This document shows, piece after piece, positions 1 to 64,000 of a stretch of 64,000 nucleotides of DNA; position 1 is the stretch's first letter, and the number at the start of each line of letters is the position of its first letter. Where the stretch lies: positions 62,001-126,000 of the IMG/VR virus record IMGVR_UViG_3300009506_000004; one strand, given 5' to 3'. The position numbers and the translations under genes are program-made. Below the pieces are notes generated by a model. The model had not been told where the DNA came from, did no database searches, and was given only the letters and a program-made list of their open reading frames with translations. Origin of the DNA: a virus.

Positions 1-727
1 ATTCAGCAATCATACATCCATGTAATTGACCTATACCAAATGAATTTTTAAATTGGTTACGAAAATAAGATCTATTAACAGCACCATGTATTTCACCACT
101 AGTATGATCACCATAAGCTAATATCCATAAAGTAGAAAATTTGTAAGTATTACCTACAATTCCTTGCGTATAACGTAATACACGATCTACATATCTTTCA
201 GCACGCCTAATAGAAGTTGGAAAATCATGTTTTTCTAATCCACCACATTCTTCACTTTTAACTGTTTGGTCATGGTGTCCGTCAGATAAATGCATAACTA
301 ATGTTTCTTGGATCAAACCAGTCTTTTTTATACCAGTTGGTCTCTTTGATTTAAATGATTTTATTGGCTTTATGCGATTCCCCATTTCTTCGACAACAGC
401 TTTAAAAATAGATGCATCCTTTTTTGTAGCTTGATATTTTTTAGCAGTATGTCTTTTTTCTTCCCTTAAAGCCTCTATTTCTGATTCTAGTTCAAGAATT
501 CTTTCATTTGTGGGGTCATATTTTGGGATTCTTTTTTGTGGTCCAGATAATTTAGGTTTATGCTCTTCTGGCCATTTTACATCTGACCAAAGTCTACCAG
601 AATCAATATCACTTATTGTTGATCTACTTACTCCGTATTTCTTAGCTATTTGTTCTTGTGTTAAATTACCCTCTACTATTAATTTCTTGATGTTTGCTAC
701 TTTGCAAACATTTAATTTTCTCATCAT
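1..727 (-). CDS. HTH plus calcineurin-like phosphoesterase (partial, cut at window start)
   Basis: Reading leftward from tandem ATGs at 727/724, the frame stays open for 242 codons to the window edge, so the C-terminus is missing. Residues about 10-40 form a helix-turn-helix (NLTQEQIAKKYGVSRSTIS), followed by a charged coiled-coil stretch. Further on are LSDGHHDQ (a D-x-H metal-binding motif) and YGDHTSGEIHG, resembling the metal-ligand blocks of calcineurin-like metallophosphoesterases. A GAAGGT ribosome site sits just upstream of the first ATG. The start overlaps the preceding gene by 62 nt. HTH-phosphoesterase fusions are common in phages with unproven substrates, so a nuclease or nucleotide phosphatase role is inference. 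Confidence 0.72.
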   Translation of the reverse strand, partial: MMRKLNVCKVANIKKLIVEGNLTQEQIAKKYGVSRSTISDIDSGRLWSDVKWPEEHKPKLSGPQKRIPKYDPTNERILELESEIEALREEKRHTAKKYQATKKDASIFKAVVEEMGNRIKPIKSFKSKRPTGIKKTGLIQETLVMHLSDGHHDQTVKSEECGGLEKHDFPTSIRRAERYVDRVLRYTQGIVGNTYKFSTLWILAYGDHTSGEIHGAVNRSYFRNQFKNSFGIGQLHGCMIAE

Positions 728-926
728 CTTTTACCTTCAATGTCAAAGATTCTATCTGATCAGGGAAATACCTAGTTTTATCTTCAGATAAAAAACCTAC
801 GTGAGCGATTCTATCCTGCATTTTTCTAGCTAAATCCCTTCCTCGTATACCTAAATAAAAAGTTTTATGCTCCTTGCCCTCAACAGCAACAATGCACAAA
901 ATATAATCTTGTTCTTCTTTATTCAT
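666..926 (-). CDS. Small hypothetical protein (86 aa)
   Basis: Not recognised. The product is charged and soluble, with no membrane segment. It lies directly downstream of the RNA ligase gene (8-nt gap) and its 3' end overlaps the next gene, as expected of a co-transcribed leftward operon. The middle (KTFYLGIRGRDLARKMQDRI) looks like a mixed alpha/beta fold, but I cannot assign a family. Confidence 0.6.
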   Translation of the reverse strand: MNKEEQDYILCIVAVEGKEHKTFYLGIRGRDLARKMQDRIAHVGFLSEDKTRYFPDQIESLTLKVKDDEKIKCLQSSKHQEINSRG

Positions 927-934
927 ACTTTACC

Positions 935-2011
935 TCAATGAAATTCTGTACCACCGTGTCTAGATTCATAGTCCACACTAATAGATTTTGCAATAAGCCT
1001 ATCATTTAAAATTGGTGAATATGTTTCTTTTAATGGGGTAATAACAATACCTTCCCTTCCTTTAAAAACAGATTTGAAACGAGAAGGATGATTTACCACA
1101 CTACCACCATCTGTAAAATGATTCACAGAACACCATGAGAAACTACCAATAAATAATTCAGGAACAGTTCTTATTTCATATTTTTCACAATATTGTTTAA
1201 CTTCATCCCAATCAATATATACCCCATCAACCTTAATATCATAAATACGTAATTCCGGATTTTCATAACCATAATCTAAATCTTGAATTCCCCTACCAAA
1301 CATTTCCCCATAAATAACAACTGGCACTTCTTCATTACAAGCATCATTAAGTAACTCCATTACGTTTTCAGAAAGCATATTCCAATATTTATTACGAATA
1401 CCTTTAGAATTAAATTCCTTCAGGATCATATAGTGAGAACCAACCATAAATCTCCAATCACCATCATGTGTGTCCCTCACTACACCAAGCCTAATATTTG
1501 TACCATGAATCTTTTCAGTAATTCTTACTTGAGTCCCATCTTTCCAAGCATTAGGGTAAAGTTGAATCCTCTTTATCTTTGTGTATCTTGGGAATTCTGA
1601 GTGCTCTGTTCTTTCTATATCGCCAGCAAGGTTCAACGGTATAGGTGGCTCATATTTATATACACCATAATGAGTATCTAGATCCTGTTCCCAAATAGAT
1701 CTATCTAAGCTGATAAAACCATATGAAGGAATGCCTCTCAATCTAGCTGCAACAATCCTACATTTAGCTTTTTCACCATTTTTATACTGAGCATCCCTAA
1801 GATATTTATCTACACCTAATTCAACAGCTTTTTCTGGATCAATACAAATATCAGTCGGAAAATGTGCTACTATTTGGCCAACTTTTAATTTATTGGCTTC
1901 TTCTAAATTATGGATAACAGTAAACTTACCTACTTGGAGTATAGCTAAATTATCAGCATTAGGATGTTTAGCTATTGAATTAATTTTTCTATATGAAATA
2001 AATTCAGACAT
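935..2011 (-). CDS. RNA ligase, DRB0094/Rnl5-like, with N-terminal OB-type domain
   Basis: An ATP-dependent nucleotidyltransferase that would seal RNA nicks. Visible motifs: I with the adenylated lysine in EKIHGTN (about residue 167), III in VIYGEMFG, IIIa in LRIYDIKVDG, IV in EGIVI and V in LIAKSIS. About 130 residues precede the catalytic domain, matching the extra N-terminal OB-like domain of Deinococcus DRB0094-type ligases rather than T4 Rnl1 or Rnl2. An in-frame GTG at 2023 exists, but ATG at 2011 has GTGAGG eight nt upstream and is preferred. It overlaps the helicase stop by 8 nt. With tRNA genes in the same block, repair of host-cleaved tRNA is a reasonable guess. Confidence 0.85.
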   Translation of the reverse strand: MSEFISYRKINSIAKHPNADNLAILQVGKFTVIHNLEEANKLKVGQIVAHFPTDICIDPEKAVELGVDKYLRDAQYKNGEKAKCRIVAARLRGIPSYGFISLDRSIWEQDLDTHYGVYKYEPPIPLNLAGDIERTEHSEFPRYTKIKRIQLYPNAWKDGTQVRITEKIHGTNIRLGVVRDTHDGDWRFMVGSHYMILKEFNSKGIRNKYWNMLSENVMELLNDACNEEVPVVIYGEMFGRGIQDLDYGYENPELRIYDIKVDGVYIDWDEVKQYCEKYEIRTVPELFIGSFSWCSVNHFTDGGSVVNHPSRFKSVFKGREGIVITPLKETYSPILNDRLIAKSISVDYESRHGGTEFH

Positions 2012-4007
2012 TATAATCCTCACTAAAATTCCCTAAAGTCATTAATTCAACCTTTCTGTTATCTTTCAAAACATTCAATACTCTTCTGTCAGTTGGTAAA
2101 TGAAAAAGATCAACAATAGTAGCACCACCTGTCATACCAGTTCTATGTATTCTATCTTCTGCTTGTGTTCTGCTAGCTGGGTCAAAATCATTACTATAAA
2201 AAACAGCTACAGTAGAACCAGGTATCTTACCTTGTGGGCATAGTGTTAATGAAACACCACCAGATTTTGGATGTGCTATAAATGCTACTTTGTTATTATT
2301 TGGATCAGTCCAATAATCAAGTGGGTTTGGTAATTTTATAACTTCTGTCTTTAATGAACCATCTTCATTTTGTGCCCTAATTAATTTTTCAATACGCCAA
2401 CCTCTACCATCAACACGCATTGTATCCCATCCTTCTTTTTGCGCTGTTTTTATTAACCTATCAATAGACCCAGTAAAACCAGCAAAAATCACAATTCTTC
2501 CATCATCACTAACTTGGTTGAGTAAATCTACTATCGCATCAATTTTTGGACAAGCAACTTCGCGCGTTATTCTTTTATATTTTACTATTTTTCTTGAACC
2601 ATTACAAACAGTACATGAAATTGTTCTCTGTTGTAATTCTGATACAAAATCAGATGAAAGCAAGTCAATATCTCTTATAGTAGCATCAGGATCATTTGGA
2701 TGAAAATACTGTAACTCAGTACCATCTGTACAAGCATTACAATCTTCAAAACCATCTTCTATCTCACGGTACTGAAATCCATCAGACAATTCTCGTAATT
2801 GAGTTAAACCAATTATCACATTCTGAGCTGTTCTAACTAAAGCTCCAGCTACACGTAATATAGCTGGTTTTGGTTCACAAATAATCTCTTTATATACTTT
2901 ATCTGGGAGATCTAAACAATCTTCTTTATGGACTACAGTTACTAATCCTTTTAATCTTTGATATAAAAGAGCTACTTCATTAGTTGATTGTTTATATGTG
3001 TGTATATCAAAATTAACATCTTCACAAATAATTTCTCCATCATTTAAAATATGGTGGCCAAATTCCAAATAATGACCACACTCAGCACAACGTTTTTCAT
3101 CATTCTTCCAAGCTACTCTAACAGGATATATTTGACCAGATAAATTATCTTCAAGTCTAAAAAAGCCTAATCTTTTTTCAAATGCTTCTATAGAACCTTC
3201 TTTCACAAACCCAGGCCAAGTAACTTCACATTGAGACCACCAATCTCTTGGTGCCTTTGGTGAAGGTGTTCCTGTCATAAGAATTACGTATCCATTCTTT
3301 CCATATTCATCACGTATAGTATTAGCTAATTGTTGAGCGCATTGAGCCCTCTGAGTAGTTGGCGTTTTTATATTTTGAGTTTCATCAAAAATAACCCCCT
3401 GTGGTGCCGGGTCACCAGATTTCCACTCCCTCATTTTCTTCTTTAAACCATCATACGAAAGCATTACTGGGCAAATATTTTCATCCAATCCCCATTTTAT
3501 AAATTCTTTTCGTATTCCGTATAATGAAGATTTAGGTCCAATCCACCACCAAGGTTTAACACCAGATAATTTCATTACTGCAATAGCTGATAAAGTTTTA
3601 CCGACCCCTAAACCAGCAGCCCAAATTTGGTAATGATAAGTTAATGCAATATCTGACATTAATTTTTGGTGTGCCATTAAATCAAAATATCCGAAATCGG
3701 CACTACCGAATTTCGGATAATCATGTGTTATAATTGGTCTATCAAACCATTCATATGGATTTCCACCACTCAAATAATCAATTTGAAATAAATTTCTATG
3801 AGTGTTGGCTATTGTCCAAATTTTTCTAGGGTGACTAATATCATTTCCGCACCAATGCGAACCCTGCATTGACTTAATCTCATCTTTAAGAGCAAATGGA
3901 AGTTTAAGGAATTCAATTCTCGACCCATCTATCTTGTATTCTACTGGAAACTTATATGTACCTTTTTTCGTTTCATGAATAAACTTAGTCTTTATAACTT
4001 CACACAT
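2004..4007 (-). CDS. SNF2-type superfamily 2 DNA helicase
   Basis: Product of 667 residues. The N-terminal RecA lobe carries Walker A GLGVGKT (about 132-138), motif II DETQ (about 208-211) and motif III LMTGTPSP. The C-terminal lobe has IVIFAGFTGSIDRL and motif VI QAEDRIHRTG near the end. Two CxxC pairs sit between the lobes (CAECG with a later C, and CNAC/CTVC), suggesting a zinc-binding insertion. Phage SNF2-like helicases are usually placed in replication or recombination. It is stop-overlapped with the RNA ligase and 3 nt from the HNH gene. Confidence 0.85.
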   Translation of the reverse strand: MCEVIKTKFIHETKKGTYKFPVEYKIDGSRIEFLKLPFALKDEIKSMQGSHWCGNDISHPRKIWTIANTHRNLFQIDYLSGGNPYEWFDRPIITHDYPKFGSADFGYFDLMAHQKLMSDIALTYHYQIWAAGLGVGKTLSAIAVMKLSGVKPWWWIGPKSSLYGIRKEFIKWGLDENICPVMLSYDGLKKKMREWKSGDPAPQGVIFDETQNIKTPTTQRAQCAQQLANTIRDEYGKNGYVILMTGTPSPKAPRDWWSQCEVTWPGFVKEGSIEAFEKRLGFFRLEDNLSGQIYPVRVAWKNDEKRCAECGHYLEFGHHILNDGEIICEDVNFDIHTYKQSTNEVALLYQRLKGLVTVVHKEDCLDLPDKVYKEIICEPKPAILRVAGALVRTAQNVIIGLTQLRELSDGFQYREIEDGFEDCNACTDGTELQYFHPNDPDATIRDIDLLSSDFVSELQQRTISCTVCNGSRKIVKYKRITREVACPKIDAIVDLLNQVSDDGRIVIFAGFTGSIDRLIKTAQKEGWDTMRVDGRGWRIEKLIRAQNEDGSLKTEVIKLPNPLDYWTDPNNNKVAFIAHPKSGGVSLTLCPQGKIPGSTVAVFYSNDFDPASRTQAEDRIHRTGMTGGATIVDLFHLPTDRRVLNVLKDNRKVELMTLGNFSEDYNV

Positions 4008-4010
4008 TAA

Positions 4011-4877
4011 TTAAACCTTTGCAAAATTACTATGATATTTCTCAGCTGCTTTTTTGTAAGTTTTAGCTGCTTCTTCTATGTCATCAAAAAGACCTAAATG
4101 TTTTTGTTTACTGTTTACTTGAATTTTCACTTGCCATTTATTACGATGCCAACTAACACCTTTATGACCACTAGTATTATTTTTCTGTTTTCCTCTATTC
4201 ATTTTATTTTGTGAACGAGTAGCAGATCTTAAATTTTCTCTTCTATTGTCTAATTTATCACCATTTATGTGGTCAATATCATTAGATAAATCTAATCCCA
4301 TCCGTTCTGCTATTTCTCTATGCATAAGAATGGTTCTATAAGCATAACGATTATAACACCAACTAAATTGACTAAGATCATAGTCTTCTTCAGAAACAAT
4401 AGCAAATTTATTTTTAGGTAGTAAAATTTTCTTTCCAAGTAGTAAAATTACATTATTTGTAGCAAATTCTCCAAAATATTTTTCAGCAGCTTCTTTGTAA
4501 GCTTTAGCTGCTTCTTCTTTATCTTCAAAACAACCTAAATGTTTCTTTTTACCATTTATTATAATTCGTGCCTCCCATTTATTACGATGCCAACTAACAC
4601 CTTTATGACCACTAGTATTATTTTTAGGTTTTCCACTATTCATCATATTTTGAGAACGAGTAGCAGACCTTAAATTTTCTCTTCTATTATCTAGTTTATC
4701 ACCATTTATATGATCAATTTCGTTTGATAAATCTAATCCCATTCTTTCTGCTATTCCTCTATGCATAAGAATATTTCTACGAGCATAATCTTTATAACAC
4801 CAATTAAATTGACTAAGATATTCAAAATCTTCTTCAGAAACAATAACAAATTTATTTCTAGATAATTCAATCCTCAT
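4011..4877 (-). CDS. Double HNH-AP2 homing-endonuclease-like protein
   Basis: One 288-residue frame made of two near-copies of the same unit of about 140 residues. Each copy has an N-terminal SEED...W.Y segment, an HNH core (MHR.IAERMGLDLSN.IDHINGDKLDNRRENLRSA) and a C-terminal AP2-like DNA-binding domain (NNTSGHKGVSWHRNKW...HLG.F). The usual family member is single-unit, so this is an in-frame tandem fusion. Both copies keep the H, the IDHINGDK block and the N residues, so both may be active. ATG overlaps the previous stop (ATGA). A third, broken copy is at 62683-63163. Confidence 0.85.
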   Translation of the reverse strand: MRIELSRNKFVIVSEEDFEYLSQFNWCYKDYARRNILMHRGIAERMGLDLSNEIDHINGDKLDNRRENLRSATRSQNMMNSGKPKNNTSGHKGVSWHRNKWEARIIINGKKKHLGCFEDKEEAAKAYKEAAEKYFGEFATNNVILLLGKKILLPKNKFAIVSEEDYDLSQFSWCYNRYAYRTILMHREIAERMGLDLSNDIDHINGDKLDNRRENLRSATRSQNKMNRGKQKNNTSGHKGVSWHRNKWQVKIQVNSKQKHLGLFDDIEEAAKTYKKAAEKYHSNFAKV

Positions 4878-5365
4878 TTTAAAAATTTCACATTCCCAAA
4901 AACAGTATCATGAATAAAATTATCAAGGTCATATTTTGCAAATTGAGAATAGCATACTTTTCCCCACTCTTTTACAGAATTATTATAATCAGTAGAATGT
5001 TTTAATGCCAATGACCATTGTTCTCCATCACCTGTAAAAATTACGGATAGTATACCACGATTCTCTTTACTTTGTAGGCAACGTAAATTATGTGGAAAAC
5101 CCATCACATCTATTATATCAAATTCTGGACCAGCGCATAACATTCCAAAATGCATCATCCCAAATAAATTACTTAATTCGTCGATCTTTGAGGTATTACC
5201 GCAGTCATTAAATAGTTTAAAATAAGCTAATAAATAAGCATATTTGCTTTTTGGTCTCTTACAATTTTGGAGTGTTGCAGCTGTATTTATACCTATTAAC
5301 TGTTCACAAAAGGAGTGGAAAGAATCATTCAAAGTACTTATAGAAATCATTTCAGCATGTATCAT
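4874..5365 (-). CDS. Hypothetical protein (163 aa)
   Basis: Not recognised. Cysteine residues are scattered and there is no signal or membrane segment. It overlaps the HNH gene by 4 nt and the upstream metallopeptidase gene by 14 nt, so it is part of the same leftward transcript. The segment FGMMHFGMLCAGPEFDIIDVMGF is hydrophobic but broken by charges, so probably a buried core and not a membrane helix. Confidence 0.6.
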   Translation of the reverse strand: MIHAEMISISTLNDSFHSFCEQLIGINTAATLQNCKRPKSKYAYLLAYFKLFNDCGNTSKIDELSNLFGMMHFGMLCAGPEFDIIDVMGFPHNLRCLQSKENRGILSVIFTGDGEQWSLALKHSTDYNNSVKEWGKVCYSQFAKYDLDNFIHDTVFGNVKFLK

Positions 5366-5711
5366 TACGCCACCGCCAATAATCCGTATAAATACGTGAA
5401 TGTTCTATACCCCACGTATCTGAGTGTTGTCCATCATGATCACCTTCTTCAAATGGTCCATTTCTATGGTTATCAAGTATATGTCCTAATTCATGTAAAA
5501 TCGAATCCACTAATCTATTTGCATCAACCCTTCTAGACAACCAAAGTATATATGTACCGTCTGGTCTTGGATCAAATAATGCATCGCATTCCTCACCTTT
5601 ATAAATAATTTTAGGTTTAGTCCTAAACCTAATAGTTAAACCAGGAAAATATTTTTTAGCCCATTTTACTGTCTCTTTAACAATATTATTTTTTATAGCT
5701 AATTTTCCCAT
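5352..5711 (-). CDS. Zinc metallopeptidase-like protein with HELGH motif
   Basis: A 119-residue protein with SILHELGHILDN, an HExxH zinc site, followed by H residues in DHDGQHSDTWG that could supply the third ligand. The fold is probably SprT-like or a small metallopeptidase. The start ATG has AAGGTGA four nt upstream. Host or phage targets are unknown. It is the first protein gene downstream of the tRNA cluster on the leftward strand. Confidence 0.7.
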   Translation of the reverse strand: MGKLAIKNNIVKETVKWAKKYFPGLTIRFRTKPKIIYKGEECDALFDPRPDGTYILWLSRRVDANRLVDSILHELGHILDNHRNGPFEEGDHDGQHSDTWGIEHSRIYTDYWRWRNDTC

Positions 5712-5726
5712 CTGTTCACCTTAAAA

Positions 5727-5807
5727 GTCTAGGTACAAGAATTGAACTTGATTTCTTTGTTCCATACACAATATATGCACTGCCCGCACCCAGCGAGTCA
5801 CCTAAAC
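5727..5807 (-). tRNA. Degenerate tRNA-like sequence, possibly tRNA-His(GTG)
   Basis: Complementary ends form a seven-pair acceptor (one G-U), flanked by an unpaired-register G and C that would match the G-1:C73 pair of bacterial tRNA-His. There is a clear T-loop TTCAATT with four T-stem pairs and a D-arm-like GG loop. TTGTG lies where a His anticodon (GTG with U33) would be. However, the anticodon stem pairs poorly and the length (81) is about seven nt too long. It is either a decayed tRNA or a tRNA-like element, and it abuts the stop codon of the 53-aa gene. Confidence 0.35.
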
Positions 5808-5968
5808 TATTTAGTTAAAATTTCAATATCATCAAGACTATCAAGCCAAATCAAATCCTCCAAAATATTAGGCAATTCAACAAATTCTCCATTAAGTGCT
5901 TGTTGTAAACCTTCTATAACAAGATTCAATGCATCTTGATTTTTATAAAGCCATGTTTCATCTATCAT
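5807..5968 (-). CDS. Small acidic protein (53 aa)
   Basis: Frame starting MIDETWLYKNQDALNLV and ending DSLDDIEILTK. The pattern (N.dAL..V..GL.QAL.GEF, then an acidic C-terminus) resembles small phage regulators or antitoxin-like proteins, but no toxin partner is adjacent. It lies between tRNA-Pro and the degenerate tRNA, on the same strand. Start is ATG at 5968, and its ribosome site is weak. Confidence 0.55.
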   Translation of the reverse strand: MIDETWLYKNQDALNLVIEGLQQALNGEFVELPNILEDLIWLDSLDDIEILTK

Positions 5969-5981
5969 ATGATTATCTTAG

Positions 5982-6055
5982 TCTAGATGGTAGGACTCGA
6001 ACCTACGACCCCGTGTGCCCAGGACACGTGTTCTACCAAACTGAACTACATCTAG
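5982..6055 (-). tRNA. tRNA-Pro(TGG)
   Basis: Cloverleaf drawn by eye: acceptor CTAGATG/CATCTAG (7 pairs), D-arm GTTC...GAAC, anticodon stem CGTGT/ACACG with loop CCTGGGC giving anticodon TGG, and T-arm GTAGG-TTCGAGT-CCTAC. Discriminator is A and no CCA is encoded. Position 33 is C instead of the near-universal U, which is odd. The 5' end overlaps the stop of the 84-aa gene by four nt, so processing would cut that mRNA. Confidence 0.9.
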
Positions 6056-6306
6056 CTTTCTAGTGATTCTTCTTTTCTTGCTAATCTTATATTAAATGCT
6101 GGTGATGAAATAATACCTCGTTTTACAATTAAAGTATCTGGGCTAGGAGTTTCTAATTTTGTAGCAACATCATCTATTTTTTGTGCTGCTACTGTTTTTG
6201 CTTCTTCATCAGATAAACCTAAATCACTAATAAAACTAACAAGCACATATTCTTTACCATCATCAGTAGTTACCCAAATTTCATATGGTGTTAATGCTAA
6301 TGTCAT
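6052..6306 (-). CDS. Small hypothetical protein (84 aa)
   Basis: Not recognised. It begins with a beta-type segment (YEIWVTTDDGKEYVLVSF) followed by a helix rich in A and E, and ends KEESLES. An AGGAGATATAAA-type ribosome site precedes the ATG. It is placed between tRNA-Met and tRNA-Pro, and its stop overlaps the tRNA-Pro 5' end. Confidence 0.6.
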   Translation of the reverse strand: MTLALTPYEIWVTTDDGKEYVLVSFISDLGLSDEEAKTVAAQKIDDVATKLETPSPDTLIVKRGIISSPAFNIRLARKEESLES

Positions 6307-6331
6307 ATTTTATATCTCCTATTGTAAATAA

Positions 6332-6400
6332 TGGCAGAGACAGGAATTGAACCTGTAAATTCGGCTTATGAGACCGAATGGGATACCAATCCACTCTGCT
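6332..6400 (-). tRNA. tRNA with CAT anticodon (Met, initiator or Ile2), short D-arm
   Basis: Acceptor AGCAGAG/CTCTGCC has six pairs plus an A1-C72 mismatch, which recalls the unpaired 1-72 end of bacterial initiator tRNAs. Anticodon stem TCGGT/GCCGA has loop CTCATAA (CAT). The T-arm ACAGG-TTCAATT-CCTGT is perfect. Only 16 nt lie between acceptor and anticodon stem, so the D-arm is about three nt shorter than normal (stem of three). The anticodon stem lacks the full GGG:CCC run of initiators. Elongator Met, initiator Met and lysidine-type Ile all remain possible. Confidence 0.75.
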
Positions 6401-6545
6401 ACAAAAGGCGAGAGACAAACCAATACTTTATTATACATATATCCTTAGGTCTTACTATAATGTTTGTTGGTCAAGCGATGACTATACAATACCAATAATT
6501 CGGACGTAAGTGTCAATTATTTATTGTGTTTTTGCCCGCCTGTAA

Positions 6546-6618
6546 AGCCAGTGGTAGGACTTGAACCCACAACCAATCGGTTACAAACCGATTGCTCTGC
6601 CAATTGAGCTACACGGGC
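6546..6618 (-). tRNA. tRNA-Thr(TGT)
   Basis: Acceptor GCCCGTG/CACTGGC has six pairs with one C-T mismatch. D-arm is TAGCTCAATTGGCAGAGC. Anticodon stem ATCGG/CCGAT has loop TTTGTAA (anticodon TGT), and the T-arm is GTGGG-TTCAAGT-CCTAC. No CCA is encoded. It would read ACA codons, which an AT-rich phage uses often. First tRNA of the cluster in the direction of transcription. Confidence 0.9.
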
Positions 6619-6622
6619 ACAG

Positions 6623-6655
6623 TTATACCATAATATTAATCATATCATGGTATAA
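6623..6655. repeat. Inverted repeat, 9-bp arms, between virion-like gene and tRNA cluster
   Basis: TTATACCAT and ATGGTATAA are perfect complements separated by 15 nt. There is no T-tract directly after it on the leftward strand, so it is a weak terminator candidate. It could equally be a processing hairpin upstream of the tRNAs or a protein-binding site. Confidence 0.5.
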
Positions 6656-6687
6656 CACAAACAGAAGAACATACATGAACAATTTGC

Positions 6688-7410
6688 TTAAGCAGCAGCT
6701 ATCAAACCAAGAATCTCAGTAGTCCAGTCTTGACCCTCTTGTGCATCTGCCTCTTTAAGAAGCTGAATAATTGTTTCTCGACTTGGGTAATTCTCCACAT
6801 CATTACAAGTATTCACTTCATATTGCCCAGCTGGTGCTACACCAAAGGCAGGATCTGAACCACCAGCCTTAAGTACACCAAGAGCAAGCAAAGCAGCAAA
6901 CCAAAATCGTGGAACCACACCCGCTATTGTTTCTGCAAAAGCTGGATCTGTTGAACCACCAGTTAAACTACCACCATCAACAGTAGTCAATGCCACATCG
7001 CCACGTACTGAATCCCCACTAAATGTAAAAATGGTATTTGAACCACCACTACCAAATGGACCACCAGTCACTACAATATCACCAGCTATGTAACCAGTAA
7101 TACCAGCAGCAATAGCAGCAGCATCAACAGCAGCTTGAGTAACAGTAGCAGTAGCATTATAAGCTAATGTTTCCACATCAAATGTCTGTCCATCAGCTAA
7201 TTCAATAGTCAAATCCATTGTTCCACCAGTCCTATCTCCTGCCGAAGCTGTTTGAACTTCATCAACTGGAGCTAAGGTAGTGTTAGGATACCCAACATTA
7301 CACTTTCTACCAAGTTCTCGCTTTAACTTTTTATAAATGGGGTTAACATCTTCCCCACTAATATCAAAAGTAACGGCGCGAGAAATTGCATCACCTAAAA
7401 TTGTCGCCAT
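6688..7410 (-). CDS. Virion-associated protein with phage ATxxxVQAA-type domain
   Basis: The 240-residue product has a middle segment (LAYNATATVTQAAVDAA, then a glycine-rich ITGYIAGDIVVTGG and TFSGDSV) matching a beta-rich domain that recurs in tailed-phage structural proteins. No signal peptide is present. The C-terminus (LLALGVLKAGG) is alanine-rich. It lies well away from the main structural block but on the same strand. A minor capsid or decoration role is inference from the domain only. Confidence 0.5.
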   Translation of the reverse strand: MATILGDAISRAVTFDISGEDVNPIYKKLKRELGRKCNVGYPNTTLAPVDEVQTASAGDRTGGTMDLTIELADGQTFDVETLAYNATATVTQAAVDAAAIAAGITGYIAGDIVVTGGPFGSGGSNTIFTFSGDSVRGDVALTTVDGGSLTGGSTDPAFAETIAGVVPRFWFAALLALGVLKAGGSDPAFGVAPAGQYEVNTCNDVENYPSRETIIQLLKEADAQEGQDWTTEILGLIAAA

Positions 7411-7423
7411 CTTAAAACCCTCA

Positions 7424-7690
7424 CTAAATTTTAATCTCTATACCTTTCTGCAAAGCCATTTTCACAGGCTTACGATCTTTTCTCCATTTTGGCCAAAAAA
7501 TTGCAACAGCCATTTCTCCTACTTCACGTGGTTTACCCTGTCGAAAATATTCCACATTAAAAAACTTATTTAATTTATCTGACAAAATTTGTGGATCTAC
7601 TGGTATTTCATTATAATTATAATACCAAGTTTGAGAAACTACAGCAGCATCATAAGTCGTAGGTTTAGGCCATTTTATATAAACAATCAT
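7424..7690 (-). CDS. Small basic hypothetical protein (88 aa)
   Basis: Not recognised. Rich in aromatic and basic residues, including two KWPK/FWPKW-type tryptophan motifs. It sits 13 nt upstream of the 240-aa virion-like gene and just downstream of a strong hairpin at 7703-7734, so readthrough of that hairpin would control it. Confidence 0.55.
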   Translation of the reverse strand: MIVYIKWPKPTTYDAAVVSQTWYYNYNEIPVDPQILSDKLNKFFNVEYFRQGKPREVGEMAVAIFWPKWRKDRKPVKMALQKGIEIKI

Positions 7691-7702
7691 AATAAAACCT
7701 AT

Positions 7703-7734
7703 AAATATAGTACTGGTAAACCAGTACTATATTT
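7703..7734 (-). terminator. Perfect 14-bp hairpin between two leftward genes
   Basis: Two 14-nt arms are exact complements around a 4-nt loop, with A/T runs outside the stem on both sides. It lies immediately after the 243-aa gene and before the 88-aa gene on the leftward strand. This fits an intrinsic terminator or attenuator that lowers expression of the genes beyond it. Confidence 0.6.
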
Positions 7735-7746
7735 TTAATTATGTAA

Positions 7747-8478
7747 TTAACGAACACGTGTAGAAGTTTCTTTTTCTTCTACTTTTTCTACAACTTCAGG
7801 TTTCTTCAAAAATAATGCCAATTTTTCTTGGAATTCTTCTGGAGAAGGCATCTTATTAAATGGTGTCAAACAATCTGAAGCTTTTGGTGCAAACCACATA
7901 TATGGACCCTTTTCCACTAACTGGCTACGCAACGTCATTGGTTTTGGCCCACGTGGTTCTGTTTCATTTGTCAAACCTTTTTCAATCATATCTTGTGATA
8001 CCGGCATATAAGTATTAATTTTTGCAGATTCCACAAGTCCGCTAGCATTACCAGCAAAAAATTCATAATAATTACTAGTACTGCGCTCATATACTAAATA
8101 AGATGGACCATAAGCACATCCACTATCTTTAGTAGAAGATAAAGCTTTGATTCGCTTAAATAAATCAGAATTAACATCATTTGATTCTATTACATTGTCT
8201 AGATCTGACATATCTAATGCTTTTGCCTTACGCCACAAAACTAATACATCAATGGACAAACCCAAATCAATAACTTCTTCTTTAGAAACAGGTACACCAA
8301 AATGACCCTCTTCAACTAACCTCTTTTTAACTGCTTTACCACCACTATATAACTGGATACGTTGTAAAAAAGTAATGGCTCGTGATAAATCAGCGCTAGC
8401 TACTAAAGCTTGTACACCAAGTTCAGCCAATGCGCCATTTGAAAATAAATTATCCAATAACATAATTTCATTACTCAT
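7747..8478 (-). CDS. Hypothetical protein (243 aa)
   Basis: Not recognised. The N-terminal half is helical (LLDNLFSNGALAELG, ITFLQRIQLYSGG), and the middle holds the aromatic block YGPSYLVYERSTSNYYEFF. The C-terminal tail is highly charged (VVEKVEEKE). An acidic tail and aromatic core are features of ssDNA-binding proteins, but no OB-fold signature is clear. It follows the ParB-like gene by 7 nt in the same transcript. Confidence 0.55.
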   Translation of the reverse strand: MSNEIMLLDNLFSNGALAELGVQALVASADLSRAITFLQRIQLYSGGKAVKKRLVEEGHFGVPVSKEEVIDLGLSIDVLVLWRKAKALDMSDLDNVIESNDVNSDLFKRIKALSSTKDSGCAYGPSYLVYERSTSNYYEFFAGNASGLVESAKINTYMPVSQDMIEKGLTNETEPRGPKPMTLRSQLVEKGPYMWFAPKASDCLTPFNKMPSPEEFQEKLALFLKKPEVVEKVEEKETSTRVR

Positions 8479-8485
8479 AATCTTC

Positions 8486-9457
8486 TCACTTTATCTTCTT
8501 TATCTTTATATTTCTGTTTAATCTTAACTGTCTTAATTCTTCCAATTCTTGTGAACGATATTTACCTAAAATTTCAAACCTTTCTTTATCACTCAATAAT
8601 CGTCTTACTTCTCTTACTTTTTTATTTATACTTTCATCATGTAAATTTAATGCCCATTTTAAAGCACATTTTGCCCCATCTAATGGGGTTTCAGCATTTT
8701 CTTGGACTATTATTTGTGATACATTAGATAACCTATCTAACTCAATTAATAAAGAATCCATTGTTTGAATAATAGGTCTTATTGTGTATCTATTATTTGC
8801 CCTTAACTCACCAGCTTCTGTTAAAATTTCATTTACTCTTTTCCCTACGATTAATTCAAACTCACGTCTTGTATATTTTTTAGCTAATCTTAAAAACTTT
8901 CTTTGTTCATCATGGTTTTTGAGCCTAGATAAAATTACAGCTTTACTTAGTGGTAAAGAACCTTGGCGAATCTTGAACTTTGCTTCATAACAAAGTTTAA
9001 GTAATTGCAATCTATCAGAAACCCACTTTGGACTCTTCTTTATTATTTTACCTAAATCTGTCAGAGTAGTAGGTATTCCAGCTTCTTCACGTAAAAGAAT
9101 CATTTTTTGCATTTGCTCTGCAAATTCTATAGGCTTTGTTTCATAGCTTATAGCATTAGCCTGAATTTGTAGAACAAGTATATCTTCGTCTTCTACACCT
9201 ACTTTAATTATACAAGGTATTTCCCCTATGTCAAGTATTTTGCACACAGAAAATCGCCACATTCCATCTATTATTTCATAATAACCATTTTTATTAGGAT
9301 GTTTCCTAACAAGAATACTATTTAAAATACCATATTCTCTGACAGAATCCATTAATTCATAAAATTCAATAGAACTTTCATATACATTCCTAAGCACTAT
9401 AGTTGGTGGAATCAATAAATCTGTCTTAATATTTGCAATTATATTTTGCTCAGTCAT
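8486..9457 (-). CDS. ParB/Spo0J-like nuclease-domain DNA-binding protein
   Basis: The N-terminal 100 residues carry the ParB core: LMDSVREYGILNSILVRK, then YEIIDGMWRFSVCKILDIGEIPCII, the GxxRxxA-like NTP-binding block with W in place of one small residue. A central helix-turn-helix follows (LTDLGKIIKKSPKWVSDRLQLL). The C-terminus is charged and basic. Phage ParB-like proteins act in partition or regulation, or as nucleases. The ATG at 9457 lacks a ribosome site and lies inside a -10-like TATAAT, so the true start is uncertain. Confidence 0.75.
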   Translation of the reverse strand: MTEQNIIANIKTDLLIPPTIVLRNVYESSIEFYELMDSVREYGILNSILVRKHPNKNGYYEIIDGMWRFSVCKILDIGEIPCIIKVGVEDEDILVLQIQANAISYETKPIEFAEQMQKMILLREEAGIPTTLTDLGKIIKKSPKWVSDRLQLLKLCYEAKFKIRQGSLPLSKAVILSRLKNHDEQRKFLRLAKKYTRREFELIVGKRVNEILTEAGELRANNRYTIRPIIQTMDSLLIELDRLSNVSQIIVQENAETPLDGAKCALKWALNLHDESINKKVREVRRLLSDKERFEILGKYRSQELEELRQLRLNRNIKIKKIK

Positions 9458-9484
9458 TATAATCGGTTCTTATTCAAACGTCAA
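9456..9484 (-). promoter_or_regulatory. Sigma70-like promoter overlapping the parB-like start codon
   Basis: On the leftward strand TTGACG, a 17-nt spacer and TATAAT are found. The -10 box includes the A of the ATG at 9457. Transcription would then begin inside the reading frame. This is either a coincidence in AT-rich DNA or evidence that translation starts further in. Confidence 0.35.
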
Positions 9485-9664
9485 AATAACCTCAAAATTA
9501 ATTTTCCTCGAATTTTTGAGGCATTTTTGCCTGTTATTTTATCACATGTGAGGTTTGAGATTTAAAGTTGGTCCCCGTGCCTCAATATATACAAATGATC
9601 AATTTTTAAAATATATACAGCAAATGTTGCCCCCACCAGCATCAAACTCAAAAAATTTTATTAT
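9485..9664. other. Divergent intergenic region between parB-like and primase genes
   Basis: No gene is seen. It contains several short repeats of the type CTCAAA/TTTGAG, and a TGAGGCA...TGCCTCA inverted pair near 9514 and 9579. Small hairpins such as AGGC-attttt-GCCT are also present. Because it separates a ParB-like gene from the replication genes, it is a candidate operator, centromere-like site or origin, by position only. Confidence 0.35.
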
Positions 9665-9692
9665 TTGACACCTTTTTAAAATATGCTATACT
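9665..9692 (+). promoter_or_regulatory. Strong sigma70 promoter for replication genes
   Basis: TTGACA, 16-nt spacer, TATACT, about 40 nt upstream of the primase-helicase ATG. The leader then contains AAAAAGGAG seven nt before the ATG. One of the two clearest rightward promoters in the window. Confidence 0.8.
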
Positions 9693-9731
9693 TGTAAAAG
9701 GCATTTTGTAGTTTTAAAAAGGAGCATATTT

Positions 9732-12500
9732 ATGATTCAATCCACTGTCAGCCAAGCATTGTCATCGTTTCTTAAAAGTATACCATATAACTATGCTATA
9801 GATATTACTAATAGGTACTCTATAGACATGGAAGTACAAATAATGGTGGATCCAATTAGGGGTAAACCCGTTTGGAAGGATGGTTCTATTGTTAGAAATA
9901 CATGGACACCAGATTCTGATACAGATGATGGCGAACATTTAATCCAAAAATATGGATCATATCAATTTTTTCATATAAGGATACCAAGAAACTCTATGTC
10001 TAATCCAACGTATACCGACATACCAATGAAATACCCATTAGGTGAACATGTTGAATGTGTTGGAATGACTGGTTGGAATTGGGGTAAACGCCAATCAGAA
10101 TGGGTAGCTTTTGATGTTGATGCGATAACTGGTCATGCTGTAGGTGTAGGGATTAACAATGAAATTATGGCTGAAGTAAAAGAACGTGCTTGTTCTATAC
10201 CTTGGGTCCAAGTTAGAAAATCAACTGGTGGTGGTGGATTACATTTTTATGTTTATTTTAATCCTAAAAAATTACCTGAAACAGAAAATCATACAGTTCA
10301 TCAAGCTTTAGCAAGATGTGTTTTGGGTCTTATGGAAAAAGAAACTGGTTTTGATTTTAGAGGTAATATGGATGTTCTTGGTGGTAACATGTGGATATGG
10401 CATAGGAAAATAAATTTAGAAAATCGCGGTTTAGAATTAATAAAAAACCATGATGATTATTGCCCTGAATTACCTAACAATTGGAGAGATAATCTAGAAG
10501 TCATACATGGAAAAACTACTAAAATTAGAGTACATGGTATAAATGATAAAGATTATGTAGCATTTGAAAATCAAGCATCATCTAGAACAAAAATTATTAT
10601 AGATGAAGTACATAAACAAATTGAAGAAAATATTGCAGATTTAGGTTACTCAATAGTTTGGATCCCAGACCATCACTGTTGGCAAACACATTCTAAGGCA
10701 TTTGAAGAGTTACATGAAAAATATCCAGAAGAATATTTAGGTATTTATAAAACTTTGTCTAAGGGTGAAAATAAAGGTAAACCAAATTCATTTGTTTTTC
10801 CTATGCAAAACGGTGGAATGAAAATAGTACGTTTTGGTAAAGGTACTAAAGAACATGAGACATGGATTCAAGATGGTTTAGATTGGACATGGACATATTT
10901 TAACAAATCTTCTACGCTTTATCAAGCAGCTGCGTTTTTTGATGGTTCTGAAGATCCTGATGGTAAAGGCTGGATATTTACTGATATCGAAAATGTAAAA
11001 AAAGTAACTGCATCATTAGGTGATAGATTACCATTAGAGGATTCTTGGGTTGATATTTTTGGGGAAACTCCTAGAAATATTTTACTTAGATCTAATAAAA
11101 ACAATCAACTCGTAGTAGAAATGGATAAAAATCCAGATGAAAAAACTCCAAAAGGTTGGATTGATAAAGGCAGAAAATTTATTAAATTGCTAAGAAATGC
11201 ATCAACTAATCCTATAAAAAATGAAGAAAATTTAGATATAGATAACAGGGTTCGTGCAGTTGTAGACACAAATAATGAATTTTCTCAATGGATGTTATTA
11301 AATGAAGATGGAGATTGGATAGTTCAAACAAAAGACAATGTACGTTCTGCTTTAAGAATTTGGTCACCTGGAGAAGGCGAAGATTTATTAGGACGATTAA
11401 TTATAAGAAATTGGAAAGTTGTCAATGTACCTTTTCAACCAGAATATTTAGGTCATAGACTTTGGAATAGATGCGCACCACATTTTAATATAATGCCAGG
11501 TGAATCTGGTTCACCACACCCTAACTGGGATTCTATACTAGAACATTGTGGACAAGATTTAGATAATGCAATAAGTACAAATATGTGGTGTAGAGAAAAT
11601 GGTATTATGAACGGTGCTGATTATTTAGCTTATTGGCTTGCATTTGTTTTTAGGGATCCTTATTGTAAATTACCATATTTATTTTTCTATGGTCCTCAAA
11701 ATAGTGGTAAATCAACTTTCCATGAAGCTGTTAGTCTTTTGGTGACCCGTGGTGTCCAAATAGCAGATGAAGCACTTAGAAATGCTAATGGATTCAATGG
11801 TGAATTAGCTGGTGCTGTTTTATGTATAGTTGAAGAAACAAATCTTTCTACTACAGGTAGTATGGCATATAATAGGATGAAAGCTTTTGTAACAGGTGAG
11901 TACATTTTAATACACCCAAAAAGATTACAACCTTATATGGTAAAAAATACTACACATTGGATCCAATGTGCTAATTGTAGAAGTTATGTACCAATTTTTC
12001 CAGGTGACACTCGTATTACTATCTTTTTAGTTCCTATGCCAGACGGACCAGAAATTCCTAAGGATTTACTAATGGAAAAATTAAAACTTGAATCACCAGC
12101 ATTTTTAAGAACTTTATTAGATATAAAATTACCACCCCCACCAGGAAGATTACGGTTACCAGTAATAGCTACTGAGAGCAAAATAGAAGCTGAAAGAGAA
12201 GTTGAAAGTTTAGTTGATAAATTTTTATTTTCAAAATGTTATTATATTCCAGGGGCTATAGTAAAATTCTCAGATTTTTATACAAAAATGTGTGAATGGA
12301 TGTCCAGAGATCAAGCATTTATATGGACATATCATAAAGTATGTAATGAGTTTAGAATAAGAGATTTTTTTCCTTATGTATTTGGGAGAGCTTTAAATAA
12401 TATATCGTGTATAGGAAATTTATCGTTTGATCCAAATCAAGAGCATTCAGCATCTTGGATACGGAAAAAACAAAGATTAGAAAGAGAAGAAAATGAGTGA
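9732..12500 (+). CDS. Primase-helicase (AEP-type primase fused to SF3 helicase)
   Basis: Product of 922 residues. N-terminal: AFDVDA (about 127-131, metal-binding acidic pair) and STGGGGLHFYVYF (about 164-176), both typical of archaeo-eukaryotic primase or prim-pol domains. C-terminal: FFYGPQNSGKSTF Walker A (about 650-662), a Walker B-like VLCIVEET and NTTHWIQCAN, typical of SF3/P4-family helicases of the DUF5906 type. It would unwind and prime at the phage origin. An AAGGAG site precedes it, and its end overlaps the next gene. Confidence 0.85.
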   Translation: MIQSTVSQALSSFLKSIPYNYAIDITNRYSIDMEVQIMVDPIRGKPVWKDGSIVRNTWTPDSDTDDGEHLIQKYGSYQFFHIRIPRNSMSNPTYTDIPMKYPLGEHVECVGMTGWNWGKRQSEWVAFDVDAITGHAVGVGINNEIMAEVKERACSIPWVQVRKSTGGGGLHFYVYFNPKKLPETENHTVHQALARCVLGLMEKETGFDFRGNMDVLGGNMWIWHRKINLENRGLELIKNHDDYCPELPNNWRDNLEVIHGKTTKIRVHGINDKDYVAFENQASSRTKIIIDEVHKQIEENIADLGYSIVWIPDHHCWQTHSKAFEELHEKYPEEYLGIYKTLSKGENKGKPNSFVFPMQNGGMKIVRFGKGTKEHETWIQDGLDWTWTYFNKSSTLYQAAAFFDGSEDPDGKGWIFTDIENVKKVTASLGDRLPLEDSWVDIFGETPRNILLRSNKNNQLVVEMDKNPDEKTPKGWIDKGRKFIKLLRNASTNPIKNEENLDIDNRVRAVVDTNNEFSQWMLLNEDGDWIVQTKDNVRSALRIWSPGEGEDLLGRLIIRNWKVVNVPFQPEYLGHRLWNRCAPHFNIMPGESGSPHPNWDSILEHCGQDLDNAISTNMWCRENGIMNGADYLAYWLAFVFRDPYCKLPYLFFYGPQNSGKSTFHEAVSLLVTRGVQIADEALRNANGFNGELAGAVLCIVEETNLSTTGSMAYNRMKAFVTGEYILIHPKRLQPYMVKNTTHWIQCANCRSYVPIFPGDTRITIFLVPMPDGPEIPKDLLMEKLKLESPAFLRTLLDIKLPPPPGRLRLPVIATESKIEAEREVESLVDKFLFSKCYYIPGAIVKFSDFYTKMCEWMSRDQAFIWTYHKVCNEFRIRDFFPYVFGRALNNISCIGNLSFDPNQEHSASWIRKKQRLEREENE

Positions 12501-12954
12501 AATAGAATTAAAAGAATCAAATCCAAAAGAAGCAAGTGGTGATACTAAGTGTCCATTAGCATTAGTACCTGATACAATAGATGTTGAAGTAGCTATGGCA
12601 TATTTAGAAGGTGCTCTTAAATATGGTAGGTATAATTGGCGTATAAAAGGTGTACGTGCATCAACTTATGTATCTGCTGCTAAGCGTCATTTAAGTAAAT
12701 GGTTTAATGGTCAAGAATGTGATCCATTAACAAAAGTTAAGCATTTAGCAAATGCCATTGCATGTATTGGTATTATATTAGATGCAGATTTGTGTGGAAA
12801 ATTGGAAGATGATAGACCTCCTTCTATCCCAATAGATAAACTTATGGAAGACCAAAAACCACTAATTGAGCACTTAAAAAAGTTATATGGAGAATGTAAC
12901 CCAAAACAATATACAATAGCTGATAGTGAGAATGATCAAAATGATTATGAATGA
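12493..12954 (+). CDS. dATP/dGTP diphosphohydrolase-like protein (DUF5664 family)
   Basis: The segment ALKYGRYNWRIKGVRAS, then AAKRHLSKWFNGQECDP, HLANAIACIGIILDA and DDRP, matches the family that includes the MazZ-type dATP/dGTP pyrophosphohydrolases of Z-genome phages. Conserved H, E and D residues for metal binding are present. In Z phages the enzyme feeds aminoadenine synthesis with PurZ, but no PurZ is in this window and many other phages carry this domain alone. Overlaps the primase end by 8 nt. Confidence 0.7.
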   Translation: MSEIELKESNPKEASGDTKCPLALVPDTIDVEVAMAYLEGALKYGRYNWRIKGVRASTYVSAAKRHLSKWFNGQECDPLTKVKHLANAIACIGIILDADLCGKLEDDRPPSIPIDKLMEDQKPLIEHLKKLYGECNPKQYTIADSENDQNDYE

Positions 12955-13561
12955 ATTAAAATCTTTATCTAATTTATATGGTAACCCATTAGCATCAATA
13001 GATGTTGAAACTACTGGCAGAGTAGGTGGCTATCATGAAATTATTCAAATTGCAATAGTTCCTATGAATATGGATTTAACTATTGCTAATGTATCACCAT
13101 TTAATTTTTATATAAAACCAGAATACCCAGAACGCGCAGAAAATGAAGCTACAAGAATACATGGTATTGATATTTTTGATTTACAACTTAATGCGCCATC
13201 TTCCAGCAAAGTATTAGAATATTTAATAGATTGGTTTAAAAATTTACCAATTAGTTTCAATAAACGGCTTACACCATTAGCCCATAATTGGGCTTTTGAA
13301 CGGAGTTTTCTTTTACCGTGGATGGGACCTGAATTTATGGATTCTATTTTTACTCCATATCCACGTGATACTATGCTCTTAGCTAATAGTTTTAATGATA
13401 GAGCTGCTTTAATAGGTGCAAAAATTCCATTTCCAAATATTGGATTAAAAGCTATGTGTAGAATTTTTGGTATAGATCACCAACAACACCATAATTCTTT
13501 AAATGATGCAATAGTTACAGCTAAATTATATTCCAAAATGATATATAGCTCATTTAGATAA
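12926..13561 (+). CDS. DEDDh 3'-5' exonuclease (RNase T / DnaQ type)
   Basis: Exo I is in ASIDVETTG, Exo II in LAHNWAFERSF, and Exo III is H-x4-D in HHNSLNDAIVTAKLY, giving the DEDDh pattern of epsilon-like proofreading exonucleases and RNase T. No polymerase domain is attached. The start is ambiguous: GTG at 12926, ATG at 12932, or ATG at 12947 (MNELKSL), which overlaps the previous stop and is the tidiest choice. Last gene of the rightward replication block, convergent with the tail genes. Confidence 0.8.
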   Translation: MRMIKMIMNELKSLSNLYGNPLASIDVETTGRVGGYHEIIQIAIVPMNMDLTIANVSPFNFYIKPEYPERAENEATRIHGIDIFDLQLNAPSSSKVLEYLIDWFKNLPISFNKRLTPLAHNWAFERSFLLPWMGPEFMDSIFTPYPRDTMLLANSFNDRAALIGAKIPFPNIGLKAMCRIFGIDHQQHHNSLNDAIVTAKLYSKMIYSSFR

Positions 13562-13570
13562 AATAAAACT

Positions 13571-13894
13571 TTATTCTCTATATTTACATTCTTTACAAAT
13601 ATCGAAAGATACTTGGTCACCTCTATAATTACATTCACCATTTTTGCATATATGCATAGGTTTATAAGTACCATCACGATCAAGCATTATTCCAGTAAGC
13701 CTATATGAACATCCTACACCATTTGGTTTAAGAATTCTTTCATTATCTTGATCTGGTTCATATCCTTGAATCTTTAAAATAGTTTGCCCCTCTAAAAATT
13801 CAATAGATCCATCCCCATGTAATGTAGGCATATTAGTTTTTATTACAGTTTTAACTGGAATTTTAGACGGACTACCACATCCTCCACATGCCAT
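13571..13894 (-). CDS. Cysteine-rich small protein next to tail gene (107 aa)
   Basis: Starts MACGGCGSPSK and ends with CKNGECNYRG...CKECKYRE, so four or more CxxC-type pairs could bind zinc or form disulfides. It is the last gene of the long leftward structural block, directly after the large tail protein, so it is probably a tail-tip accessory. No signal peptide is seen. Family not recognised. Confidence 0.6.
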   Translation of the reverse strand: MACGGCGSPSKIPVKTVIKTNMPTLHGDGSIEFLEGQTILKIQGYEPDQDNERILKPNGVGCSYRLTGIMLDRDGTYKPMHICKNGECNYRGDQVSFDICKECKYRE

Positions 13895-13905
13895 AATTTA
13901 ACTCC

Positions 13906-16900
13906 TTATGTTGGTAAATCACATGCATCACCAGCTGCTAATTGAAATACAGACCACGAACCATCATTTCCAGCTTCATACTGATGGCCAATCATGCCAC
14001 CTTCTTGTCCGGGTTCTGGCATTTCACAACCAGGTTGTATGTAGTCAAATTTTGTATAATAAACAGGATGATTAGCCCCTACAGTAGTTTTACTATCTAT
14101 CAAAGATTGTAAAGCTTGTGCAGCAGCATCACGAGCAGAAGCTGAATCAAAATGTAATGTCTCAGTAGGCTCGGCTACTTGGTTACCTACCCAACAGCCA
14201 TATTTCTCTGGTTCACTACAATAACACCAACCATTTGGCCTATTACATAAATATGGTGGTAATGGTTTTCTATCATCACACCATTCACCATTAGCTATAC
14301 GGACAGTTGTTACTGTTATTGAATAAATTGTTAATGACCAAAAACATTTATTTTGTTTACGTAATTCTTCATCATCTGGTAATTCATCGGCATATTCTTT
14401 CTGCTTATCACCATCATCAGTTTCTGTTCCACCAGTATCATTAAGGCTACCAGCCCCATCACCAGTACCTGCTCCTTGAGTGGAACCAGTACCAGTATTA
14501 CCAACACCAGTTAGTTGATTTTGTAAAGCACTATTAGTACCTTCTTGTTGAATGTTATTTGCGTCAGCATTTAATTTTGTTTGACTATATTCATTAACAG
14601 GTGACTGTTGCGGTGGAACTTCTGTATTATCATTATGTATAGGAACAGTTGGTGTAGTATCATCAATATCAGATGGTTGCTGGTCACCATGATCTGGCCT
14701 ACATCTCCCTTGTAGATCAATTGGTCTAGTATAAGTTGCTCCACCACTAATACTACTACAAGGTGAGTCACTACCAAAACTAAAACCTTGAGTTAATTGT
14801 AATGGGCTTCCTAAAACATGGCCGCTTGGGGCATCAACATCAACATTAGGTCCAGAACCACCAGCATTGCCAAATTGTAAATCTTCATTAGTTGGATGAA
14901 GTGTATCTATTGATATTTGTGACGGGTAATGAAATGGATAGGCTGTCATTTCCCCAGCTCTTACTGGAGTTTGAAGTACCAAATCAATAGCATGATCTTC
15001 TGAATTATAGACAGCTGTTTCAACTCTACATTTAATTATTTCATCAGCTATATCCGGTAAATTTACATAACATCCGTCTATTGATTCAAGTGCTAATTTA
15101 CTTATTGGGACTTGGCACATAATTCTTTTCCAAGTATTAGCCATTCTAATTAACCAAAAAGTAGCTGACTTAGTTACTAATTTTTGAGTGTTAAAACAAT
15201 AAAAATCAAATGTTTCTTCTTGTGTCCCGTATTTTCTAACATTATATCTAACAATAACTTTATACGGATCCTCTAAGTCAAGCGATGGTCGCCATTCAGC
15301 TATGAGTTTAGTAACTAAATCTTCTGTATTAGTATGATCCATTATTAATGAATTAGCTAACACATCACTTTCTGTTATTATACCATCTTCTGCTGGTTCT
15401 TCTGATAAATATGTTAAATGAAATTGGTCATTTCTTAATGTTAAAGCACATCTATTTTGGAATGACATCTCTTGTAGTAATTGTAATATATTTTTTCTAC
15501 CAGGAACCCTAAAATTCATAGGATATTTTACCATTTTTGTCCTGACTTCATCAAAACTATCATCCCATGTAAAATTAGTGTATTTGTTAATTAACCATTT
15601 CATTATATCAACCATATTTGGTCCTATGGTTGATGTTAATGTTACATAAATATCATCCTCCCATCCATCACCGCGAGAAGATAGTGATTGTGTTAACACA
15701 ACTTCAGATACTAAATATTCCTGGAAATTAGAATTTCTAGCATACCAATATGTATTTGGTACAGTTGTAAATTGACGTAAGTTACTGACACTAAACGTTT
15801 TCCATGCTTTTAAATAATGGACTGTAGAAGGTAATAAATTTACAATATATACATATTCATCGTCACCAATTAATGTAACTTCTGATCCTGGGTCAGCCCA
15901 GAAAAATCCTACTTCTCTAAAACTCGATAAATAGTTCCATGCTTCTTGCTCTAAACTAGTGTCATTTGCACCAACTAAATAAGCAGAGGAAGTCATAGAA
16001 ATTTGCCAACCACTACATTCTGGTGGGAGCACACATGACTGAATATATGGGTCAGTATTAGCACTATTATCAGTACCATAACCTGTATCACAACCGAAAT
16101 TTTTGATTTCAGGTATAGGTACTGTTTCTAAAGCTGGATGTATATATCGTTCAACACGGAAAGTATCACCATAGAATTTACCACTAACTTTAGCACCTGC
16201 AATATTTAAAGTAATAAATTTCTGCTGTGGAAACTTAGAGCCATTTATTATTTCTATTTCTTCATATTCATATTGTTGTTGCACAGCTAAATTTAATTCA
16301 GCTTCACAATAAATAGCTCTTTTTTTACATTCACATCTAGCATCTGTATTATATTGAGCTTCAATCTTTAATGGAGCAGCACCCCATACATTAGTAGCAT
16401 GAGCCCATGAAGTTCTAAACCCTATGAATATAACTGGGCAGCAAACTTGCCTTGCTTGCTCAGCTCTAGGAGCAAGCATATAATCATGTATACCAAATCC
16501 AGTTTTTAAAATACCTGTCCTGGGGGATCTAGTTTTTAAAGCTGGTGAATTTTTTACTCTACCAAAGATAAGTGGCCATGGTTGACCTTGTAGATATTCT
16601 GGTACATATGTAAAATCACCCTCCTCCATTGAAAAACCAACTTCAGCATCTTCAATCCTTGTAATAATATCAAAAGATACTGTTCTATCACCTTCATTCC
16701 ATTGCATTGGGCTAGAAATTTGCCCCTTAAATATTAAAAATTTGTCATCTAGTGATAAACCTGTAAACCATTGATAAACCCAACATGGTTGCTTATGAAT
16801 ATCATTTTGATTTATTATATTTTTTATTGTACCATCACTATCATCTATTGTTATAGATATTTGCTGTGAATCACCTGAAGTACCACTTTGAACACCTTGT

Positions 16901-17085
16901 ACTACGACAGAATTATCTAAATCACTAACGGCTAAAATTTTGCCTTCATTAGCATTTAAATCTTTATCAGAATAAGTATATATTGAGCCGCCATCAACCC
17001 ATTGAACTTGAATAATTATAGCTGGTTCTACTCCTAAACTTTGCTCTAAATATTCTTGTGCATTATCAGAAATTTGCCTAACCAT
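13906..17085 (-). CDS. Large tail-tip / baseplate hub-like protein (1059 aa)
   Basis: The N-terminal region (DGTIKNII, KGQISSPMQW, then FTYVPEYLQGQPWPLIFG) follows the pattern of siphovirus tail-tip proteins with a beta-rich adaptor domain. A low-complexity G/T/N segment lies near residues 740-900, with Cys-rich ends (CNRPNGWCYCSEPEKYGCW) close to the C-terminus. It is positioned after tape measure, repeat protein and small tail proteins, the normal place for the hub or central fibre. Receptor contact is inferred from position. Confidence 0.6.
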   Translation of the reverse strand: MVRQISDNAQEYLEQSLGVEPAIIIQVQWVDGGSIYTYSDKDLNANEGKILAVSDLDNSVVVQGVQSGTSGDSQQISITIDDSDGTIKNIINQNDIHKQPCWVYQWFTGLSLDDKFLIFKGQISSPMQWNEGDRTVSFDIITRIEDAEVGFSMEEGDFTYVPEYLQGQPWPLIFGRVKNSPALKTRSPRTGILKTGFGIHDYMLAPRAEQARQVCCPVIFIGFRTSWAHATNVWGAAPLKIEAQYNTDARCECKKRAIYCEAELNLAVQQQYEYEEIEIINGSKFPQQKFITLNIAGAKVSGKFYGDTFRVERYIHPALETVPIPEIKNFGCDTGYGTDNSANTDPYIQSCVLPPECSGWQISMTSSAYLVGANDTSLEQEAWNYLSSFREVGFFWADPGSEVTLIGDDEYVYIVNLLPSTVHYLKAWKTFSVSNLRQFTTVPNTYWYARNSNFQEYLVSEVVLTQSLSSRGDGWEDDIYVTLTSTIGPNMVDIMKWLINKYTNFTWDDSFDEVRTKMVKYPMNFRVPGRKNILQLLQEMSFQNRCALTLRNDQFHLTYLSEEPAEDGIITESDVLANSLIMDHTNTEDLVTKLIAEWRPSLDLEDPYKVIVRYNVRKYGTQEETFDFYCFNTQKLVTKSATFWLIRMANTWKRIMCQVPISKLALESIDGCYVNLPDIADEIIKCRVETAVYNSEDHAIDLVLQTPVRAGEMTAYPFHYPSQISIDTLHPTNEDLQFGNAGGSGPNVDVDAPSGHVLGSPLQLTQGFSFGSDSPCSSISGGATYTRPIDLQGRCRPDHGDQQPSDIDDTTPTVPIHNDNTEVPPQQSPVNEYSQTKLNADANNIQQEGTNSALQNQLTGVGNTGTGSTQGAGTGDGAGSLNDTGGTETDDGDKQKEYADELPDDEELRKQNKCFWSLTIYSITVTTVRIANGEWCDDRKPLPPYLCNRPNGWCYCSEPEKYGCWVGNQVAEPTETLHFDSASARDAAAQALQSLIDSKTTVGANHPVYYTKFDYIQPGCEMPEPGQEGGMIGHQYEAGNDGSWSVFQLAAGDACDLPT

Positions 17086-17096
17086 TATATACTCCT

Positions 17097-17489
17097 CTAA
17101 TTCTGCTGGAAACCTTCAAACTCAACTTGAATTTGATGTTGAGAATAATTTCCTGGAGAGGCTACAGCTCTACGTATTGACTCAAATTCAAATGGATTTG
17201 ATGTAAAATAACCAATATAAATTTTATTTAAATGATCAGTTATTTTAATTTGTTCTGAGTTAAAAATATCAAAAAAAGCTTGTAGTTCCAAAGATTTTGC
17301 TTGCGAAAGCACAAAAGTCCAAACCATTTTCTTTCTAGAATCTCTAGACTTGACATAAATATATCTAGTACCATCTTTTGCAAATTTTTTATCTAGTGAA
17401 CAAGTTGGTGATATAGAATCTCCTAATTGTGGATTTGGTAAAAAAGTTGTTAAACTTATAGCAGGATAAGGTGCTTGTAATATAAACAT
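17097..17489 (-). CDS. Minor tail protein (130 aa)
   Basis: Contains WTFVLSQAKSLELQAFFDIF and KIYIGYFTSNPFEFESI. The same layout (helix, then W/G-I-I-T..P) recurs in the C-terminal 110 residues of the next protein, so the two share a domain. This fits a small tail-tip or distal-tail adaptor. Start ATG overlaps the stop of the repeat protein by one nt. Confidence 0.55.
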   Translation of the reverse strand: MFILQAPYPAISLTTFLPNPQLGDSISPTCSLDKKFAKDGTRYIYVKSRDSRKKMVWTFVLSQAKSLELQAFFDIFNSEQIKITDHLNKIYIGYFTSNPFEFESIRRAVASPGNYSQHQIQVEFEGFQQN

Positions 17490-18937
17490 TATGGTGAAAC
17501 CTTTACTACATCAGCAGATTGAGAAAGAATTAATGTATTGCAAGCATATAATTCCAAATAACTATTAATAACTTCTAATTCTAGTGATAAATCATTTAAA
17601 TTAGTACCATTACGTATTACAGGATTATTTGGTGTAGTTATAATTCCAATCCAGATTCTACCAGTCCAATCTCTAAAACTTACTAATTGACCGAGAGTTA
17701 TTTCTAAGAAGTTTAATATATCATAAACTTCACTATCTTTGATTCCACTAAAATCCATTACAATGGATCTTTGTTTTGGCCAAGTAGGATCTCTAAATAT
17801 TCTTAAAGATCCACCACGTGATTCCCTGTTTATTCTATTATATTGACTTCTGTCTCTGTCACCAAAATTAGGTGTTCTTAATATTATTAATTCAGTAGCA
17901 AGGCAACTAGAACCAGCTGGATAATAAAATTCAACATCATTGTGAACAATTATATCTGGTGGTATAGGTCTAATTAATGGTGAACCATTACCACCAGAAA
18001 ATGGAGAGTATAATTCAGTAACTTTACAAGTACCTTGTGTGCTTATTATTTCACCATTCCTTAATTGAAACCAAGTAAAATTATGGTTAAAATTAATTGT
18101 ATTACTTGCTGTTAAACTTCTCCAATGATTACAAATTACAGATTGCTCAAATTCAATAGTTTGAGTTACAGATTTACCAGCATTACCATAAGATGATTGT
18201 GTAAATACAATAGTATTTTCAGCCGTTAATTCTATTGGAAATATAGCACTTTGTACAAATGTTAAAGTACTAGTTGCTGTTAAAGCAGTTGCACTAGCTT
18301 TTAATATATATCTGTTATTAGATTGAGAAAACTCTATATCATTTGATGCTGTTAAAGGTATAGCATCAGTGTACTGAGTAAATCTATTACTATGTTGTAT
18401 AATTAAGAATTCATTATATGCTGTTCTAGTCAGTAAACCAGGCGCAGCAGATTGAATAAAGTTAACTGTATTACTAGCTGTTAATTCCCTAATACCTGAA
18501 ATTTGTGCAATTTGTACAAAATTAATTTGATTATTAGCAGATAGGTTTAATATATTTTTAGCATTACTTTGGCTAAATTCAATGGTATTACTAGCAGTTC
18601 TAGTAAAAGGCCCTCTGGCGCTTTGAGAAAATTCAATATAACTTTCAGCACTATAAGAAAATGAACCAGTGCGATTGGCAACATGTGCAAAAGTTATATT
18701 ACTAGTAGCAGTTCTATCCTTATATTTTTCTCTTTCATTTGTTTGTACAAAAGTAATAGTACTACTTGCAGTAAGATTAAATATAGTTGCTTCTGACCTT
18801 GAAGCACCATAAGCTAGTGTTAATGATTTTCCTAATACAGATAAGGAAATACCAGGGATTGATGTCAATTTACCACTATCGTTTCCTACTTGTGAAAATT
18901 GAATCGTACTTGTAGATGTTCGGTCGTAAATTGACAT
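17489..18937 (-). CDS. Tail protein with about 14 tandem TASNTIxFxQS repeats
   Basis: The first 300 residues are a run of imperfect repeats of roughly 22 residues around the core L-TASNTI-F-QS (variants SANNQINFVQ, TATSTLTFVQ, TAENTIVFTQ). Each probably gives one beta-strand pair in a fibrous stack. The last 110 residues match the domain of the neighbouring 130-aa tail protein. Repeat array plus adaptor domain suggests a tail-tip fibre anchored by its C-terminus. Not matched to any named family. Confidence 0.6.
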   Translation of the reverse strand: MSIYDRTSTSTIQFSQVGNDSGKLTSIPGISLSVLGKSLTLAYGASRSEATIFNLTASSTITFVQTNEREKYKDRTATSNITFAHVANRTGSFSYSAESYIEFSQSARGPFTRTASNTIEFSQSNAKNILNLSANNQINFVQIAQISGIRELTASNTVNFIQSAAPGLLTRTAYNEFLIIQHSNRFTQYTDAIPLTASNDIEFSQSNNRYILKASATALTATSTLTFVQSAIFPIELTAENTIVFTQSSYGNAGKSVTQTIEFEQSVICNHWRSLTASNTINFNHNFTWFQLRNGEIISTQGTCKVTELYSPFSGGNGSPLIRPIPPDIIVHNDVEFYYPAGSSCLATELIILRTPNFGDRDRSQYNRINRESRGGSLRIFRDPTWPKQRSIVMDFSGIKDSEVYDILNFLEITLGQLVSFRDWTGRIWIGIITTPNNPVIRNGTNLNDLSLELEVINSYLELYACNTLILSQSADVVKVSP

Positions 18938-18963
18938 ACAATCACCTGTTTATATTATAAAAA

Positions 18964-18997
18964 GAGTCCGGAATAGCACATTACTATTCCGGGTCTC
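18964..18997 (-). terminator. Hairpin followed by T-run in the tail operon
   Basis: CCGGAATAG and CTATTCCGG pair perfectly around a 7-nt loop, extended by further partial pairs. On the leftward strand they are followed by CTCTTTTTAT. It lies after the 204-aa virion protein and before the repeat protein, so it probably attenuates the tail-tip genes. Confidence 0.7.
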
Positions 18998-19022
18998 TTA
19001 GCAAAGAAATTAACAGTATATA

Positions 19023-19637
19023 CTAAGCACTAACAGTGTATGTAATTTTTAATTGGTCCCCGTTCACAACAGCAGTATCACCTTGATCAAATAAAGCAGT
19101 AGCCCAAAGTGTGCCATCAGATGCATGGTCACCTTTAGTATCAGAATTAACTCCACCACCAACAAGACCTAATCCCTTAACTGTTCCAGATCCAGTAATA
19201 TCAAAAACAACTTGTGTACTGTTTGATATAGACTGACCTGAAGCTGGGTCTGGGCTCCAAGCTGGTCTAGTTACTGTACTATCACCATTACCAGGATCTG
19301 TATAAGATTTAAATTCATCCCAGCCATTACCAGCTTGATCAATATTGTCATATGTATCAGCATCATCTAATGCTGTAAAGTTTGCATTGTCAATTAACAA
19401 CATATACCATGTTGTGATTTGTGTAGCTGCATCAAAGTAAATATCAAATATTGAATCTTTACCTTCATCTGTTATTCCATTAGGACCCATATAAGTGGCA
19501 ATCCATAATCCTTGCCTGTAATGTTCGACATTGGCCCAACCGCGTAGGGTAAATAATGAACGTGTACGACCAGCAAGTTTACCACTTCTCCCTTTAGCAA
19601 CAGAGGCTTTTTGATGAAAATTTACCTTTGTTATCAT
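19023..19637 (-). CDS. Conserved phage virion protein (204 aa)
   Basis: The layout GPNGITDEGKDSIFDIYF, TTWYMLLIDNANFTALDDADTY, RPAWSPDPASGQSISN matches a beta-rich structural protein seen in many phages, usually among tail genes. The product is acidic with no signal peptide. It lies between the tape measure and the repeat protein and is followed by a terminator, implying a higher copy number than the proteins after it. Confidence 0.6.
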   Translation of the reverse strand: MITKVNFHQKASVAKGRSGKLAGRTRSLFTLRGWANVEHYRQGLWIATYMGPNGITDEGKDSIFDIYFDAATQITTWYMLLIDNANFTALDDADTYDNIDQAGNGWDEFKSYTDPGNGDSTVTRPAWSPDPASGQSISNSTQVVFDITGSGTVKGLGLVGGGVNSDTKGDHASDGTLWATALFDQGDTAVVNGDQLKITYTVSA

Positions 19638-19661
19638 AAATCTTTCTCCAATAGCCGTGAG

Positions 19662-22600
19662 TTATCTACCTAATTTAGAAGAAGTGCCACGTCTATACTC
19701 ACGGCGAAGTTCTGACAAGACACGTCTGGCAGTAGCATCAGGTGATGCTGTGCCTATAACTTTAATATCACCAATATTAACACTATTATTTACTACAGTT
19801 CCACCTTCGGCTCTATAAATTGGGTTAACACCAGCATTCATTGCAATTAATTGAGAAGCAAATTTCTTAGAAGCATTAGAATTAACAACAAATTCTCCAG
19901 GTGTCAACATAGCAGGAACAGTATCTGTTCCTCTAGTAAATCCACCAATACTTCTATAAAGTACTGGTCCACCAAACATTTTAGATTGTCCACCATTCGC
20001 TTGTGCTTGGTTTAATTCTCTTTGTTTATCAATGGCTTTTTGAATTTGCCCTACTAAATTGACATAACTTTGAGAAAGGTTATTATTAACTGTATCAGTA
20101 CTTAGCTGAATAGCACCAGTTAATTCACCTTGCCTATTGATTGGTTCATTTAATGCTTCACTTATACCACCAATTTTTTCATTTAGTGATCCTTGTTTTT
20201 CAAGTGAATCTTCTATTAATTTAATTAAATTTATATAAGATTCTTCTTCAGCTTGGATACGTCTTAATTGAGGTTTTTGACCAATAGTTTCATCTTGCGC
20301 TTTTTGTAATGCTTTTAATTGATCTAATATTGTACCACGAACAGCGGTTTCTCCCCATGGAGTTAATCCAGGGATATCAGCAACTTTATTTAATTGGTCA
20401 ATTAATCTAGCGGCATTTTGAAGATCTTCATCAGAAATAATATTCTTATTGGGATCTATAATTTTAGCAAATTTTTGCTCTATACGATCAATACCTCTAG
20501 TAATATTTGTAGTATCAATACCAAATTTTTCAATTGTTTGCCCAGTTTCCCTAGCATGACTAAGTGCTTTATTCCATGAACTTTCAACTTTACTTCTTGC
20601 ATTTATTTCATCTTGAAGTTGGGTATTTATATTTCCTTGTTCTTGTTCAAGTTCTTTGGATGCCTTTAAAGCAGCCTGACGTATTTGGTTAATACCAGCC
20701 AAAGGTTGTGCTGGATCAAATGTAAATTCTAAACCTAATTGTTCAGCTTTGCTAACTATAAATTCAACAGGAACTTGAGCTACTACATTACTAGCAGCTT
20801 GTGAAACAGTATCTTTTAAATTCTGTTGAGTTTTAGTGGGGTCAAAACTTAATTGTCTAAGTTGTTCATTGACTTTAACACCTAAATCAGCAACACCCAT
20901 TATTTCAGCAAAACTTAAATCTTCTCTGCTTAGAGCAGATTGCTGAATTTTATCAAATGCTTCCTTAGCATTTTTTATTGCTGCATCACGCTCAGCTTGA
21001 GGAAGTAAAGAACCACCATCTTGAAATAGACTAAGGTTATCTTTAAGTTGTTTTACATTTTCTTTAAGATCTGCAAGTTTTTGTTTTTCTTCAGCTTGTC
21101 TACTAGCAGCAGTAGCTGTTGCTTTATCATCTAAAGCTTGTTGTGCTTGTTTTGTTTTTAGTTGTTCTTTAAGAACAGCATCTAAAGCTTTTTCAGCTTT
21201 ATAGAGTTGAGCACGATTACCACTTTTCTCTGCTGTTTGAACAGCTTCTTCTGCTAATTTTTCAGAATACTCAAGAAGTTTTACTCTTTCTTCTAATCCT
21301 TTTTGTGTAGCTGGAGTTTGTCTAGCTTTAGATAAAGCTTCTTCGGCTCTTTGAGTTTGTTTAAAGGCTATAGTTAAATCATCTAAATGTCTAGTTCTTC
21401 TATTAAATTCATTGTCGTCTATTTTTTGGCGAATAGAAGCTTGGTCATCAAGATTTTTAGTTCTCCTGTTTTCTGCTTCAGAAATTCTTTTATCTATTGC
21501 ATTAACATATGTTGTTCTAGCAGAGACTAAATTATCTAAAATATCACTAGTTGTTTTTACAAAAGAATCATTTTCTTGTCTTATAACCTCTCTTGCTTCA
21601 TTTGCTGCTTCTTGAAGTTTATTAAAAGCTTCGTCACCTTTTTTACCAAGTTCATCTAAAGATTTTAAAGCTTCTGTAGTGTCTTTACTTATTTTTTCAA
21701 TATTATCAAGTTTTATTTTATCTAATCGTTCAAATTCGTCATTAAACTCAGCTAAAGTACTCTTTTTATCTAAAAATCCTATTAATTCACCAAGGGCATA
21801 ACCTATACCACCAGCTAATAATAAAGTACTTGCAGCAGCTGATGCAGCACCTACCTGTACAGTAAATAAAGCTTTCCCAGCCAATGTGGCTTTAGCTGCA
21901 TATGCTGTTAAAGAAGCAACACCAATACCAACTAAAGTCCCAGAAAGATTGTGAACTGCTCCTGAAACTAATCCTAAACCTTTTGTTATAATAGGTAAAG
22001 CATTTTGAGCAAGTACTAAAAATTCATTTTTTAATTGTTCTAATGCTTTTCTGAATTTAACAGCATCTTGTTCATTAAATTTTTCTAAAACTTTATCTAA
22101 ATAGGAAGTTGCTTCATTAGCTGCATCACCAATTTTCTTAATATTTTCAGCTAATAATTCACTTTGTGAAGATAAAGCTTCAAAAGCTGTTCTAGCACGA
22201 ATATTTGTGAAAAATTGAGCAATTCTAGAAGAATCACCTTGTGCTTGTGCAGCAATAGCTTGTATTACACCTTGTAATCCACCAAATTTTTGAATAGCCT
22301 CTTGAATATTAGCTACTTTAAATACTTCAGTAAATAATTTTTGTAATTCTTTTGTTGGCTTCTGTAATTGGTTAATAATAGCGCGTAATTGTGTTAATGC
22401 TCTAGTAGGTGAGACACCAGCTCTCGTAATGGTAGCTAAAGAAGCCCCAACTTCATTAAAAGAAATTCCAGCACTTCGCGCTAATGGTGTTACATTACCT
22501 AATTGATCAGCTATATCTTTTAATCTTGTGCGACCCAATTCTATTGTCTTGAATAAAGCAGCAGATACTTGGTCAGAAGATTGAACACTTAAATCATAAG

Positions 22601-23267
22601 AATTTAATACAGAAGATAATGCGCCAACAGCCTCAGAAACTTCAGAAGATGATATTCTAGCAAGTTTTAGAGAAGAAGTAAATAATGCATTACTGTCAGC
22701 TGATCCTTTTACTTGGTTAGAAAATTCTTGATATTTAGCTTCAGCTAAATCAAGTACATCAAAACCAAATTGATTTGATAGATTTATTAAATCAGTATTT
22801 AGATTATTTACTTCTGAATCAAAATTTTGAATACCTCTTGGCGAAATAGCAGCAGCTTCAGCAAGAGCTATTCCAAATTCTTCAGCAGTTCCAATGGCTT
22901 CTCTAAATTGTGATTGTAAAGCATTTAATGATCTTACTATACCTTGAGCTAAAGCAATTCTTCCAATTGTTTGCCAAGATAATAAAAATCCACGAGAAGC
23001 TTGTGTAGCTCCTTGAGTCTTTTTAGTAACATTATCAATTATTTTTCCTGCTTTATTTAATTTACCAGCAGCCTTAGCTGTGCTGTCTATTTGCTTACTT
23101 AAAGTAGAAAAATCATTTGATAATTTGTTAGCATTAAACTTTTTTAATGCATCAGCTGACCTAATTAAAGCATTATTTAATCCATTTAATGCATTTATTA
23201 CTTGATTAATACCTTGGATTGCACCACTAGCATCAAAACCTAATGACTGTATAATTTGATCGCTCAT
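19662..23267 (-). CDS. Tail tape measure protein (1201 aa)
   Basis: Long and helix-rich. The N-terminal third has the TP901-type core (AEEFGIALAEAAAISP, LASVLNSYDL-like and VGASLATITRAGVSPTRALTQL). A hydrophobic stretch near residues 440-500 could be membrane-active (GIGVASLTAYAAK...LLLAGGIGYALGEL). Extensive coiled coil follows, and the C-terminus has GTDTVPAMLTPGEFVVN, a common tape-measure tail. Length predicts a tail of about 180 nm using the usual 0.15 nm per residue. Confidence 0.9.
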   Translation of the reverse strand: MSDQIIQSLGFDASGAIQGINQVINALNGLNNALIRSADALKKFNANKLSNDFSTLSKQIDSTAKAAGKLNKAGKIIDNVTKKTQGATQASRGFLLSWQTIGRIALAQGIVRSLNALQSQFREAIGTAEEFGIALAEAAAISPRGIQNFDSEVNNLNTDLINLSNQFGFDVLDLAEAKYQEFSNQVKGSADSNALFTSSLKLARISSSEVSEAVGALSSVLNSYDLSVQSSDQVSAALFKTIELGRTRLKDIADQLGNVTPLARSAGISFNEVGASLATITRAGVSPTRALTQLRAIINQLQKPTKELQKLFTEVFKVANIQEAIQKFGGLQGVIQAIAAQAQGDSSRIAQFFTNIRARTAFEALSSQSELLAENIKKIGDAANEATSYLDKVLEKFNEQDAVKFRKALEQLKNEFLVLAQNALPIITKGLGLVSGAVHNLSGTLVGIGVASLTAYAAKATLAGKALFTVQVGAASAAASTLLLAGGIGYALGELIGFLDKKSTLAEFNDEFERLDKIKLDNIEKISKDTTEALKSLDELGKKGDEAFNKLQEAANEAREVIRQENDSFVKTTSDILDNLVSARTTYVNAIDKRISEAENRRTKNLDDQASIRQKIDDNEFNRRTRHLDDLTIAFKQTQRAEEALSKARQTPATQKGLEERVKLLEYSEKLAEEAVQTAEKSGNRAQLYKAEKALDAVLKEQLKTKQAQQALDDKATATAASRQAEEKQKLADLKENVKQLKDNLSLFQDGGSLLPQAERDAAIKNAKEAFDKIQQSALSREDLSFAEIMGVADLGVKVNEQLRQLSFDPTKTQQNLKDTVSQAASNVVAQVPVEFIVSKAEQLGLEFTFDPAQPLAGINQIRQAALKASKELEQEQGNINTQLQDEINARSKVESSWNKALSHARETGQTIEKFGIDTTNITRGIDRIEQKFAKIIDPNKNIISDEDLQNAARLIDQLNKVADIPGLTPWGETAVRGTILDQLKALQKAQDETIGQKPQLRRIQAEEESYINLIKLIEDSLEKQGSLNEKIGGISEALNEPINRQGELTGAIQLSTDTVNNNLSQSYVNLVGQIQKAIDKQRELNQAQANGGQSKMFGGPVLYRSIGGFTRGTDTVPAMLTPGEFVVNSNASKKFASQLIAMNAGVNPIYRAEGGTVVNNSVNIGDIKVIGTASPDATARRVLSELRREYRRGTSSKLGR

Positions 23268-23809
23268 TAGCCCACCCTAATTGCTTTAAATTTAAGTGTT
23301 TTCCAAGGAGAAGGTAAACCCATTACTGTCTTTGTATATTCCCTAAAAGCTTCAGTTCCTTTTTCTTGAAAATGATAAGGACCAGGTGTTTTTAAATTTG
23401 AAAACACTCTTCCAGCTTTTCTATTTGTATTAGCATTGTTATATTCATTAAATATTAAATGCTCTAAAGTAGTGCTATATTTAAAAGTTACAATACCACT
23501 TTTAACATTTTTTGTATCTACTTCACCTTCACTTTTAGCAAACCCAACACTTTCACCAAGAGCATATTTCCCATCTGGTGTAACAATTGGGTTTATAGAT
23601 ATAGCGAAGCCGATAGATCTAGCTAATTTTAAAAATGTTGCTTTTGAAGCACCAGACCAAACAGGTATTACTGATAGTGCTGTAGCATTTAACCAAGCTA
23701 TGCCAGCTAAATGAATTTCATCTATTAGCATTGCTGCTAGAAGTTTTTCCCATTTTTGGTAATCAATTCTAATTTCTTTAAATCTGGCTGTAAATTTTGG
23801 GTTTTTCAC
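23267..23809 (-). CDS. Tail-associated protein, gp10/tail-completion-like (180 aa)
   Basis: Contains IPVWSGASKATFLKLA and TPGPYHFQEKGTEAF, blocks found in small neck or minor tail proteins of the HK97 gp10 type. The GTG start at 23809 overlaps the stop of the frameshifted chaperone by one nt, so translation is coupled. Unusually it lies between the chaperones and the tape measure rather than upstream of the tail tube. Confidence 0.55.
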   Translation of the reverse strand: MKNPKFTARFKEIRIDYQKWEKLLAAMLIDEIHLAGIAWLNATALSVIPVWSGASKATFLKLARSIGFAISINPIVTPDGKYALGESVGFAKSEGEVDTKNVKSGIVTFKYSTTLEHLIFNEYNNANTNRKAGRVFSNLKTPGPYHFQEKGTEAFREYTKTVMGLPSPWKTLKFKAIRVG

Positions 23810-24036
23810 TATCTACCTCGTTTACGACCACCTTGATATTTTGGCAGTGGCTTAGGCTTGATATTAAAAGCCTCAGATTCCTCAAAACAAAATCTTTGAT
23901 AGTAAGCAATAATTAAGGCTTGTGTCCATGAATCACAATCATCCCATGATTCTTTGACACCAGGTGGTTTTACTCCTAGTTGGGCACATGCACGCCAAAT
24001 TAAGAAGTCTGTGCTTGGGTATTTTGGCCAGAGGTA
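23809..24036 (-). CDS. Tail assembly chaperone, downstream (T-like) frame, made by -1 frameshift
   Basis: Open frame without its own start. After a -1 slip at 24036-24042 it reads YLWPKYPSTDFLIWRACAQL and continues through GVKESWDDCDSWTQALIIAY to a basic end (GGRKRGR) and TAG. Joined to the 24503 gene it gives a fusion of about 231 residues, the counterpart of lambda gpGT. It lies where tailed phages place this element, upstream of the tape measure. The fusion would recruit tail tube subunits to the tape measure. Confidence 0.8.
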   Translation of the reverse strand, partial: YLWPKYPSTDFLIWRACAQLGVKPPGVKESWDDCDSWTQALIIAYYQRFCFEESEAFNIKPKPLPKYQGGRKRGR

Positions 24037-24503
24037 TTTTTTTCCGCCACTGCCTGACCAAGTAGAAAAACCTGCCTAGCTGCTTCTAATTTTTCTTCAT
24101 CTAAAGAATTGGCTTCCATAACAGTATTTTTTATAATATTTATTTCTATAGCAGAAAAACCAGAATCTTTTAATTCTTGCTCATATTGTAACCAAGTAGA
24201 TGGGTTATCAAGTTTAACTGTTTCCCATTCAATATTACTTGGTTTCAATGATTCTAAAATAACCCAAGCTATACGTCTAGTATTATAATTAATAACTTGC
24301 TGTTTATATCCATCATCATCAAGATTATTTATTTTTTCCCCATTTTTTAAGATAACAGGTGGAATTGGATAATGTAAATAATCATCTAATTTTGAAAAAT
24401 CAGACACAGACTCAGCTACAATAACAATTGGTTCACTGTTTTCTCGTGGAAATACAACAGTTTTTTTATTTTTTCCTTTAATTTCTTTGCCATTAATCTT
24501 CAT
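24000..24503 (-). CDS. Tail assembly chaperone, upstream (G-like) protein
   Basis: The 167-residue acidic, helical protein follows the tail tube genes, as expected for the lambda gpG counterpart. Its last codons run over the slippery A AAA AAT at residues 155-156, where a fraction of ribosomes would shift to the T-like frame. It starts after a strong hairpin that would reduce its expression relative to the tube protein. Confidence 0.75.
   Translation of the reverse strand: MKINGKEIKGKNKKTVVFPRENSEPIVIVAESVSDFSKLDDYLHYPIPPVILKNGEKINNLDDDGYKQQVINYNTRRIAWVILESLKPSNIEWETVKLDNPSTWLQYEQELKDSGFSAIEINIIKNTVMEANSLDEEKLEAARQVFLLGQAVAEKNTSGQNTQAQTS
24036..24042 (-). promoter_or_regulatory. -1 programmed frameshift slippery heptamer
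   Basis: On the coding strand the codons GAA AAA AAT contain A-AAA-AAT, which fits the X-XXY-YYZ rule for tandem slippage. The -1 frame is open for 75 further codons, while the zero frame stops 12 codons later. No strong downstream hairpin was drawn by eye. Confidence 0.75.
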
Positions 24504-24522
24504 ATTTTTTCCTTTAATAAAG

Positions 24523-24559
24523 AAATAACAGAGACAGAAACTTTCTGTCTCTGTTATTT
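24523..24559 (-). terminator. 18-bp near-perfect hairpin between tail tube and chaperone genes
   Basis: The arms at 24523-24540 and 24542-24559 are exact complements, so the real loop is a few nt of the inner pairs. T-rich DNA follows on the leftward strand. It is placed to end most transcripts after the abundant tail tube gene and let a minority through to the chaperone genes. Confidence 0.75.
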
Positions 24560-24563
24560 ATAT

Positions 24564-25301
24564 TTACGTACGTGTTAATGTAGGTTTAACTGCATTACAA
24601 CGACCAGTCATAGATAATGTTGAAGCAGATAAATCAGCTTCAAATGTATCATATCTAAAATCAGGTAATAATGTTGTTTCTGTTTCTGCCCCACCACATG
24701 GTGGAACATGATCAACTTCTAAATCTACTGCGTATGGTTCACATGGATCACTAGAACTTGAAACCCATTCAGAAGCGCCACCTGTACCATTTAAAGCATC
24801 AAAAGGTGTAATAGTCTCAGATGTCCCTGTAGTGATAAATTCGTAAACACTATCTAAAGTAACATCTAGGGGTTGCTGGTCACCTTCACGAACAGTATCA
24901 AGATTACCGCGATCAAGTAAGTATTCAAATTCTCGATTGACTGTCCAAACAAGATTCCCATCACCCATTTTTACTTCAATTTGCTGATTTAAAAATGTGA
25001 CTGTATCATCATTAGCATAAGTACCAGCACCTAAAGCAGGTGAGAAATCTATATTTGTAGTTGCACCAGTGGATGGTGTACGGTCTGTAACAGTATGCAC
25101 TTGTGTAACAGTTTCACCAGTTAAAGTAAATCTTGCTCCAATAGGAACTTGTGTTGTTACTGCACTATTTAATGATACAGTATCAATATCAAATTCGGTA
25201 TCAGTAGCAGCTGGTGGAGTTGAAGGCTCATTAACTAAAGCCGTACCAGATAAGCCATCTTTGATGCGAATTGTTGCATCACGAAGTTCAATTCTTGCCA
25301 T
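24564..25301 (-). CDS. Major tail (tube) protein, copy 2
   Basis: Begins MARIELRDATIRIKDGLSG and has a variable inserted domain (about residues 35-105), then KMGDGNLVWTVNREFEYLLD and a tube-type beta domain ending NAVKPTLTRT. It is a close paralogue of the upstream gene. Outside the insert the two are nearly identical and even share codons. Position directly upstream of the chaperones and tape measure identifies it as a tail tube protein. Confidence 0.75.
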   Translation of the reverse strand: MARIELRDATIRIKDGLSGTALVNEPSTPPAATDTEFDIDTVSLNSAVTTQVPIGARFTLTGETVTQVHTVTDRTPSTGATTNIDFSPALGAGTYANDDTVTFLNQQIEVKMGDGNLVWTVNREFEYLLDRGNLDTVREGDQQPLDVTLDSVYEFITTGTSETITPFDALNGTGGASEWVSSSSDPCEPYAVDLEVDHVPPCGGAETETTLLPDFRYDTFEADLSASTLSMTGRCNAVKPTLTRT

Positions 25302-25313
25302 ATTATCCTCCTA

Positions 25314-26042
25314 TTATGTAGTACGTGTTAATGTAGGTTTAACTGCATTACAACGACCAGTCATAGATAATGTTGAAGCAGATAAATCAGCTTCAAATGT
25401 ATCATATCTAAAATCTGGAAGTAATGTTGTTTCTTTTTGAGCACCACCACACGGAGGAATATGCTCTACTTCAATGTCAACAGCATATGGTTCACAAGGA
25501 TCACTAGAACTTGAAACCCATTCAGAAGCATCACCAGTACCATTTAGAGCATCATACGGAGTGATAACTTCAGATGTGCCTGTAGTTATAAACTCATAAA
25601 CACTATCTAAAGTAACATCCAAAGGTTGTTGGTCACCTTCGCGAACAGTATCAAGATTACCTTTATCAAGCAAATATTCAAATTCTCGATTGACTGTCCA
25701 AACAAGATTCCCATCACCCATTTTTACTTCAATTCGTTGACTCTGAAATGTAATTACTGCATCATCAACAACACCAGTCGCAAGTGCTGGTGTAAAAGTA
25801 ATATCAGTTGTTGGACTTGAAGCTGTTGGTGTTCTAGCTGTAACTGTATGTACTGGAGAACCAGTCTCAGCAGCAATAGTGAACCTTGCACCAACTGGTA
25901 CTAAATCAGTGTCTTCAGTATTCAACACTATTGTATCAATACCAATAGTTGTACCAGTTGGAGTGGTTTCATCAACAGCAGCAGTACCAGAAAGACCATC
26001 CTTAATTCGGATAGTTGCATCTCTTAATTCAATTCTTGCCAT
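25314..26042 (-). CDS. Major tail (tube) protein, copy 1
   Basis: The first of a tandem pair, 12 nt upstream of the second. Same N-terminus (MARIELRDATIRIKDGLSG), same KMGDGNLVWTVNREFEYLLD and same C-terminus (NAVKPTLTRTT). Divergence is concentrated at residues about 25-100, a beta-rich insert of the type that decorates tail surfaces. Two tube variants could be mixed in one tail, or one may serve in the distal tail. Confidence 0.75.
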   Translation of the reverse strand: MARIELRDATIRIKDGLSGTAAVDETTPTGTTIGIDTIVLNTEDTDLVPVGARFTIAAETGSPVHTVTARTPTASSPTTDITFTPALATGVVDDAVITFQSQRIEVKMGDGNLVWTVNREFEYLLDKGNLDTVREGDQQPLDVTLDSVYEFITTGTSEVITPYDALNGTGDASEWVSSSSDPCEPYAVDIEVEHIPPCGGAQKETTLLPDFRYDTFEADLSASTLSMTGRCNAVKPTLTRTT

Positions 26043-26059
26043 TTTTATACCTCTCCCAC

Positions 26060-26554
26060 TTAGGGATAGATGTCCATTTCAAGATTAACGTCCACTGAGA
26101 ATTGACGTAACCTGTCTTCAGGGTTAATCTCTCCAAAGTGGAAAACTTTAATACCCTCTTTTCGCCCACGCCTAAGAGTAAGGCACCCAATCAACGATTG
26201 GTCATCATCTACCCCACTGCCATACTTATAAACTGGTATTGCTTGAGCGGCAACTTGGGCTATGTCACCAGCCATTTGTGTACCATAGTATGCGTTAGGT
26301 TCAATGCCACCCATGTGAGAATAAATTAAAATGTTGGCATCTACTTCAAAACGCCAATAATTATGACTTAATTCTTTTATAGATGGCCCATTAATACGAA
26401 TTTCCACACGATTAGTTGAAGTCATGAAATCTGTAGTTCGTTCATCTACACCTTCAATTAAAGATTTATAGCCTTTTGTAATAGCACAACTTTTAAAATG
26501 ATCTCCAACTGACGCCTGCACCCACCTTGGCCAATTTTCATTATAAGTTGTCAT
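26060..26554 (-). CDS. Tail terminator-like protein (164 aa)
   Basis: Position between the neck protein and tail tube, size, and mixed alpha/beta character (VEIRINGP, YWRFEVDANILIYSH, FSVDVNLEMDIYP) fit tail terminator proteins that cap the tube. No diagnostic motif is visible, so the call rests mainly on gene order. Start overlaps the previous stop by one nt. Confidence 0.5.
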   Translation of the reverse strand: MTTYNENWPRWVQASVGDHFKSCAITKGYKSLIEGVDERTTDFMTSTNRVEIRINGPSIKELSHNYWRFEVDANILIYSHMGGIEPNAYYGTQMAGDIAQVAAQAIPVYKYGSGVDDDQSLIGCLTLRRGRKEGIKVFHFGEINPEDRLRQFSVDVNLEMDIYP

Positions 26555-27147
26555 TACACTACTCCACTAGCTAATTGTTGGAAGTCCAAGATACTATAAC
26601 CAGTAAGATTGTGGATCTGTTCTGGTATGACGCCAATCAATTCTGTACCCATTACTTCCCAAAGTGTATCAAATTCGTTATCTTTTACTTGTTTTATTTC
26701 ATATTTTTTACCACCATAAACAATCCAATCATCTTGAGCAATTTCATATCCTATCGGCAAATCTCTAGGGTCTATATAAAACCATCTTGAAGCACGATCA
26801 TACGTTCCACCATAAACAAATTGCTTATCAGATGAAATCATTGATATAGTTTGTGTTTGTGTACGTTCTATTTTTACTGGTAGTATAATAACACGTGAAA
26901 TAGTAATAACTGTTCTACCAGGCCAAGTTTTAACACCTGTTTTTGTATCAGTAGTTGGATTCCCTTGCCTATACAAGAAAATAGAACCACCATACAATCT
27001 CTTTAACTTATATATTGTATTTCTAATGCGTATTGTCACGTATCTACCTACTATCCTAGAATTTGGTGCAACTGCTTGTGGTACTAATCCTGATGGTAGT
27101 AAACCACTTCCAGGGCTTATGCCATAGCCATACATTACAATTGTCAT
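26554..27147 (-). CDS. Head-tail joining (head closure-like) protein (197 aa)
   Basis: Beta-rich protein with YVTIRIRNTIYKL and WIVYGGKKYEIKQVKDNEFDTLWEV, the latter resembling SPP1 gp16/HK97-type head closure proteins. It lies between a large virion protein and the tail terminator candidate, where a closure protein would sit. Its first codons overlap the preceding stop (ATGA-type). Confidence 0.5.
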   Translation of the reverse strand: MTIVMYGYGISPGSGLLPSGLVPQAVAPNSRIVGRYVTIRIRNTIYKLKRLYGGSIFLYRQGNPTTDTKTGVKTWPGRTVITISRVIILPVKIERTQTQTISMISSDKQFVYGGTYDRASRWFYIDPRDLPIGYEIAQDDWIVYGGKKYEIKQVKDNEFDTLWEVMGTELIGVIPEQIHNLTGYSILDFQQLASGVV

Positions 27148-28388
27148 AGCACTTCCATTTTATTTCTTCTCTCGGCACCTTGTCCACGATATTTCTGAGA
27201 ACCATCTACATCTTCGTATATATCAGCCTGAAGTAATGGAGAACCATCATCATCATAAACAATAAGCTTACCAGTATCAGGATTTGTTTCTAATCTATTT
27301 GTAGTAATCTTTCTGGTCATTTGTACGTCTGTTCCGTCAACGAAGCCACATTTTACTACTGTTGTTCCATTACTTCCATCAGTTAATAATCCTGTTCCTC
27401 TTATAACTATATGGCCACCTGTACATGTTTCATCTAAAATAAGACATCCAGGATCCATATCAACTGATGCATAACACCCAGCTGTGAAATTTTCAAATTT
27501 TATTATACCAGAATAATTTCTTAAATTAAAATTAACATTAGAACCAAAATCAATAATAGGTGGTATATCTTCTGATATTTTACTTACACATGAATAAAAA
27601 CTAACAATAGCATCATTATCAATTACTATATCAGATTCAATGTGACATTCTCTAAAAATACCATCTAATCCAACCAAAATACCTAAAGTACATTGATCTG
27701 CTTCTATTTGGCCCTCCATTGTTCCTTCAATAGATATATTATGGAAATCACAATTATTTACATCAAAACCACCTATATTAATAGTGTCAGAAATTTCACC
27801 ACCAGTCCCTTTAAATGACCAATTTGTAATATTTCTGTCTAATGTAAAACTTCCTCTGATATTAAATGCTCTTAATTTATCTCTTACAGCTATAGTAAAA
27901 GCATCTGCTATATTATCTACAGGATTAGTTGGTGTTCCAACACCTTCGGCTGTACCAGGTACACCATTAAATTCATCTACATAAACAGCTTGTAATAATT
28001 GAGTTAAATCTAATCTAGCAACAGAAGCATCAACTAAATTAGAAACTCTGTGTGTTACAAGAACTGTATAAGTACCAAGAGTAGGAATAACTGTAGATTC
28101 ACCATAAGGATCAGTATATAAATTACCAACGATTAATAATTCATGATCAGCTTCTTGTGGTCTTATTTTCCACCCATTTATTAAAAAGTAAGTTGAACCA
28201 AGATTTTGAACATCAGAAATTGGGTCACCACCTACAGCTCTTAATGCAGGTGCCCATTTCATATTGTCATCAAGTTGTACCTCTTCCTTCCAATCAGAAT
28301 ATAAATCTACTTGTACATCCAATTCAACAACACCCGGCTTCAAAATGAATATCCGGTTTTCCCAGTCTGCTGTCCATTTTGCTGCCAT
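27144..28388 (-). CDS. Beta-helix-like virion protein (414 aa)
   Basis: Residues about 160-330 consist of short repeated strands ending in I/V/G or N (IGGFDVNNCDFHNISIEG, QIEADQCTLGIL), typical of a right-handed beta-helix. The N-terminus starts with a conserved adaptor-like part (WENRIFILKPGVVELDVQVD) and the C-terminus with NPDTGKLIVYDDDGSPLLQA. It is probably a neck appendage or fibre. Specific attachment is unknown. Confidence 0.55.
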   Translation of the reverse strand: MAAKWTADWENRIFILKPGVVELDVQVDLYSDWKEEVQLDDNMKWAPALRAVGGDPISDVQNLGSTYFLINGWKIRPQEADHELLIVGNLYTDPYGESTVIPTLGTYTVLVTHRVSNLVDASVARLDLTQLLQAVYVDEFNGVPGTAEGVGTPTNPVDNIADAFTIAVRDKLRAFNIRGSFTLDRNITNWSFKGTGGEISDTINIGGFDVNNCDFHNISIEGTMEGQIEADQCTLGILVGLDGIFRECHIESDIVIDNDAIVSFYSCVSKISEDIPPIIDFGSNVNFNLRNYSGIIKFENFTAGCYASVDMDPGCLILDETCTGGHIVIRGTGLLTDGSNGTTVVKCGFVDGTDVQMTRKITTNRLETNPDTGKLIVYDDDGSPLLQADIYEDVDGSQKYRGQGAERRNKMEVL

Positions 28389-28400
28389 TTAATTGATTCC

Positions 28401-30443
28401 TTATGGGTTAGAATAATTTCTATCAAATTGTTGTTGAATAGGAATAGAAGTGTTTACAGTAGGCATTAGGTAATTTTCTATTCTAATTGGAACATACTCA
28501 ATATGATGGATTATAATATCAACATATGAATTTGTATCAGCTGTAAATGTAAAACTAGTACCAGAATTTTCAACACCATCTACTTCTGTTGTAGTCCCGG
28601 CCTCATAAACTCTTACTTCTGTATTTGCTATTAAGCCAGTTAATGTAACATCAGCAGTACTATTTACTGTAGTAGAACCACCACCTGTATCATCTATTTC
28701 ATCTTCATCAATATTACTTTCAGAGGCGTTAATCGTTACTGTACTAGCACTACTATTCTCACCATGCCATTTAGGTGTACCAGTACTTCCAAAGCCAAAG
28801 AAATTTAATCTACTAGCTGTATAGGAGCCAGATGATGGGAAATGAGTATGATGTTCAATATTATTAGAAATCCAAGCTTGCCCTAAAGCAGGCCCACTTG
28901 ATACAGTAGATGTATTTCTAGCTCTAACATAATATATTGGAATTTTAGCTTCAACATCCCAATCATATGTTCCCCAATCTGATGGCAATGTCCAAGATAC
29001 AGTTTGTGAACCACTAACTGTGAACCCAGTAGTATTATCAGTAACACCACTTAAAGCTGACCAACTTGATCCATCCCAATATTCCCATGTTATAACATTA
29101 CTTGCTCTAGTAGTTGTAGTATTTACTGTTATTTCAGTAAATTTTCTCTCACTACCAAAACTAATATAATCACCAGAATAATAAGGTAAAGCAACATCGT
29201 TGGATGTAGAATTATTAATATCTGTTGTGTCTTCATATACAGGTGGATAAGCTGCTGTACTGTATATCAAACAATATTTAAGTGGTATATCAGTGTCTAC
29301 ATCTGCTATAAAATTAATTTGTTTTATTTGATGGCTACTAACAAATTCTAATCCTCTATCAGGAACTGGGCCAATAATTGTATTATTCAAAAATTCAACA
29401 GTATTTGGTTGAATTTCGCCACATTTAATAAATGTACAACCAATTATGTCTGTTATTGTTGACCCAGCAAATTGAGAAACACCCAATCTCTTAAAAGTTG
29501 TACCGTAAAAATTACAACTATCAATATCAGAATTATCTGTTTCTTGGTCTATTTCTATATAGTCACCATCACTTGAGATAACACCACCTAAAATACCCTT
29601 TCTGTCGTCACCAGATCCAATTACTTCCCCTAATTGAAAATCAGTCGTACCAGTGGAATTTCCTTGAAATACTAACTTAAAACAACCATTTTGTGATAAA
29701 GAGCCACCACGAAAATCATTATTTCTAACAAATATTTTTGCATTAGTATTATCTGTAAAATCAACACTATTTGATCCGGATCCATCACCAAAAATTAATT
29801 CACCAGTTAATAAATAACCACCTCCAGATAATGTTTGTAAAATTCCATATTTATTAGAAGTACTTTCATCATCAGCTGCAATTTCCTCAAAACCCTTCCC
29901 CGGAGTAGTATTTGTTCCTGTTATAATTAACCCTCTACCAAATCTAATTGCATCAATGAATACATTATCAGCTCTATTAGGTTTAGCTGAAGAATATGTT
30001 GATAAACCTATTCTTCTAACTGAATTCCAAGCAAAAGTACCACCACCGGCATTATAAGGATCTGTATTAGTGTCTACATATACATATTGCCAAGCTGGAG
30101 AAGGTACATAACGATAAGTACCAGGTACTCCTCTTCCTATACGGTAATAAAGCCATGCACTAGCACTATCATAAAAAATTAAATCTATTGTTGTAATTTT
30201 GGCTATTTCCATTAAACGATACCAAATTCTTACAACAGTATCTGTTAAATCTACATTACTTCCATAATCATATACTAATTCAGATGTACCAGCAGCATCC
30301 ACTTTACCAGAATAACATGAAGAACCTTGTAAATATTCATCTGTGTTATATGCAGCAGTAATATTAGTTGCATACCAGGTACCAGATTCACTAGATTCAG
30401 CTAATGTCCAATTTGTTAAGTTTGGTGTAATAGTAAGTGCCAT
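28401..30443 (-). CDS. Modular virion protein A (680 aa)
   Basis: N-terminal module MALTITPNLTNWTLAESSES is shared with the 32516 gene, followed by a beta-helix-like repeat part. The C-terminal 230 residues (WEYWDGSSW..LSGV, HFPSSGSYTAS, VRVYEAGTTTEVDGVENSG) are shared with the adjacent 30453 gene. It ends FDRNYSNP. Thus it is a chimera of two modules found separately in its neighbours. Surface-exposed capsid or whisker proteins are likely, but the family is not recognised. Confidence 0.55.
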   Translation of the reverse strand: MALTITPNLTNWTLAESSESGTWYATNITAAYNTDEYLQGSSCYSGKVDAAGTSELVYDYGSNVDLTDTVVRIWYRLMEIAKITTIDLIFYDSASAWLYYRIGRGVPGTYRYVPSPAWQYVYVDTNTDPYNAGGGTFAWNSVRRIGLSTYSSAKPNRADNVFIDAIRFGRGLIITGTNTTPGKGFEEIAADDESTSNKYGILQTLSGGGYLLTGELIFGDGSGSNSVDFTDNTNAKIFVRNNDFRGGSLSQNGCFKLVFQGNSTGTTDFQLGEVIGSGDDRKGILGGVISSDGDYIEIDQETDNSDIDSCNFYGTTFKRLGVSQFAGSTITDIIGCTFIKCGEIQPNTVEFLNNTIIGPVPDRGLEFVSSHQIKQINFIADVDTDIPLKYCLIYSTAAYPPVYEDTTDINNSTSNDVALPYYSGDYISFGSERKFTEITVNTTTTRASNVITWEYWDGSSWSALSGVTDNTTGFTVSGSQTVSWTLPSDWGTYDWDVEAKIPIYYVRARNTSTVSSGPALGQAWISNNIEHHTHFPSSGSYTASRLNFFGFGSTGTPKWHGENSSASTVTINASESNIDEDEIDDTGGGSTTVNSTADVTLTGLIANTEVRVYEAGTTTEVDGVENSGTSFTFTADTNSYVDIIIHHIEYVPIRIENYLMPTVNTSIPIQQQFDRNYSNP

Positions 30444-30452
30444 TTATCACTC

Positions 30453-32513
30453 CTACGGATTATCGTAATTTCTATCAAATTGTTGCTGAATTGGGATAGT
30501 TGTATTTATTGTAGGAATTGTATATCCTTCTATTCTAATTGGAACATACTCAATATGATGTATAATAATATCTACATCAGAACTAACATCTGCACTAAAT
30601 GTAAAACTAGTACCAGAGTTTTCAACACCATCTACCTCTGTTGTAGTTCCGGCTTCATAAACTCTTACTTCTGTATTTGCTATTAAGCCAGAAAGTGTAA
30701 TATCAGCTGTGCTGTTAACAGTAGTAGAACCACCTCCAGTATTTTCTATTTCATTTTGAGCAATATTACTTTCAGAAGCATTAATTGTAACTGTACCAGC
30801 ACTACTATTCTCACCGTGCCATTTAGGTTCACCAGCCGGGCTAGTACCGATGAAATTCAAATTACTAGCAGTAAATGTTCCTGATGATGGAAAATGGACA
30901 TGATGTTCTACAACATCATTTAAGAATACTTGTGCTAATTTAGGGATATTAGATAAAGCAGATGATATTCTTGCACGGATATAATATAACGGTGTTTCTA
31001 AATCAATGGCTACTTTTGCCCAATCACTTGGAGGATCGAAAGTAACATCTTGTAAACCACTTACACTAAAACCACCAGTATCATCTACCAAACCACTGAG
31101 AGGTTCCCAAGAATCACCATCCCAATACTCCCATACTATTAAACCATCAGCTCCAAAACTCCAGCCACTATTACCACCTTGATCAAGGACTGTGCCATCA
31201 GTAGCATCTATTGCAGAAGTAACATATGTACATACAGAATCTAAAACATTACAATATGATGCTGACCCGGTTATTCCACTTGCTAAATTAAAATTTAAAT
31301 TATCAATATTTAATTGAGTACCATTAACTCCACCTAAAGTTAATATGCCTCCATCTAAATCAAATGTTCCATCATTCATATCATAATCAGTACCATTATG
31401 AAATCTAAATCCAGTAGATCCATTTATGCTTACATTTCCATCACTCCAAACTGTATATCCAGCTAGGTCAAAATCACCATCTATACCAGTGAAAGAATCT
31501 GTATATAAATCTGAAGCAAGTGTCAAACTACCACCAGATTTATTTACTTCAATATCATCTAAAATACTCCCATAATTATCAGTAAATATTTGATCATTAG
31601 TACCAGAAAAAATTATAGTACCTGTTCCTTTTGACCAATAACTATCAGTAGAATTATAATCAATATAAAGATCACCTTGAAATTCTAAATCTGGATTATT
31701 GATAGAACAATTAAAATGTACTTCATTAGAACCAGATACTAACCCTATTCTGCATTCATCTGTAAAAATGGGACAAGTTGAACCAACTCTAATTTCTACA
31801 TCAGCATCATTTCCTTGTGTACTAAACCATATAGGTATATTTATTGTCCCTGTTCCACTTAGCAAAAATGGACTTGATGCATCATCGCCCCAAATAGAAT
31901 ATGTTATAGCTGCATCACCATTTAAACTACCATTTACAACAGCTTCTTTTAGGATAATTATACCAGGTTCTTCTGGTGGATCGGTGTTATTACATATTAA
32001 GATTGCATTATTTTCTATAATTAATTTATTTATTATTTTTATACCAACTCCAAAATCTAAATAAGTAGCACCATTAACTATGGTTAAATCATATAAAGCA
32101 TTAGTTTTCCCACAATTATGTGTATTATAAGAACCTGTTAATCTTATATGTGATGTACCATAAGTCCAGGTACCTTGAGTATAACAATAAAAATTTCCAC
32201 CTACTGTTAATGTACAATTACCTAAATCTACAGCAGAAGTAGAACCAGCAAAATTACAACTATCAATTATATTATGACTATAAGAAGAATCAGCAAAATC
32301 TAATAAACCATCAAAACTTGTTATTACAATTTTATAACAATCTATTGCTATATCAGTAATACAAGTTCCACTACCAGTATAAGATCCATCAAATGTAGCT
32401 GTATCTGCTGTCCCAGGTACACCAGCACCACCCGAACCACCAGATGATGTTGACCAATTACCTGAATTATTCCAATAACTACTTGATGCACCAACCCAAT
32501 ATAATATAGCCAT
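30453..32513 (-). CDS. Modular virion protein B (686 aa)
   Basis: The N-terminus MAILYWVGASSSYWNNSGNW is followed by T/S/G-rich repeated strands, resembling filamentous adhesin-like repeats. The C-terminal 230 residues repeat those of protein A, with the same HHIEYVPIRIE block and an end FDRNYDNP. A different N-terminal receptor or glycan-binding module on a common C-terminal anchor is the simplest reading. Confidence 0.55.
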   Translation of the reverse strand: MAILYWVGASSSYWNNSGNWSTSSGGSGGAGVPGTADTATFDGSYTGSGTCITDIAIDCYKIVITSFDGLLDFADSSYSHNIIDSCNFAGSTSAVDLGNCTLTVGGNFYCYTQGTWTYGTSHIRLTGSYNTHNCGKTNALYDLTIVNGATYLDFGVGIKIINKLIIENNAILICNNTDPPEEPGIIILKEAVVNGSLNGDAAITYSIWGDDASSPFLLSGTGTINIPIWFSTQGNDADVEIRVGSTCPIFTDECRIGLVSGSNEVHFNCSINNPDLEFQGDLYIDYNSTDSYWSKGTGTIIFSGTNDQIFTDNYGSILDDIEVNKSGGSLTLASDLYTDSFTGIDGDFDLAGYTVWSDGNVSINGSTGFRFHNGTDYDMNDGTFDLDGGILTLGGVNGTQLNIDNLNFNLASGITGSASYCNVLDSVCTYVTSAIDATDGTVLDQGGNSGWSFGADGLIVWEYWDGDSWEPLSGLVDDTGGFSVSGLQDVTFDPPSDWAKVAIDLETPLYYIRARISSALSNIPKLAQVFLNDVVEHHVHFPSSGTFTASNLNFIGTSPAGEPKWHGENSSAGTVTINASESNIAQNEIENTGGGSTTVNSTADITLSGLIANTEVRVYEAGTTTEVDGVENSGTSFTFSADVSSDVDIIIHHIEYVPIRIEGYTIPTINTTIPIQQQFDRNYDNP

Positions 32514-32515
32514 AA

Positions 32516-33862
32516 TTAAATTCTCACAGTACTAGTATTTATACCTAATTTTGAAAAATGACTACGAGAGCCAAAAACAATATGCCCTAGATATGAACTA
32601 TCTGCTACAATAACATCATCTGATGTAGAATCATTTGCTTCATCAGTATATTCAGTATATGCACTAGTTACAGTACTGTAATGATATACTTTTCTAATTG
32701 GTTGATCTTCAGTTGTGCCAGCGATGAAATCAATTTGTTTTATTTGATGTCCACTTACAATTTCTAATCCACGATCAGGAACTGGGGCAATAATTGTGTT
32801 ATTTAAAAATTCAACAGTATTTGGCTGAATTTCATCACACTTAATGAATGTGCAACCAATGGCTTCTTGAGTTGTTGAACCAGCCATTTTTATATTACTA
32901 GCATTTTCAAATGTTACACCATACAAATTACAACTATCAATATCTGAAGAATCTGTTTCTGAATCAAAAGTAAATTTTTCATCTTCAGAAACAAATGTTG
33001 GGCCTAAAGCACCTTGTCTATCGTCACCTGTCCCATTTAATACACCTAATTCAAAATCAGTAGTCCCTGTAGCATTTCCTACAATTGAAATATTATAAAT
33101 TCCAGTATTATCTAAAGTACCAACTATTTTTTCGTTGGTTCTCATAAAAATAACAGGTGCATCTGTATCTGTAAAATCTACACTACTTGACCCAGAAGAA
33201 TCACCAAAAATTAATTCACCAGTTAAAAGATAAGCACCACCTTCTAATTTTTGCAAAATACCATATTTATTAGAAGTGCTTTCATCAGTATCTGCAATTT
33301 CTGCAAATCCTTTTCCAGGAATAGAATTCGTACCAGTAATAATTAACCCACGACCATATCTTATAGCATCAATAAAGACATTATCTGAACGCGCTGGTTT
33401 AGTAGTCATAAAGCATGACATACCAATTTTTCTTAATGTACTAAAGCTAACAGTACCACTACCAGTATCAAAAGGTGTATTTACATCAACTACATAGTAA
33501 TTCCAACCTTCTTTAGTTACATCATTACCACCAACATACCATTCTCCCCAGTTCCCAGATCCATCAACCACGTAAATACGTATACCACCATTAGCTTTAG
33601 AATAATATTTATTTATTTCGCCATGTCTAGCCCAAATTCTAATAACTTGATTTGAAAGGTTTTGATTACTCCCATAATTATAAATCATATAAGAGCGAGT
33701 GGCAGCAGTTTTTACAGTACAAGACCAACAAGATGATCCTTGTACATATTCATCTGTGTTTTGCCCCCAACCATTATTAACTTGTAAAACTTCCCAAGAA
33801 CCTGATTCACTAGATTCAGCCAATGTCCAATTTGTTAAATTTGGTGTTATAGTAAGAGCCAT
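32516..33862 (-). CDS. Modular virion protein C (448 aa), lacking the shared C-terminal module
   Basis: Aligns with protein A over its whole length from MALTITPNLTNWTLAESSES to the beta-helix part, then stops at TSTVRI where A continues into the shared C-terminal anchor. An upstream in-frame ATG at 33946 exists, but ATG 33862 has GAGGAA five nt upstream and matches the paralogue's start, so it is preferred. It is either a shortened paralogue or a separate chain that assembles with the adjacent C-terminal module. Next gene starts 3 nt on. Confidence 0.55.
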   Translation of the reverse strand: MALTITPNLTNWTLAESSESGSWEVLQVNNGWGQNTDEYVQGSSCWSCTVKTAATRSYMIYNYGSNQNLSNQVIRIWARHGEINKYYSKANGGIRIYVVDGSGNWGEWYVGGNDVTKEGWNYYVVDVNTPFDTGSGTVSFSTLRKIGMSCFMTTKPARSDNVFIDAIRYGRGLIITGTNSIPGKGFAEIADTDESTSNKYGILQKLEGGAYLLTGELIFGDSSGSSSVDFTDTDAPVIFMRTNEKIVGTLDNTGIYNISIVGNATGTTDFELGVLNGTGDDRQGALGPTFVSEDEKFTFDSETDSSDIDSCNLYGVTFENASNIKMAGSTTQEAIGCTFIKCDEIQPNTVEFLNNTIIAPVPDRGLEIVSGHQIKQIDFIAGTTEDQPIRKVYHYSTVTSAYTEYTDEANDSTSDDVIVADSSYLGHIVFGSRSHFSKLGINTSTVRI

Positions 33863-33956
33863 TGGTTCCTCATTTGTTTTTACATTTGCATATTGTTTTA
33901 AAATTAATCCAGATTTTGCCGATAAGTTTTTCTTTTTACGGGGCATAATTCGACAA

Positions 33957-33982
33957 AATTGGGCTAGAAAACTAGCTCAATT
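33957..33982 (-). terminator. 11-bp hairpin with A4 loop between two virion genes
   Basis: AATTGGGCTAG and CTAGCTCAATT pair over 11 positions (one G-U) around AAAA. On the leftward strand it is followed by TTTTGTC. It lies between the 699-aa virion gene and modular protein C and is probably a partial terminator. Confidence 0.6.
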
Positions 33983-33986
33983 CCTT

Positions 33987-36086
33987 TTATGGATTAGAGT
34001 AGTTACGTTCGAGAGCAGCAACAACACTGAATGATTGCCCAACAGCACGTTGTATAGTACCAGATGTTTCAACAAATTGAGCAGTTTCTAATCCGATAGC
34101 TCTAATTATTATAGCAGCATCTGTCCCGGATGTTCTCCCACCTTGGACATTGTTGTCATAATCAAAATCAAAATTAATTTGTGAAGCACCAATAGAACCA
34201 GCTATATCTTGGTCATCGTTATCATCAACAATTATTGCATCAGCGCTATTAATTGGGTTTTTGTCTAAACTAGAAGAGGCTGGTGATTCATTACTTACTG
34301 TATCTCCATTAATTTTATTTACGGCAGCAGTCCATGGTCCAGTACCTGCTGGTGCTCCAGTTAATTGCCAAATTCCATTATTATTTGGATCAGCATAACC
34401 GTCTAATTTAATATAATCACCATTAGATAATTCTGCAACTAAATCAGTTATACTTGAATTCAAAGTAGCAGTACTTCCACTAGCACCTGATAAACTAAAC
34501 CCAGAATTAGTAAATCTTTCAGTATATTCATAAAATACCCAATACTCACCAGATGAATCATTAACTAAGTTAGTATTAAAGTTAATAGTACCAGCTGCAA
34601 CGAATGGATAAGTTCGTTCTGTTCCGGTATTATCAACAAATACTAACCTGTTTGTATCATTAGAACTAAACCCTTCAATAACAACACCAGAGCCACCGCC
34701 GTTTGGATTACTTGGAATTTTAGGACCACATTTAAGTGTATCACCAACAAAAACCAGTAATTCGTCAGCTGTTTTACCAACAACTGTTTGGTCGGTACTA
34801 TCAATATCAGAAGCTTGTCTTAGTAAATATTGAACTTTTTCGTATATCTCTTCTGCTGTTGCAGAAACTGGTGTAGAACGTTGAAGTGTAAACGAAAGAT
34901 TAGATTCAGAACCACTTAAAGCAGCACTTAAAGTGACAGTTGTACCAGAAGCTGTTGTTACATTATGGATACCTTTATCAGTACCCTCATGGATTACTAA
35001 TGTTCCGCCATCATAAATACTAGATGGAATTCCACCTTCAGTAGTAGTAAAAGTTGTAGTACCAGCAGATGCACCATCAACACCAGAAAAAGTACCAACA
35101 TCAACTACAATACCAAAATTTCTAGCTGTACCTACTAAATCAATATCTCTTGAAAAAGCTTGATCAAAATATCTTACAACAATTTGTGTATAAGGTGAAT
35201 TTGAAGATATATTAGCATCAGTTTCAGAAATTTTTAAGTCAGTAGCATTTGCAAGAGGAAATCGATAAGCCTGATATGTTAATTCAGTAACACCAATATC
35301 ACTTAATTCTGATTGATCGAATAATTTACCATTAGTATCAGCATCACGAATGCGGAGGAATAATTTAAGTTTATTCCTAAATTCTCTAGCAAATGTAACT
35401 GTAGTATCACCAGTGTCGGCTGTTAACCCAGTTGTAGTAATAACACTAGCTGAAATATCAGTAATAACATATGTACCGTCATTAGCTGGGTTATCAGCAT
35501 TAGATACTTCAATACGTCCACCAATTTTATACCCTTCTGTTAACCAACTACCAGCATCATTTCGTGTAATTGTCGTAGTAGTAAAATCAAAACCTGTACT
35601 AGTATCAGCGGGTGTGATATTATTATATGTTTCTACAACTTCATTAACTGGGCCAGCTCTATCAAAATCTACAGGAGCTGAAGTATCGGTTGGATCATCA
35701 CCTTGCTGATAATAAGCTGTATCATTATCTTCATCTTCAAATGAACCAAGAGTAATAACGCCAGAAAATTCTTTCTTTAATATATCATATTCGTCAATTT
35801 CTCGCCAACCGGCTGTACGAATTAATTTCCTTGTTGTATCATTGTATGGCTCCCAATCTTCAATCCATTCAAATTGCTCCGGTGTAATAGCAATTTGAGG
35901 AAATGGGTGGGGAATAAGCGTAGCATCAGATTTCCATTCTTCTTTAAAGAAAGAATATAATGCTTGTAAAGTAACACCATCACTAGTTAAGTTACCAGCT
36001 ATATTTAATGTAACTTTCCTAGTCGAAGTATTAATTGTTACTTCAGTGCCTTGATTAAGGTCATCGGGGTCAACTATAATTGCCAT
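33987..36086 (-). CDS. Large virion structural protein (699 aa)
   Basis: Begins MAIIVDPDDLNQGTEVTINT, which is followed by a conserved adaptor-type region (SFFKEEWKSDATLIPHPFPQ, ITPEQFEWIEDWEP). The central and C-terminal parts are beta-rich and T/S/G-rich. It ends with AALERNYSNP, sharing the last six residues with modular proteins A and B. It is placed immediately after the coat gene and small membrane-anchored protein. A capsid-associated fibre or tail appendage is likely. Confidence 0.55.
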   Translation of the reverse strand: MAIIVDPDDLNQGTEVTINTSTRKVTLNIAGNLTSDGVTLQALYSFFKEEWKSDATLIPHPFPQIAITPEQFEWIEDWEPYNDTTRKLIRTAGWREIDEYDILKKEFSGVITLGSFEDEDNDTAYYQQGDDPTDTSAPVDFDRAGPVNEVVETYNNITPADTSTGFDFTTTTITRNDAGSWLTEGYKIGGRIEVSNADNPANDGTYVITDISASVITTTGLTADTGDTTVTFAREFRNKLKLFLRIRDADTNGKLFDQSELSDIGVTELTYQAYRFPLANATDLKISETDANISSNSPYTQIVVRYFDQAFSRDIDLVGTARNFGIVVDVGTFSGVDGASAGTTTFTTTEGGIPSSIYDGGTLVIHEGTDKGIHNVTTASGTTVTLSAALSGSESNLSFTLQRSTPVSATAEEIYEKVQYLLRQASDIDSTDQTVVGKTADELLVFVGDTLKCGPKIPSNPNGGGSGVVIEGFSSNDTNRLVFVDNTGTERTYPFVAAGTINFNTNLVNDSSGEYWVFYEYTERFTNSGFSLSGASGSTATLNSSITDLVAELSNGDYIKLDGYADPNNNGIWQLTGAPAGTGPWTAAVNKINGDTVSNESPASSSLDKNPINSADAIIVDDNDDQDIAGSIGASQINFDFDYDNNVQGGRTSGTDAAIIIRAIGLETAQFVETSGTIQRAVGQSFSVVAALERNYSNP

Positions 36087-36101
36087 TTATTTTATATCTC
36101 C

Positions 36102-36362
36102 TTACTGCTTTGAAATTAAAGCAGCTACAGCTGTTACTGCTGTACCAATAACTGTTGTAAATACAAACCAAAGAACTGCCTTAAAGCACGCATGGGATCT
36201 TTTTAATCTATCAACATCAGTGACCAGACCTGTTCTTTTATCTGTACCTCTTAAGACATCTTTTATGTCTAAAATATTACTATGTAGACCTTCAAGAATT
36301 ACACTTTGCCTAGCTTGTTCTATATGAAGGTCAACTAAAGTTGGGTTCTTTTGTACTGACAT
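36102..36362 (-). CDS. Small coiled-coil protein with C-terminal membrane helix (86 aa)
   Basis: Residues 1-60 are charged and helical, and about 62-82 are hydrophobic (AVLWFVFTTVIGTAVTAVAAL). This soluble helix plus C-terminal anchor layout resembles XhlA/hemolysin-type phage membrane proteins. ATG at 36362 has CAGAGG at good spacing. A longer in-frame start at 36404 would lie inside the 24-bp inverted repeat and is rejected. A lysis accessory or virion membrane role is possible. Confidence 0.55.
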   Translation of the reverse strand: MSVQKNPTLVDLHIEQARQSVILEGLHSNILDIKDVLRGTDKRTGLVTDVDRLKRSHACFKAVLWFVFTTVIGTAVTAVAALISKQ

Positions 36363-36382
36363 TGCATAACCTCTGCCCCATT

Positions 36383-36432
36383 GGGGTTTCTTTCTTATAT
36401 TCACTATGTAGTGAATATAAGAAAGAAACCCC
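36383..36432. repeat. Perfect 24-bp inverted repeat downstream of the coat gene
   Basis: Arms 36383-36406 and 36409-36432 are exact complements with only two nt between them. The outer GGGG/CCCC ends also pair with CCCC at 36377-36380 and with GGGG at 36441-36444. Three hairpins therefore share strands and are mutually exclusive. It lies between the coat gene and the small membrane protein gene. Confidence 0.85.
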
Positions 36433-36444
36433 TCCTAAGAGGGG
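36429..36444 (-). terminator. Intrinsic terminator after the coat gene
   Basis: CCCCTC and GAGGGG pair around a 4-nt loop. On the leftward strand TTTCTTTCTT follows immediately. Eighteen nt past the coat-protein stop, it is well placed to end most of the abundant coat transcript. Confidence 0.8.
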
Positions 36445-36461
36445 CTTCTTTATTTATTTAA

Positions 36462-37838
36462 TTAACCGAGCAATAGAACGGCAAGGTTGTCGTCAAGGAC
36501 AGCTGTTCCGCACAGCAAATCCAACACAACCTTAGTTCCACCAGCATCGATATCATACTGCATAGTAGCGCGCATCGCAATGTCATTATAAGATGAAACA
36601 AAGGATCGAGCACCTTCAGACGCATCCGGTCGCGCTAATGGTCGAGTGACCAACGCAAACGAATTACGATGAAATGCAACATTGAAATCACCAGCTGGGC
36701 CAGGGAAGGCACCATCGCCATCAGTTAACGCAAGATCAAGGGGTCGATCTAACAGAACCTTAACCTCAGTTGCACTAACTGTAATGGTTTCAATGACAGA
36801 ATATGTATGACGTGTCGTAGGTGTTGTACCAAATGCAATGAGCTGGCCAACTACAGGTGGTTTTCCAGATGTAAAACCATCAATACTAATATACTTAGCA
36901 TAACCAGCAGAGTAGTTACCATTAACATCAGCCATCATATAAACCGTGATAACAGCACCACTTTCAACATCATACTTAATAGCTTCGTTAAGTGTGGCAG
37001 CAGTTGTATCAGTTGTGTCATCAACTTCAGCTGTGATCCAAGTTGGCTGATCATTACCGGCCAGATTGGCAAATTCACCAACGTTACAAACATAATCTGT
37101 AACATCAAACGCTGTCAACGAACCAGTTGTACCCGCAGCAATAGCCGCAGTAGTAGCACCAAGAACTGTGTCACGCGAAGCAGTTGATAATACACCATTC
37201 ACATTCTGGTCCATGAATGTGTCAAAACTACCAATACGGCCTAACAAAGCCTCTTCCAGCGCTGTTCCACCGTCACCACGTTTTTCTGAACTAACAAAAA
37301 GTTCAGTCTTTAGCATAGCTGTTTCGGACCCTGGAGCCAAAACTAACTTACGACCCGATGTATGGGCTAATGTTCGGTTTAACTTCTCTCGGGCTTCCAG
37401 CACAGTATCCCAAGCATTGCTGGATGTAAGATTAAGTAACCGCCCAACACGATCTTCAGGGTCACCGATCAGCGCATGAGCCATACGACCGACTATAGCA
37501 CGATCAATACCATTACCCATGGCTTTCATACCTGGGACTAAATGAACCTGAATAAGATCTTGCAAAGACTTCGACCGCTCACCATCCTTAATAACAAAAC
37601 CAGCATACATATGCTGATTAAGTGGAACTTGTACGTTAGTAACAACAGCATCATTATACTCAGTTGTATCAGAATCTGTCTTTCGATACACCTTCATATC
37701 AGCTGGCTTACGTGTATTAACCACGTCACCATAATCTTTAACTTCCATCGAGAAATCCCGATGAACTAACATACCCATAATCATGTTCTCTTCGAGAACA
37801 GCAATAGACTCCCGTGCCCAAACTTCTGGGACAAGCAT
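36462..37838 (-). CDS. Major capsid protein, P22 coat-like (exon 2; frame opens at 37838)
   Basis: The frame from ATG 37838 gives 458 residues: LVPEVWARESIAVLEENMIM, an HK97-like core, an inserted beta domain (about 210-350) and FHRNSFALVTRPL near the C-terminus, as in P22-type coat proteins. This ATG has no ribosome site and follows a stop directly. The first codon is better read as the last bases of a group I intron, making exon 2 36462-37835. Joined to exon 1 (38714-38764) the protein is 474 residues. Codons are richer in G/C at third positions than its neighbours, consistent with high expression. Confidence 0.85.
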   Translation of the reverse strand: MLVPEVWARESIAVLEENMIMGMLVHRDFSMEVKDYGDVVNTRKPADMKVYRKTDSDTTEYNDAVVTNVQVPLNQHMYAGFVIKDGERSKSLQDLIQVHLVPGMKAMGNGIDRAIVGRMAHALIGDPEDRVGRLLNLTSSNAWDTVLEAREKLNRTLAHTSGRKLVLAPGSETAMLKTELFVSSEKRGDGGTALEEALLGRIGSFDTFMDQNVNGVLSTASRDTVLGATTAAIAAGTTGSLTAFDVTDYVCNVGEFANLAGNDQPTWITAEVDDTTDTTAATLNEAIKYDVESGAVITVYMMADVNGNYSAGYAKYISIDGFTSGKPPVVGQLIAFGTTPTTRHTYSVIETITVSATEVKVLLDRPLDLALTDGDGAFPGPAGDFNVAFHRNSFALVTRPLARPDASEGARSFVSSYNDIAMRATMQYDIDAGGTKVVLDLLCGTAVLDDNLAVLLLG

Positions 37839-38713
37839 TTATGTTAACTATATATTTCTATATAGATCAGACTATATCTTCATCAACCAATTATAGCAAG
37901 ATTGCAATTTATGTTTTGTAATTTCATTTTCTTGTTCTAGTATTGTATTACATTTTCTACATACAACACCTAATACTTTATTGTCTACGTGATGTATATA
38001 AGGTAATGTAAGAATATTATTACAACAATCACAATTTTTTGAATTTCTCAAAATTGATACTTGTTCAAATGTTAAATTATAAACATATGTTTTGACAAGT
38101 ATTTTATAGCAATCTTTACATGTTGCATATAAACCATATTTTCCACTTTGGTATTTTTGTTTATAGAAATTCTTCTTTGGTTTATATTGTTTGCAGCATT
38201 TGCATAATCGTTGAGTTGCGCGTGTAGTCGTTGAGGGGTCAGGTTCCTTTTGCTGACTTCCCTGCTGATTGACTCTATTGAATAGATTTTTACGATCTTT
38301 TTGTATAAATTCTAAACAGGACTTTATACGGTGTAAATCTTCTTTTGTTTCTTGTCCTAATGTTATATTACAATAATGACAAAGAATACCTTTAACCTTA
38401 TGCTCAACATGATGAAGATTCTTTTTTAAATTTGTTAAATCTTCACCACAACACATACATAAAGATTCTTTTCTAAAATTTATTACTTGTTCGCATGTAA
38501 TACCAAGTCTATTAGCTGCTTTTTTAATAGACCAGCATTGTTTACAAATATTTCTATATTTTTTTGAATCTTTTCTAAAATGATATTCTTTAATAGATTT
38601 ATTTTTTTTACATTTTGAACAAATTTTAAATATCGTACTATTCACTTATCAAGTTGTTCCAGCATATAGCGCAATTCTTATTAGAAATCGCTTTCTAATA
38701 GGCCCATGTTCTA
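37836..38713 (-). ncRNA. Group I intron interrupting the major capsid gene
   Basis: Core pairings visible on the leftward strand: P2 (TATTAGAAA/TTTCTAATA, 38679-38700); P3 (GAATTGCGC 38677-38669 with GCGCAACTC 38221-38213, one mismatch); P4 (TGCTG 38664 with CAGCA 38267); P6 (GTCAG/CTGAC); P7 (GACTA 38229-38225 with TAGTC 37874-37870 in the S-type AAGATATAGTC). P1 pairs exon GCU with GGC, giving a U-G at the 5' site. The intron ends in G. P10 pairs four of five positions. Length 878 nt. Exact splice sites are inferred. Confidence 0.85.
37872..38645 (-). CDS. Intron-encoded double endonuclease VII-like protein (257 aa)
   Basis: Two treble-clef HNH/Endo VII domains. Domain 1 (residues about 8-115) has CSKCKKNKS...CKQC, CMCCGEDL and HHVEHKVKGILCHYCNITLG. 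Domain 2 (about 148-255) has CKCCKQYKP...CKDC, CDCCNN and HHVDNKVLGVVCRKCNTIL. Residues about 125-145 between them are encoded by the ribozyme P4-P6-P7-P3 core, and the stop lies in the S element. It starts at GTG 38645. It is presumably a homing endonuclease for the intron-less coat gene. Whether one chain or two proteins are made is open. Confidence 0.8.
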   Translation of the reverse strand: MNSTIFKICSKCKKNKSIKEYHFRKDSKKYRNICKQCWSIKKAANRLGITCEQVINFRKESLCMCCGEDLTNLKKNLHHVEHKVKGILCHYCNITLGQETKEDLHRIKSCLEFIQKDRKNLFNRVNQQGSQQKEPDPSTTTRATQRLCKCCKQYKPKKNFYKQKYQSGKYGLYATCKDCYKILVKTYVYNLTFEQVSILRNSKNCDCCNNILTLPYIHHVDNKVLGVVCRKCNTILEQENEITKHKLQSCYNWLMKI

Positions 38714-38764
38714 AGCGTCGTTATCATTGGCATAAGAAGCCAAAATTGTGTAAAAATAAAACAT
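38714..38764 (-). CDS. Major capsid protein exon 1
   Basis: ATG 38764 has GGGAG eight nt upstream, followed by 16 further codons ending ASYANDNDA. The zero frame then meets TAG, the first bases of the intron. Removing 37836-38713 joins NDA to LVPEVWARES in frame. This supplies the ribosome site and N-terminal arm missing from the downstream frame. The opening resembles the start of the scaffold protein (M-FWYEILASY). Confidence 0.75.
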
Positions 38765-38832
38765 TTTTCACACTCCCATATTAAATAAGTATCATTACTC
38801 AAATTACGCCCCAGCAGAAGTGTATTTGGGAT

Positions 38833-39693
38833 TTAACGTCTTTTATAATTCAAACCTAAAGCGGCTGGGTTCTCTTTTCTAAGTTTGAACCATTGTTCGT
38901 CTGTTAATCGTTTATGATCAACATTCCCAGACCCGATATTACCACCATCGGTAGCGTTTTGGGAGCCAATACCTTCTCGAATATTATTCTTGAAGAAATT
39001 GCCCCATTGTGAAGGATTCTTTTTCATATACTCAACGGCTTCATCAGGCGTCATTTGAAGTCGTTCAGATACACCAGTATCCTCATTTTTAACTGTCATC
39101 GTGACCATAGGAATCAGTTGGCCAGTTGGCTGTCCTTTTGCATCTTTAGCTTCTACTAATTCTGTTTGACCACGTAATTGAACAATAATTTGCGAAGGAT
39201 TAAAAGCCTCATGCTTAATAGCAGCAGATTGAAGTGCTTGGAAAATAGTAGATTCAGTATATCTATCTTCCCAAACTTTAGCTGCTTTTGTTGCTTCTTC
39301 TAATTGCTGCACATATTTATCTTCTTTTTGTTTATTATCGTAAGCAATCTGTTGTTCCTTTGTACGATGTCTAGCCTGAAGATCATCTAATTCCTTCTGT
39401 AATTTTTCTTTTTCTTCTTTACTAACATTTTGATTTCTCAAAAGTTCTTGATAACTAGTTTCTAATGAAGAATATTTATCTTGATGTTTTCTACGGTCTT
39501 CAGCTAAGAACTTATTGACATCATCTTGTGTGAATGTTTTACCAGAATCTGTTCCTTTACCAGAATCTGTTCCTTTACCAGAATCTGTTCCTTTACCAGA
39601 ATCTGTTTCTTTACCAGAATCTATTCCATCACCAGAATCTGTTCCATCACCACTGCCTTCATAAGAAGCTAATATTTCATACCAAAATAACAT
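38833..39693 (-). CDS. Capsid scaffolding protein (286 aa)
   Basis: Acidic and helix-rich, directly upstream of the coat gene. A hexapeptide repeat of the TDSGKG type (about six copies, 18-bp DNA repeats) near residues 15-50 is followed by FTQDDVNKFLAEDRRK and a coiled coil to about residue 140. The C-terminus is basic (KRLTDEQWFKLRKENP), as in scaffold coat-binding domains. ATG 39693 has GGAGG five nt upstream and is preferred over an in-frame start at 39726. Confidence 0.8.
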   Translation of the reverse strand: MLFWYEILASYEGSGDGTDSGDGIDSGKETDSGKGTDSGKGTDSGKGTDSGKTFTQDDVNKFLAEDRRKHQDKYSSLETSYQELLRNQNVSKEEKEKLQKELDDLQARHRTKEQQIAYDNKQKEDKYVQQLEEATKAAKVWEDRYTESTIFQALQSAAIKHEAFNPSQIIVQLRGQTELVEAKDAKGQPTGQLIPMVTMTVKNEDTGVSERLQMTPDEAVEYMKKNPSQWGNFFKNNIREGIGSQNATDGGNIGSGNVDHKRLTDEQWFKLRKENPAALGLNYKRR

Positions 39694-39761
39694 AAATTCC
39701 TCCAATTGGAGTATAAATGACCCCACACTAAGAATTAGTTTAAGCGCGGTGGGTAATCGCT

Positions 39762-40271
39762 TTAAACTCTCATTAAACGAACGTGATCATCATCACGTAA
39801 AAATGGACGTAGATATTTCCAAGCTGTAGCAGATGGTACACCATTCATGAAATGTTCAAGTGGCTCTTGGTCCCTTGCAAAACTTGTCCTTACAGAACCA
39901 ATTCCATGGTTTCTAATTGACATATTTTCCAATTCGATGTCTGGGTCTACGCCATCTAATAATGCATAAGCTATTTCATAACATGCCCATAGAATTCTTT
40001 CAGGAACTATAGTATCTGCACCACGTGGGAATTCAAGTTCCTGTGAAGCTTCAGCTGCTTGTATTTCATCACTTGTTGAATCTGGGTCATCTTGTAAAAT
40101 TTCCCAGACAGTGTGTTTATAACCTTTAAAAGATAAACTATCAATTATTCTTGTAGCAGCTAATAATGCTTTAGGTTTCTCAGTAGCACTAGCTTGACTC
40201 CAAGCAGTTTCATGAAGACGATCATTAAAATAAGATTCAGCTTGTTGTATAGTAGCATATGCTTCTGGCAT
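39762..40271 (-). CDS. Head-tail connector / DnaT-like family protein (169 aa)
   Basis: YATIQQAESYFNDRLHETAW, KALLAATRIIDSLSFKGYK and ELEFPRGAD follow the consensus of phage proteins annotated DnaT-like ssDNA-binding, which lie among head genes and probably act as connectors. ATG 40271 has AGGTG upstream. The in-frame start at 40295 would overlap the upstream gene and is less likely. Confidence 0.6.
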   Translation of the reverse strand: MPEAYATIQQAESYFNDRLHETAWSQASATEKPKALLAATRIIDSLSFKGYKHTVWEILQDDPDSTSDEIQAAEASQELEFPRGADTIVPERILWACYEIAYALLDGVDPDIELENMSIRNHGIGSVRTSFARDQEPLEHFMNGVPSATAWKYLRPFLRDDDHVRLMRV

Positions 40272-40279
40272 AATTTCAC

Positions 40280-40579
40280 CTAATGAGCACACCAAGAATA
40301 AGTTGTGCCACCTAAATTACACATTTGATAAATATCAGCCGGGTCATCAATTTCTAAAAAAATTTCGTCCCCAGCTTTTAATTGAAAACCAATAGTTGTA
40401 CTATTTATATTTGATTTACCAACCCACATATCTTGGCTACTATCTGTATTTTTTACTAATACCCCTTTATGTGCTTTTGCACTTTTAACATTGTCTAATT
40501 GCTGGGGAGTAGTTAAAGTAGTACCATTTCCAGATTGAAAAGAATTGCTAAATTTTATCGTTTCATTAAAAGAAGACAT
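40280..40579 (-). CDS. Small virion (decoration-like) protein, copy 2 (99 aa)
   Basis: Starts MSSFNETIKFSNSFQSGNG and ends GGTTYSWCAH. Beta-rich with LVKNTDSSQDMWVGKSNI, a layout found in small capsid decoration or fibre-head proteins. Paralogue of the next upstream gene. Both lie between the portal and the connector gene. A decoration role is inferred from size and position. Confidence 0.55.
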   Translation of the reverse strand: MSSFNETIKFSNSFQSGNGTTLTTPQQLDNVKSAKAHKGVLVKNTDSSQDMWVGKSNINSTTIGFQLKAGDEIFLEIDDPADIYQMCNLGGTTYSWCAH

Positions 40580-40587
40580 TTTTCACC

Positions 40588-40887
40588 TTAATAAGCCAGC
40601 CAAGTATAAGTTGTACTTAATGCAGAACCAATTACATAAACATTTGCTGGATTATCTATTTGAAGTTCTACTTGTTCATTAGCTCCAAGTTCTAAACCAA
40701 AACTAGACGATACATTAGCTTTTCCAACATAAAGTTTATTAGTAGCATGAGTATTTTTTATTACTAATTCTTTGTGTATTTTTGCATCGCGTACACTATC
40801 AAGTTTTTCAGCTGTTGCATTTCCAACTGATCCCATTCCACATTGAAATGAATCAGTCATTTTAATTGTTTCATTGAAAGATGACAT
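40588..40887 (-). CDS. Small virion (decoration-like) protein, copy 1 (99 aa)
   Basis: Same length and start (MSSFNETIK) as its neighbour, about 40 percent identical by eye: VIKNTHATNKLYVGKANV aligns with the NT...VGK block, and the end LSTTYTWLAY matches. Tandem duplication with divergence. The ATG directly follows the portal stop. Confidence 0.55.
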   Translation of the reverse strand: MSSFNETIKMTDSFQCGMGSVGNATAEKLDSVRDAKIHKELVIKNTHATNKLYVGKANVSSSFGLELGANEQVELQIDNPANVYVIGSALSTTYTWLAY

Positions 40888-42669
40888 TTATTTACCCTTG
40901 CCACGAATTGGCTTTTTAGTTGTATCATTTAATGTAGTATCAGTAGCTTCGTCTCTTTCTTCTACAGCATCTTTAGGATTAGTTTCCATATCTTTAACAC
41001 CGCGAGCACCAGCATTTTCTATTGGAGGTGCTTGTGCTTGCTGAATACGAGCTACACGTTTAGCATGATCTTTATTAGCTTTGGGTACTTCAATTTCACC
41101 ATCAAAACCAAGAGCATTAGATAATGTTACATCTGAAGCTAATCCTTCTTCTTTAGCTAACCTAACAACATCAGGACTACTTGTAGAATAATTAGCTGTA
41201 TCAATTTCCTTGTTTATTTTTGCTAATAAGTCTGGTGTTATTCTCCCACCCATTAATGAAGCTGTAGCATCTTTTGCTAATTCTTTTTTAGCTGTAGTAC
41301 TAGGAATAGAAAACATTAAACCTGTTAATTTATCAGCTTCAGTAATTCTATCACCCATTGATTTTAAGCTATATTGTTCTGGATATTTAATTACAACAGT
41401 ATCAGAACTATTTTTCCCTTCATAAGCAGCCCAATGATCAGCTATTTTTCTTTCGGCTGTTTCTAATACAAGCCCAATAAAAGCCAAACCAGCTTCTAAC
41501 CCTTGGTTATCTATATTTCTGGATTCAGCAGAAGCCCTATTACTTCCTAAAGAAATAACGGCTAAATTCACTAATTTTCTAATATCTTCTTCTAATTTTC
41601 TTTGTAATTCAATAGAAGCTCTTAAAGGTTCAGAAGATGGGTGAATAAAGCCTGGACGTTCCGCTTTAATATCATAGTAACGACCATCTACTGCACCAAC
41701 TCTTATTTGCTTATCGCCAGCAGCTTGCCCACCAGAGGATGATGTTCCATCTTCCATAATATCCGATTTAATATGAGAGCCCATGGCTCTAGCATCCTGT
41801 TGCTCTGTGTAGAATGGGAAATTTGCTTTGAGAGCATAGGAAACATCACTAGAAACAAGATTTAATAAAGCTATTTGATGATTAGCTATATCTTTTAATA
41901 AACTATCACCAACACTGCATAAAACAAATGGAATTTTCCTTAATTCAAGTCTTTGTGGCTCAAAAAGCCATGCCTCGCCATTTTGGTCTATTGGCTTACC
42001 AGCTGAATCAAAAAATTGATATCTTACATATCCATCATTTGGGTCAACCCAAACTAATCTGAATCGTTCAAATGATGTTGAAGGTAAGAATACATTCCCA
42101 TAATGTACATTATAATTAATACACCAATCTCTTAATAAAATTGCTTGGTAATCACTTTCTTGGTGTGGTAAAGAAGATCTCCATGATAAAATATCTTCGA
42201 CTCTATATTGATATAAATATGGTGCGGCATTTTCTGCATCAGCTAATGTTGGTCCAGCTGGTGCAATATTATCTACATAAATCCCAACTTGCCCCATAGC
42301 TAACATTTCTGGAAGTATTTGAGTACCTATGAAATGGTTCATACTAGAACCGTGTCTATCAACACCCCCTTTATAACCATTTATTGCTGATTCATATGCT
42401 TGACTGCCACCACGTCTAATAATATCTACCATTCTAGAGAAAATAGAATTTTTAATATCAACCAAAGCTGCTTTTGCAAAACCTGGGACAGGTGTTATAT
42501 TTCTACGTTTATCAAAATCATCATCATTCTCGCGTTCAGACCATTTTTCTAAATAAGTTCTAATAAAGGCATCTCCACCTTCCCAAATATATCGCCATTT
42601 ACTCCAATCTGGTAGATTGTAGATATATTGTGGATGCCTTAGACTTGGGATGGTAATTGTTTGTGCCAT
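40888..42669 (-). CDS. Portal protein (593 aa)
   Basis: Between terminase and scaffold. Contains the clip/wing type sequence RRNITPVPGFAKAALVDIKN, PEMLAMGQVGIYVDN and a long C-terminal helical region with ASAESRNIDNQGLEAGLAFIG. This matches DUF4055-like portals of siphoviruses. The C-terminus is charged and polar, as in DNA-channel portal tails. It would form the dodecameric DNA gateway. Confidence 0.8.
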   Translation of the reverse strand: MAQTITIPSLRHPQYIYNLPDWSKWRYIWEGGDAFIRTYLEKWSERENDDDFDKRRNITPVPGFAKAALVDIKNSIFSRMVDIIRRGGSQAYESAINGYKGGVDRHGSSMNHFIGTQILPEMLAMGQVGIYVDNIAPAGPTLADAENAAPYLYQYRVEDILSWRSSLPHQESDYQAILLRDWCINYNVHYGNVFLPSTSFERFRLVWVDPNDGYVRYQFFDSAGKPIDQNGEAWLFEPQRLELRKIPFVLCSVGDSLLKDIANHQIALLNLVSSDVSYALKANFPFYTEQQDARAMGSHIKSDIMEDGTSSSGGQAAGDKQIRVGAVDGRYYDIKAERPGFIHPSSEPLRASIELQRKLEEDIRKLVNLAVISLGSNRASAESRNIDNQGLEAGLAFIGLVLETAERKIADHWAAYEGKNSSDTVVIKYPEQYSLKSMGDRITEADKLTGLMFSIPSTTAKKELAKDATASLMGGRITPDLLAKINKEIDTANYSTSSPDVVRLAKEEGLASDVTLSNALGFDGEIEVPKANKDHAKRVARIQQAQAPPIENAGARGVKDMETNPKDAVEERDEATDTTLNDTTKKPIRGKGK

Positions 42670-42681
42670 TAATTTTCTCCA

Positions 42682-44391
42682 TTACAAAAATTTCCCAATA
42701 TTTTGATTAGTTGCAATAGAAGCAGCACATGGCAATGCCATTTCTGCGTAATTTAAAGCATGTGCATAATGATCGGGATGACCATAGTTTTTATATGCAG
42801 CTACTGGATTACCATATTGGTCCTCTTCATATACTCTATGCAAAGCTTTTACATGGTCTGCAAAGCCTCTTGGAAGATCCATCGGAGTTTCTATAGCACC
42901 AGAATGAAATCTCCCCAAACTAATATCCAACCAATTTGTTCTATCAACAGTGGCTACAGGGGCAGATGATCCATCATCTTCTATAGTCATTTCTTTTCCT
43001 GCTCTACCCTGACGATATCTATTTAACCAAACATAACCAGGAAATCTTCTAGCAAAACGTCTTGCTTCTTGTGGACCAGGATCCATATCAACCATACAAG
43101 CACGTATTTGCCATTCCCGCATTAATCTATCTGGGATTGTATCAAAATCTTCTTCGTGAAAACGACCAGCATCTAATATTCTACATTCAGCTGAAGTATT
43201 TAAATCAACACAAAATTGTGGATAAAACCATTCACAAATAACATAATGACACCATGTACCTCTATCAAGACCCATAGTAATCATACGGTTTTCGCCAGAT
43301 TTTACAGATAATTGTTTACAGTTATACTGTTTAATTGCATTATTTATCATTTCATCAGTTACTTGTGATTGTTCCTCTACAAAAGGTTCACCGAGAACTG
43401 ATTTATGAAATTCTTGCCTTGCAAAACTATTTGTTTGTGATTTAAAATAATCAATTACAACCTCAGCTGGAGCTACAGTGTAACTATATAGTTGATTAAT
43501 TTTAAAACCACGTCTATTTTTATCTGTTCCAGTAACAGTAGGTTCCCAATAACCAGTATTTACTAAAGTAGAAAGTTTATCATCTTGATTTATGGAACCA
43601 TTTTCCCTATAAGAATGTTTATAACCATATTTACACATTGTACACTGATAATATGATTTATAACAATCTGGGTCATTCATATCCTCCCCACAAATTTTTA
43701 TTGAATCTGGGAAGATAAATTCATCTGTTCTACCACAACCAGGGCATTTAAAACGAAAATGTTCTTGGGTACTTTTTGCATATTCTAAACTAACCCCACG
43801 GTCTGGGAATGTAGGGGTACTAATCATCCAAATTTTCTTTTCTAGTTGACCCCTTAAACGATGAAAAGCCAATTCAATTTGAGATTTGTCCATTTCATCT
43901 AATTCATCAAGAATAAGCACAGCAACTGGTAAAGATTTAAGATTCGCATCACCTCTACTACCACGGATATAAAGTGATACATTATCTGACATTTTCAGCC
44001 CAACATTATTAGTATCAGTAAAAATACTTTTCAAGTATGGACTTAATCTTAAAGCTGGATTGAATCTTGACTTAGAAAAATCTGAAGCATTTTCTAATGT
44101 TGGTAAAACATAAAGAACACTTTTTCTCAAAACATCAACTGTGTATAAGGCTATATTTATACCTACTTCTGTAAAACCAGCTTGTGCTGATTTCATAGAA
44201 ATATTCCACATAGCTTGACTATCATGTAGTTCTCTGCACCAAGGATGGTATTTATAACTATAATTACCTGCAAAAGGTTCACCCATTATCCGTCGTTTTT
44301 CAGACCATCTAGAAGGTGTAGTAATAGATACACTTTCTAGCTGATTTCTTAATTCCTCTCGGAACCAATTCATCATTGACGACATGGACAT
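42682..44391 (-). CDS. Terminase large subunit, GpA type
   Basis: ATPase: the WNISMKSAQAGFTEV Walker A-like block (about residue 65) and VAVLILDELDEMDKSQ Walker B. A zinc-finger-like CPGCG...CTMC segment is in the middle. The C-terminal nuclease part has MGLDRGTWCHYVI, ACMVDMDPGPQEA and FADHVKALHRV. This layout is that of lambda gpA-like terminases. It packages DNA through the portal encoded immediately downstream. Confidence 0.85.
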   Translation of the reverse strand: MSMSSMMNWFREELRNQLESVSITTPSRWSEKRRIMGEPFAGNYSYKYHPWCRELHDSQAMWNISMKSAQAGFTEVGINIALYTVDVLRKSVLYVLPTLENASDFSKSRFNPALRLSPYLKSIFTDTNNVGLKMSDNVSLYIRGSRGDANLKSLPVAVLILDELDEMDKSQIELAFHRLRGQLEKKIWMISTPTFPDRGVSLEYAKSTQEHFRFKCPGCGRTDEFIFPDSIKICGEDMNDPDCYKSYYQCTMCKYGYKHSYRENGSINQDDKLSTLVNTGYWEPTVTGTDKNRRGFKINQLYSYTVAPAEVVIDYFKSQTNSFARQEFHKSVLGEPFVEEQSQVTDEMINNAIKQYNCKQLSVKSGENRMITMGLDRGTWCHYVICEWFYPQFCVDLNTSAECRILDAGRFHEEDFDTIPDRLMREWQIRACMVDMDPGPQEARRFARRFPGYVWLNRYRQGRAGKEMTIEDDGSSAPVATVDRTNWLDISLGRFHSGAIETPMDLPRGFADHVKALHRVYEEDQYGNPVAAYKNYGHPDHYAHALNYAEMALPCAASIATNQNIGKFL

Positions 44392-44396
44392 CCCCT

Positions 44397-44924
44397 TTAA
44401 TCAATTTCACAATCCTTATCTAAGTCTCCACAAGTAACTTCTGGAAAAGATTCTGATTCTTTATAACTAATAGTTCCTAAACCAATAACTTTTATTGATT
44501 TATTTAATCTATTTATTTCGGATTCGGATTCGGATTCGGGTTCGGATTCGGGTTCGGATTCGGATTCGGGTTCGGATTCGGATTCGGGTTCGGGTTCGGG
44601 TTCGGGTTCGGGTTCGGGTTCGGGTTCGGGTTCGGGTTCGGGTTCGGGTTCTGGCTTAGATGATGGTACTGTATGAATGGCACCATCATAAGTAACCCAT
44701 GCTCCTCTACCACTATCTAAATCTTTTTCCCATGTCCAATTTACACCCAACATATTTCTGCCGCTATCTAAAGCACAAACAATAATTCTAGGAAATGTAG
44801 AACAATCCGGTACATTTATATAATCAATTGCTTGAGTAGCATTGATTATAGTATTATCATATGCAAATAAAATTTTAATCAACCCAAAATGATTCAAAAG
44901 TACAGGAGGGGGAATAAGCCTCAT
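44397..44924 (-). CDS. Protein with E-P/E-S dipeptide repeat (175 aa)
   Basis: A 90-residue N-terminal domain ([34 protein letters not shown]) is followed by about 22 dipeptides alternating EP then ES, and a hydrophilic C-terminus. The repeat is encoded by hexanucleotides and should be length-variable. ATG 44924 with GTGAGG upstream is preferred to an in-frame GTG at 44936. The extended acidic proline linker suggests a spacer between two small domains. Function unknown. Confidence 0.55.
44521..44652. repeat. Hexanucleotide tandem repeat, 22 units (GGTTCG/GATTCG)
   Basis: Units of six nt alternate GATTCG and GGTTCG, with the last ten to twelve units purely GGTTCG. Because six is a multiple of three, copy-number changes would lengthen or shorten the EP/ES linker without a frameshift. 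Confidence 0.9.
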
Positions 44925-44925
44925 A

Positions 44926-45177
44926 TTATACCTCACTTATTTTTTCAATACGTTTTTGTAAATCTTTTAAAAGTAACAATGGTTTTCCAGGAATTTTTAA
45001 TTTAGAAAATCTTTCTATAATAGAAATATAAATATCTAGGCCATTCACTACTGTGTCCCATAAATTACTATATTCTTCTATAGGGTGTAATTCTATTATA
45101 TGTGTAGGAGGTATAAATTTAGGTTTTGTATGATTTAGCTTTGGTCCACGTTCATTTAGTGGATCTTTGCGTACCAT
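44926..45177 (-). CDS. Small basic-to-neutral hypothetical protein (83 aa)
   Basis: Not recognised. The N-terminus is proline and lysine rich, and the C-terminal half is helical ([14 protein letters not shown]). Its ATG overlaps the stop of the 19-residue upstream gene (TAATG), so translation is coupled. Lies just upstream of the EP-repeat gene and terminase. Confidence 0.55.
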
Positions 45178-45236
45178 TACTTACCTTTACCGCCTTTTCT
45201 TCCACCCTTTTTTCCGCCACATTTATTTATTTTCAT
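45177..45236 (-). CDS. Tiny glycine-lysine protein (19 aa)
   Basis: MKINKCGGKKGGRKGGKGK, preceded by AAGAGG at proper spacing, with its stop overlapping the next start. The G/K/R composition suggests nucleic-acid or membrane contact. Too short for a family assignment, and its expression is inferred from the ribosome site and coupling. Confidence 0.5.
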   Translation of the reverse strand: MKINKCGGKKGGRKGGKGK

Positions 45237-45375
45237 TTTTTCCTCTTAATTCTGAAAATTTAGATAAAATATTAATAAACATATTTTTAGGTTTTTCACT
45301 TTTGACTTTTTTAGTATTATTAGTAAAAGTTGGCCGCCCTAAACAACATGCTGAAATTTTTATTACTTTTGACAT
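45223..45375 (-). CDS. Small hypothetical protein (50 aa)
   Basis: Frame MSKVIKISACCLGRPTF ... SELRGKNENK, basic, beginning five nt after the stop of the 57-aa gene and overlapping the 19-aa gene. No ribosome site is obvious, but coupling is possible. Not recognised. Confidence 0.45.
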   Translation of the reverse strand: MSKVIKISACCLGRPTFTNNTKKVKSEKPKNMFINILSKFSELRGKNENK

Positions 45376-45376
45376 T

Positions 45377-45550
45377 TTACAGATGAGGCTTCCTACCTGT
45401 TTGGTATGATCTTGCTAGTTCTTGATTTATTGCTCTTTGTTTAGCTTTCTTTCTTGAAGCTTCATTTCCTGGAGTATAGGCATAAGCTTTTCCATGCTTA
45501 CCTGTTTTATAAGCAGGTTTTCCATTTACAGTTGTTCTAATAATAGGCAT
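45377..45550 (-). CDS. Conserved small basic phage protein (57 aa)
   Basis: MPIIRTTVNGKPAYKTGKHG, then YTPGNEASRKKAKQRAINQ, matches a short basic protein found near terminase genes in many phages. No function is established. Its last codons overlap the next start. A ribosome site GGTGATAAA precedes the ATG. Confidence 0.65.
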   Translation of the reverse strand: MPIIRTTVNGKPAYKTGKHGKAYAYTPGNEASRKKAKQRAINQELARSYQTGRKPHL

Positions 45551-45571
45551 TTTATCACCAAAATAGGTAGC

Positions 45572-45615
45572 GATTTTTATCTACTAAAGTTTAAAACTAT
45601 TAGTAGATAAAAATC
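45572..45615 (-). terminator. 15-bp hairpin after the secreted protease gene
   Basis: GATTTTTATCTACTA and TAGTAGATAAAAATC are exact complements 14 nt apart. A second inverted pair (TTGATTTAAT/ATTAAATCAA) enclosing GCCC-TC-GGGC lies just upstream at 45619-45657. Together they form a likely terminator or attenuator between lysis/secretion genes and the terminase operon. Confidence 0.55.
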
Positions 45616-45679
45616 TTGTTGATTTAATTTGCGCCCTCGGGCTCTTATTAATATTAAATCAAATTTCTACCTTTATAAA

Positions 45680-46540
45680 TTACGGTGCTTCAATGAATAC
45701 AGCTTCTTCTAATATCTTTATTAAATAAGGGAAATCCTTTTGGGAAGCTGCATTTCTTTCAAATTTTACACCAATATCTTCAATTCTAATTGTAGAAAAA
45801 TCTTCAGGCATTGGTTCACTTTCTACCATAGCCCAATAAACACCAGCTTCTTTAGCCCATCGTACCATTCTCCTTACAGGGACGATAAGATTAAATTGTT
45901 CACCAGCGCCACGAACTAGCATCCCGACATATTTACCGTCTTTTAAATAAACTCCACCACCAGACGATCCAGGAAATGCAGTAACAGTAGTTTGGTCATA
46001 AACTATTTGGTCAATTAAACGTCCATGCTGAGAAATAACACCAGATGTTATAGAATTAGAACCCATTTCTCCTAAAAGAGAGCCACAATGCCATAGATCA
46101 CTTCCGATACTAGGAGGCTTTTCTTCAAGATAAAATTGAACACTACCTTTTGTTACAAAATTCTTAGAACGAATTTTAAGTAAAGCTAAATCTTCCTTTT
46201 CAGAATATTTTATAACTAAAGCATTCCATTCAGTTTTACCAACTGTACGACCATCTTCTATAATATGCTTAATGACCATAGCATCCTTAAATTCAACTAC
46301 AGTTCTTCGGGTACCTGTAGCAGGGTCAGTTACTTGCTTTTCAAATCGTAATCCATCAACTACGTGACCAGCTGTCCAAACGAATGTTTTACCATCACGT
46401 TGATAAAGAACACCACTCCCTTGACTCATACCAGCTCCAATTGTTACTGAAATATCTTGAAGATATTCAGCAGTCTCATTAGCTAAGCAAGCAGTGGCAA
46501 AAAATAACATTAAAAATAAAGCTGTTAACTTTGTCTTCAT
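45680..46540 (-). CDS. Secreted trypsin-like serine protease (286 aa)
   Basis: The N-terminal signal peptide (KLTALFLMLFFATACLA) is followed by a chymotrypsin-like domain: catalytic H in WTAGHVV, D in EDLALLKI, S in FPGSSGGGVY. It resembles the HtrA/DegP protease core without a PDZ domain. Phage-encoded periplasmic proteases are rare. A second one is at 52305. Possible roles are lysis, periplasmic protein turnover or surface modification. Its ATG overlaps the preceding thioredoxin-like gene. Confidence 0.75.
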   Translation of the reverse strand: MKTKLTALFLMLFFATACLANETAEYLQDISVTIGAGMSQGSGVLYQRDGKTFVWTAGHVVDGLRFEKQVTDPATGTRRTVVEFKDAMVIKHIIEDGRTVGKTEWNALVIKYSEKEDLALLKIRSKNFVTKGSVQFYLEEKPPSIGSDLWHCGSLLGEMGSNSITSGVISQHGRLIDQIVYDQTTVTAFPGSSGGGVYLKDGKYVGMLVRGAGEQFNLIVPVRRMVRWAKEAGVYWAMVESEPMPEDFSTIRIEDIGVKFERNAASQKDFPYLIKILEEAVFIEAP

Positions 46541-46839
46541 ATTGACCTTTCTTTTTTACAATCATTGATTCCCTTCATTTTCAAAAGTTGTTCTTTTGTT
46601 TGGAAACCAACAAATCTTGAAATTTCTTTTTTCTTAACATAAATTATTGTTGTGGGAATAGCTGAACATTTAAATTCTTCAAATAATGGGTCAGATGGTA
46701 AGTATTTTTTTATTCGATGTGTCTTGCTAACATCATTAATTATTGGCTCATATCGCTTGCAAGGTACACAAGTAGAAGGATCAGTAAACACTAGAATAGT
46801 ATTATCTGGTGGACCATTATCAAAGAATAAATAATCCAT
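46537..46839 (-). CDS. Thioredoxin-like protein with CVPC motif
   Basis: A 100-residue fold: VFTDPSTCVPCKRYEPIIND with redox-active CxxC, then IPTTIIYVKKKEISRFVGF with the cis-proline IPTT. This is the minimal thioredoxin layout. No signal peptide, so cytoplasmic. Its gene overlaps the secreted protease gene by 4 nt and might help reduce disulfides or hold a polymerase clamp role as T7 does with host Trx. Confidence 0.8.
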   Translation of the reverse strand: MDYLFFDNGPPDNTILVFTDPSTCVPCKRYEPIINDVSKTHRIKKYLPSDPLFEEFKCSAIPTTIIYVKKKEISRFVGFQTKEQLLKMKGINDCKKERSI

Positions 46840-46842
46840 AAC

Positions 46843-47796
46843 TCACCATGAAAAATCTAAATCATCAGTCTTAAAACCAGACCCAATTAATGCAAATGCA
46901 TCATTTTGTTTGCACATTTTTGTTACAATATTAGCATCAACCCATCCCACAAATCCGGCTATATTCATTGGCATTGACTTAGGCCAACGATTTTCTGGAT
47001 TAGGTGTAGAATTTGGACCCCAACTTTGTGCTATTAAGGCACCCGGCTTATCAAACCTTACACCAATCCAAACCATAAGATGATACCAAATTCCACTTGG
47101 TGTCCAAAAGCCGTCCTTATTAAGTTTCATATCCCCAAAACCTTGGCTACTACCTACAATTACTGGTACTTGTAGCCCAGATATAGCTTTAGCAACATCA
47201 TCAAAATCATTACATTGAGAATATTCTTTAACTGGGTGCTCTTTTGCTAATTGGTCCATTTTTCCTTGGTCATTTTGTCCGCCATTTCCAAATGCACCCC
47301 AAGATTTAGCCTTATTGCCAGAGTATATTCTCAAATCATCATCAGATTGGCCAGTGATTTCAGAATAATTTTTTCTTAAAAGTACTCCCCAATCTCTAAC
47401 CCATTTAGCAGCAGCCGCACCATAAGAACCGTCTTGGTAACCACCATAAGCTTTAGCACCATCGCCCGGATATCCTCGTGCCTCTACACGTGAGCCACCA
47501 TATATTGGTTCTGTAGCTACTTCTTCTGGGCACATTTCATCATCACCAGAACGGTAAGCAGCTTTGTCATTCAAAATTGTACAAGCTAATTCTGTTCCCC
47601 AGCTAACACAATCACCAATTGCTTGATTACCTCGCTGATAATTTGGTCTCCTAGAAATCAAATAATTATAGAGAAAAGTATCTTTTTCTTTAAATTCTTG
47701 ATCACCCCAAGCAACTGAAAAGACAGGGTGTTCACTAGCTAATAAACACTTTTCAATGCCAGGATAATGTGGAACCCATCCAAAATTATTACTCAT
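46843..47796 (-). CDS. Papain-like cysteine peptidase-fold protein (317 aa)
   Basis: QAIGDCVSWGTELACTIL gives the oxyanion Q and catalytic C, IWYHLMVWIGV the H, and LIAQSWGPNSTPNPENRW the N (as in the NSWG of papains). No signal peptide is evident. The chain is rich in G and W. It lies with holin-like and protease genes, so a role in cell wall or protein degradation at lysis is plausible. Substrate unknown. Confidence 0.6.
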   Translation of the reverse strand: MSNNFGWVPHYPGIEKCLLASEHPVFSVAWGDQEFKEKDTFLYNYLISRRPNYQRGNQAIGDCVSWGTELACTILNDKAAYRSGDDEMCPEEVATEPIYGGSRVEARGYPGDGAKAYGGYQDGSYGAAAAKWVRDWGVLLRKNYSEITGQSDDDLRIYSGNKAKSWGAFGNGGQNDQGKMDQLAKEHPVKEYSQCNDFDDVAKAISGLQVPVIVGSSQGFGDMKLNKDGFWTPSGIWYHLMVWIGVRFDKPGALIAQSWGPNSTPNPENRWPKSMPMNIAGFVGWVDANIVTKMCKQNDAFALIGSGFKTDDLDFSW

Positions 47797-47805
47797 ATAT
47801 GTTTC

Positions 47806-48048
47806 CTACGCGAAGAAAGCCATTATAGCGGCGATAAATGCAAGAATTTCCTCTTGATGAGCCAAAATCCATTCAAGCCAATCAGTAAATGATCCCTTTT
47901 TACCGTTTGCTTCACACCACTCATTAAACATATCGTCCAATGAATCAGAGACAAAAGCCCTAGCTTTTCTATTACGAAAACACTCATTGGCTTTACTATC
48001 TGGATGCTGTAAAGCTAAAAATCTAAGTCCTAAAGCTGTTCTTAACAT
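47806..48048 (-). CDS. Small protein with C-terminal membrane anchor (80 aa)
   Basis: The last 20 residues (EILAFIAAIMAFFA) are hydrophobic and end the chain, giving a tail-anchored protein. The first 60 are charged and helical. It sits among lysis-type genes and is not recognised as a known holin or spanin. Confidence 0.5.
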   Translation of the reverse strand: MLRTALGLRFLALQHPDSKANECFRNRKARAFVSDSLDDMFNEWCEANGKKGSFTDWLEWILAHQEEILAFIAAIMAFFA

Positions 48049-48059
48049 ATTATTTTCCT

Positions 48060-48755
48060 TTACATAAAATTATTGCTGTAATCTAATAAACCTTGTGCAA
48101 TTGCTAAATAAGCACTGCGAAGAGTTTGGATATTTTTTAATTCACTTTCATGTTCTTCCATTACCACTGCAATTTCTCTGCCCCATGGTAACCAATCTTC
48201 ATAATTTTCCCCTAAAGCTTCTTTTAAATTAGATTTTACAGAGAAAATTAAATCTTGTGGTTCAATAATCCTTGGATCTAATCCAGTTTTAATAGCTTCT
48301 GCCATTTTAGGTGCTAAATTACGATATTCTTCTGGTACTTTTGATACAGATGCTTTTGCTATCTCGCGCAAATTAAAAATATCTGGGTTAGGTGGATCGG
48401 GTGGATCGGGTGGATCGGGTGGATTGGGTGGATCGGGTGGATCGGGTGGATCGGGTGGATTTCCTACATCAATATTAAATCGTATGACTTTAAAACTAGC
48501 ATCAGCATTAATAATTAAAACTAAGCCATTAATAGTCCTTGGTTTAAGGCCAGCCCCTAGAACAAGTACATGTCCATTTTCAAAAATATCAAATCGTTCT
48601 TTTTCATCATATATCACCCAGTAAACAATTGATTCTGTATCTATACTTGCTACAATATAGTCACCTGGGCTTATCTTTTCTGGGTATATTTTAATTTCTT
48701 GTCCATAAGTAAATGAACTAAATAGTAATAGTAATGGACATAAATATTTGAACAT
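48060..48755 (-). CDS. Secreted protein with PDPP linker (231 aa)
   Basis: A Sec signal peptide (MFKYLCPLLLLFSSFTYG) precedes a beta-rich domain of about 85 residues (IYPEKISPGDYIVASID). Then a proline-aspartate linker (nine-nt DNA repeats) and a helical C-terminal domain of about 105 residues follow. Two domains on a stiff linker suggest a periplasmic spacer or adhesin. No family recognised. Confidence 0.6.
   Translation of the reverse strand: MFKYLCPLLLLFSSFTYGQEIKIYPEKISPGDYIVASIDTESIVYWVIYDEKERFDIFENGHVLVLGAGLKPRTINGLVLIINADASFKVIRFNIDVGNPPDPPDPPDPPNPPDPPDPPDPPNPDIFNLREIAKASVSKVPEEYRNLAPKMAEAIKTGLDPRIIEPQDLIFSVKSNLKEALGENYEDWLPWGREIAVVMEEHESELKNIQTLRSAYLAIAQGLLDYSNNFM
48391..48460. repeat. 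Nine-nucleotide tandem repeat, about seven copies (GGTGGATCG)
   Basis: Encodes the PDPP/PNPP linker of the secreted 231-aa protein. Nine is a multiple of three, so slippage changes linker length only. Confidence 0.85.
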
Positions 48756-48758
48756 AAA

Positions 48759-48941
48759 TTAACCTTTCTTCTTTCGTAAACCAGAGAGGGTCTTTGCTAA
48801 ATTACATTGCTTAGTTGACTGAGCAGATAAATTACTACCAGAACAATATTCACTAATACTCTTATTGGCAGCTTTTGCTTTCTTTGTTAATGCTCCGGGT
48901 CTTTTAATAGCTTCTTGTATCCATTTTCTTTTCTTTGCCAT
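48759..48941 (-). CDS. Conserved small basic phage protein (60 aa)
   Basis: MAKKRKWIQEAIKRPGALTK, KAANKSISEYC and CNLAKTLSGLRKKKG follow a short basic family widely present in phages without known role. Two cysteines at conserved spacing. Overlaps none of its neighbours but is within a few nt of each. Confidence 0.65.
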   Translation of the reverse strand: MAKKRKWIQEAIKRPGALTKKAKAANKSISEYCSGSNLSAQSTKQCNLAKTLSGLRKKKG

Positions 48942-48942
48942 C

Positions 48943-49155
48943 TTATTTTTCTCCCGATGTTATTACACCAGTAATAGGCTCTTTAGTTATTAATCTTAAA
49001 ATTATATTTAGCACACCAATAACTGTGCCACCAATAGCTACAACACTTGGATTATTTACAAATAAATCACTGTTAATTAAATAAGTACAAATAGCTACAA
49101 TAGCAGTAATTAAATTAACCCAAAATACCTTAGATTTTAATAAACTTTTACCCAT
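48943..49155 (-). CDS. Holin-like two-helix membrane protein (70 aa)
   Basis: Two hydrophobic segments (FWVNLITAIVAICTYLI and VVAIGGTVIGVLNIILRLI) separated by a short polar loop, with charged ends (MGKSLLKSK, KEPITGVITSGEK). This matches small class II holins that lie next to lysis genes. No canonical endolysin was found beside it. Confidence 0.65.
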   Translation of the reverse strand: MGKSLLKSKVFWVNLITAIVAICTYLINSDLFVNNPSVVAIGGTVIGVLNIILRLITKEPITGVITSGEK

Positions 49156-49156
49156 A

Positions 49157-49708
49157 TTAATTTTCTTCTTGTCTACCAGCTGTTTCTAAGGCACCAAAAA
49201 CTCTTTCGCATATTCTATCAATTATTTGATCCCTATCTTTAACATCATTTAGCTCATCCTTCAAAATTAAAGCAAGTTCTTTGGCAAAAACTCTTAATTG
49301 ATCTTTTCCAAGAACTAAACCTAATTGCTGCTGTAATTTCTGCAAAGAAATTGACATTGATTCCAGCCGTAAAATCAATCCTTGCACATCCTTAATTGCT
49401 GCTATTTCTTCTGAAAAAGTTTTAGCTAAATTTAAACGACGTTCTAATAAAGCTCTAGTTAATTGAATATCTTCTCTTAAATCTAAATAATTTTGGTCTT
49501 TTAACCTTCTCTGAAAGCTAGCATTTATTTCTTTATTCTGAATAAAATAGGAATATAATTCTTTTTTTTCTTCATTTCTACTAGCAGTACCATGACTATG
49601 AAAATCACAATATTTACTAGCACCTACAGCTAAATAACGACATTGACCATCATTAGTTATACCTTGGCAACGGTTTGGGTCTCCTGGAGTACATCTTTCA
49701 TCTTTCAT
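49157..49708 (-). CDS. Possible small terminase or zinc-finger DNA-binding protein (183 aa)
   Basis: N-terminal CxnC...C...CxxH cluster (CTPGDPNRCQG, GQCRYLAVGASKYCDFHSHG) followed by a helical region (LREDIQLTRALLERRLN) and a charged C-terminus. Similar zinc-finger plus helical proteins are sometimes annotated as small terminase subunits. First gene of the leftward block, with GGAGG seven nt upstream of the ATG. Function uncertain. Confidence 0.5.
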   Translation of the reverse strand: MKDERCTPGDPNRCQGITNDGQCRYLAVGASKYCDFHSHGTASRNEEKKELYSYFIQNKEINASFQRRLKDQNYLDLREDIQLTRALLERRLNLAKTFSEEIAAIKDVQGLILRLESMSISLQKLQQQLGLVLGKDQLRVFAKELALILKDELNDVKDRDQIIDRICERVFGALETAGRQEEN

Positions 49709-49817
49709 GCTACTTCCTCCGTATAAATATTTTTACCCCTATAATACTCTATAGACTCAAAATTAGCACTTTGTAGACGCGGCAACAATAAATTTTCTCA
49801 AAATTTTAATAAAATTA

Positions 49818-49845
49818 TTGACTTTTTGACTGAATATGGTATAAT
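49818..49845 (+). promoter_or_regulatory. Sigma70 promoter for the rightward small-gene block
   Basis: TTGACT, 16-nt spacer, TATAAT, about 25 nt upstream of the first rightward frame. It is divergent from the leftward structural block, whose own promoter is not recognisable here, suggesting late genes use an activator or a different sigma. Confidence 0.8.
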
Positions 49846-49871
49846 TTAATAGAATTTTGCTATATAATTTA

Positions 49872-50339
49872 ATGACATGGATGAATAATATGGATACAAA
49901 AGCCAATATAATGGCTATTTTTAAAAATGTCCCCCGATTGGGGGATAGCTGGAAATATATACCATTATCGAATTTACCTATTAATACAAAAATAATAATT
50001 GTATTAAAAGACACCCCCTTTGTTGAAAATGAAGAAAACTTAATTTTGATTCCAAGTGGAAGATACGAATTAACTGTAAAAATATGGCCAACCGTTTTAT
50101 TTAGTCCTTATAAAAACAAGTCTATACTTATAAAACCATATTTTCGCATATTAGCACCAACTGCACCATTAGTAGCTAACTTTGATAAAAAATTAGTAAC
50201 ATATAAATTGACAACTGCTCCCGTATATTCTATAATTGTAGAAGGCACTAATATTAGACTTAATGCAAATGATAAACCTAAACAAAAACGAAAATTTAAG
50301 AGATATGGCTATAGACCATTAATAAGGAGAAAATTTTGA
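49872..50339 (+). CDS. Hypothetical protein (155 aa), first gene of the rightward block
   Basis: Not recognised. Basic, beta-rich, C-terminal KQKRKFKRYGYRPLIRRKF. Start uncertain: ATG 49872 is about 20 nt after the inferred transcription start, and ATG 49890 has a weak GGATG. Its TGA overlaps the TTG start of the deaminase gene. Confidence 0.5.
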   Translation: MTWMNNMDTKANIMAIFKNVPRLGDSWKYIPLSNLPINTKIIIVLKDTPFVENEENLILIPSGRYELTVKIWPTVLFSPYKNKSILIKPYFRILAPTAPLVANFDKKLVTYKLTTAPVYSIIVEGTNIRLNANDKPKQKRKFKRYGYRPLIRRKF

Positions 50340-50848
50340 ATTTTATAAAACATTTAATAGATGCTTATGACCTAGCAAGAATGAGCCCTGATCCATCAAA
50401 TCAATGTGGTGCAGTTCTCTTAAAAAGAAGAAAAAATGGAAGTTTATACCAAATAGCTGAAGGTTACAACCATTTCTATGATGGAATAGAACCAGAAGTA
50501 AGTGATCGTAATAAAAAACTCCAACGAATAGAACATGCTGAACGCGATTGTATTTATTATGCAACTAAATATGGACGCACTACAATGGGGGGAATTTTAG
50601 TTTGCCCATGGGTAGCTTGCTATGATTGTGCCAGAGCTATTATCGGTAGTAGAATTGATATAGTAGTCTATCATCATGAACGATATCAATTAACCCCAGA
50701 ACGATGGTTAGATTCAATAAATGAAAGTCTTAATTGGATGAGAAATTCTGGAATTTTATTATTAGGAGTTAAAGGTCCAATCAATGCAGAACCTATTTTA
50801 GTGAATGGTCAACTTTGGTCACCTAAGGATTTAAAATTTATGGAATAA
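50336..50848 (+). CDS. dCMP deaminase-like enzyme (170 aa)
   Basis: Cytidine deaminase superfamily: QCGAVLLKRRK substrate loop, IEHAERDCIYY (zinc H-A-E with catalytic E) and CPWVACYDCARAI (two zinc cysteines). Size and layout match phage dCMP deaminases, which feed dUMP for dTMP synthesis. Its start is TTG with a strong AAGGAGA six nt upstream, and it overlaps the previous stop. Confidence 0.8.
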   Translation: MNFIKHLIDAYDLARMSPDPSNQCGAVLLKRRKNGSLYQIAEGYNHFYDGIEPEVSDRNKKLQRIEHAERDCIYYATKYGRTTMGGILVCPWVACYDCARAIIGSRIDIVVYHHERYQLTPERWLDSINESLNWMRNSGILLLGVKGPINAEPILVNGQLWSPKDLKFME

Positions 50849-50851
50849 ATA

Positions 50852-51235
50852 ATGAACATACAAAAAGAAATCGAATTACTAAAAGACAAAAATATCCCCG
50901 TTTTTCATGATAATTTTGATATTGTAGTGTGTTTGCGGAGTATAATGAATCAAATAATTAATTGCTTTGCAACAACTAATCAACAAAATACGGTTAAGCT
51001 TTTACTTAGAATGATGGCACATTCACAATATTATTTTAATTATTATAAAATGGCAACTATTGTTAAAAGAAGAAAAACTAGATCTCTTGGAGAAGCTATT
51101 TTGTTTGCTGACCAAGCTATTAAAAGAGCAGAAGAAGCTATAGTCCGTGAAGGCAGAGGGGATGCTAAGTCTCATATAATGACACTTCAAGGCATATTGT
51201 TAGGGGCTATAGAACAATTTGAAAAAGAAAGCTAA
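50852..51235 (+). CDS. Hypothetical helical protein (127 aa)
   Basis: Not recognised. Mostly helical with a hydrophobic-polar pattern (LLLRMMAHSQYYFNYYKM, AEEAIVREGRGDAKSHIM). No motif. It lies 3 nt after the deaminase and overlaps the next frame by 17 nt. Confidence 0.5.
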   Translation: MNIQKEIELLKDKNIPVFHDNFDIVVCLRSIMNQIINCFATTNQQNTVKLLLRMMAHSQYYFNYYKMATIVKRRKTRSLGEAILFADQAIKRAEEAIVREGRGDAKSHIMTLQGILLGAIEQFEKES

Positions 51236-51413
51236 GAAACTTGTAATAAAACGGCTTATAGAAAAACCAGCTGACTTTAATGGTGATGATTTTGAATCAG
51301 GTCATTGGATTATAGATAGAAATAATTCTATAATTTATATAGGTCCATATGATACTAGAGCAGAGGCAAAAGAAGACTTAATAGGTTTAGAAAGATTTTG
51401 GAATGAAGACTGA
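51219..51413 (+). CDS. Small hypothetical protein (64 aa)
   Basis: The middle HWIIDRNNSIIYIGPYDTRAE-type layout resembles short phage proteins that place a W/Y-rich strand beside a helix. The start is TTG, overlapping the previous gene, and has no clear ribosome site. Confidence 0.45.
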   Translation: MKKKAKKLVIKRLIEKPADFNGDDFESGHWIIDRNNSIIYIGPYDTRAEAKEDLIGLERFWNED

Positions 51414-51720
51414 TTTAATTGCTGCTGAAAAATTCTTAGAAAAAGCTTCAATAGACCTAAAACTTAATTTACCAATAGAAGAAATAAAAAAATTAGCTGA
51501 TTATATGGTTGAAAAAATTGTTAATGAACAAACAATAAAACAAAGAATATGTAGCATAGAAACTTGCCTAAAAGATTTAGAAAGAGAAAAAATAGTATTA
51601 TTACAAGAAAAAGAAAATTTACAAAAATCTTGCCCGCATTTAACAACTAATAATTTAACAGATAATGGTGAAGGTGTTTGTTATTCTTGTGGTTTAAAAA
51701 TTACGGAGACAAAAACATGA
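51403..51720 (+). CDS. Coiled-coil protein with C-terminal zinc ribbon (105 aa)
   Basis: A long charged coiled coil (about residues 5-70) precedes CPHLTTNNLTDNGEGVCYSCG, a C-H...C-C zinc-binding end. It is probably a small regulator or DNA-binding adaptor. Not assigned to a family. Overlaps its neighbours at both ends by 4-11 nt. Confidence 0.5.
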   Translation: MKTDLIAAEKFLEKASIDLKLNLPIEEIKKLADYMVEKIVNEQTIKQRICSIETCLKDLEREKIVLLQEKENLQKSCPHLTTNNLTDNGEGVCYSCGLKITETKT

Positions 51721-51812
51721 TTTTAATTAGCCCACCAATTGATATTCTTATTGGTTCTTGTCTTGGCCTATTAGTTTGGGAGATATATAATGTATTGTTC
51801 AATAGATATTGA
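51717..51812 (+). CDS. Tiny membrane peptide (31 aa)
   Basis: MILISPPIDILIGSCLGLLV, then WEIYNVLFNRY: one hydrophobic helix with a cytoplasmic aromatic end. Its ATG overlaps the previous TGA and it has an upstream CGGAG, so translation is likely. Function unknown. Confidence 0.45.
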   Translation: MILISPPIDILIGSCLGLLVWEIYNVLFNRY

Positions 51813-52308
51813 GACAACCGGGTTAGATCCAAATAAACATCAAATTTTAGAATTTGCTGCTGTATTATGGACCTGTGATGATATTATGCAATGCCCATAT
51901 TTCTATAATATTATAATACCAAAAGGTGATATTATAGGGGAACCATATGCATTAATTATGAATATGCGTATTTTAAAAGCTATTATAGCTGGGAATGGGG
52001 TATCATTAGTACAAAATTTTGGAGATTTTACACATTGGTTGGAATATAATGGTATAAACCCGCATAAAAAAGCTTATGTTATTGGTAAAAACTTTGGAAA
52101 TTTTGACCTCCAGTTTTTGAATAAAATCCCAGATTGGCCTGGAAGTTATTTCCATCATAGGATTTTAGATGTAGGTTCATTATACGCAACACGTGATGGT
52201 ATACCTAGTACTGATTATCTCCCAAAACCACCTATAACTGAAGAGCCACATTACGCATTACATGATGCTAGATTAGACCTTTTTGCTGTTATGAAGAAAT
52301 TAAAATGA
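51790..52308 (+). CDS. DEDDh 3'-5' exonuclease (172 aa)
   Basis: Exo I CSIDIETTGLDP, Exo II VIGKNFGNFDLQFL, Exo III HYALHDARLDLFAV (H-x4-D). This is a stand-alone epsilon/RNase T-type domain, distinct in sequence from the one at 12926. Two such exonucleases in one phage window suggests separate proofreading and RNA-processing roles, as inference. Confidence 0.8.
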   Translation: MYCSIDIETTGLDPNKHQILEFAAVLWTCDDIMQCPYFYNIIIPKGDIIGEPYALIMNMRILKAIIAGNGVSLVQNFGDFTHWLEYNGINPHKKAYVIGKNFGNFDLQFLNKIPDWPGSYFHHRILDVGSLYATRDGIPSTDYLPKPPITEEPHYALHDARLDLFAVMKKLK

Positions 52309-52892
52309 TAGTTATACTTTTAGTCCTTATAATTTGTTCTACTACTTATGCAACTCCTCCCTTGTATGCTGTTAGAATTTGTTGTTATGATAATGATGAT
52401 GCTATAATAGATAGTTGTGGTAGTGGTTCTCTCATAAATAAAGAATATGTGATAACAAACCACCATGTAATAAAGGATGCAAGACTTGTAAGAGTTTTAT
52501 TTAAAGATTGGCAATACGTCCCTGGAAGAATCGTTAAAAAAGATGCAAAAGTTGATTTGGCTTTAATTAAAATTCCAGAACAATCCAGAACTACTATTAG
52601 TTTTGCACCAAAGACAAGTAAAGGTGATATAGTTACATTATTTGGATATGGACAAGGTTTACCGGGAAAAGGAGTAGGTATTATAAATAGTTTTGTACGT
52701 CGTACACAAAATGGACCATTAATAAATATGGAAATTGATGGTTATGCAGTACGCTCTGGAGATTCTGGTGGCCCCGTAATAGATAGTAAAGGTAGACTAT
52801 CTGGTGTTATTTTTGGTGCTACTAAAGATGAAAGTTATGCTGTTCGTATTGAAACTGTCAAATCTTTTATAAAAGGATATATTGATGATTAA
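52305..52892 (+). CDS. Secreted trypsin-like serine protease 2 (195 aa)
   Basis: Signal peptide (MIVILLVLIICSTTYA) then a compact serine protease domain: H in VITNHHVIKDA, D in VDLALIKI, S in RSGDSGGPVIDS. It lacks the extra C-terminal part of the 45680 protease and is only distantly similar. Cysteines in RICCYDNDDAIIDSC may form a disulfide. It lies in the early small-gene block, not with lysis genes, so an early periplasmic role is possible. Confidence 0.75.
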   Translation: MIVILLVLIICSTTYATPPLYAVRICCYDNDDAIIDSCGSGSLINKEYVITNHHVIKDARLVRVLFKDWQYVPGRIVKKDAKVDLALIKIPEQSRTTISFAPKTSKGDIVTLFGYGQGLPGKGVGIINSFVRRTQNGPLINMEIDGYAVRSGDSGGPVIDSKGRLSGVIFGATKDESYAVRIETVKSFIKGYIDD

Positions 52893-53223
52893 TTGGACAC
52901 CAATTTTAATCGAGCTATCCAATTTGACAAAAAATCATTTAAAAGGTAAACTTGTAGGAGACGGAGAAGGAATACAGCGAAGATATGATGTACTATTAAA
53001 ACCAGATTTTATTTACCAAGATGGTATTGGTTCATATTTATGGTGTAATTATTTATATAACTTAATAGAAAGAGCACTAGAAGAAGCAAAACATCCATTA
53101 AGCTTACCAAAAACAGTGCTATTAACACCTGTTATTGCTTATGTTGAAATACCATATTTAAGAATTGCTGTTCATAATGAAAAAAAGAAAGGTATGATGC
53201 TTGGCATTGAAACTGTATCATGA
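52885..53223 (+). CDS. Hypothetical protein (112 aa)
   Basis: Not recognised. Mixed alpha/beta, with GDGEGIQRRYDVLLKPDF and YLRIAVHNEKKK. The preceding TTG extends it by one codon, but ATG 52885 has AAGGAT upstream. It resembles the next protein in general layout (DG..R..V.LK.DF...), suggesting an old duplication. Confidence 0.45.
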   Translation: MINWTPILIELSNLTKNHLKGKLVGDGEGIQRRYDVLLKPDFIYQDGIGSYLWCNYLYNLIERALEEAKHPLSLPKTVLLTPVIAYVEIPYLRIAVHNEKKKGMMLGIETVS

Positions 53224-53534
53224 AAGAATTATTAACTGAATTAGTTAGACGTATTATAGAATATATGGATGGGTCTCCAGTCGGCAACATGGGATCTTTA
53301 AATTCCATTAAGGTATCTTTTAAAAAAGATTTATTGATAGAAGATATATGGCTTCATCATATACTCCCAGTAATAGTAGATTTACAAATGTATTCTAAAG
53401 GAAAGTATATGTCTGCTCCACCTATGGATATTGAAAGTGATTTTCTTAAGAAAACACCAAATCTATCCATTAAAATATCAGAAGATACAGTTTTTTCTGA
53501 AAAATATATATTAGAGTTTAGGAGTATTTTTTAA
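53220..53534 (+). CDS. Hypothetical protein (104 aa)
   Basis: Not recognised. Contains GSLNSIKVSFKKDLLIEDIW, similar in arrangement to the 52885 product, including a C-terminal strand. Overlaps both neighbours by 1-4 nt in the operon. Confidence 0.45.
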   Translation: MKELLTELVRRIIEYMDGSPVGNMGSLNSIKVSFKKDLLIEDIWLHHILPVIVDLQMYSKGKYMSAPPMDIESDFLKKTPNLSIKISEDTVFSEKYILEFRSIF

Positions 53535-53716
53535 TGGTAAATATTTGGTGTGCTATCATATTAGCAGTGGGTATGTTTGGTATCGGAAATGGTTTAGTTC
53601 GTATTGCTGAATCATTAGAGCATATAAGAATCGTTTTTCCAAAATCTAAATTTACTTTTATGGTTTCTAAACAGAAAGATGAGGTAACAGGTGAAATCAA
53701 TACACTATTGTTCTGA
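53534..53716 (+). CDS. Small membrane protein (60 aa)
   Basis: One N-terminal hydrophobic helix (IWCAIILAVGMFGIGNGL) and a soluble basic tail (FPKSKFTFMVSKQKDE). Not recognised. Probably inner-membrane anchored with the tail in the cytoplasm. Confidence 0.5.
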   Translation: MVNIWCAIILAVGMFGIGNGLVRIAESLEHIRIVFPKSKFTFMVSKQKDEVTGEINTLLF

Positions 53717-53843
53717 GTCAATCACACATATTGATGATTTAGATAAGATTTTGCGTCTTAAATGGTTTGGTTTTAGATTTAAACTTACACCTATTGATGA
53801 TGATTATTGTAAAATAACAATTATATTTGATCCGAGAAATTAA
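53691..53843 (+). CDS. Small hypothetical protein (50 aa)
   Basis: GTG start with GAGGT five nt upstream, inside the end of the previous gene: MKSIHYCSESITHIDDLDKI, then FGFRFKLTPIDDDY and FDPRN. Compact alpha/beta, not recognised. Ribosome site and tight packing support it. Confidence 0.45.
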   Translation: MKSIHYCSESITHIDDLDKILRLKWFGFRFKLTPIDDDYCKITIIFDPRN

Positions 53844-53847
53844 TAAA

Positions 53848-54099
53848 ATGAAACTTTTTAATGTATTATTAAATTATGAGTTACCTATAGATTTAAGTTT
53901 AGTTAATGCAGGTTTATTAGTTGACCTTAATTTAGTTGGAAATCTTAGCATAGCATGGGATCCAGATGGGCCAACAATGCTAACATTAACTTACGAAGAT
54001 TTCAAAACATGTATAATAAACAGACATATTGATAAAGCCAAAATAAAAGAAGTTTTAGAGGAAAAATATGGAACTAAAATTTTTGGGGAGTATAATTAA
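53848..54099 (+). CDS. Hypothetical protein (83 aa)
   Basis: Not recognised. Beta-rich N-terminus (LNYELPIDLSLVNAGLLVDL) and helical C-terminus. ATG 53848 is preferred to an in-frame start at 53827, which overlaps the upstream gene more deeply. Confidence 0.45.
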   Translation: MKLFNVLLNYELPIDLSLVNAGLLVDLNLVGNLSIAWDPDGPTMLTLTYEDFKTCIINRHIDKAKIKEVLEEKYGTKIFGEYN

Positions 54100-54491
54100 T
54101 GTACATAAGTTTAAATATATTAAATAATGCTGTTGTTGAGAATCCTGATGGCAGTAAACAATCAGTACAAGGATTACTTAAACTTAATATAAATGTTGAC
54201 AATATTAATTTTATTATAAAACCACTTGGGCAGCCAGCCCTTGTTGTATCCAATGGTGTAAATTTTATAGCAACAGATAACATACCAGAAAATATTATTG
54301 GATTACATAGATTTCAAATTAAGGAAGGTGGGTTTGTTTGGCTTAGTCCAAAACATATAGTCTATTATGCAAGCACTGACGAAATAGGAATCTATCTTAT
54401 AGGTTTTACTGGTGGAAATAGAGTTTCTATTAAGGCAACTGGCCAAGAAGTTCATGATATGATTTCTGTAAGTATAATAACAACACCATGA
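54099..54491 (+). CDS. Hypothetical beta-rich protein (130 aa)
   Basis: Not recognised. Successive strands (LLKLNINVDNINFIIKPLG, RVSIKATGQEVHDMISVSII) suggest a beta-sandwich. Shares its last bases with the start of the Tat-signal gene. Confidence 0.45.
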   Translation: MYISLNILNNAVVENPDGSKQSVQGLLKLNINVDNINFIIKPLGQPALVVSNGVNFIATDNIPENIIGLHRFQIKEGGFVWLSPKHIVYYASTDEIGIYLIGFTGGNRVSIKATGQEVHDMISVSIITTP

Positions 54492-54733
54492 AAAGAAGAA
54501 ATTTTTTAAAATTAGCGTCATTAGCTCCTTTAGTATTTTTAACACCATTACCTAAATTAGCACCAAAACCACAAGGAACACTTTGGACTACACACCAATT
54601 TGAAGAAAATGTAGTTATTAAAAATGGTGGACCATTAGAATGGTGTATAGCAGAACGCTGGGCTGAAGAAAGTTTAAGTATATTAGAAGAAAATATGATA
54701 ATATCAGAATTAATTCATAGGGATTTTATATGA
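54488..54733 (+). CDS. Tat-signal protein whose C-terminus resembles the coat-protein N-terminus (81 aa)
   Basis: The N-terminus KRRNFLKLASLAPLVFL is a good twin-arginine signal (RRxFLK plus moderate hydrophobic core). The C-terminal 26 residues (ERWAEESLSILEENMIISEL onward, ending HRDF) match 16 of 26 positions of the coat-protein start (EVWARESIAVLEENMIMGML onward). The codons differ, so it is a diverged homologue, not a recent copy. It ends where the coat match is just beginning. It could be a truncated coat-like remnant fused to a signal, or a decoy or adaptor. Confidence 0.6.
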   Translation: MKRRNFLKLASLAPLVFLTPLPKLAPKPQGTLWTTHQFEENVVIKNGGPLEWCIAERWAEESLSILEENMIISELIHRDFI

Positions 54734-54990
54734 AAAAACTTAGTAATGATACAAAAAGACTTTTAGAAGAATATATATTATTAAAAGAAAAAATGAAAGA
54801 ATGCTATATAGCTAGAACAAAAGCAATAGAAATGTATAATATAGCTCTTGATGCTTTAACTGCAAAAGGAATAGAAATACAAAAAAATTTTTATGGTGAT
54901 AATGCTAAATTTATTATGTTTAATGGAAGATTATTTTCATTGTCAAAACATACAGACGCGCCAATAAGTGAAATAGATTACTATGAGTAG
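54730..54990 (+). CDS. Coiled-coil hypothetical protein (86 aa)
   Basis: Helical N-terminal 50 residues (SNDTKRLLEEYILLKEKMKE) and a short beta end. Not recognised. Overlaps the Tat-signal gene stop by 4 nt. Confidence 0.45.
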   Translation: MKKLSNDTKRLLEEYILLKEKMKECYIARTKAIEMYNIALDALTAKGIEIQKNFYGDNAKFIMFNGRLFSLSKHTDAPISEIDYYE

Positions 54991-55261
54991 GACATTAAGA
55001 TACTTATATTGTTTATGCAGAATGGTTGAGCAATTAGCACCAGAGATTCTTGAATATGCTGGTATTGCTGATTGGTGGAAAGAACATAGAAATCATGATG
55101 CACAAATAGAAGGAGAAATAATAGTTAATCGTCTTATTGGCTTTAGTGATTTTGAAGAAAAATGTAAGGTTTTGCGTAAATTAACTCAAAAAGAGCGCGA
55201 AATTATAGGCTATGGCCGGTTTCCTCTTAGAATAGAAGATTTTGATGGGATGGTTAGCTAA
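54983..55261 (+). CDS. Hypothetical protein (92 aa)
   Basis: Helical and charged: LYCLCRMVEQLAPEILEYAG, DWWKEHRNHDAQIEG. Overlaps the previous gene by 8 nt and the next by 17 nt. No family recognised. Confidence 0.45.
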   Translation: MSRTLRYLYCLCRMVEQLAPEILEYAGIADWWKEHRNHDAQIEGEIIVNRLIGFSDFEEKCKVLRKLTQKEREIIGYGRFPLRIEDFDGMVS

Positions 55262-55448
55262 TATAATCCTATTATATTCATGGTGGGGAATAGGAAAGAA
55301 ATATCGACATGCTATTCTCCTTGGTGTATTAGGATCTTTAATTTGGGCAATTAAGGGCTTGACAAATTGGTGGTGGGATCTTATATTTATAGAAGTGGCA
55401 CTTGGTTCATTACAATTACTAGCTTGGTATAGGTGGAGAAATGAATAA
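55245..55448 (+). CDS. Two/three-helix membrane protein (67 aa)
   Basis: Hydrophobic segments at about residues 3-14, 24-38 and 44-60, rich in W (YSWWGIG, LTNWWWDLIF). It is preceded by a TTG in frame, and ATG 55245 is used here. Resembles half of a small transporter-like protein. Function unknown. Confidence 0.5.
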   Translation: MGWLANIILLYSWWGIGKKYRHAILLGVLGSLIWAIKGLTNWWWDLIFIEVALGSLQLLAWYRWRNE

Positions 55449-55760
55449 ATGAATTGCTCTAATTGTGGTACACCATTTTTATCTCATTCAAATAGTCAAG
55501 GCACCTGTAACGTTTGCAGGCACATTACAGGGATGAAAGATTTTGAGCAGTATAAAAAAGACAAACTCACAAGCTTACTAGAAGCAGATGGTGCTGAAAT
55601 TGAATTTGAGGATAAATATTTAATTATTAGTGGACATAAAGATAATATTAATTTATGGAGTAATTTAATATCAAATATAAAAATGTATTATCCAAATCAC
55701 ATGGTTTGTAGTGGGACAATTTATAGTGGTGATATAATAACAATGAGAATAAAATTATGA
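55449..55760 (+). CDS. Zinc-ribbon hypothetical protein (103 aa)
   Basis: MNCSNCGTPF...GTCNVCRHI forms a C2C2 zinc ribbon, followed by a charged alpha/beta domain (ADGAEIEFEDKYLIIS). A possible RNA- or protein-binding regulator. It is the last gene before tatA. Confidence 0.5.
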   Translation: MNCSNCGTPFLSHSNSQGTCNVCRHITGMKDFEQYKKDKLTSLLEADGAEIEFEDKYLIISGHKDNINLWSNLISNIKMYYPNHMVCSGTIYSGDIITMRIKL

Positions 55761-55773
55761 AAGGAGAAATTTA

Positions 55774-55944
55774 ATGTTTGGAATCGGGCCGATGGAGCTA
55801 TCAATTATCGGAGTTGTGGCTGTTCTTCTCTTTGGAAATAGGCTTCCTGGGGTAGCTAGATCTATAGGGCAGTCCTTTCATGAATTAAAGCGTGGGCTTA
55901 ATGAGGCAATTGAATATGACGACAATAACAATAGCAGTGGTTAA
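55774..55944 (+). CDS. tatA: TatA-like twin-arginine translocase subunit (56 aa)
   Basis: The product starts MFGIGPMELSIIGVVAVLLF, followed by GNRLPGVARSIGQSFHELKR. It shows every TatA hallmark: a short N-terminal helix (E8 in the polar N-terminal part), the FG hinge, LP, then an amphipathic helix with conserved F, E and K/R, and a short polar tail. In bacteria TatA multimerises to form the pore that moves folded, Tat-signal proteins. It has AAGGAG seven nt upstream of the ATG. The gene is richer in G/C than its neighbours, suggesting acquisition from a cellular source. I know of no established phage-borne tatA like this. Confidence 0.85.
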   Translation: MFGIGPMELSIIGVVAVLLFGNRLPGVARSIGQSFHELKRGLNEAIEYDDNNNSSG

Positions 55945-56155
55945 ATGGTTTGACGCATCATATCAACGTGGTGAGTGTACAATTGATGACTTAATTACAA
56001 GAATTGATATGACTTCTGCTGGTATATTAGTTAGGGAAGACGAAGAGAGTGTTTCTATAGCTATTGATAATTATGATGAAATTTTCAGGTATATTTCTCA
56101 TATTCCTAAAGTTAATATTTTAGAAATGCAAAAAATATATGTTAATCTAGTATAA
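55916..56155 (+). CDS. Conserved small phage protein (79 aa)
   Basis: VVKWFDASYQRGECTIDDL and VREDEESVSIAIDNYDEIFR resemble a short phage/plasmid protein family (W.D.SFQ.G...DD, then G.LV.ED...V.LA, then IPK). Starts at ATG 55916, inside the last codons of tatA, so the two are translationally coupled. Function unknown. Its coupling to tatA is notable but not proof of shared function. Confidence 0.55.
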   Translation: MTTITIAVVKWFDASYQRGECTIDDLITRIDMTSAGILVREDEESVSIAIDNYDEIFRYISHIPKVNILEMQKIYVNLV

Positions 56156-56159
56156 ATAT

Positions 56160-56312
56160 ATGTTAAGTAAGAAAGCAAAGAATAACATATTCATAACAGG
56201 AATCATCATAGGATTATGGCTTGTTTTATTTGGATTTGGTATACTAAATAAATGGTTCTTATTATCTGGTATGGGTATAATTATGACAGCAATAGTATTA
56301 GGATTATGGTAA
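56160..56312 (+). CDS. Two-helix membrane protein, copy 1 (50 aa)
   Basis: MLSKKAKNNIFITGIIIGLW, then a turn LNKWF and GMGIIMTAIVLGLW. Paralogue of the 56405 product: both share F.T...IGL.....G....NKW....GM.IM. Positive N-terminus suggests N-in, C-in. Downstream of tatA. Too short for TatC and not TatB-like. Confidence 0.6.
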   Translation: MLSKKAKNNIFITGIIIGLWLVLFGFGILNKWFLLSGMGIIMTAIVLGLW

Positions 56313-56408
56313 ATGTGTAAAATAATATCAAATATTGTATTTTACATAACAATAATACTTAGTATCTTAATGTTAATATTTGGAATTATAGGAATTATAA
56401 CAGAATGA
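56313..56408 (+). CDS. Single-helix membrane peptide (31 aa)
   Basis: MCKIISNIVFYITIILSILM and LIFGIIGIITE: nearly all hydrophobic. Starts directly after the previous stop and overlaps the next ATG. Expression inferred from packing. Confidence 0.45.
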   Translation: MCKIISNIVFYITIILSILMLIFGIIGIITE

Positions 56409-56542
56409 AAAGACATACATTCTTTTTAACAATATTAACAATTGGACTTGTATGTGCTTCAATTGGAGTTTATATTGATAATAAATGGATTGGAGTTTTA
56501 GGGATGAGTATTATGGGATTTTCAGCACTTATAGGAATATAA
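56405..56542 (+). CDS. Two-helix membrane protein, copy 2 (45 aa)
   Basis: MKRHTFFLTILTIGLVCASI, then a loop with DNKW and VLGMSIMGFSALIGI. Aligns with the 56160 product across its length. ATG overlaps the previous TGA. A diverged tandem duplication of a tiny membrane protein next to tatA. Confidence 0.55.
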   Translation: MKRHTFFLTILTIGLVCASIGVYIDNKWIGVLGMSIMGFSALIGI

Positions 56543-56546
56543 CAGA

Positions 56547-57026
56547 ATGTTAAGACGAGATCTTTTAAAATTTTTTGCTGCATTAGCTGTAGCACCAATA
56601 TCTTCTTGTGTTAAGTCAGATGAGCCAAATGTACTAGAAGGCTCATGGGCTATGTTAGGTATGCAACATAGCCTGAAAAATGGGGATTTATTGTTTTCTA
56701 CAGATAATACTGAATTATTAGTTAGACCAATTGATGGTAGTTTAACCTATACTAGCCGCATAGATATGGATGCTCTTCCTAAAACTAGGGGTGAATTAGG
56801 ACTAGAACCAGAATTCAATGATATAATTGATTTTCATTTATTGGTTGTAACAGAGAATTTAGATTTAGAAAAATTTAAGAAAATAAAAGAATCGCCCAAA
56901 TTTAAGTTGACAACAAAAACAGATGGTCTATACTTCATATTGAATGAAGCTTATTGGACTTTGATAAATCATAACAAGCAAGGTGATATGGAATCATTAG
57001 AAATAGAGGGTCTTGCAAAATATTAA
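56547..57026 (+). CDS. Tat-signal lipoprotein-like protein (159 aa)
   Basis: The N-terminus MLRRDLLKFFAALAVAPISS, followed by C, has a twin-arginine motif (RRDLLK), a hydrophobic core and a lipobox-like ISSC. Export by Tat and lipid attachment at Cys21 would place it on a membrane. The mature domain is alpha/beta, has DLLFSTDNTELLVRP and ends at LEIEGLAKY. Not recognised. As the nearest exported protein to tatA, it is the first candidate substrate. Confidence 0.65.
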   Translation: MLRRDLLKFFAALAVAPISSCVKSDEPNVLEGSWAMLGMQHSLKNGDLLFSTDNTELLVRPIDGSLTYTSRIDMDALPKTRGELGLEPEFNDIIDFHLLVVTENLDLEKFKKIKESPKFKLTTKTDGLYFILNEAYWTLINHNKQGDMESLEIEGLAKY

Positions 57027-57041
57027 AAGAAAGGTATATGA

Positions 57042-57641
57042 ATGAATTATAATCTAGTATTTCCGCATGACTTTTCTAGAGAACTTTGGCATGAACTTAT
57101 GAAACAAAGTAATGACACATTTGAGATTGTTCCTGGAAGTGTAGAAAATAAGAAGGATCCAAATATAAGTCAATTTTATGTAGCATTTCGTATACCAGAA
57201 AATCTAAGTCCTGAAGATATATTTTCTCGACATATTAGACCAGCACTCATGTCAATGGCAACAGAGATACTTAAATTTTCAAATAAAGTAAAAGTTGGGC
57301 ATTTAAATTATGTACCAAGTTTGTCAAAAATGTATACTGCTGGTGGAATACCTGTACTTGTAACTGTAAGTGGAGACCAAAAACAAGGATATATTTGTGC
57401 AATTAGAATTTTAGTTAAACGAGTTAATACCGTTTATTTTATATTTGGAAATAATTATACTCATGGTTATACATATAGAATAACTGAAACAAAAGAAACA
57501 GCTTTAAAAATAGCACTTGAATTAAGAAACAAAATTTTTAATCCAATTTGCCAAAACACAATCAGGCTAAAAGAAGATGGTACTGGTTTTCTTACTGGAC
57601 TTAATTATAGAATTGACATCATGAAAGTGGAGATTGAATGA
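57042..57641 (+). CDS. Hypothetical protein (199 aa)
   Basis: Not recognised. An alpha/beta protein with ELWHELMKQSNDTFEIVPGS, FRIPENLSPEDIFSRHIRP and a C-terminal beta part. No signal peptide. AAAGG eight nt before the ATG. Its stop overlaps the next start. Confidence 0.5.
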   Translation: MNYNLVFPHDFSRELWHELMKQSNDTFEIVPGSVENKKDPNISQFYVAFRIPENLSPEDIFSRHIRPALMSMATEILKFSNKVKVGHLNYVPSLSKMYTAGGIPVLVTVSGDQKQGYICAIRILVKRVNTVYFIFGNNYTHGYTYRITETKETALKIALELRNKIFNPICQNTIRLKEDGTGFLTGLNYRIDIMKVEIE

Positions 57642-57874
57642 AAGCTATTCTACATAGATTAGATGGCAGTACTATTGAATTTATTTATTCATCACAAATT
57701 GGTGCCTATATCCATAAAACCAAAGAAGGCCATTTATGGGCTATTAAAAATGATTACCCATTTAGTTTTAACATAGCTATGCAAATGGAAGCTAGATGGG
57801 TATCTTTTAACGTTGGTGCAACTTATATTGAATTTCCTAATGGTGACAAGTACATTTTTAAGGTGCATGAATGA
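57638..57874 (+). CDS. Hypothetical protein (78 aa)
   Basis: Beta-rich, ends YIEFPNGDKYIFKVHE. The DNA of its last 12 codons reappears, altered, at 58214-58254, just downstream of the next gene. Not recognised. Confidence 0.5.
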   Translation: MKAILHRLDGSTIEFIYSSQIGAYIHKTKEGHLWAIKNDYPFSFNIAMQMEARWVSFNVGATYIEFPNGDKYIFKVHE

Positions 57875-58254
57875 AATTAGTTAGGCAGCCAAATAATAGT
57901 ACTCTTTGTGGGCAAGCTTGTATTGCTACAATATGTAATATTACACTAGAGCAAGCTATCATTGATGTAGGCAAAAAAGGAAAAACTAAAACAAAAGATC
58001 TTATAAAAGGTCTTAAAACTAATGGTGTAATATGTGGGAATAGACGCAAAAATGGATGGCCTAAAGGAAATGCTATTTTATTTTACAAAATACAAAATTT
58101 TTATCATTGGGTATTATGGTATAATAAAAAATTTTATGACCCAAATGCAGGAATATTTAAAACATTACCCAATTATTTAAAGAAAAGTAAATATTTATCA
58201 CATTTGCCATTAGTTTCCTAATGGTAGTAAATATATTTTTAAGGTGCATAAATG
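57833..58254. repeat. Pair of imperfect direct repeats (about 40 bp) flanking the C39-like gene
   Basis: The stretch CCTAATGGT...TTTTTAAGGTGCAT-AATG occurs at about 57837-57873 (end of the 78-aa gene) and again at 58217-58254. In both it ends in AAGGTG, a ribosome site, five nt before the next ATG. The second copy no longer codes for the upstream protein. This fits insertion by duplication of the gene junction. Confidence 0.7.
57871..58221 (+). CDS. C39/papain-like cysteine peptidase domain (116 aa)
   Basis: QPNNSTLCGQACIATICN gives an oxyanion Q and nucleophile C, and FYHWVLWYNKKFYDPN supplies H and D in the order typical of C39-like/BtrH-type thiol peptidases. Bacteriocin leader peptidases share this fold, but no transporter is attached. 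It is flanked by imperfect copies of the same 40-bp sequence, suggesting it was inserted into an existing gene junction. Confidence 0.65.
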   Translation: MKLVRQPNNSTLCGQACIATICNITLEQAIIDVGKKGKTKTKDLIKGLKTNGVICGNRRKNGWPKGNAILFYKIQNFYHWVLWYNKKFYDPNAGIFKTLPNYLKKSKYLSHLPLVS

Positions 58255-58488
58255 GTTTTTACAATAACCCTAAAAGATCCTGATGGTATTGAAGATAGTA
58301 TACGTGATGCAATTGATATTTATTTTAATTCATTACCAGATAGTATGAGCCAAGAAGAAAAGATTACAGCTTCTAGAATTAGAGAAGAAACAGTGCGTGA
58401 CGAAATCAGTACATGGATCAGAAGTGGAGAATATGTTACTATTGAAATAAACACTTGTGACAATACTGCTATAGTAAGGAAAACATAA
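58252..58488 (+). CDS. Conserved small phage protein (78 aa)
   Basis: FTITLKDPDGIEDSIRDAID, EEKITASRIREETV and WIRSGEYVTIEINT form a pattern seen in many phage early regions, of unknown role. The ribosome site AAGGTG lies in the duplicated block. Stop overlaps the next start. Confidence 0.6.
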   Translation: MVFTITLKDPDGIEDSIRDAIDIYFNSLPDSMSQEEKITASRIREETVRDEISTWIRSGEYVTIEINTCDNTAIVRKT

Positions 58489-58940
58489 TGATAACATATA
58501 AAGTAAAATTATTTAATAAAGAAACTAATGAAGAAAAAGAAGCCACTATTCAGGCTTCTAATGCAGATGCAGCTATTGCCACTGCTAAAAGATTATACCC
58601 TGATTCTAGTTATAATGTCAATAATATGATTAAAACAAAAGATCGAATTCTACTAGAAGTAAATTTAGATAATAATGTTATTATTATTACCGCCCCAGAA
58701 GTTATACTTGTATTTGAAGTAGATGATGTTAGTGACATAGAAACTTGGGATGAGCCTGTAAGAGCATATTTTGAATTGATGACAGAATCAGAAGATTTTA
58801 TTGAATATTGTGGTTCATGTCATTGTGAAATAAACGAAAGATTAAGAATTTGTTTCAATCATTTAATAATGTATAAACTCTTTAATTGTTTAGCTAAGAA
58901 TAAAGAAGAAGAAAAAGAATTATTAGGATTGCTAGAGTGA
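58488..58940 (+). CDS. Hypothetical protein (150 aa)
   Basis: The N-terminal 45 residues (YKVKLFNKETNEEKEATIQA) look like a small beta-alpha domain, and the rest is acidic and helical with a C-x2-C-H-C cluster (YCGSCHCEINER). Not recognised. Overlaps neighbours by 1-4 nt. Confidence 0.5.
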   Translation: MITYKVKLFNKETNEEKEATIQASNADAAIATAKRLYPDSSYNVNNMIKTKDRILLEVNLDNNVIIITAPEVILVFEVDDVSDIETWDEPVRAYFELMTESEDFIEYCGSCHCEINERLRICFNHLIMYKLFNCLAKNKEEEKELLGLLE

Positions 58941-59215
58941 GAAGTATACATTATAAAGAAGTATATAAAGTTGCAGAAGAAATTGGTAAAAATATTCAAG
59001 CTAATGACTCAAGATTTCAACGCTGGGTTTATGCCATAACTGATGATGGTTCTGTATTCTTGTATCGTAACGCTTTTGTTATCAGAGTCACAAGAGGTCT
59101 TAAATGGTGGTATATAATATTTTCTGAGCACTATGAAACTGCCATATTTCATGAAGATGATATTAGTTGTTTTCAATTTAAGCCAATACCCGTGGAGATT
59201 ATATGTACAAAGTAA
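58937..59215 (+). CDS. Hypothetical protein (92 aa)
   Basis: Not recognised. Aromatic and basic (FQRWVYAITDDGSVFLYRNA, GLKWWYIIFSEHYETAIFHE). No membrane segment. Possible GTG start is not needed; ATG is used. Overlaps the next gene by 13 nt. Confidence 0.45.
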   Translation: MRSIHYKEVYKVAEEIGKNIQANDSRFQRWVYAITDDGSVFLYRNAFVIRVTRGLKWWYIIFSEHYETAIFHEDDISCFQFKPIPVEIICTK

Positions 59216-59865
59216 AATTAGAAATAAATAATAGGAAAGTTTGGTTTGGTAATAATGGTAAAGGAGTCGAAAGTGTAGATTTAGCTAAAATTTTTAGTAC
59301 TTTAGCTGAAATTTATGATTGTTTCTTTGTACTATGTCACAGTTGTGATAATTTAACTGCCACTATTTATAAGTATAGAAAAACATGGTTTGTTAGTGAG
59401 CATGAATTTGAAAATGAAGAGCAAGCCAAGGGTGCTTCTCATGTTCTTGGTAAAGTAATTGTACCAAATAGTAATCTTTATAGCATTGAAAAATTAAGTT
59501 GTAATGGCAAATTTAATAATGGTGACCTTATAGTCTTAGCAAATTATGATAATTATGATAATAGGCCACATTGGTTATTAGGTGATGATTTTAATCCTAT
59601 GTATATAGATGGTGTTGAATATAACGGCATTCATATTTTTAATGAAGTAAATGATATTTTTAATTTATTCAACTCAAAATGTAAAAGCCATCTAAATGTT
59701 GTCTTTATAGTCTATAAATTAGTTGAAAAATGGAGTGTCAAAGACTATACTTTTGATAGTCGAGAACAAGCAAAAGGTGCAGCTACTGTTCTTTATCATG
59801 GTATAGACAAAATTATTACAAAGAAATGTCAATTCTTGTTAAAAAAGGAAGCTAAATGTACATAA
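59203..59865 (+). CDS. Hypothetical protein with internal repeat (220 aa)
   Basis: Two copies of a module of about 75 residues, each with EHEFENEEQAKGASHVLG- or DYTFDSREQAKGAATVLY-type ends. A third, shorter relative (HRFNTLVEAKAIQKVCGGKI) is in the following gene. This suggests a duplicated alpha/beta domain spreading along the operon. Function unknown. Confidence 0.5.
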   Translation: MYKVKLEINNRKVWFGNNGKGVESVDLAKIFSTLAEIYDCFFVLCHSCDNLTATIYKYRKTWFVSEHEFENEEQAKGASHVLGKVIVPNSNLYSIEKLSCNGKFNNGDLIVLANYDNYDNRPHWLLGDDFNPMYIDGVEYNGIHIFNEVNDIFNLFNSKCKSHLNVVFIVYKLVEKWSVKDYTFDSREQAKGAATVLYHGIDKIITKKCQFLLKKEAKCT

Positions 59866-60209
59866 TAGCATGTAAAATTAAAGACAAAAATAGACAATGG
59901 CTAAATAATTGGCCTGTCAATGATCCATTTGATGCTAAAAAATATGATTCTTATAGTGATGCATATGAGGCTATTGGTAATGTTTTATCTAGTTTTGCTA
60001 ATGTTACATTCTCATTGTATTCTATTGAATTTGAAGGTTTTGAGATAATAGGCCATAGATTCAATACTTTAGTTGAAGCTAAAGCAATCCAAAAGGTATG
60101 TGGTGGCAAAATAAGTAAATGTAGGATAATTCGCTTTATAACAGATGTTATTAAAGATCCACATATTTACAATCAACTAAAAGAGGAAATAAAAAGTGAT
60201 GAGCTATGA
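59856..60209 (+). CDS. Hypothetical protein related to the repeat module (117 aa)
   Basis: Carries a single copy of the module seen twice in the upstream gene (HRFNTLVEAKAIQKVCGGKI). Not recognised otherwise. Overlaps the previous gene by 10 nt. Confidence 0.5.
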   Translation: MYIIACKIKDKNRQWLNNWPVNDPFDAKKYDSYSDAYEAIGNVLSSFANVTFSLYSIEFEGFEIIGHRFNTLVEAKAIQKVCGGKISKCRIIRFITDVIKDPHIYNQLKEEIKSDEL

Positions 60210-60391
60210 TAGCAATATTATATGCACGTTGTGGAAGTTGGTCATACCTTGATATAGAAGGGGACCCAAAAGTAATAGTACTTCCATTAAGAGATTTATT
60301 TCCGACTCCAAGTTCATCAGATGGAGAATATAAGGGTGTAGATATAAGAGAATTTATACGCATTAGAAAAGGTGTTTATTATGAAATTTGA
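60206..60391 (+). CDS. Small hypothetical protein (61 aa)
   Basis: Compact, with GSWSYLDIEGDPKVIVLPLR. Overlaps the previous stop by 4 nt. No family recognised. Confidence 0.45.
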   Translation: MIAILYARCGSWSYLDIEGDPKVIVLPLRDLFPTPSSSDGEYKGVDIREFIRIRKGVYYEI

Positions 60392-60572
60392 GAAATGGTG
60401 GGAAACAAAAGGTGCTCATTATCTTAGATGGAATAGTGAAGAAGAAAAATGTTTATCAGCTTGGCGGGCTGGTGTTCATTTTGGTACTGTATGTTCAATA
60501 ATAGGTTCAATAATAGGTATTCTTACTGGTGGTGTCCTTTTTCAAGTGTTAAAATATGTGGTATCCAAATAG
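60381..60572 (+). CDS. Membrane protein with soluble N-terminus (63 aa)
   Basis: KFEKWWETKGAHYLRWNSEE then a hydrophobic helix (TVCSIIGSIIGILTGGVLF) and a short basic end. The FEKWWE...AW.AG beginning is a common short phage motif. ATG 60381 is preferred to 60372. Function unknown. Confidence 0.5.
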   Translation: MKFEKWWETKGAHYLRWNSEEEKCLSAWRAGVHFGTVCSIIGSIIGILTGGVLFQVLKYVVSK

Positions 60573-60639
60573 TAATTATCCAGGTTTTAAATTTCATGCA
60601 CAATATTCGCCATGTTTTAGGTGTGGAGAATTCAAATGA
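60556..60639 (+). CDS. Tiny CxxC protein (27 aa)
   Basis: MWYPNSNYPGFKFHAQYSPC, then FRCGEFK: a possible CxxC zinc or redox site. Overlaps both neighbours. Low confidence because of size, supported only by packing and the absence of another gene here. Confidence 0.3.
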   Translation: MWYPNSNYPGFKFHAQYSPCFRCGEFK

Positions 60640-60728
60640 TTATGCATATCGTTGGTTTTGTTATTGCAACAGTTATTATGGTTGCTATTATAAATTTTTA
60701 TTATGATTCTATAAATTGGAGGAAATGA
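60636..60728 (+). CDS. Tiny membrane peptide (30 aa)
   Basis: MIMHIVGFVIATVIMVAIIN, then FYYDSINWRK: one helix with a basic end. ATG overlaps the previous stop, and the stop overlaps the next start. Ribosome site not clear. Confidence 0.35.
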   Translation: MIMHIVGFVIATVIMVAIINFYYDSINWRK

Positions 60729-60997
60729 TGGGTGTAATATATCATATAGTTTGTGATAGTTGTAAAGTTACACGAGACGTGGATAAGATTAATTTTACAA
60801 ATTATCCGAGAAATAAATTAGAGGCAGTAGATTGGGCTAAAACCATCGAAAGCAATAGTTTCAGAGTTGGTCTTGCTTTTGGCTTTTTACTTGAACATAT
60901 GGGTCATAATATTCGATTTTTAGATGATTTAAATGACCTAACTAAATTAATTGGACTCAAGGATGCTGGCTATGCAGAAGAGGATTTTTGGGTATGA
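60728..60997 (+). CDS. Hypothetical protein (89 aa)
   Basis: VIYHIVCDSCKVTRDVDKI, then WAKTIESNSFRVGLAFGF. ATG 60728 is five nt after GGAGGA; the ATG directly before is too close. C-x2-C suggests metal binding. Function unknown. Confidence 0.5.
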   Translation: MGVIYHIVCDSCKVTRDVDKINFTNYPRNKLEAVDWAKTIESNSFRVGLAFGFLLEHMGHNIRFLDDLNDLTKLIGLKDAGYAEEDFWV

Positions 60998-61013
60998 TAA
61001 ATTGGGCAATTAA

Positions 61014-61289
61014 ATGAAATTAAAAATTGAGAAAACAATAGTTGAAGAACAAGAAGTAGAAATGCCATTTTATTATAGGCAAGATCTTTATAATAGTGTT
61101 TTATATGGTCGAGTAACAGAAGATTCATGTTTAATGGTTCAAGAGAGTGATGTGGGTTATGAAATTGAATTAAAACAAGAACATCCAAATAATTATACTT
61201 GTTATTTGGAACCTGGGTATGCTTCTTGTGAGAAAGAATTCATTGCTGCACTTGTAAGAGCACAGAAATGGGTAGCTTCATTATTATGA
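61014..61289 (+). CDS. Hypothetical protein (91 aa)
   Basis: Not recognised. VEEQEVEMPFYYRQDLYNSV and YELEL-type strands then a helix. Stop overlaps the next ATG. Confidence 0.5.
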   Translation: MKLKIEKTIVEEQEVEMPFYYRQDLYNSVLYGRVTEDSCLMVQESDVGYEIELKQEHPNNYTCYLEPGYASCEKEFIAALVRAQKWVASLL

Positions 61290-61423
61290 ATAAAATAAAA
61301 AGAATTATATATTTTGTGTTATTTTTTCCAATTATAACAATTTGTATAATTGTTGGGTGGACATGTAATACAGTGGCTGAGCGTTTATTGGATAAATTGG
61401 ATGAATTGCATAAATTTGAATAA
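61286..61423 (+). CDS. Small membrane protein (45 aa)
   Basis: Basic start (MNKIKR), hydrophobic helix (IIYFVLFFPIITICIIVGW) and a charged tail (ERLLDKLDELHKFE). Single-pass inner membrane type. ATG overlaps the previous TGA. Function unknown. Confidence 0.45.
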   Translation: MNKIKRIIYFVLFFPIITICIIVGWTCNTVAERLLDKLDELHKFE

Positions 61424-61784
61424 ACAATTTGGTGATAAATATCGAGTCACAGCTGAGAAGGGGACCAGACATAATGTGGATCCTTGGTACTATCGTATAG
61501 AGTCAAGTAAAGTTCAATGTGCGCATGTCTACCCGTGGGATGGTAACAAATTAGCTTTGTATCGTGGCAAACATGGGGGTATTGTGAGCCAGCTGCTTGC
61601 ACTCCCCACTACAGAGTTATATACAGATGGCTCGGATGGGGTAACTATATTGTTTAAGGTGGCTGATTTAGATGCAGTAGCTTACCTTGTTAAATTAAAA
61701 CGCCGAAAACGGTTATCCAAGGAAGGTCGTTTAGCATTACAAGAGCGCGGTTTAAAACTTGGGAAAAGGCATTCTACAGAATAA
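61401..61784 (+). CDS. Conserved phage hypothetical protein, GC-richer than neighbours (127 aa)
   Basis: LNKQFGDKYRVTAEKGTR, DPWYYRIESSK, HVYPWDGNKLAL and FKVADLDAVAYLVKLKRRKR match a protein seen repeatedly in phages of diverse hosts with no known function. The G/C third positions (for example GTCTACCCGTGG) stand out from the AT-rich operon, suggesting recent transfer. ATG 61401 is chosen; it overlaps the previous gene. Confidence 0.6.
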   Translation: MNCINLNKQFGDKYRVTAEKGTRHNVDPWYYRIESSKVQCAHVYPWDGNKLALYRGKHGGIVSQLLALPTTELYTDGSDGVTILFKVADLDAVAYLVKLKRRKRLSKEGRLALQERGLKLGKRHSTE

Positions 61785-61868
61785 ATGGGACCCATCGAAT
61801 GCCGGGTGACGCGGCAATATTCTAATTTCAGAAAAATTTTTAAAAGTAAACATGAAATATCGGGGTAG
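61785..61868 (+). CDS. Possible tiny basic protein (27 aa)
   Basis: Frame MGPIECRVTRQYSNFRKIFK ending KHEISG. It starts one nt after the previous stop and ends 3 nt before the next ATG. GC-rich first half, AT-rich second half. May be non-coding. Confidence 0.3.
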   Translation: MGPIECRVTRQYSNFRKIFKSKHEISG

Positions 61869-61871
61869 TAA

Positions 61872-62141
61872 ATGACTAATATTGATAATATTATTTTGAA
61901 TCGTATACAAGCTAAATCATTGCAAGAAGCATTAAATCGTCCATCAGTTGAAATTGAAGTAAAACCTGCTTGTGTACCTGATGAATTCTTTGATTTGCTA
62001 AGTGAACGCCTTGGTGAGTGTGATGGTACCCTTCGGATCACAGAACAGGTGTTGAAGGAAATGGGACTTGATATAAGCCTTGAGTGGTTTAGAAATCGTG
62101 GCGGTTATTGTGATTGTGAAGTACTTTGGAATGTTGAATAA
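61872..62141 (+). CDS. DUF2695-like protein (89 aa)
   Basis: The C-terminal part ECDGTLRITEQVLKEMGLDI, then WFRNRGGYCDCEVLWNVE, matches the DUF2695 signature (GGxCDCEVLxNV). Function unknown. A decayed second copy of its C-terminus follows at 62307-62381, so the gene or its end has been duplicated. Confidence 0.6.
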   Translation: MTNIDNIILNRIQAKSLQEALNRPSVEIEVKPACVPDEFFDLLSERLGECDGTLRITEQVLKEMGLDISLEWFRNRGGYCDCEVLWNVE

Positions 62142-62298
62142 AGAAGCAATTATAGAAGCTGCAAAAAGAGCTGATGCCTTTGATCCAAATCAATTAGTTG
62201 AGATACTCCGTGATACTGATATTGAGGATCTTGATGATTTAATGAATCAATTACGACATGACCATCCTTGCTTATTTAAAGCACGTGTTCTTGAATAG
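62131..62298 (+). CDS. Small hypothetical protein (55 aa)
   Basis: MLNKEAIIEAAKRADAFDPN, LRDTDIEDLDDLMNQL: a charged helical protein whose ATG lies in the last codons of the DUF2695-like gene. Not recognised. Confidence 0.45.
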   Translation: MLNKEAIIEAAKRADAFDPNQLVEILRDTDIEDLDDLMNQLRHDHPCLFKARVLE

Positions 62299-62306
62299 TT
62301 GGGCCG

Positions 62307-62381
62307 GGGCTTAATGTAAATTTTGAGTGGTTTTAGGAGAGGGGTGCTTATTGTGATTGTGAGGTGTTCTTAAATGTCTGA
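62307..62381 (+). pseudogene. Decayed C-terminal copy of the DUF2695-like gene
   Basis: Reads GLNVNFEWF, stop, ERGAYCDCEVFLNV, stop, matching GLDISLEWFRNRGGYCDCEVLWNV upstream except for an internal TAG. It has no start. It is a remnant of a tandem duplication whose other parts were lost. Confidence 0.7.
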
Positions 62382-62520
62382 CCAATTTAATTATGCTAAT
62401 TTAGATTTTCTCCCCAAAGTAAAAATCGAACTAACAGAAAAAGATATAAAAGAAGCCAGTAAATTAATGGCTAAGATTATTGATCGTATTATAGAGGAAG
62501 ATAAAGATCTGTTGCAATAA
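62374..62520 (+). CDS. Small hypothetical protein (48 aa)
   Basis: MSDQFNYANLDFLPKVKIEL, then a charged helix (EASKLMAKIIDRIIEEDKDL). ATG overlaps the pseudogene end. Not recognised. Confidence 0.4.
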   Translation: MSDQFNYANLDFLPKVKIELTEKDIKEASKLMAKIIDRIIEEDKDLLQ

Positions 62521-62543
62521 AATTCAAAATTTGGGAATGTATT

Positions 62544-62678
62544 TTGGTAAACCTACCTTCTTCAATAATGATTGATGAAAATGATGGAGAATTTCGCACG
62601 TTTGACGAATATATTCGTATTCTTCTTGGTTTAGATTCTGATTGGAAAATATTTGATACCTCTAGTGAAGTGATTTGA
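62544..62678 (+). CDS. Possible small acidic protein (44 aa)
   Basis: TTG start, then VNLPSSIMIDENDGEFRTFD, IRILLGLDSDWKIFDTSSEV. No clear ribosome site. Ends just before the HNH-AP2 pseudogene. Weakly supported. Confidence 0.3.
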   Translation: MVNLPSSIMIDENDGEFRTFDEYIRILLGLDSDWKIFDTSSEVI

Positions 62679-62682
62679 TATA

Positions 62683-63163
62683 GTGTGTATAATAAAATTA
62701 TCTAAAGGAATGGAAACAATTGTTTCCAAAGAGGATTATGATTATTTGATACAATGGAAATGGTATGCTCAAAAAAAATTATGCTAGTAGAAATCCGGTC
62801 AAAAATGACGATGATTCTATTGACAGGCGTAAAGTTATTCATATGCACCGAGAGGTAGCGAGGCGGATGGGATTAGATTTATCTAATGAAATTGATCATA
62901 TAAATGGTGATAAATTAGACAATAGAAGAGAAAATTTAAGATCTGCTACTCGTTCACAAAATAAAATGAATAGTGGAAAACCTAAAAATAATACTAGTGG
63001 TTACAAAGGTGTCTGTTGGTATAAAAGGGGTAATAAATGGAGAGCACAAATTGGAATTAATGGTAAATTAAAACATTTAGGTTATTTTGAAGATAAAGAA
63101 GAAGCAGCTAAAGCTTACAAAAAAGCAGCTGAGAAATATCATGGTGAATTTGTTAGGTATTAG
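62683..63163 (+). pseudogene. HNH-AP2 endonuclease, third copy, broken by a frameshift
   Basis: Starting at GTG 62683 the frame reads KLSKGMETIVSKEDYDYL and WKWYAQK, then stops. A +1 shift at an A8 run near 62771-62778 restores YASRNP and the complete HNH (REVARRMGLDLSNEIDHING) and AP2 (YKGVCWYKRGNKW) domains to 63163. The restored protein aligns end to end with one unit of the 4011-4877 gene. Either a true frameshift mutation, a homopolymer sequencing error, or slippage-dependent expression. Confidence 0.75.
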
Positions 63164-63608
63164 TCTGCCGCGTCAGTGATCCTAAAATTTCGACAAAATT
63201 AGAAGGAGAAGGGCGCCGCCGTTGCATTCGCCCCAACTGGTATATCCCGCACAATCAGACCCACCCGATCCGTCGATACCACCCCACCGACACTTATTTA
63301 TCTTGATATCTAGATATCTATTATTCAAATCACCACTTCAAGATATTTATATTTGTAAATATAAAGATATGTTTATCTACAAATATAAATATCTGTTTAT
63401 TTATAAATATAAAGATATCTTTATCTATATCTATTCATGTATTACATTATTATTTTAATATTACAATTGTAATAGAATATCTTCATGTCTTCATATCTTG
63501 ATATATCTAGATATAGATATCCTATAGGTGCGCACACCCCACCCCCAAAGACATGTAGATATAGATGTACAGATGTACAGATATAGGGGAGGGGAGGGGT
63601 AAAAAGAA
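63164..63608. other. Non-coding, compositionally mixed region with AT-rich repeats
   Basis: A GC-rich patch (63168-63290) is followed by AT-rich DNA full of GATATC/AGATAT motifs, including the perfect 14-bp palindrome GATATCTAGATATC at 63305. Short frames here are translations of repeats, not genes. It separates the rightward block from a leftward gene and could hold an origin or regulatory sites. Confidence 0.5.
63357..63428. repeat. Three tandem 24-bp AT-rich repeats
   Basis: Units at 63357-63380, 63381-63404 and 63405-63428 each begin AAATATAAA and share TTTAT near the end, with 3-6 differences. Repeat length and spacing are iteron-like; no protein for it is identified. Confidence 0.75.
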
Positions 63609-63630
63609 AACCGGACCCGAAGGTCCGGTT
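63609..63630 (-). terminator. Intrinsic terminator with TTCG tetraloop
   Basis: On the leftward strand AACCGGACC-TTCG-GGTCCGGTT is a perfect 9-bp GC-rich stem with the stable UUCG loop, followed by TTCTTTTT. It is 17 nt past the stop of the 61-aa gene. Confidence 0.9.
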
Positions 63631-63646
63631 CTCCCCGTTCCCCATT

Positions 63647-63832
63647 CTATCCCTTCGCTATTCTTGCTTCGAGCAGTTCAACCCGGTCAACCAGATAGGC
63701 CAGAAAATCGGTATTCTCAAACTCGACGTCGATTGCCCAGAATTCCCGCACAATCCGCTCAGTCGTTTCGGTTACTGTACCCTTTGCAATCTCACTCTCG
63801 ATTCGCTTGGCTAGTTTGCTGATGTTCATCAT
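63647..63832 (-). CDS. Small coiled-coil-type protein (61 aa), GC-richer
   Basis: MMNISKLAKRIESEIAKGTV, then ERIVREFWAIDVEFENTDFL and VDRVELLEARIAKG: helical and charged. It has its own promoter (63872-63899) and terminator (63609-63630) and codon use unlike the AT-rich block to the left. ATGATG offers two starts (63832/63829). Family not recognised. Confidence 0.65.
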   Translation of the reverse strand: MMNISKLAKRIESEIAKGTVTETTERIVREFWAIDVEFENTDFLAYLVDRVELLEARIAKG

Positions 63833-63871
63833 GTTTGCCTTGTGTTAGTGGGTTGTTTCCTGTCTACTTAA

Positions 63872-63899
63872 ATACTACGATCTAAATCTGGCTTGTCAA
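63872..63899 (-). promoter_or_regulatory. Sigma70 promoter for the leftward 61-aa gene
   Basis: TTGACA (perfect), 16-nt spacer and TAGTAT on the leftward strand, about 40 nt upstream of the ATG. The remaining sequence to 64000 shows no gene; it holds an A/T run and another GATATC-rich cluster at 63933-63952. Confidence 0.75.
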
Positions 63900-64000
63900 G
63901 AAACTGCAAAAAAATTTTTTTCCCAACCCCTGGATATCCAGATATAGATATCTTTTTATCCAATTTTCCGGGAGGGGTTCAACCCCTTGCGCTTCCGGCT

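Follow-up and report, generated by a model that had tools for sequence, protein, structure and literature searches.

A group I intron in the P22-like coat gene of an uncultivated phage carries one predicted open reading frame (ORF) that passes through the P5 loop, the ribozyme core and the P8 loop, and comparison of the sequences of ten homologous introns confirmed that this arrangement is conserved. Each loop appears to encode a complete endonuclease VII (EndoVII)-like unit, and the core itself supplies the codons that join the two. The intron was found in a 64,000-nt stretch (hereafter the window, to which unprefixed coordinates refer) of a 129-kb virus record. The terminase-like gene of this virus is ~22–25% identical to those of phage records, and the virus is thus remote from known phages.

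A group I intron in the coat gene

The interrupted coat gene is organised as follows.

38714–38764, minus strand: 5' exon of the coat gene, MFYFYTILASYANDNDA, with GCU as its last codon; contiguous with LIPELWARES in intronless relatives
37836–38713, minus strand: group I intron of 878 nt, with its 5' end after U and its 3' end at G; ends set by intronless coat genes
36462–37835, minus strand: 3' exon, the body of the P22-like coat gene, which starts CUUGUCCCA (PF11651, E = 4e-26; PHROG 283, E = 7e-51)

In an alignment of more than 30 coat gene relatives from IMG/VR, the sequence ...ANDNDA-LIPELWARES... runs uninterrupted across the junction of the window, which fixes both splice sites, and the junction is likewise uninterrupted in 77 of 80 members of a second, overlapping set of relatives. 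Exact removal of the intron restores the coat gene as judged against the intronless genes, with U preceding the intron and G as its last nucleotide. By sequence comparison, the P22-like coat gene is interrupted by a group I intron from 38713 to 37836 on the minus strand, and the doubt raised in an earlier note that there might be no intron at this site is removed by the intronless coat genes. The seeming ATG start of the coat gene at 37838 is intron sequence. The first in-frame codon of the intron is a TAG stop, and an immediate in-frame stop at the intron start is frequent in group I introns (PMC3073962, PMC3984707).

Homologous introns with two-unit ORFs lie at two sites of the same coat gene. 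Site 1, after ...ANDNDA, is occupied in the window, L005 and L041A, and site 2, after ...EENMV/I, in L031, L038, L043, L060, L074, L130 and L041B. Contig L041 has two homologous introns in one coat gene (2950–4920), each with a two-unit ORF, separated by an exon of ~50 nt. At a third site, between PEL and WAQEG, the intron of L164 (1790–2500) has a short P5 arm and just one unit, which occupies the P8 loop. The intron is optional at all three sites of this one gene, in divergent viruses.

Two further observations were made in the window. The N-terminal part of a scaffold-like gene just upstream of the coat gene includes a tandem repeat of DSGKGT (39550–39640), and the corresponding position in relatives is taken by other repeats (PPVDPP, APPA and EPAS). 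One of three tRNA genes, at 6332–6400, scored 38 bits as compared with 62–65 bits for the other two, and its D-arm region fits poorly in the covariance alignment.

One frame through two loops and the ribozyme core

The ORF and its parts are listed below.

37872–38645, minus strand: two-unit EndoVII-like ORF of 257 codons, with a GTG start, no internal stop and a terminal TAG inside P7'
38277–38627, minus strand: unit 1, residues 7–123, predicted zinc ribbon and EndoVII-like nuclease in the P5 loop (profiles, AlphaFold2)
38208–38276, minus strand: core read as a linker, residues 124–146, covering P5', P4', P6, P7, P3' and the P8 5' strand (open in 10 of 10 introns; pLDDT <50 at 124–142; dN/dS 0.65 in relatives)
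37875–38207, minus strand: unit 2, residues 147–257, predicted zinc ribbon and EndoVII-like nuclease in the P8 loop (profiles, AlphaFold2)

The helices of the core were assigned as follows.

38669–38674, minus strand: P3 5' strand, UUGCGC (partner 38216–38221; compensatory change in 5 of 6 pairs, 100% paired)
38660–38664, minus strand: P4 5' strand, UGCUG (partner 38263–38267; UGCAA/UUGCA in L005)
38651–38654, minus strand: P5 5' strand, ACUU (partner 38272–38275, across unit 1; 97.2% paired)
38263–38275, minus strand: P5' (38272–38275), J5/4 (CAAU) and P4' (38263–38267), from pairing in homologous introns
38225–38229, minus strand: P7 5' strand, GACUA (partner 37870–37874; GAUCA/UGAUC in L005, GAAUA/UAUUC in L041B)
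38216–38221, minus strand: P3 3' strand, GCGCAA (partner 38669–38674)
38210–38214, minus strand: P8 5' strand, UCAAC (partner 37883–37887; compensatory change in 5 of 5 pairs)
37883–37887, minus strand: P8 3' strand, GUUGA (partner 38210–38214)
37870–37874, minus strand: P7 3' strand, UAGUC, which holds the UAG stop of the ORF (P7 pairing; partial RF00028 match)

Covariation was assessed in nine of the ten introns (L130, the 5' part of which is missing, was left out), with helix arms chosen by hand. For P3, P4, P5, P7 and P8 together, 96.9% of the cells are paired and 16 of the 25 pairs show compensatory, two-sided change. The helix pairing values were equalled by none of 500 shuffles, and sliding the partners by 1–3 columns gave 26–40% pairing. 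P3 occurs as UUGCGC/GCGCAA, CUGGGC/GCCCGG, CUUGGC/GCCGAG, CGCAAC/GUUGCG, CACAGC/GCUGUG, CGCAGC/GCUGCG and UGUAGC/GCUACA; in P7 of most site-2 introns, only four of the five pairs are formed. The Rfam model RF00028 matched the window intron from P7' to the P9 end only, at 28.1 bits and below the cut-off of 50, probably because the two large insertions break the model. The full model was matched above the cut-off, at 55.8 bits, by the single-unit relative L164, which has less inserted sequence, and full-length matches in L038 (38.5 bits) and L060 (34.7 bits) were both under the cut-off of 50.

The earlier note, made from the letters of the window, had proposed one frame with two EndoVII-type domains threaded through the core: domain 1 between the P4 strands (P5 region), domain 2 between P3' and P7', and residues about 125–145 encoded by the core. 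The core elements lie where that reading put them, and its outline is borne out. Unit 1 can be placed more closely, in the P5 loop proper, because P5 and P5' pair across it; unit 2 is in the P8 loop, with P8 and P8' paired across it, and the core was found to supply codons about 124–146.

The two-unit single frame is present in all ten introns, which come from nine contigs of uncultivated phages and represent both sites. In the frame of the ORF the core segment is open in ten of ten, whereas stops interrupt the two remaining frames in five and nine of the ten. Length differences among the cores are always multiples of 3; in L060, differences of 2 nt and 1 nt in different core joints sum to 3. 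The stop of the ORF lies inside P7' in the window (TAG), L005 (TGA) and L041A (TAG); the difference in stop codon between the window and L005 goes with covariation of P7, so that the stop itself tracks the helix. At site 2 the frame continues beyond P7' and its end points vary. Sixty open codons on both sides were found in none of 17 further introns with the P5'/P4'/P7 motif and a nearby P4, as compared with eight of eight family members in the same motif scan; in these controls the P4 strand is merely 51–81 nt upstream. Rfam, applied to eight control loci, gave six group I introns above the cut-off, spread over five of the loci.

Sequencing error or lost stops as the source of the open frame, which the earlier note had named as a possible objection, is ruled out by the ten homologues. 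Homologues with the two units as separate genes, named there as well, were looked for, and none was met among the ten introns.

EndoVII-like units

PHROG 2633 (endonuclease VII) matched the ORF in two stretches (E = 7.4e-18), and PF02945 matched it with E = 3.6e-4 at 20.8 bits, below the cut-off of 23.6. Profiles of units 1 and 2 matched each other with an hhalign probability of 99.2% (E = 7e-20), and T4 EndoVII matched the unit 1 profile at E = 0.05–0.07. Either half is in build an entire free-standing phage EndoVII-type protein of about 120–145 aa. By profile match, the predicted product belongs to the EndoVII-like (His-Me finger) nuclease superfamily.

Zinc cysteines are retained in each unit of every ORF, as is an HH pair that aligns with D40-H41 of T4 EndoVII. 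Thus H41 is kept, the D40 position is occupied by H in 20 of 20 units, and N62 is nearly always present, the conserved N being lost in unit 2 of L041B. K or L stands at the R54 position of the window units, and R is not consistently kept across the family. Given the replacement of D40 by H and the loss of R54, the ORF falls outside the published DHHRN definition, which comprises the D-H of DHDH, R54, N62 and the zinc motifs CX2-4C and CX2C (PMC6083498). It resembles the DHHRN family, of which it is not counted as a member, and plausibly works in the same way; catalysis may nevertheless differ from that of T4 EndoVII on account of the same two positions.

The AlphaFold2 model (mean pLDDT 84.8) shows two folded units, and its sole low-confidence segment, residues 124–142, probably is a disordered linker that coincides with the core codons, which begin at codon 124. 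A Foldseek search of the PDB with the predicted structure gave no significant match, and a VIA structure comparison gave Z scores of 5.4 for Hpy99I and of only 3.1 for T4 EndoVII.

Selection on the units and the linker

In five site-2 relatives, dN/dS is 0.12 for unit 1, 0.65 for the linker and 0.11 for unit 2. Differences in the linker are spread evenly over the codon positions (57, 62 and 62), whereas those in the units concentrate at third positions. Judged by these substitution patterns, both units are under purifying selection and the core-encoded peptide is not. The even spread and the dN/dS of 0.65 indicate that RNA pairing and the open frame, not the encoded peptide, constrain the core. 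Hence, the statement of the earlier note that the same bases must satisfy both folding and frame stands for the pairing and for the openness of the frame, both of which are kept, but the burden is lopsided, as the peptide varies freely.

The equal dN/dS of the units bears on whether only one of them is catalytic, the other being a DNA-binding or RNA-binding (maturase-like) module. L164 manages with a lone P8-loop unit, divergence has occurred between units 1 and 2, and unit 2 of L041B is without the conserved N; the retention of the zinc cysteines and the HH pair in both units of every ORF, together with equal constraint, makes such a division of labour doubtful.

Probable duplication of the units

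In a tree of the units, first units group together (78/78) and second units group together (96/90), apart from free-standing proteins (100/96). When L164 was added, support for the second units dropped to 76/66, and all 20 units plus L164 formed a group separate from seven free-standing EndoVII proteins (100/97), a small outgroup sample. As units 1 and units 2 are sister groups, one duplication before the two sites diverged is indicated. Independent acquisition of two different endonucleases is disfavoured by the grouping of the 20 units and L164 apart from the small free-standing sample, and there is marginal evidence (p-AU 0.048) against a separate duplication at site 1. The duplicate insertion suggested in the earlier note is thereby supported as regards a single duplication.

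The short P5 arm of L164 encodes RDNLIAADNQQ, which resembles the tail of unit 1. This tail-like remnant hints that L164 may have lost unit 1, although the tree is compatible both with loss and with an origin before the duplication (p-AU 0.29).

No relatives were found in prokaryote genomes, and among 50,697 phage records there was no two-unit relative covering 80% of the query, partial matches being ~27–34% identical.

Start codons and expression

In the relatives, the ORF starts with ATG after a purine-rich, ribosome-binding-like sequence that ends GAGTACG. In the window (38620–38645), ATA is at the position of this ATG, GAGTACG is degraded, and the nearest start upstream is GTG with no clear SD. 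The 5' end of the ORF in the window is therefore uncertain, and expression of this copy may be low, silent or lost. The same features could mean that the window holds a decaying intron, the endonuclease of which is no longer made. This is unlikely, as 257 codons remain intact in AT-rich sequence, active-site residues are kept and the upstream GTG is available.

A hairpin hiding the ribosome-binding site was considered and dropped, as short 5' segments and their shuffled versions gave comparable folding (z –0.24 to 0.83). In L031 (2600–2640), L038 (1035–1065), L074 and L005, two partners are available to the P5 5' strand, namely P5' and the purine-rich ORF start. This alternative pairing of P5 is a possible switch, for which folding support is not beyond chance.

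From 8 codons before the start of the core to 70 codons after it, in-frame ATG, GTG and TTG are absent in the window and in L041A. Since no canonical start is near it, translation of unit 2 in the window would have to pass through the core, barring initiation at a non-canonical codon. That the loops instead hold two separate, independently translated endonuclease genes, the core frame being open by chance or artefact, is improbable: short open stretches are easily kept, and in some relatives an ATG or GTG lies in frame close to where unit 2 begins (codon 150 in L038 and L074, codon 146 in L130), but the frame is open in ten of ten with core length changes in threes, the window and L041A lack such a start, the 17 control introns have no such frame, and strong purifying selection on unit 2 implies that this unit is made.

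Proposed mechanism

The intron is likely, on the sequence data, to be a mobile group I intron with a single ORF for a two-unit EndoVII-type (beta-beta-alpha metal) homing endonuclease. It would remove itself from the coat mRNA by self-splicing, and some of the RNA would be translated straight through the core to give the two-unit endonuclease. On co-infection, this enzyme would cut intronless coat genes, with one unit acting on each strand, and repair of the cut gene would copy the intron in, leading to its spread. A protein insensitive to the sequence of its linker would allow the core to keep its RNA pairing while the frame stays open.

T4 EndoVII works as a dimer, and a single chain of two units could therefore act as a pseudo-dimer on different half-sites. 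Ribosomes that cross the core must unfold it; hence, splicing and translation would compete. As one RNA cannot be read as the ORF and be folded as the core simultaneously, translation should be timed or rare. With moderate confidence, the product is regarded as a single-chain EndoVII pseudo-dimer in which the core serves as an obligatory internal linker 'exon', the sequence of the hinge being ceded to the RNA fold and each RNA being either ribozyme or messenger at any moment.

The intron is an example of a nucleotide segment in the service of both a catalytic RNA and a protein, with the RNA keeping its pairing and the protein keeping the frame only; the role of the segment in the protein would be that of a disordered hinge, as modelled. 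It also offers a naturally occurring, predicted EndoVII-type enzyme with two units, and a conflict of splicing with translation that is conserved and open to experiment.

Comparison with known systems

What appears new is the fusion in frame, by the ribozyme core, of nuclease units in two loops, for which no report was found. The literature on two homing endonucleases per intron, bi-orfic introns and tandem HNH, with subscription papers outside the coverage, held no matching system. In a fungal mitochondrial cob intron there is also more than one endonuclease, and the authors were unaware of any previous report of an intron with several endonucleases (PMC11835236). However, that intron has separate LAGLIDADG ORFs, whereas the window intron has one fused frame.

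EndoVII-type homing endonucleases of phage group I introns are known from F-CphI/DHHRN and the introns of T7-like DNA polymerase genes (PMC6083498). The window ORF shares with F-CphI/DHHRN the EndoVII-type nuclease, the zinc cysteines, the catalytic H and N, and an intron-linked homing role, which is putative here. F-CphI/DHHRN is single-unit, whereas the window ORF has two units per chain, H in place of D and R not kept, and crosses the ribozyme core.

Monomeric two-domain LAGLIDADG enzymes likewise have two related domains per chain and can in principle read an asymmetric site (PMC3943268). Their fold, however, is unrelated to that of the EndoVII-type units. Nor is a ribozyme core known to lie between their two domains.

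Overlap of an ORF with group I core sequence is already known (PMC3073962, PMC3984707). Such 'core creep' extends over 20 nt for I-TevI in td and 56 nt in the nrdF intron, and the largest case in Table 1 of PMC3073962 is the Synechococcus lividus LSU intron, with 81 nt over P6/P7/P3/P8/P9. As in the window intron, bases double as ribozyme core and codons, and the 3' ends vary. In those introns, however, the overlap is a terminus of the ORF and has been proposed to be dispensable, whereas the overlap described here is internal and joins two conserved units, one of them being encoded downstream of the core.

Follow-up and report, generated by a model that had tools for sequence, protein, structure and literature searches.

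In phage P22 the N-terminal arm of the coat protein (residues 2–30) contacts the scaffold via D14, E15 and E18; the basic hairpin at the scaffold C terminus is held in place by acidic residues of the arm helix (PMC9965877). A capsid-protein homologue can also redirect assembly: Ccm of SaPIbov5 does so with its helper phage (PMC8569155). Capsid arms themselves have so far been known as parts of the shell. Here we describe a coat arm detached from its shell protein and placed behind a leader of the Tat type. It is encoded in the window, by which we mean the whole 64,000-nucleotide stretch of viral DNA analysed, and it recurs in two other phages. We found no description of such a Tat + coat-arm protein in the open-access papers searched, a coverage outside which most subscription journals fall.

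A small ORF with a Tat-type leader

The ORF at 54488-54733 on the plus strand of the window encodes 81 amino acids and reads MKRRNFLKLASLAPLVFLTPLPKLAPKPQGTLWTTHQFEENVVIKNGGPLEWCIAERWAEESLSILEENMIISELIHRDFI. We divide it as follows:

54488..54733, plus strand: Tat-arm gene, 81 aa; ATGA overlaps both neighbours (upstream gene end 54491, downstream start 54730)
54488..54562, plus strand: putative Tat signal peptide MKRRNFLKLASLAPLVFLTPLPKLA; RRNFLK motif and hydrophobic run
54563..54643, plus strand: linker, residues 26-52, without detected homology
54644..54727, plus strand: coat N-arm module CIAERWAEESLSILEENMIISELIHRDF, residues 53-80, homologous to the coat arm

By its ATGA overlaps the gene is embedded in an operon-like gene row. 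The leader opens with MKRRNFLK, continues into the hydrophobic run and may be cleaved after KLA. The short Pfam model TAT_signal (PF10518) gives 11.2 bits on this protein, under its cut-off of 22.7, so that the Tat call is made from the twin-arginine motif together with the hydrophobic stretch; we regard the ORF as a putative Tat substrate, its export being predicted from the leader. The earlier note had placed a twin-arginine leader 40 residues ahead of the arm. The leader motif is there, and the distance is longer than stated: the arginine pair is residues 3-4 and the arm residues 53-80, which leaves about 48 residues in between. The HK97 core (E-loop, P-domain and A-domain) is absent from the 81 residues: homology stops at HRDF, and no Pfam coat model matches.

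Homology to the N-terminal arm of P22-type coat proteins

The coat gene of the same phage, called at 36462-37838 on the minus strand, encodes a P22-type major capsid protein (PF11651 P22_CoatProtein, E 4e-26; phrog_283, E 7e-51). Aligned with the start of this coat (...EVWARESIAVLEENMIMGMLVHRDF), the window arm has 16 of 28 residues identical and shares 7 of 28 codons; identity is 57% in protein and equally in DNA (48/84). When the 129,439-base virus record was searched with the Tat-arm protein, only the protein itself and the coat matched (the latter with E 3.8e-7), and across the record two arms are detected, those of the Tat-arm and the coat.

For a more sensitive comparison we used an arm profile made of coat arms only, with all Tat proteins left out. 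It recognises the window ORF as bearing an arm of the P22 type (PF11651) with 54.9 bits (E 5.7e-16); the best-scoring unrelated ORF gets 4.9 bits, and the best of 20 shuffled-ORF sets 10.3 bits. As 54.9 bits stand against at most 10.3 in shuffled proteins, the similarity is far beyond chance and reflects true homology: judged by these scores, the segment is a genuine homologue of the P22-type coat N-arm, and the coat-arm similarity put forward in the earlier note is borne out. The same profile recovers all three Tat-arms described below, with E values of 2e-20, 6e-16 and 1e-13. Nothing showed the resemblance to be a short motif widespread in unrelated proteins. Nor did an intact longer gene appear: the search for a full-length version, which the note had proposed, found a longer form of the window Tat-arm in 0 of 35 coat-bearing relatives.

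The head genes of the window phage that concern the arm and its candidate partner are these:

36462..37835, minus strand: coat main exon (LVPEVWARESIAVLEENM...), which bears the homologous arm; PF11651 E 4e-26, phrog_283 E 7e-51
37836..38713, minus strand: probable group I intron within the coat gene, 878 bases; RF00028 3' end E 7e-5, under the gathering score
37872-38645, minus strand: endonuclease VII-like ORF inside the probable intron; Endonuclease_7 E 4e-4, below cut-off
38714..38764, minus strand: probable coat first exon MFYFYTILASYANDNDA, 17 residues, assigned from its match to the leader of relatives' coats
38833..39726, minus strand: putative scaffold with a conserved basic C-terminal tail (...LTDEQWFKLRKENPAALGLNYKRR), candidate arm partner; assigned from translation, position and tail conservation in relatives

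The coat gene (36462-38764, minus strand) is thus listed as probably split by a group I intron that holds the endonuclease VII-like ORF; the opening three bases of the coat ORF as called are the last three of the probable intron. The coat genes of two relatives, L034 (7749-8885) and L223 (639-911), are broken at a different site, right after ENMV, and are possibly interrupted by introns as well. Many coats of the clade (L020, L023, L027 and others) open with a short hydrophobic leader that carries no charge and ends in [CS][YF]ANDNDA, which somewhat resembles a signal peptide or cleavage site and is absent in the distant coat L038. Across the clade the tail of the putative scaffold is strongly conserved and basic (LTPEQYRKIRKENPELLGLRxKR).

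Recurrence in other phages

Tat-led arms are found in three distinct phages. A scan of arm-bearing loci gave the one in L134, a GC-rich phage of 136 kb (4895-5191, MISRRLFLGRV...DAFIPELWARESLAILEENMVLGNLVHRDF...). The search of 48 whole coat-bearing records gave another in L275 (6795-7076, MKRRSFLRVIG...DCFVPESWACDGLKVLQENMAIADIVHRDF...), read again in L276. L275 and L276 are identical across 13.7 kb round the Tat-arm gene and 20 kb round the coat, and we therefore count them as a single phage recovered from two metagenomes. A further 46 records searched whole, among them a few repeats of the 48, yielded no additional Tat-arm. Each of the three phages has its coat gene elsewhere in the genome.

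All three leaders combine RRxFL(K) with a hydrophobic region, as expected of Tat substrates: RRNFLK in the window, SRRLFL and KRRSFL in the others, with hydrophobic 13-mers of KD ~2.0-2.2. Every convincing second (non-coat) arm in the 48 + 46 whole-record searches is led by a Tat-type leader, while Tat-like leaders occur in just 9 of 2013 ORFs sampled from these phages, 4 of the 9 being the Tat-arms themselves. A joint occurrence of arm and leader by chance is very unlikely.

Wider searches added no further case. DNA patterns for Tat + arm run across IMG/VR returned, besides in-frame read-through, only L134 and the L275 phage; as a direct relative of the window ORF, IMG/VR offered only a match of the Tat leader in L001, the mature part of which is unrelated. 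Annotated phages searched by protein gave coats and chance matches and no Tat-arm, and bacterial and archaeal genomes a single coat locus, on a MAG contig. Most coat-bearing relatives in the searched records lack the gene, and only three Tat-arm lineages are known. The Tat + arm architecture is well supported, and we are highly confident that the window ORF represents a recurrent Tat + coat-arm gene.

Shared anatomy and conservation of the arm

The three proteins have one design: an RRxFL leader with its hydrophobic run, a linker varying in length and sequence, and a 28-residue arm. Since the P22 N-arm comprises residues 2-30, this module corresponds roughly in length to the whole structural arm. 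The residues E, W, A, L, L, E, N, M, H, R, D and F are invariant in the Tat-arms, and nearly all of them are near-invariant among 47 coats; the acidic pair is incompletely kept, L275 having LQEN. In none of the three is coat homology detectable past HRDF: the L134 and L275 tails fail to match the following coat segment, and an impression by eye that homology continues there was unsupported on testing. An 'LEW' upstream of the arm that is shared with the coats of L075 and L084 needs a gap to align and is probably chance.

The arms of the window and L275 hold residues found in no sampled coat, and so were probably altered after capture. Changes in the Tat-arms sit at columns that are variable in coats (p 0.001-0.014, values that assume independent columns and are only indicative). 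This avoidance of coat-conserved columns suggests that selection maintains it as a functional arm, although the diversity of the coats could account for part of the pattern by inheritance.

Genomic context

All three Tat-arm genes are placed among replication or accessory genes, away from the coat. Near the window gene lie TatA and another Tat-led ORF, which is lipoprotein-like, together with an exonuclease of the RNase T type and a trypsin-like protease; the L134 gene is flanked by a dNMP kinase and an exonuclease, and that of L275 is found upstream of a DNA polymerase, at a distance of a few kilobases. Overlaps of the kind usual in phage operons are present: the gene shares a few bases with its upstream neighbour in the window and L134, and in the window and L275 its end overlaps the start of the following gene. 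The linkers of the three phages are unlike one another, as are the flanking genes, and no partner gene is seen in common.

The trypsin-like protease (52305-52892, plus strand; PF13365, E 6e-20) has an apparent signal peptide, and an ORF at 45680-46540 (minus strand) is similar to it by eye. The second Tat-led ORF (56547-57026, plus strand) has a possible lipobox (MLRRDLLKFFAALAVAPISSCVKS). The phage-encoded TatA is at 55774-55944 (plus strand; PF02416, E 2e-9), with a second case in G081 (L353). The earlier note had coupled this TatA with the exported arm. TatA exceeds the cut-off in 2 of 26 records, those of the window and of G081, the latter without a detected Tat-arm; as the other Tat-arm phages have no TatA above the cut-off, TatA is placed outside the system, and the coupling is given up.

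Discussion

We consider it best, on balance and tentatively, a little short of an even bet, that a coat arm was captured on a Tat signal and acts on the partner of the arm at or across the inner membrane. The ORF would be a genuine accessory gene of the phage, in which a module of ~28 residues taken from a coat gene is set behind a Tat-type signal peptide. The arm may still bind its usual partner, which would be the basic tail at the scaffold C terminus or, on a neighbouring coat subunit, the groove that takes the arm; we give such binding an even chance. It is suggested by the conserved acidic LEENM of the arm and the basic scaffold tail of the clade, a pairing like that of P22. By analogy the EE of the arm may match D14/E15 of P22.

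It speaks against this reading that a coat arm acts in the cytoplasm: export would part it from what it binds, except where the partner travels with it or the leader serves as an anchor. The Tat pathway exports folded proteins, and bound partners can go along; a Tat-led arm could therefore tether or remove assembly proteins. The leader would take the binding activity of the arm to the inner membrane or across it, and its most likely targets would be scaffold or coat subunits, which the protein would tether, withdraw or take out of the cell interior with it ('piggyback'). Capsid assembly of the phage itself or of a competitor might be disturbed or steered as a result, although interference or steering at the membrane is in our judgement somewhat unlikely. 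The exported mimic of a capsid arm suggested in the earlier note fits this architecture, its export and action both being predictions from sequence.

Alternative origins have to be weighed against this. The same note had offered a coat paralogue truncated after its N-arm, that is, a decaying copy of the phage's own coat gene, and the presence of one motif twice in a genome, together with the uncommon ENMI variant common to the arm and the own coat, speaks for it. DNA identity to the own coat is nevertheless only 57% (48/84), with 7/28 codons in common; the window arm is closer to 55 of 100 other coat arms than to that of the own coat; and a tree of the arms puts the own coat inside a supported group of 8 with the window Tat-arm outside. 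As the arm neither groups with the own coat nor lacks closer arms, a recent truncation of that gene is rejected, and recurrence with different flanking genes argues the same way; a truncated own-coat paralogue is strongly disfavoured and in our view very improbable. The sequences instead indicate an arm captured from a coat gene, and not closest to the own coat, in all three phages. In the tree of 28 columns the three Tat-arms do not group together, and neither a single origin nor several is settled by so few columns. Recombination might also have joined a coat start to the start of a Tat leader with a functionless product. Phage genomes are mosaic, the window copy ends directly after HRDF, its linker resembles nothing known and most relatives lack the gene, all of which would suit such a chance fusion. 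We think it distinctly improbable, since three separate cases share one design and one end of homology, coat-conserved positions are kept while others moved past any sampled coat, and the reading frames are intact and set in by overlapping start and stop codons.

Two other readings accept a working protein and give it a different task. The arm might be reused as a periplasmic interaction helix in an exported protein that senses or regulates lysis or superinfection, in the manner of the T4 antiholin RI. The build resembles RI, in which a short domain behind a signal peptide is released to the periplasm (PMC8385771), and the Tat-arm is placed amid accessory genes; against this, no linked holin was identified short of a systematic search, and conservation tracks capsid constraints and not a new partner. 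We rate this reading no higher than the chance fusion. Alternatively, the leader could stay uncleaved and keep the arm on the cytoplasmic side, as a membrane anchor nucleating procapsid assembly of the phage itself. Some phages begin head assembly at the membrane, and a hydrophobic leader with an intact assembly arm would serve this purpose. Most coat-bearing relatives, however, do without a Tat-arm, the gene sits away from the head module, and a Tat-type motif exceeds what an anchor requires, which makes the anchor improbable, if less so than the RI-like regulator.

A recurrent detached, export-tagged arm suggests a portable binding module, used possibly against rival phages or for control of the phage's own assembly. 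The arm is also short enough to be synthesised easily as a peptide, and its partner is predicted. It is a speculative extension, and one we doubt, that phages repeatedly took capsid arms, often not of their own type, onto a Tat signal so that the exporter moves assembly proteins to or across the membrane as a capsid-directed weapon or control.

Among known phage proteins, T4 antiholin RI is likewise small and consists of a signal peptide followed by a short mature part (PMC8385771). Its signal peptide differs in that it can direct a Sec substrate, and RI acts on the T4 holin. We know of no coat homology in RI. With the N-arm of the P22-type, HK97-fold coat (PF11651/phrog_283) the Tat-arm shares the same 28 residues and the same near-invariant positions, whereas it has no E-loop, P-domain or A-domain, carries a Tat-type leader ahead of the arm and is coded away from the head genes. 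Its likeness to SaPIbov5 Ccm is that of a coat-related protein made besides the product of the phage's coat gene, with an action on assembly that for the Tat-arm is proposed; Ccm has the HK97 fold and is built into the shell as a subunit, whereas the Tat-arm is the arm alone with an export leader.

Follow-up and report, generated by a model that had tools for sequence, protein, structure and literature searches.

The Tat translocase moves folded proteins and rejects unfolded cargo, and the abundance of TatA limits pore formation on TatBC. The phage protein YonE, which recurs below, is a portal protein. A folded partner with no signal of its own can cross via Tat when bound to a signal-bearing protein, as in HybO/HybC and PaoABC (PMC4273604). 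Among immune sensors, CapRel is activated by and senses the phage major capsid protein, MCP (PMC9712102), Thoeris likewise is activated by and senses MCP (PMC11312562), and SpbK interacts with YonE (PMC12847820). Interference with head assembly is a known anti-phage strategy (PMC10884400). Literature searches for a phage TatA module or a Tat-signal capsid mimic found neither, in agreement with an earlier note on this DNA, whose author knew of no established phage Tat module. The locus described here combines a phage-encoded TatA with Tat-signal genes, some of which copy segments of head proteins.

Results

The window analysed is a stretch of 64,000 nucleotides, corresponding to bases 62001–126000 of a 129,439-base IMG/VR record (labelled G000); coordinates without a prefix are window positions. 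The record is that of a tailed phage, with hallmark genes on the minus strand for a portal protein (40888–42669; phrog_145, 1.4e-34), the terminase large subunit TerL (42682–44391; phrog_675, 2.4e-79) and a tape measure protein (19662–23267; phrog_991, 1.7e-20), together with genes for MCP, DNA polymerase and primase. On the plus strand at 55774–55944 lies a gene for a 56-residue protein with a short TM helix, an FG-NR-LP hinge and an amphipathic helix. The product passes the curated cut-off of PF02416 (36.9 bits against 21; 35.7 bits in six-frame translation), which was the profile search proposed in the earlier note. Its best named family is TIGR01411 tatAE (42.3 bits, under that family's cut-off of 53.9), which scores higher than TIGR01410 tatB (26.0 bits, also under its own cut-off). 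In a profile comparison with the PDB, solved TatA chains are matched at E 4e-9 to 5e-8, ahead of TatB chains, and an AF2 model places helices at residues 6–21 and 24–55 (mean pLDDT 73). The Pfam match, the two predicted helices and the solved structures bear out the TatA layout that the note had read from the sequence, and its remarks on a good ribosome site and a G/C-richer gene are equally sound (AAAGGAG; 43% GC against 30% in the region).

TatC was sought in the whole record and is absent. The product of 55774–55944 is a genuine TatA and its 129-kb carrier a true tailed phage that has no TatC, and the Tat genes of this phage are a TatA supplement and not a complete TatABC or TatAC translocase, of which TatC would be part. 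An Rfam scan of 49–64 kb gave no match. Misassembly of host DNA into the phage record was also considered; it is ruled out by the low-GC phage neighbours of tatA, the hallmark genes, the absence of TatC, the sister phages that have no TatA (see below) and the recurrence of tatA in 24 other viral records.

Downstream of tatA, a gene for a 79-residue protein (55916–56155, plus strand; no family match) has its start codon within tatA, with a 29-nt overlap, and is thus coupled as had been proposed. It is followed on the same strand by genes for a 50-residue hydrophobic protein (56160–56312; no family match), a 31-residue single-TM peptide (56313–56408) and a 45-residue hydrophobic protein (56405–56542), the last two with sub-threshold family matches only. 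The three tiny hydrophobic proteins noticed earlier are therefore present, whereas the paralogy suggested for two of them (56160 and 56405) is unsupported at E≤0.01. PADLOC, run on ten proteins, returned no match. Further along the window, at 62765–63163 (plus strand; G000:124765–125163), lies a gene of a family of HNH-type homing endonucleases; the genome has four or more related copies, some of them on the minus strand.

Three good Tat signals were found in all 129 kb, and two of the genes that encode them share the strand of tatA and are no more than 1.3 kb away from it. The first (54488–54733, plus strand) encodes an 81-residue protein that starts with MKRRNFLKLASL and is composed of an RR-type signal (RRNFLK), a linker and a C-terminal copy of the capsid N-arm; it has no obvious AxA cleavage site. 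The second (56547–57026, plus strand) encodes a 159-residue protein (MLRRDLLKFFAALAVAPISSC) that begins MLRRDLLKFF..ISSC and includes a lipobox; no IMG/VR relative, family or capsid similarity was found for it. Both carry an RRxF/L motif with a weakly hydrophobic h-region close to the N-terminus. The third gene (IERRNFLKSSTTLLALGFTG..SNAEE; G000:58569–59063, minus strand) lies 3.4 kb to the left of the window and overlaps the end of the DNA polymerase gene, and its product shows no family match and no capsid mimicry. The curated Tat profiles are not passed by 54488 and 56547 (PF10518, 11.2 and 12.6 bits against 22.7; TIGR01409, 13.7 bits for 54488 against 16.7, with 56547 unmatched), so that they are assigned on the strength of motif, h-region and context. 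The Tat-type signals that the note wished to see checked in these two proteins are accordingly upheld by the motif, the h-region and the lipobox of 56547, and not by the profile cut-offs. Across the whole set described below, individual signals mostly fall slightly under the curated cut-offs, and related cargo reaches 17.6 bits with TIGR01409, above its cut-off.

Two trypsin-like proteases (PF13365) with Sec-type signals are also encoded in the window, at 52305–52892 (plus strand) and 45680–46540 (minus strand). Together with the Tat cargo, they suggest that the phage has more than one way of acting on the periplasm.

The search for tatA-like genes in further phages, suggested in the earlier note, was made by one protein-based scan and one FGxxLP pattern scan. 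It yielded 24 more IMG/VR viral records, and TatA is above the Pfam cut-off in 25/25 records including the present one (labels G000–G024). TatC (PF00902) was sought in all of them and found in 0/25. Terminase (phrog_2) is present in 17 of the 25 and an HK97-type capsid (PF05065) in 7, the others being fragments or belonging to different families. Most FGxxLP matches were a repeated unrelated protein (MFGIPLPYIALAIGIALFGSYRGG), and such loci were used as controls; an FGxxxLP scan gave few TatA-like matches, on small or possibly host-flanked contigs, which were excluded. Among the isolated phages of INPHARED there is no relative of the TatA in the window, and another phage TatA has one 32%-identical match there, in the 6.9-kb record of a phage of S. 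aureus. Glu8, FG, LP, Gly and Lys are conserved across the phage proteins, and dN/dS of 0.05–0.30 in the best-sampled clade indicates purifying selection. A TatA tree on 54 columns is mostly unresolved, and it therefore does not support an estimate of how often the gene was acquired. All of the ten nearest bacterial TatA proteins belong to Planctomycetota, which makes this phylum the probable host group, as judged from TatA similarity alone.

Tat-signal genes cluster around the phage tatA. The surrounding zone was defined as 2.5 kb on the tatA strand, and genes were called by a Tat-signal rule that was fixed after a partial look at the data and then applied unchanged to all controls. The zone covers 115 kb and holds 23 Tat-signal genes; the remaining 1,466 kb of these records, counted on both strands, hold 41. 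The 91 control viral loci, 786 kb in all, contain one such gene, and 25 bacterial tatA neighbourhoods (113 kb) likewise one. The binomial p for the clustering is 6e-17. A cargo gene stands beside tatA in 7/13 lineages, a figure reached by 11/20,000 random placements. Cargo lies away from tatA in G002, G007, G008, G010 and others (G007, G008 and G010, for example, have Tat-signal genes elsewhere in the genome), and none was detected in G012 by the fixed rule.

Two local arrangements may be mentioned. In the clade of G004, G006, G015, G017, G018 and G019, a Tat-signal family of about 100 residues (a small domain with ..LLVFK..) is encoded directly upstream of tatA. Within the 511-kb record G013, at 312–332 kb, three mutually related Tat-signal proteins are encoded within 8 kb of tatA, and two of them carry repeats resembling HRDNGPAV.

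The clustering bears on whether this TatA serves transport at all. As a small, membrane-active protein followed by three tiny hydrophobic genes, it could be a holin-like or membrane-stress factor with an amphipathic helix, the Tat-signal genes being coincidental. We consider this very improbable, since the clustering is far above controls, the residues Glu8, FG, LP, Gly and Lys are conserved, and presence and absence co-vary among sister phages. As TatC is missing, the phage protein can act solely as a supplement to host TatBC. TatA and its dedicated Tat cargo very likely form one functional module, and boosted export of phage cargo is, with much the same assurance, the most economical reading. 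The proposal in the earlier note that the phage boosts host Tat export for its own proteins is in this respect the best reading now, given TatA, the lack of TatC, the adjacent cargo and the recurrence in other phage records. Its further suggestion, that the cargo consists of envelope proteins acting in superinfection exclusion or in the control of lysis, is not supported: nothing found here points that way, and several cargo proteins are patchworks of head proteins (see below).

Part of the cargo copies segments of head proteins. Residues 54–80 of the 54488 product (IAERWAEESLSILEENMIISELIHRDF) match residues 3–29 of the phage's own MCP (VPEVWARESIAVLEENMIMGMLVHRDF; gene at 36462–37838, minus strand; phrog_283 major head protein, 1e-50), the source of the N-arm, at 59% over 27 residues (E 1.7e-8; z 16.7 against shuffles), and this N-arm is conserved throughout that capsid family. 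Three Tat-signal proteins of G007 are built in a similar manner: 74060 contains capsid residues 225–261 at 70% identity with a C-terminal RRAGFYGW-EH piece, 74529 joins capsid residues 140–168 and 87–100 to residues 229–276 of a second large protein that is conserved among sister phages, and 134435 contains capsid residues 92–120. The G010 Tat-signal genes 100719 and 95173 hold capsid residues 76–96 and 256–292, and 106981, which is Tat-tagged as well, is related to the gene beside the capsid gene. In G020 the cargo gene immediately preceding tatA has a product that matches Pfam Phage_capsid (30.0 bits against a cut-off of 24.2), with a weaker portal match, and the model of this product, predicted without an alignment, has a pLDDT of 39, too low to be of use; the G009 cargo is similar to it (z 6.7). 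Head-protein segments (z 6.7–21) thus occur in three genes each of G007 and G010 as well as in G000 and G020/G009. Besides the capsid family of G000, two further ones are thereby involved, in which the Tat-signal proteins combine capsid with portal or with a second head protein. Outside the head-protein theme, G024:33937–34434 (minus strand) encodes a Tat signal with a ParB-like domain and an HTH, the parent ParB-like gene lying elsewhere in that record (38% over 112 residues).

An own-genome paralogous stretch is found in 12/30 Tat genes, against 116/1,618 other genes of similar size (Fisher p 7.5e-7), and 8/10 short ORFs with pieces of the capsid or the second head protein have a Tat signal; the G007 fragment genes 87421 and 21078 are without one. 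The former (G007:87421–87936, minus strand) encodes a 171-residue protein paralogous to part of the capsid protein (33% over 204 columns), which might serve as a partner or a poison in the cytoplasm. In most cargo, including 56547 and G000:58569, own-genome comparison detected no mimicry. Synonymous sites are saturated in 6/7 pairs of mimic and capsid segments (pS 0.82–1.19) with pN of 0.15–0.42, the 54488/MCP pair having pS 0.90 and pN 0.30. As pS is saturated and pN moderate, the likeness to head proteins has been kept at the protein level. Fresh duplication was considered as an origin and is ruled out for these six segments, G010_100719 (pS 0.40) being the exception.

These copies could be read as a mere source of sequence for the birth of new cargo genes, in an export module with no decoy role whose TatA boosts periplasmic effectors acting in superinfection exclusion or in envelope or lysis control. 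The association of TatA with cargo is strong without invoking mimicry, which goes undetected in most cargo, and both the Sec-type trypsin-like proteases of the same phage and the lipobox of 56547 fit such a module. However, the fragments are mostly of head proteins and not of genes at large, and similarity kept despite mostly saturated synonymous sites is unexpected for neutral raw material. We regard this explanation as possible, if doubtful. The N-arm, a stretch resembling the spine helix and the portal are presumably intersubunit elements, by comparison with known HK97-fold capsids. The Tat signals might then anchor capsid and portal segments to the cytoplasmic membrane on its inner side, so that these contact the interfaces of head proteins and guide procapsid assembly, with TatA stabilising the docking; the lack of an obvious AxA site in 54488 would also fit. 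Membrane-tethered assembly factors of this kind are nevertheless improbable, as such cargo would stay untranslocated, making a dedicated TatA pointless, and sister phages with the same capsid do without these genes.

The cargo changes fast between close relatives. G009 and G020 are 99.8% identical in terminase and 98.8% in portal, with an identical TatA core and an unchanged capsid, and the DNA flanking the cargo slot is 92–96% identical on both sides. The cargo genes directly upstream of tatA are nonetheless so divergent that no match was found between them (swapped or hyperdiverged), yet each version keeps a Tat signal and a capsid-like stretch. The slot looks like an arms-race cassette. Fast swapping or divergence between near-identical phages would also be expected of a weapon against rivals, in which truncated capsid and portal pieces would poison head assembly in related phages infecting the same cell, Tat export keeping the damage to the phage itself small, and head-assembly interference offers a precedent (PMC10884400). 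Against this, export would take the agent away from the compartment where heads are assembled, and the segments resemble the phage's own capsid, so that a weapon seems decidedly improbable.

Five sister phages of G007/G010 (571 kb), with MCPs 64–75% identical to that of G007, were searched for TatA, a convincing Tat-signal gene and a capsid-fragment gene, all of which were found in 0/5. TatA, Tat signals and capsid mimicry therefore co-vary in this family (2/2 with, 0/5 without). The GC content of the five sisters (0.39–0.41, against 0.46–0.49 for G007/G010) suggests that they have different hosts, which makes host identity a possible confounder of the comparison. Among records with the capsid family of the window, most of which are fragments, none has a TatA above the cut-off. 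A papain-like family of about 330 residues is encoded near phage head genes in the window (46843–47796, minus strand) and in L222, L231, L239, L240, L254, G022 and G023. Its members carry a Tat signal in several phages, the G000 homologue being without one, and as some of these Tat-signal proteins occur in TatA-less records with the same capsid, host Tat alone is usable by phages.

Discussion

The explanation that we tentatively place first overall, at somewhat short of an even chance, is that TatA tops up TatBC for cargo that includes decoys. We infer that the phage TatA works with host TatBC and that the cargo is exported: by topping up the TatBC receptor, TatA would increase the Tat flux available to the products of 54488, 56547 and G000:58569. 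The mimic cargo would present short copies of segments from capsid, portal and other head proteins to which immune sensors of the host respond. A decoy might bind its sensor in the cytoplasm and the complex leave through Tat by hitchhiker co-export, or it might act by competition alone. Short capsid segments that have no bound partner may be insufficiently folded for Tat. That the capsid-mimic cargo serves as a decoy against capsid-sensing host immunity is possible but uncertain. The fuller version, an export-based counter-defence in which patchwork cargo hauls capsid and portal sensors out via host Tat, TatA raises the capacity and the slot is swapped like an arms-race cassette, we hold to be rather unlikely as a whole.

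If the decoy reading were true, removal by export would be a new principle of counter-defence. The copied capsid and portal are proteins watched by bacterial immune sensors, and the patchwork cargo may trap and dispose of host defences. Even with no decoy role, the locus offers testable genes and a means of finding phages that manipulate the export of proteins; these probably infect Planctomycetota, a phylum whose viruses have received little study.

In comparison with described systems, TatA is a known family member, and we found no described system that resembles the combination of a phage TatA with Tat-tagged capsid patchworks. The sensors CapRel, Thoeris and SpbK are relevant to decoy and anti-defence proteins here in that the copied capsid and portal are such triggers; among described anti-defence proteins none was found with a Tat signal and patchwork capsid segments, and sensor binding by the cargo is what we propose for the present case. 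In hitchhiker co-export (HybO/HybC, PaoABC; PMC4273604) the partners are physiological enzyme subunits, whereas a viral use is what we propose. The papain-like Tat proteins, encoded upstream of head genes in phages of the same MCP family, are like the cargo of tatA phages in being phage-encoded with a Tat signal, but are larger and enzyme-like, show no capsid mimicry and come from records that have no tatA. The phage TatA itself is like bacterial TatA/TatE (PF02416, TIGR01411) in length, E8, FG, LP and the amphipathic helix. It differs in being phage-borne, in a record without tatC, and in having Tat-signal cargo genes packed alongside it, as the bacterial tatA genes of the control set do not.
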